Origin: Candidatus Competibacteraceae bacterium
GTDB taxonomy: Bacteria > Pseudomonadota > Gammaproteobacteria > Competibacterales > Competibacteraceae
NCBI GenBank assembly: GCA_012032855.1
Contig: JAAUQA010000164.1
Coordinates: forward strand, 1-6,993
Direction of reading: 5' to 3'
DNA: 6,993 nucleotides
Position numbers and translations under genes: made by a program. Shown in pieces: positions 1-6,993 of the stretch. Numbering within the stretch: the first letter of the stretch is position 1; the number at the start of each line of letters is the position of its first letter. The notes beneath the pieces were generated by a model. That model did no database searches, had not been told where the DNA came from, and was given only the letters and a program-made list of their open reading frames with translations.

Positions 1-809
1 CTAGCCTGTGTTCGCCCGGTGAATCCTACGGAAGCAGAGCCGATTAGCCATGTAAACGACAATAGCATTGCGAGGCGCTCGCACGTCCATTGCCATTGAA
101 ATGGAATGGTAAAGTCAGTAACAGTCGGCATGAGGAACAAGGCCAAGTACACTGGAATAGCAAATGCGCACAGCCGAACAATGGAGCGCGTGAATATTCC
201 CGCTGAAATACAGGCAAGCAATGCCCCTAGCCCAAGCGCATCGAAGTTTGAATTTGGGAGTATCCCTAGAAACTCGGTATTAACTTCAGTAAATGCAAAC
301 GGTAGGAAAAAGCGAGAGAGAATCCCGATGGCAACAAGTATGAGTACCGAATGCCGGAGGTAACGCGCAGGCACGCAAAGTATCACTGCAGGCCAGAATA
401 GATAAAATTGCTCTTCAACTGCCAGTGACCAAAAATGCGATATATGTGCATCCCACGCTTGGTTCGAAAAAAATAAAAGTTCGATAGATAAGTAATGTGC
501 CAAGCTATCGTTTCCCGTATAGGCTTGATATCAAGCAAGTAGGTGGCCAGAAGCACCGCGTAAAAGAGCGGAAAAATGCGCAGGAATCGCCGGGCATAAA
601 ATGCACGTGCCGCGAAAGCCCAATTGCTGTAGGTGCGACACCGAAGCAGGATTCCTGTGATAAGGAATCCGCTAAGGACGAAGAATAGTTGCACACCACC
701 GGGTCCCCACGGGACGACCGAAGTGATACTCTTTGGGCACCCAATGCGAATACGCAACACAGGCAACGGCTAACGCTCTGAGGCCGTCTAACTGTGGCCT
801 GTAATTCAT
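1..809 (-). pseudogene. Acyltransferase-3 (OafA/YrhL-like) membrane O-acyltransferase, 5' part, two frameshifts
   Basis: Members of this family are multi-pass inner-membrane enzymes that transfer acyl (often acetyl) groups to surface polysaccharides or other extracytoplasmic acceptors. The reading starts at ATG 809 with MNYRPQLDGLRALAVA, the typical family N-terminus, and keeps the R-x10-H motif (Arg11, His22). The frame then breaks near 705-708; the next frame gives GGVQLFFVLSGFLITG and YARRFLRIFPLFYAV. A second break lies at the A7 run 467-473, after which the first frame returns with SHFWSLAVEEQFYLFWP, a hallmark of the family, and stays open to position 1. Dropping one G/C at 705-708 and adding one A/T at 467-473 restores one continuous protein of about 270 residues, incomplete at the left edge. 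No good Shine-Dalgarno precedes ATG 809. The acyl acceptor cannot be told. It is either a decayed gene or an intact gene with two homopolymer sequencing errors. Confidence 0.85.
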
Positions 810-993
810 GAGTATAACGGGGGGAGCATTCACGAATTTTTGTCTTTGAGGTCCAACCAATAATTATTTGGTCTGTGCTCACGTTCACAATCCAGTGGCT
901 TTATAAGCACCTCGAAAAACATATTTCGGTTTTTTGCGACTACAAGGTCTCGCCAAGCCTGTGCTAGTGCAGGCGTCGAGAAAATTATTGTAC
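810..993. other. Intergenic between modC and the acyltransferase; weak hairpin
   Basis: No coding signal is visible. Downstream of the modC stop a GCCTG/CAGGC hairpin (957-961 with 970-974, 8-nt loop) could slow or end transcription, but it has only a 5-bp stem and no U tract on either strand. A second, A/T-only inverted repeat is AAAAAC/GTTTTT (915-920 with 929-934). The acyltransferase promoter should lie here, but no clear -35/-10 pair stands out. Confidence 0.3.
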
Positions 994-2121
994 TTAAGGC
1001 GCAAATAACTGTTCAGTACCCGCCAGCGCATCAGTCAGAGCAACCGCTTTAATACGAGCATAGACCAAATCGCCCGGTTTCAGTCCTAGCGTATCCCATG
1101 ATTTATGGGAAATGCGGGCAAGGATATTGTCGCCTTCGCCGTTTACCCCCAATGCGATGAATACGGTAACCTGATGGGGTGCGGTAAATTCATGACTCTG
1201 AATCCGCGCCGGCAAAGAGTTGAGAATACTGGTATCGGTAGGCGGGCGGCGTCCCAGGCTGACATCGGTGGCGAGTATCTTTACTCGCCGTCTTGTTCCC
1301 AAGGTCGCTGAATCTCCCGGCACCAGTAGATAACCGGAGCTTAAGCGCATCTCGTTTAATCCGTACACTGGATCAACACTTTCGATTAAGCCTTCCAACA
1401 CCATCGACGCTTCGGGCAGCCGTGCAAAAGGTAAATCCGGTGCAGTGAGTAATTCGGCAAGTGGCCCCGCAGCTTGAATGCGACCTTCCTTGAGCAAGAC
1501 CAGATAATCGGCCAAGCGCTCTACCTCGGTAAGATCATGGCTGACATACAGCAACGGAATAGAAAGGCTATCGTGCAACCGTTCCAGATACGGCAGGATA
1601 TCTTCTTTACTAAATCGGTCGAGCGACGCCAACGGTTCGTCCATCAGCAGCAGTTCGGGTTGAGTCAGCAATGCTCTCCCAATCGCTACCCGCTGTCGTT
1701 CGCCGCCGGATAAATTAGCCGGTGCTCTATCCAAGAGAGGTACTAAGCCGAGCAGTTCAATCACTTCGTCGAACTGCACAACACCAGGACCAGCTGCATG
1801 GCGGGTTATCCGCCGCTGTCCGTAAGTTAAATTGCCTCGTGCTGAAAGATGAGGAAACAGACTGGGTTCTTGGAAAACATAACCAATCGGACGGCGATGT
1901 GTCGGCCGGAAGGTATGTTCATCTTGCCAGACCTCCTGGCCGACCTGAAGAAACCCAGGCAATCGGGTCAGGCCGGCAATGCAACGCAGTACTGTGGTTT
2001 TACCACAACCAGAGTGACCGAATAGCGCCGTCACGCCCTGTGGTGGGGCTTGGAAATCAACCGATAGGTTAAATTCGCCAATTGACCCGTGAAACTGCGC
2101 CGTAATGACGCCATCACTCAC
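994..2121 (-). CDS. modC: Molybdate ABC transporter ATP-binding protein ModC
   Basis: Cytoplasmic ATPase that powers molybdate import through ModB. From the GTG start at 2121 it is 375 residues, normal for ModC. In order: Walker [10 protein letters not shown] (35-43), Q-loop Gln84 in [16 protein letters not shown] signature LSGGERQR (137-144), Walker B LLLMDEP (157-163), D-loop LASLD (164-168), and switch His195 in YVSHD. The C-terminal part, about residues 290-360 ([12 protein letters not shown] to [12 protein letters not shown]), looks like the Mop/TOBE molybdate-binding domain that separates ModC from other ABC ATPases. The GTG start overlaps the modB stop in GTGA, indicating translational coupling. 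The frame is open a further 34 codons upstream, but those lie inside modB and read as non-protein ([15 protein letters not shown]...), so they are excluded. All catalytic motifs are intact. Confidence 0.96.
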
Positions 2122-2783
2122 GATGTCACCCGGCCCAGGCGTTTTTCTATTGTCATCATCGTCAAGATGACAATGAACGCAAAGATCAACATACCTCCGG
2201 CCAGCAGATGCGCTTGGTCCCATTGCAGGGTTTCCACATAGTCATATATGGCGATAGACAGCACCTTGGTTTCGCCGGGGATATTGCCGCCAATCATTAG
2301 CACCACGCCGAACTCACCGACAGTATGGGCGAAACCGAGCACCGCGCCGGTCAGAAAACCCGGTCGTGCTAGAGGCAAGGCAACGCTGAAAAAGGTGTCT
2401 AGCGGAGAAGCGCCGAGCGTCGCCGCGACTTCTAACGGACGGTCACCGAACGCTTCAAAAGCATTGCGGATGGGTTGCACAACGAAGGGCATGGAATAGA
2501 TCACCGACCCGATCACCAAACCCTCGAACGTGAATGCTAAGGTTTGCCCACCGAATTGTTGCGCGATCCAACCCCCCGGGCCTGAGGGTCCCAGAGCGAT
2601 TAATAAATAGAATCCCAATACCGTAGGCGGCAATACCAACGGTAGGGCGACAACGGCCCCGACTGCCTCTTTCCACCACGCTGCTGAGCGCGCCAACCAC
2701 CACGCTAGCGGCGTACCGACGATCAGCAACAATACAGTGGTGGTAATCGCCAGTTCGATGGTTAAGAGAATGGTTTGCCACAC
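2118..2783 (-). CDS. modB: Molybdate ABC transporter permease ModB
   Basis: Inner-membrane channel subunit for molybdate (and probably tungstate) import. It is 221 residues with about five hydrophobic membrane segments (roughly 4-30, 40-65, 84-104, 141-165, 193-210). The cytoplasmic EAA loop that docks onto ModC is clear at about 118-141 ([22 protein letters not shown], split here as [10 protein letters not shown] then [12 protein letters not shown]), followed by the conserved [15 protein letters not shown] stretch (153-167). The start is the GTG at 2783, encoding [12 protein letters not shown], which matches usual ModB N-termini; an in-frame stop lies six codons upstream. Shine-Dalgarno pairing is weak. 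It follows modA after about 51 nt and overlaps modC by 4 nt, as expected for a modABC operon. Confidence 0.96.
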
Positions 2784-2834
2784 AGCATATGTCTCGGCTT
2801 ATTCAAGCTGAGGTTACGTGTTACGTAATATTGA

Positions 2835-3588
2835 TTATTCGCTAACATCGTAACCATACTGTTCAATTAGCGCTCTTGCGGTTGGGCTTTTAAGAAAAGC
2901 GAGAAATGCCTGACTGGCTTCGTCATCAGCTCCGTTCATCAGAAGCACGGCATCTTGACGAATAGGCTCATAATAGTGGGTCGGGACTATCCAGTGCGAC
3001 CCCTCGTCCGGCTTCAGAAGTTGAGATAACGCGATAAAGCCGAGTTCGGCGTTTACCCGTTGCTACGAACTGATAGGTCTGTGCGATGTTGTTTCCCTGC
3101 ACGATTTTCGAGTTCAGCACTTCGTAAAGCTTAAGCTGTTTCATGACTTGGACGGCGGCGGCACCGTAGGGCGCAAAACCGGGGTTAGCGATAGCGATCT
3201 TATTAAATCGGTTTGCGGACAGAACCTCCGCACCACTCACTAAGTTCGGGTCTTTGCTCCATAGCACGAGCTTACCGATTGCGTAGGTGAAACGGCTATC
3301 GGCTACGGCATAACCCTGCGCTGCGGCTTTGGCGGGTCGTGCTTGATCAGCCGCTAGAAACACCTCAAAAGGCGCGGCTTGGGTGATTTGCGTGTAAATC
3401 TGGCCCGTCGAACCGAAGCTTAGGGATACCGTGTGTTCGGTCTCTTGCTCGAAACGCCGAGCAATCTCTTTAGCGGCCTCGGTAAAATTCGCAGCGACGG
3501 CAACTACCGCGTCGCCTGCAACGGCGGTATTTACCAATAACTGGCCATATAACACCATCCAAGGTAAACGCTGCAATATGCGTTTCAA
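2835..3588 (-). pseudogene. modA: Molybdate-binding periplasmic protein ModA, frameshifted near its C-terminal third
   Basis: ModA captures molybdate in the periplasm and delivers it to ModBC. The start is TTG at 3588, supported by a GGAG six bases upstream. Residues 1-24 form a signal peptide ending near NTAVA, and the mature protein begins GDAVVAVAANFTEA. Family motifs follow: LSFGSTGQIYTQI (57-69), APFEVFLAADQARP (72-85), and NPGFAPYGAAAVQVM (135-149). After VATG (residue 178) the frame changes: as read, 28 unrelated residues follow to a stop at 2968. One extra T in the plus-strand TTT at 3052-3054 explains this. Removing it restores NAELGFIALSQLL, HWIVPTHYYEPIRQDAVLL and the end EQYGYDVSE with TAA at 2835, giving about 250 residues, the normal ModA length. 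As written, the second lobe is incomplete and binding would probably fail. The perfect continuation in the other frame suggests either a sequencing error or a very recent mutation. Confidence 0.93.
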
Positions 3589-3594
3589 GGGGTT

Positions 3595-3598
3595 CTCC
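3595..3598 (-). promoter_or_regulatory. Shine-Dalgarno site for modA
   Basis: On the minus strand GGAG lies six bases before the TTG at 3588. It is the main reason for accepting a TTG start, together with the signal peptide that begins there. I saw no ModE-type palindrome (TATAT-rich arms) and no recognisable Moco riboswitch upstream. Confidence 0.65.
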
Positions 3599-3899
3599 AG
3601 GGTGCATTCAAAATCGATAGTGAACCGTTCTAAGCTAGCCGATCTTCGAATAAAAACAGCATTGAGCCGATGCTCTTCATCAGAACACTCATACTAATGA
3701 CAGACTTGCAGCAAAAAAAAAGCCAATAGCAATGATAGTCATGAGCTTGGCGGTGAAACGCTGAACGGCATTGGTTCTTAAAGGTAATCATCAATGGGAG
3801 GTCTTTAATTTGCATGGCAGCGGTCGATGAACAGGGCTTGCGATGTACTAAGATAGAGCAGTTGGATGTCTATGATGAAGCAAAGGGGAGCGGATTATT
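3599..3899. other. Intergenic region upstream of modA; doubtful small membrane peptide
   Basis: This stretch should hold the modABC promoter, but no convincing -35/-10 pair is seen. On the minus strand a short frame from ATG 3742 to TGA 3689 encodes 17 residues, MTIIAIGFFFAASLSLV, resembling a membrane segment. The same frame reads RTNAVQRFTAKL just before that ATG, which looks protein-like but has no start codon of its own. A one-base deletion near 3780 would join it to an upstream ATG at 3791 or 3815. A run of nine A (3713-3721) lies within it. There is no Shine-Dalgarno for any of these starts. It may be a gene remnant or noise. Confidence 0.3.
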
Positions 3900-3925
3900 G
3901 GGGACCGCAACTATCCACAGTCCCC
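3900..3925 (-). terminator. Hairpin after the repeat-protein gene, possible terminator
   Basis: GGGGAC at 3900-3905 pairs with GTCCCC at 3920-3925. On the minus-strand RNA the stem can extend inward by four more pairs, three of them G-U, leaving a 6-nt loop. It begins about 10 nt after the stop codon at 3936. There is no U tract after it, only AATAAT, so intrinsic termination is uncertain; it could instead protect the 3' end of the mRNA. Confidence 0.4.
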
Positions 3926-3935
3926 GGAGTTAGGA

Positions 3936-4355
3936 CTATTTAACCAGTTTTTTGACCTGATCTTCAGCGGCATCCTTCATCATCTTGTCGCCCTGTTCTT
4001 TGGCGGCATCCATCGCTGCGTCCTTGGCCATATCGGTTGCATCGTCTGTACCTGGGATTGAAGGCATTTCCGGCTTGGCTGACTCGACGGACGGAATCTT
4101 GCTTTCCATCCCTCCAGTGGCGGCGTCCATCGCTTGATCCTTGGCCATATCAGTCGCTTGGTCCTTAACCATGTCGGTCGCCTGATCTTGGACGCCTTCC
4201 ATAGCCTTATCTTTGGCCATGTCCATTGCCTTGTCTTGTGCCTCTCCCATAGCTGCATCCGCTGCTTTGGATACCGGATCGGAAGCCCAGAGCGCGCCGG
4301 TATTAGCCAACATTAGACCTACGGCAATCGTCAACAGTGGTTTTAGTAATCGCAT
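3936..4355 (-). CDS. Secreted protein of 8-residue Asp/Ala/Met/Lys repeats, function unknown
   Basis: I do not recognise a named family. The 139-residue protein starts at ATG 4355, with AGGAG eight bases upstream. Residues 1-24 (MRLLKPLLTIAVGLMLANTG then ALWA) are a typical Sec signal peptide with cleavage near 24/25, so it is probably periplasmic or exported. The mature part has two repeat blocks in 8-residue register: residues 33-80 (six units such as DKAMDMAK, DQATDMVK, DQATDMAK) and 104-135 (four units such as DDATDMAK, DAAMDAAK). A Pro/Ser-containing linker (about 81-103) separates them. There is no Cys in the mature part, no aromatic residue after Trp23, and much Met. It is strongly helix-prone and charged, reminiscent of LEA-type or apolipoprotein-like helices but with a different period. 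A role in stress protection, metal or membrane binding would be a guess. It has its own promoter and is divergent from the kinase gene. Confidence 0.85.
   Translation of the reverse strand: MRLLKPLLTIAVGLMLANTGALWASDPVSKAADAAMGEAQDKAMDMAKDKAMEGVQDQATDMVKDQATDMAKDQAMDAATGGMESKIPSVESAKPEMPSIPGTDDATDMAKDAAMDAAKEQGDKMMKDAAEDQVKKLVK
3951..4046 (-). repeat. Second block of four 8-residue coding repeats
   Basis: Encodes residues 104-135: DDATDMAK, DAAMDAAK, EQGDKMMK, DAAEDQVK. The first two units match the first block closely and the last two are degenerate but keep the 8-residue register and the terminal Lys. Confidence 0.6.
4116..4259 (-). repeat. Block of six degenerate 24-bp coding repeats
   Basis: Encodes residues 33-80 of the secreted repeat protein as six 8-residue units with consensus D-[KQ]-A-[MT]-D-M-[AV]-K. 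At the DNA level the plus strand repeats variants of TTGGCCAT(A/G)TC about every 24 bp or multiples of it (for example near 4141 and 4213). The copies have diverged at third positions, so the array is not a recent slippage product. Confidence 0.75.
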
Positions 4356-4377
4356 GTTTCAGTCTCCTACACTATTC

Positions 4378-4405
4378 ATTATGAAAAACTCAGGCAGCGC
4401 ACCAA
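4378..4405 (-). promoter_or_regulatory. Probable sigma-70 promoter of the repeat-protein gene
   Basis: On the minus strand, -35 TTGGTG (4400-4405) and -10 CATAAT (4378-4383) are 16 bp apart, which places the transcript start about 15-20 nt before the ATG, just ahead of the AGGAG. A strong Shine-Dalgarno-like AGGAGGTG lies just upstream of the -35 with no credible gene after it. The remainder of the 4356-4557 spacer between this gene and the divergent kinase shows no real gene; open frames there look like noise. Confidence 0.45.
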
Positions 4406-4557
4406 GTAAACACCTCCTGGCGCATAACCCACATTAATCATACACCCTGGTTCACATTGCCGTTCGGCAAGAATGGATGTCCGGTGGACAAACGCTTGTT
4501 GAACGCTATCATCAAAGCAAACCACAATCCGCTCAACAACACGGTGTCCGTCGCTCA

Positions 4558-5829
4558 ATGGACCATTCGCCCCAAGACCTTTTACGCAAGCTTTTTGATG
4601 CTGCAATCGCTTCAGCTCAACCTGCCCTGTGCGTTCCAGCGTATCTCCCACCTCCCCCCAAGGGACGCGCTATTATTATTGGCGCCGGTAAAGGATCAGC
4701 AGCAATGGCTTGTGCGGTCGAGGATCATTGGCCCGGTCCTTTAGCGGGTTTGGTGGTTACCCGTTACGGCTACGGGGTTCCCTGTCGGCAGGTTGAAATT
4801 GTCGAGGCTGCTCATCCGGTGCCGGACTCCGCCGGGTTAAAGGCAGCCGAGCGCATACTGGGTTTAGTGCAAGGCTTAACCGCCGATGATTTAGTGCTTT
4901 GTCTGATTTCCGGTGGCGGTTCGGCGTTATTGCCGTTGCCGCTTGATGGCTTGAGTTTGGATGACAAACAGAACATCAGCCGAGCATTGTTAAAGTGTGG
5001 CGCTTCAATTTCAGAAATGAACTGTGTGCGTCGGCATCTATCCGGCATCAAAGGCGGACGGCTAGCCGCCGCTTGTTATCCGGCGCGAGTAGTCAATCTG
5101 TTGATCTCCGATGTGCCGGGTGACGATCCGATCAACATCGCTTCCGGTCCCACGCTCGGCGATCCGACGACCTGTACCGATGCGCTTGCGATTGTTGATC
5201 GCTATAAAATCGACTTACCACCAGTTGCCAGAGAACAGCTGATCAGCGGTCGCGGCGAGACGATTAAACCGGATGATCCGCGTCTTGCCAGCATTGAGAC
5301 ACACTTGGTGGCAACGCCGCAAAGGGCGCTTGAAGCGGCAGCTGCTACCGCCCGAGCGGCCAACATTCCCGCGTTCATTCTCAGCGACCGCATAGAGGGT
5401 GAAGCTCGCGATGTCGGTAGCGTGCTGGCAGGCATCGCTCTGCAAGTCGCAGAGCGAGGAGAGCCGTTCCCACGACCCTGCGTTTTGCTTTCCGGTGGTG
5501 AAGCAACTGTGACAGTGCGCGGCACTGGGCGTGGCGGGCCCAACGTGGAATTTCTGTTGGCGCTGGCTGTAGCCCTTAAAGGTGCGCCGGGAATTTATGC
5601 CATCGCGGGCGATACCGATGGTGTCGATGGCCTAGAGGAGATCGCGGGCGCTCAGCTCACCCCTGATACTTCGGAACGCGCTTGGCGGCGGGGGATCAAC
5701 CCGCTGGAGCGCCTTGAAGATAATGACGGGCATGGGTTCTTCAAAACCCTGGGAGATTCGGTGATTACTGGACCTACCCTGACTAATGTGAACGATTTTC
5801 GCGCAATTTTGATTTGCGAGACCGATTAA
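4558..5829 (+). CDS. gckA: Glycerate 2-kinase (MOFRL family; often misannotated hydroxypyruvate reductase)
   Basis: Phosphorylates D-glycerate with ATP to 2-phosphoglycerate in the cytoplasm, feeding glycerate from glyoxylate, serine-cycle or sugar-acid metabolism into lower glycolysis. From ATG 4558 (MDHSPQDLLRKLFDAAI) it is 423 residues, matching the family; the frame is open back to ATG 4477, but that extension is low-complexity (MSGGQTLVERYHQSKPQSAQ...) and not family-like. The N-terminal DUF4147 domain shows IIIGAGKGSAAMA (39-51, with Lys45 in the position of the catalytic Lys), LISGGGSALL (116-125), MNCVRRHLSGIKGGRLA (154-170) and LISDVPGDDPINIASGPT (182-199). The MOFRL domain shows VLLSGGEATV (309-318), GRGGPNVEFLLALA (324-337), AIAGDTDGVDG (348-358) and GPTLTNVNDFRAILI (405-419). 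The usual GRGGRNQE reads GRGGPNVE here, a mild variant. The Shine-Dalgarno is weak. It converges on, and overlaps by 4 nt, the recombinase gene. Confidence 0.93.
   Translation: MDHSPQDLLRKLFDAAIASAQPALCVPAYLPPPPKGRAIIIGAGKGSAAMACAVEDHWPGPLAGLVVTRYGYGVPCRQVEIVEAAHPVPDSAGLKAAERILGLVQGLTADDLVLCLISGGGSALLPLPLDGLSLDDKQNISRALLKCGASISEMNCVRRHLSGIKGGRLAAACYPARVVNLLISDVPGDDPINIASGPTLGDPTTCTDALAIVDRYKIDLPPVAREQLISGRGETIKPDDPRLASIETHLVATPQRALEAAAATARAANIPAFILSDRIEGEARDVGSVLAGIALQVAERGEPFPRPCVLLSGGEATVTVRGTGRGGPNVEFLLALAVALKGAPGIYAIAGDTDGVDGLEEIAGAQLTPDTSERAWRRGINPLERLEDNDGHGFFKTLGDSVITGPTLTNVNDFRAILICETD
5826..5829. other. Overlapping convergent stop codons (TTAA)
   Basis: The kinase TAA occupies 5827-5829 and the recombinase TAA is the complement of 5826-5828, so the self-complementary TTAA serves both genes. 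There is no room for a terminator between them; transcripts must run antisense into the neighbour or end within a coding region. Confidence 0.95.
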
Positions 5830-6833
5830 AACAGGCCGGCTAACGGATTATCGCTAAACAACCGTGCATCACGGATGTAGCGATCCAGAATCGCGTTGGT
5901 CTTATGCCCGGAAATTTTCTTAATCTGCCAATGCGGAGCGCCGTTTAGTGCTGCTGAAGTACAGAACCCGGCACGTAGAGAATGGCCCGAGTAAAGTTCC
6001 GCTGACAAGCCGACGGCAGCACTCCGTTGCTTGACAATCACCGCTACAGCATGGCCGGTAAGGGCTTTTTGACCGATTTGACCGTGTTTGTTAATGGGAC
6101 GAAACAACGGTATCGGTGTACTGTCGGTTGCCGAGCCGATTAACTGGTCCAACCAGTCTTGGAGCGCCCTGACCGGACAGACCGAACCTCGCGCATAGGG
6201 AATCCCAATGGAACGCCCCTGCCCCTCTTGATCGGTTTTAGAACGGCGGACTGTTAAGGTGAGTCCGGGTTCGCCGAATTGAACATCGGCAGTGGTCAAG
6301 GCTACTAATTCCGAACGGCGCAACGCTCCGGCAAAACCAATCAACAACAAGGCCCGATCTCTCATATCGCGTGGCGAATCCCCTAAAACCCGCACGATTT
6401 GCAATAGATCGTCGCGTAATGTCGGGGCTACTTGGCGTTGTGCTATCCCGCGTCGGTGTCGGATGCCGCGTAATACGGTCCTGACTAAATCGGTTTTGGC
6501 TGGATTTTCCAATCCCAAACTGGTGTGCGCGCGCCCTACACTGACAACCCAGCGAGCTAAGGTTGCTGGTGCATGGGTTTCACCATGAAAGGCCAAATAT
6601 TCAGCCAATTGTTCCGGTTTACACGGCAAGCATCCGCCCCATGCCAAATAACGCTGCAGATCCTCCTGATACGCTCTGCGTGTATTGTCAGCCGTGGCCG
6701 CCTGAACGTATTGGGTTACGATAGCTGTTTGAGTAAGATTTCCACTTGTTTTTATTTCTGTTAATTTTTTGTTATTTATTGCCATATTATTATTAATCAC
6801 ATTCTTTTGTCTTTTTATTCGTTTTGCGCACAT
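5826..6833 (-). CDS. Cre-like tyrosine recombinase / integrase
   Basis: Site-specific recombinase that cuts and rejoins DNA through a 3'-phosphotyrosine. It is 335 residues from ATG 6833. About residues 35-130 form the core-binding (SAM-like) domain (DNTRRAYQEDLQRYLAW, ARWVVSVGRAHTSLG), and 140-335 the catalytic domain. All six active-site residues are visible: Arg172 in GALRRSELVAL, Lys199 in RRSKTDQEG, His284 and Arg287 in YSGHSLRAGF, His310 in ISGHKTN, and the nucleophile Tyr319 in DRYIRD. The SGHSLRAG box resembles Cre (SGHSARVG) more than XerC/D. The integron-integrase-specific insertion is absent. The first 30 residues are Lys/Asn/Ile-rich and encoded by AT-rich DNA unlike the rest; ATG 6785 (Met17) is an alternative start, and neither start has a Shine-Dalgarno. 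A lox-like site lies about 40 bp upstream. The stop overlaps that of the kinase gene. Confidence 0.95.
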   Translation of the reverse strand: MCAKRIKRQKNVINNNMAINNKKLTEIKTSGNLTQTAIVTQYVQAATADNTRRAYQEDLQRYLAWGGCLPCKPEQLAEYLAFHGETHAPATLARWVVSVGRAHTSLGLENPAKTDLVRTVLRGIRHRRGIAQRQVAPTLRDDLLQIVRVLGDSPRDMRDRALLLIGFAGALRRSELVALTTADVQFGEPGLTLTVRRSKTDQEGQGRSIGIPYARGSVCPVRALQDWLDQLIGSATDSTPIPLFRPINKHGQIGQKALTGHAVAVIVKQRSAAVGLSAELYSGHSLRAGFCTSAALNGAPHWQIKKISGHKTNAILDRYIRDARLFSDNPLAGLF

Positions 6834-6856
6834 TTTATATGAACATAATTACTATT

Positions 6857-6885
6857 AGTATAGCGCATAGTATAACCTTCGGTAA
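6857..6885 (-). promoter_or_regulatory. Possible promoter of the recombinase gene
   Basis: On the minus strand, -10 TATACT (6857-6862; five of six consensus bases) is 17 bp from a weak -35 TTACCG (6880-6885). This would start the transcript about 17 nt before ATG 6833. A second TATACT (6869-6874) lies 12 bp upstream. The -35 lies within the inverted-repeat site at 6871-6907, so recombinase bound there would block it; autoregulation is inferred. Confidence 0.4.
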
Positions 6886-6907
6886 GGTTCAATTAGCGAA
6901 GGTTAAA
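6871..6907. other. Lox-like inverted-repeat site, candidate recombinase crossover site
   Basis: The left arm 6871-6885 reads TATAACCTTCGGTAA. The right arm 6893-6907, on the complementary strand, reads TTTAACCTTCGCTAA. They match at 13 of 15 positions, including the unbroken 8-mer AACCTTCG, and flank a 7-bp asymmetric spacer GGTTCAA. Tyrosine recombinases use arms of about 11-13 bp around a 6-8 bp spacer, so size and spacing fit. The arm shares ATAAC-TTCG with the loxP arm ATAACTTCGTATA. A competing hairpin, AACCTT-CGGT-AAGGTT (6874-6889), overlaps the left arm. Alternatives are an operator or a chance repeat. Confidence 0.55.
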
Positions 6908-6908
6908 A

Positions 6909-6934
6909 AGTCATTTTTATACTAACAAATGACT
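6909..6934. repeat. Perfect 8-bp inverted repeat AGTCATTT/AAATGACT
   Basis: AGTCATTT (6909-6916) and AAATGACT (6927-6934) flank a 10-nt loop. On the minus strand the stem is followed by TTTTT, so it might act as a weak terminator for transcription coming from the right, isolating the recombinase gene. It could also be a protein-binding site next to the lox-like core. Positions 6935-6993 hold nothing I can identify. Confidence 0.45.
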
Positions 6935-6993
6935 CAGGGCCATCGCATTTGGCGTAATCAGCTGAATGAGAGGGAGGGATAAGGCATTTTAGC

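Follow-up and report, generated by a model that had tools for sequence, protein, structure and literature searches.

The window, the whole 6993-bp stretch of DNA analysed here, carries an inverted repeat at its right end and, from there leftwards, a recombinase gene, a glycerate kinase-like gene, a gene for a 139-aa protein, a transport gene set, and pieces of an acyltransferase. The glycerate kinase-like gene (positions 4477-5829) encodes DUF4147 and MOFRL domains and scores under the NCBI glycerate 2-kinase cut-offs. The 139-aa protein (3936-4355) is repetitive, with many MAKDxAMDxA-type near-repeats, and is without a Pfam match. The transport set comprises a binding protein, a permease, and an ATPase with a TOBE domain, and its DNA is similar to annotated modABC genes. 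The ModA-type binding protein stops early and the acyltransferase is spread over two frames (window 2830-3588 and 3-766), which suggests frameshifts through assembly errors or decay. The recombinase gene is set among metabolic genes, with no evident plasmid, and Pfam and domain scans of seven other window proteins gave no match to a mobile-element family.

The recombinase gene (5826-6833, reverse strand) is a complete ORF of 335 aa with a second ATG at 6785. PF00589 (48.9 bits) was the sole Pfam domain found, and the R-K-H-R-H/W-Y catalytic set is present, with R172/R173, K199, H284, R287, H310, and Y319 invariant in an 18-sequence alignment. An arm-binding domain is absent, as judged from Pfam (PF00589 alone) and from an AlphaFold2 model (mean pLDDT 78.4, pTM 0.62; residues 1-31 of low confidence), which consists of a helical N-terminal part and a catalytic part. 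The best sequence match in the PDB was Cre (2e-6, phmmer). In the Foldseek search, the first 33 matches were Cre or its engineered variant Tre, followed by XerA, the Tn1549 integrase, an integron integrase, and XerH; the structural alignments to Cre show 20-22% identity. The curated cut-offs for XerD (49.1 vs 329.6) and XerC (42.1 vs 335.15) were not reached. The complete tyrosine recombinase claimed in the first-pass annotation is borne out by the ORF, the retained catalytic residues, and Cre as the nearest PDB protein. The protein is Cre-like by its sequence and its modelled fold, which describes a resemblance, not a placement on a tree; in the scheme of Smyshlyaev et al. (PMC8138268), as far as the part of it consulted extends, it would group with the simple recombinases. 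The nearest protein, 89% identical, comes from a Candidatus Competibacteraceae MAG, and 7763 of 7997 scored candidates match the recombinase at E 1e-3. Plasmid relatives, all below 60% identity, were found in 3435 of 72,556 plasmid records, 1417 of them over at least 80% of the protein, and several adjoin toxin-antitoxin or partition genes in the plasmid stretches read.

The inverted repeat lies upstream of this gene. Taken as 15-bp arms, 6871-6885 (TATAACCTTCGGTAA) and 6893-6907 (TTAGCGAAGGTTAAA) flank a 7-bp spacer and match as an inverted repeat at 13 of 15 positions; for the 13-bp core arms, 12 of 13 positions pair. The left core arm, or half-site, is TAACCTTCGGTAA (6873-6885, forward strand) and scores 10.5 bits on a family profile built without the window site, and the right core arm is TTAGCGAAGGTTA (6893-6905, forward strand), which scores 12.8 bits and is identical in genome G052. 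Between them, the spacer GGTTCAA (6886-6892, forward strand) is the presumed strand-exchange region; in the related upstream sites, the spacer is always 6 or 7 bp long. The first ATG of the recombinase is 37 bp from the 15-bp arm and 39 bp from the 13-bp arm. This geometry, with the site ~40 bp upstream of the recombinase, had been described at first pass, and the re-read positions agree with it. When 6701-6993 (293 bp) was resampled 3000 times under a first-order Markov model, 4 resamplings contained arms of 15 bp with at most two mismatches and a spacer of 6-8 bp. By the same criterion, they appeared in 5 of 200 resamplings of the whole window, against one in the real window, and by a different repeat score, 0 of 300 resamplings of 6734-6993 matched the window repeat. 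The arms had also been likened to those of loxP. The likeness holds for the two-arm geometry but not for the arm sequence, which agrees at 7 of 13 positions; on the family profile, the loxP arms score -12.1 each. Near-concentric with the core site, an outer 8-bp repeat consists of TTAGTATA (6855-6862, forward strand) and its exact inverted match TATACTAA (6918-6925, forward strand), which are possible accessory binding sites or chance.

We examined the DNA upstream of relatives in two samples, the best 80 of at least 557 confirmed genome relatives and the best 80 of 119 viral-contig relatives. The exact window arm core (AACCTTCG then CGAAGG) gave no pair in these first 160 loci, and plain palindrome counts upstream of all loci were enriched yet noisy, with an excess at several spacers. 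Because the arms drift and the exact search finds no pair, a profile was needed. It was trained on 16 loci with spacer-7 palindromes picked by eye, a choice whose effect leave-one-out scoring lessens but does not remove. The resulting family consensus is TAACTTCCGATAA-N6/7-TTATCGGAAGTTA, with which each window arm agrees at 10 of 13 positions (TAACTTCCGATAA for the left arm). When the kilobase upstream of each recombinase was scored with the leave-one-out profile, 33 of the 80 genome loci and 35 of the 80 viral loci had a site; 18 and 34 of these, respectively, lie outside the training set. Reversed upstream sequence gave two (genome set) and one (viral set), and background matches elsewhere in the loci numbered 15 in 755 kb (genome) and 19 in 680 kb (viral). 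The spacer was 7 bp in 29 and 6 bp in 4 sites of the genome set, and 6 bp in 33 and 7 bp in 2 sites of the viral set; spacers of 3-5 and 8-11 bp gave zero upstream matches in the 160 loci. The window site scores 23.3 on the profile that excluded it, and the next-best 7-bp-spaced place in the window scores 2.6. Relative to where the tblastn match starts, the sites range in position from 934 bp before it to 64 bp after it. By this profile test, 92 of the 160 related loci are without a site, including the 70%-identical L001 (genome G001). The viral loci are partly copies (L159 and L160 are identical, and L086-L088 have one site sequence), and the site-bearing loci span at least nine phyla by record labels, which may be wrong, several of the records being MAGs. 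Upstream of the recombinase relatives, where the first-pass annotation had proposed a search for the same repeat, one arm type thus recurs at 68 of 160 loci, and the spacer is 6 or 7 bp in all of them. These results indicate that predicted enzyme-site pairs of this kind are found across many distant bacterial lineages, as well as on plasmids and phage-like contigs.

Further arrangements were seen in the same samples. In six viral loci (L089, L101, L107, L116, L135, and L136), two sites flank the recombinase in a cassette-like manner, and the two spacers are either dissimilar or no more than similar. At L204 1899-1963 (contig C191 of G022), two sites stand in tandem, with 11 bp between their 9-bp inner arms; the 7-bp spacer of the first is that of the site of L055, which is labelled as another phylum, and its arms are nearly those of the L055 site. 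A phage-plasmid reading of the viral branch was considered and is unsupported, with RepC in 0 of 30 and a ParA-type protein (AAA_31) in 2 of 30 records of viral contigs with the pair, some of which may be fragments.

Linkage of the site to the recombinase was analysed in 27 genomes picked for holding such loci. With at most two mismatches, the consensus matched 21 places, 17 of which adjoin a recombinase of the family; the four places away from one are in G008, G010, G014, and G019. Six of the 27 genomes gave no consensus match at all, and places with three mismatches were about equal in number to the backward control. Looked at from the enzyme, 13 recombinases occur in 10 of these genomes; 12 have an adjoining consensus match and the thirteenth (G009) has a profile site. 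G005, G022, and G023 contain two recombinases apiece, each with an adjoining site. Spacer length changed 6 times on a 70-recombinase tree vs 23.5 times in shuffles, with 0 of 500 shuffles as low, a contrast that near-copies inflate. The distance between the two parts is variable, and in pAACI01 the site is 886 bp before the gene with toxin-antitoxin genes between. Toxin-antitoxin pairs (AbrB/PIN; BrnT/HTH) also lie between site and recombinase on the plasmids of L171 (7067-7953), L169 (3816-4615), and L173 (7384-8184), as if maintenance genes had been captured inside the module.

Among 39 Competibacteraceae genomes, eight carry the recombinase gene. G052, G002, G003, and G036 have the site, G031 has a weak one (14.7, one arm 3.1), and G001, G055, and G056 (3 of 8 carriers) are without a site by the profile. 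The G036 site has a 6-bp spacer, and its recombinase is a distant relative (39%) near a ParA-like gene. In G052, whose recombinase is 72% identical, the site is TAACCTTCGCTAA-ttgaaga-TTAGCGAAGGTTA, with 25 of 26 arm bases as in the window; this was the single match to the window-type pattern with at most three mismatches in the 39 genomes. BLAST of the window against the G052 locus matched 5826-6599 (the 3' three quarters of the gene) and 6865-6907 (86%, 43 bp) only, and the gene's first 230 bp and the remaining intergenic DNA gave no match. The first-pass annotation had named free variation of the arms between close relatives as evidence against a site; G052 keeps the arms while the surrounding intergenic DNA gives no match. 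The spacer of the G052 site (L178 10681-10713) resembles that of the window site (6873-6905) in the opposite gene-relative orientation (5/7 vs 1/7 positions), which could be due to chance or a site flip. The neighbours of the recombinase differ from genome to genome: glycerate kinase in the window, DsbB and a porin in G052, GNAT and DUF924 in G055, BatD in G031, MgtE in G003, and ParA in G036. No second place with at most two mismatches, besides that adjoining the recombinase, was found in G052, G002, G003, or G031.

We next compared related loci for homology that breaks at the site. The Acetobacteraceae plasmids of L169, L173, and L196 have ~2.4 kb in common, from the site through the recombinase, at ~93% identity, and the DNA upstream of the site is different in each for 1.0-1.6 kb. 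Homology ends inside the site; the right arm is common to the three and the left arms differ. For two of these plasmids, searches for donors of the variable flanks returned only the plasmids themselves. Three more records, with only the toxin-antitoxin part in common, diverge 33 bp past the site. G023 has a decayed second copy whose homology to the intact one starts 4 bp beyond the left arm (97.8% identity across 139 bp), with the other flank unrelated. L104 and L128 have a 33-bp identical block, covering 29 of 32 site bases, between non-aligning stretches. In pNY8709-IMP, homology to pND6-1 begins 17 bp past the site; the flank of the pND6-1-like recombinase has been replaced and the site lost. 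A ~730-bp insertion in L082, compared with L084 and L071, is placed at the outer boundary of the left arm rather than within the spacer and was counted neutral. In the breakpoint scan, at least 11 viral pairs were collinear across the site; recombination there is therefore not frequent, and the scan gives no general evidence of recombination. The breaks are few (Acetobacteraceae, n = 3; G023, n = 1) and in branches distant from the window.

We conclude, with a probability of about 0.82, that window 5826-6905 is a two-part, single-recombinase module consisting of a simple Cre-fold tyrosine recombinase and, directly upstream of the gene, its cognate ~33-bp core site. Judged from the sequence, the adjoining repeat is very probably recombined by the window recombinase. 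The pairing of recombinase and cognate site as one module had been the central claim at first pass, and it is supported by the recurrence of the arms at 68 of 160 loci, their retention in G052, and the Cre-like enzyme. By homology with Cre and Xer, one recombinase monomer would bind each arm and two occupied sites would synapse; Cre and Xer biochemistry suggests that strands would then be exchanged stepwise across the 7-bp spacer. A replicon dimer or cointegrate, with its two sites in direct repeat, would in this way be split into monomers, and exchange between sites on different molecules could join them. On a chromosome, a single site would stay idle until a second copy comes, either by replicon dimerisation or by the entry of another replicon with a matching spacer.

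Because there is about one good site per recombinase, and a second copy needs dimerisation or an incoming replicon, we rank resolution of dimers or cointegrates as the main role, a proposal to which we give even odds, and integration of the carrying element second, as a possible role of lower probability. Inversion had also been proposed at first pass. Intrachromosomal inversion or excision would usually be without a partner site, and the lack of any second site in the scans makes inversion unlikely; resolution of dimers or cointegrates, or integration, fits best. The window copy may be a resident remnant of such an element, since its neighbours in the window are metabolic and the neighbours are different in each genome read.

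Among other explanations, the strongest is that the site is an attachment site, or the remaining end of an integrated element, with the recombinase as its integrase and the window copy as a resident or relic; we regard this as a real though less probable possibility. It is favoured by the unrelated neighbours across Competibacteraceae, the presence of the gene in few of their genomes, and the RepC and ParA-type counts on viral contigs. However, no second site was seen in the window or, with at most two mismatches, in the four carriers searched, and the other window proteins scanned include no mobile-element family. It is improbable that the repeat serves solely as an operator through which the recombinase, or some other regulator, governs the promoter of the recombinase gene. 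Its position 37-39 bp upstream, where a promoter would sit, is what such a reading would expect, and dual use is possible; however, the distance of the site varies from 934 bp before to 64 bp after the match start, and toxin-antitoxin genes intervene in pAACI01 and the Acetobacteraceae plasmids. In addition, spacers of 6 or 7 bp go in step with the recombinase tree, a few homology breaks fall at the site, and a consensus scan found no sigma-70 promoter overlapping the repeat. Still less plausible is a repeat that belongs to the host Xer/dif system, or a terminator-like hairpin, and is merely near the recombinase. The inner ATAA/TTAT of the family consensus is reminiscent of dif, but the sites follow the recombinase across genomes and beside paralogues, the arms of Escherichia coli dif reach -6.6 and 3.8 against the profile, and no terminator-like site was found at the repeat. 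A chance inverted repeat, which the many relatives without a site might suggest, is hardly credible: 4 of 3000 resamplings gave one as good, a profile to which the window did not contribute singles out this very place with a large lead over the next, and the arms recur in G052 and at the other site-bearing loci.

We also searched the Competibacteraceae genomes (G001-G003 and G028-G063, for which completeness is not given) for XerC and XerD. By the curated cut-offs, 2 of the 39 genomes have XerC and 1 has XerD, and the eight carriers have neither; these cut-offs are strict, since among 14 control genomes only 4 reach the one for XerD and 2 the one for XerC. With relaxed limits, XerD-like proteins (E 1e-40) were found in 17 of the 39 and in 7 of the 14 controls, and XerC-like proteins (E 1e-60) in 5 of 39 and 5 of 14. 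Four of the eight carriers are among the 17, with a weaker XerD-like match of 143-192 bits. In some Competibacteraceae, the Cre-like recombinase and its site might have assumed the task of resolving chromosome dimers, as XerS, XerH, and XerL have elsewhere; we consider this unlikely because the cut-offs are strict and half of the carriers keep the weaker XerD-like match. The recombinase is absent from 31 of 39 genomes, and there is therefore no family-wide replacement of XerC/XerD. How Competibacteraceae resolve chromosome dimers is a testable question raised by these results.

Literature searches by topic and by site letters, with subscription papers mostly outside their scope, gave no description of this site family among the papers listed. 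The Buchholz group reportedly surveyed further Cre-type recombinases in 2023, a set that may overlap with this family. The site is thus a predicted target for a large Cre-fold recombinase family for which no described target was met in the literature searched, and the predicted recombinase-site pairs at the 68 loci can each be tested directly. They offer two spacer lengths and a variety of arms, a natural set for questions of site choice and for new orthogonal recombination tools. The arrangement itself is already known from Cre/loxP, XerS/difSL, and XerH/difH; the site family is unusually widespread and probably new: no paper describing the site was found in the literature searched, the arms are not those of loxP, and the enzyme is not XerC or XerD by score.

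Cre/loxP of phage P1 and its laboratory relatives Dre/rox, Vika/vox, Nigri/nox, and Panto/pox likewise combine a single simple tyrosine recombinase with an adjoining site of 13-bp arms. By contrast, the Cre/loxP spacer is 8 bp, compared with 7 bp for the window pair and 6 bp in other branches, and the window arms are unlike those of loxP; with neither the loxP arm sequence nor its spacer length, the window site is therefore not loxP itself. Nigri/nox and Panto/pox, which have 13-bp arms and an 8-bp spacer, were found by the same logic, according to the portion of the report consulted (PMC4957104). XerS/difSL, XerH/difH, and XerL/dif use one recombinase per system, as does the window module. 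In the sections consulted, the site is described as genetically linked to the gene for XerS/difSL and mostly for XerH/difH (PMC2731167, PMC5357621), and as not linked for XerL of Legionella pneumophila; XerL of Legionellales also shows that systems of this sort can go unnoticed (PMC9765430). The window module differs from these single-recombinase Xer modules in that its enzyme is not XerC/XerD by the cut-offs and is present in only 8 of 39 genomes of the family. Compared with plasmid dimer-resolution recombinases, relatives of the window enzyme are also found on plasmids, whereas the window copy itself lies among metabolic genes.
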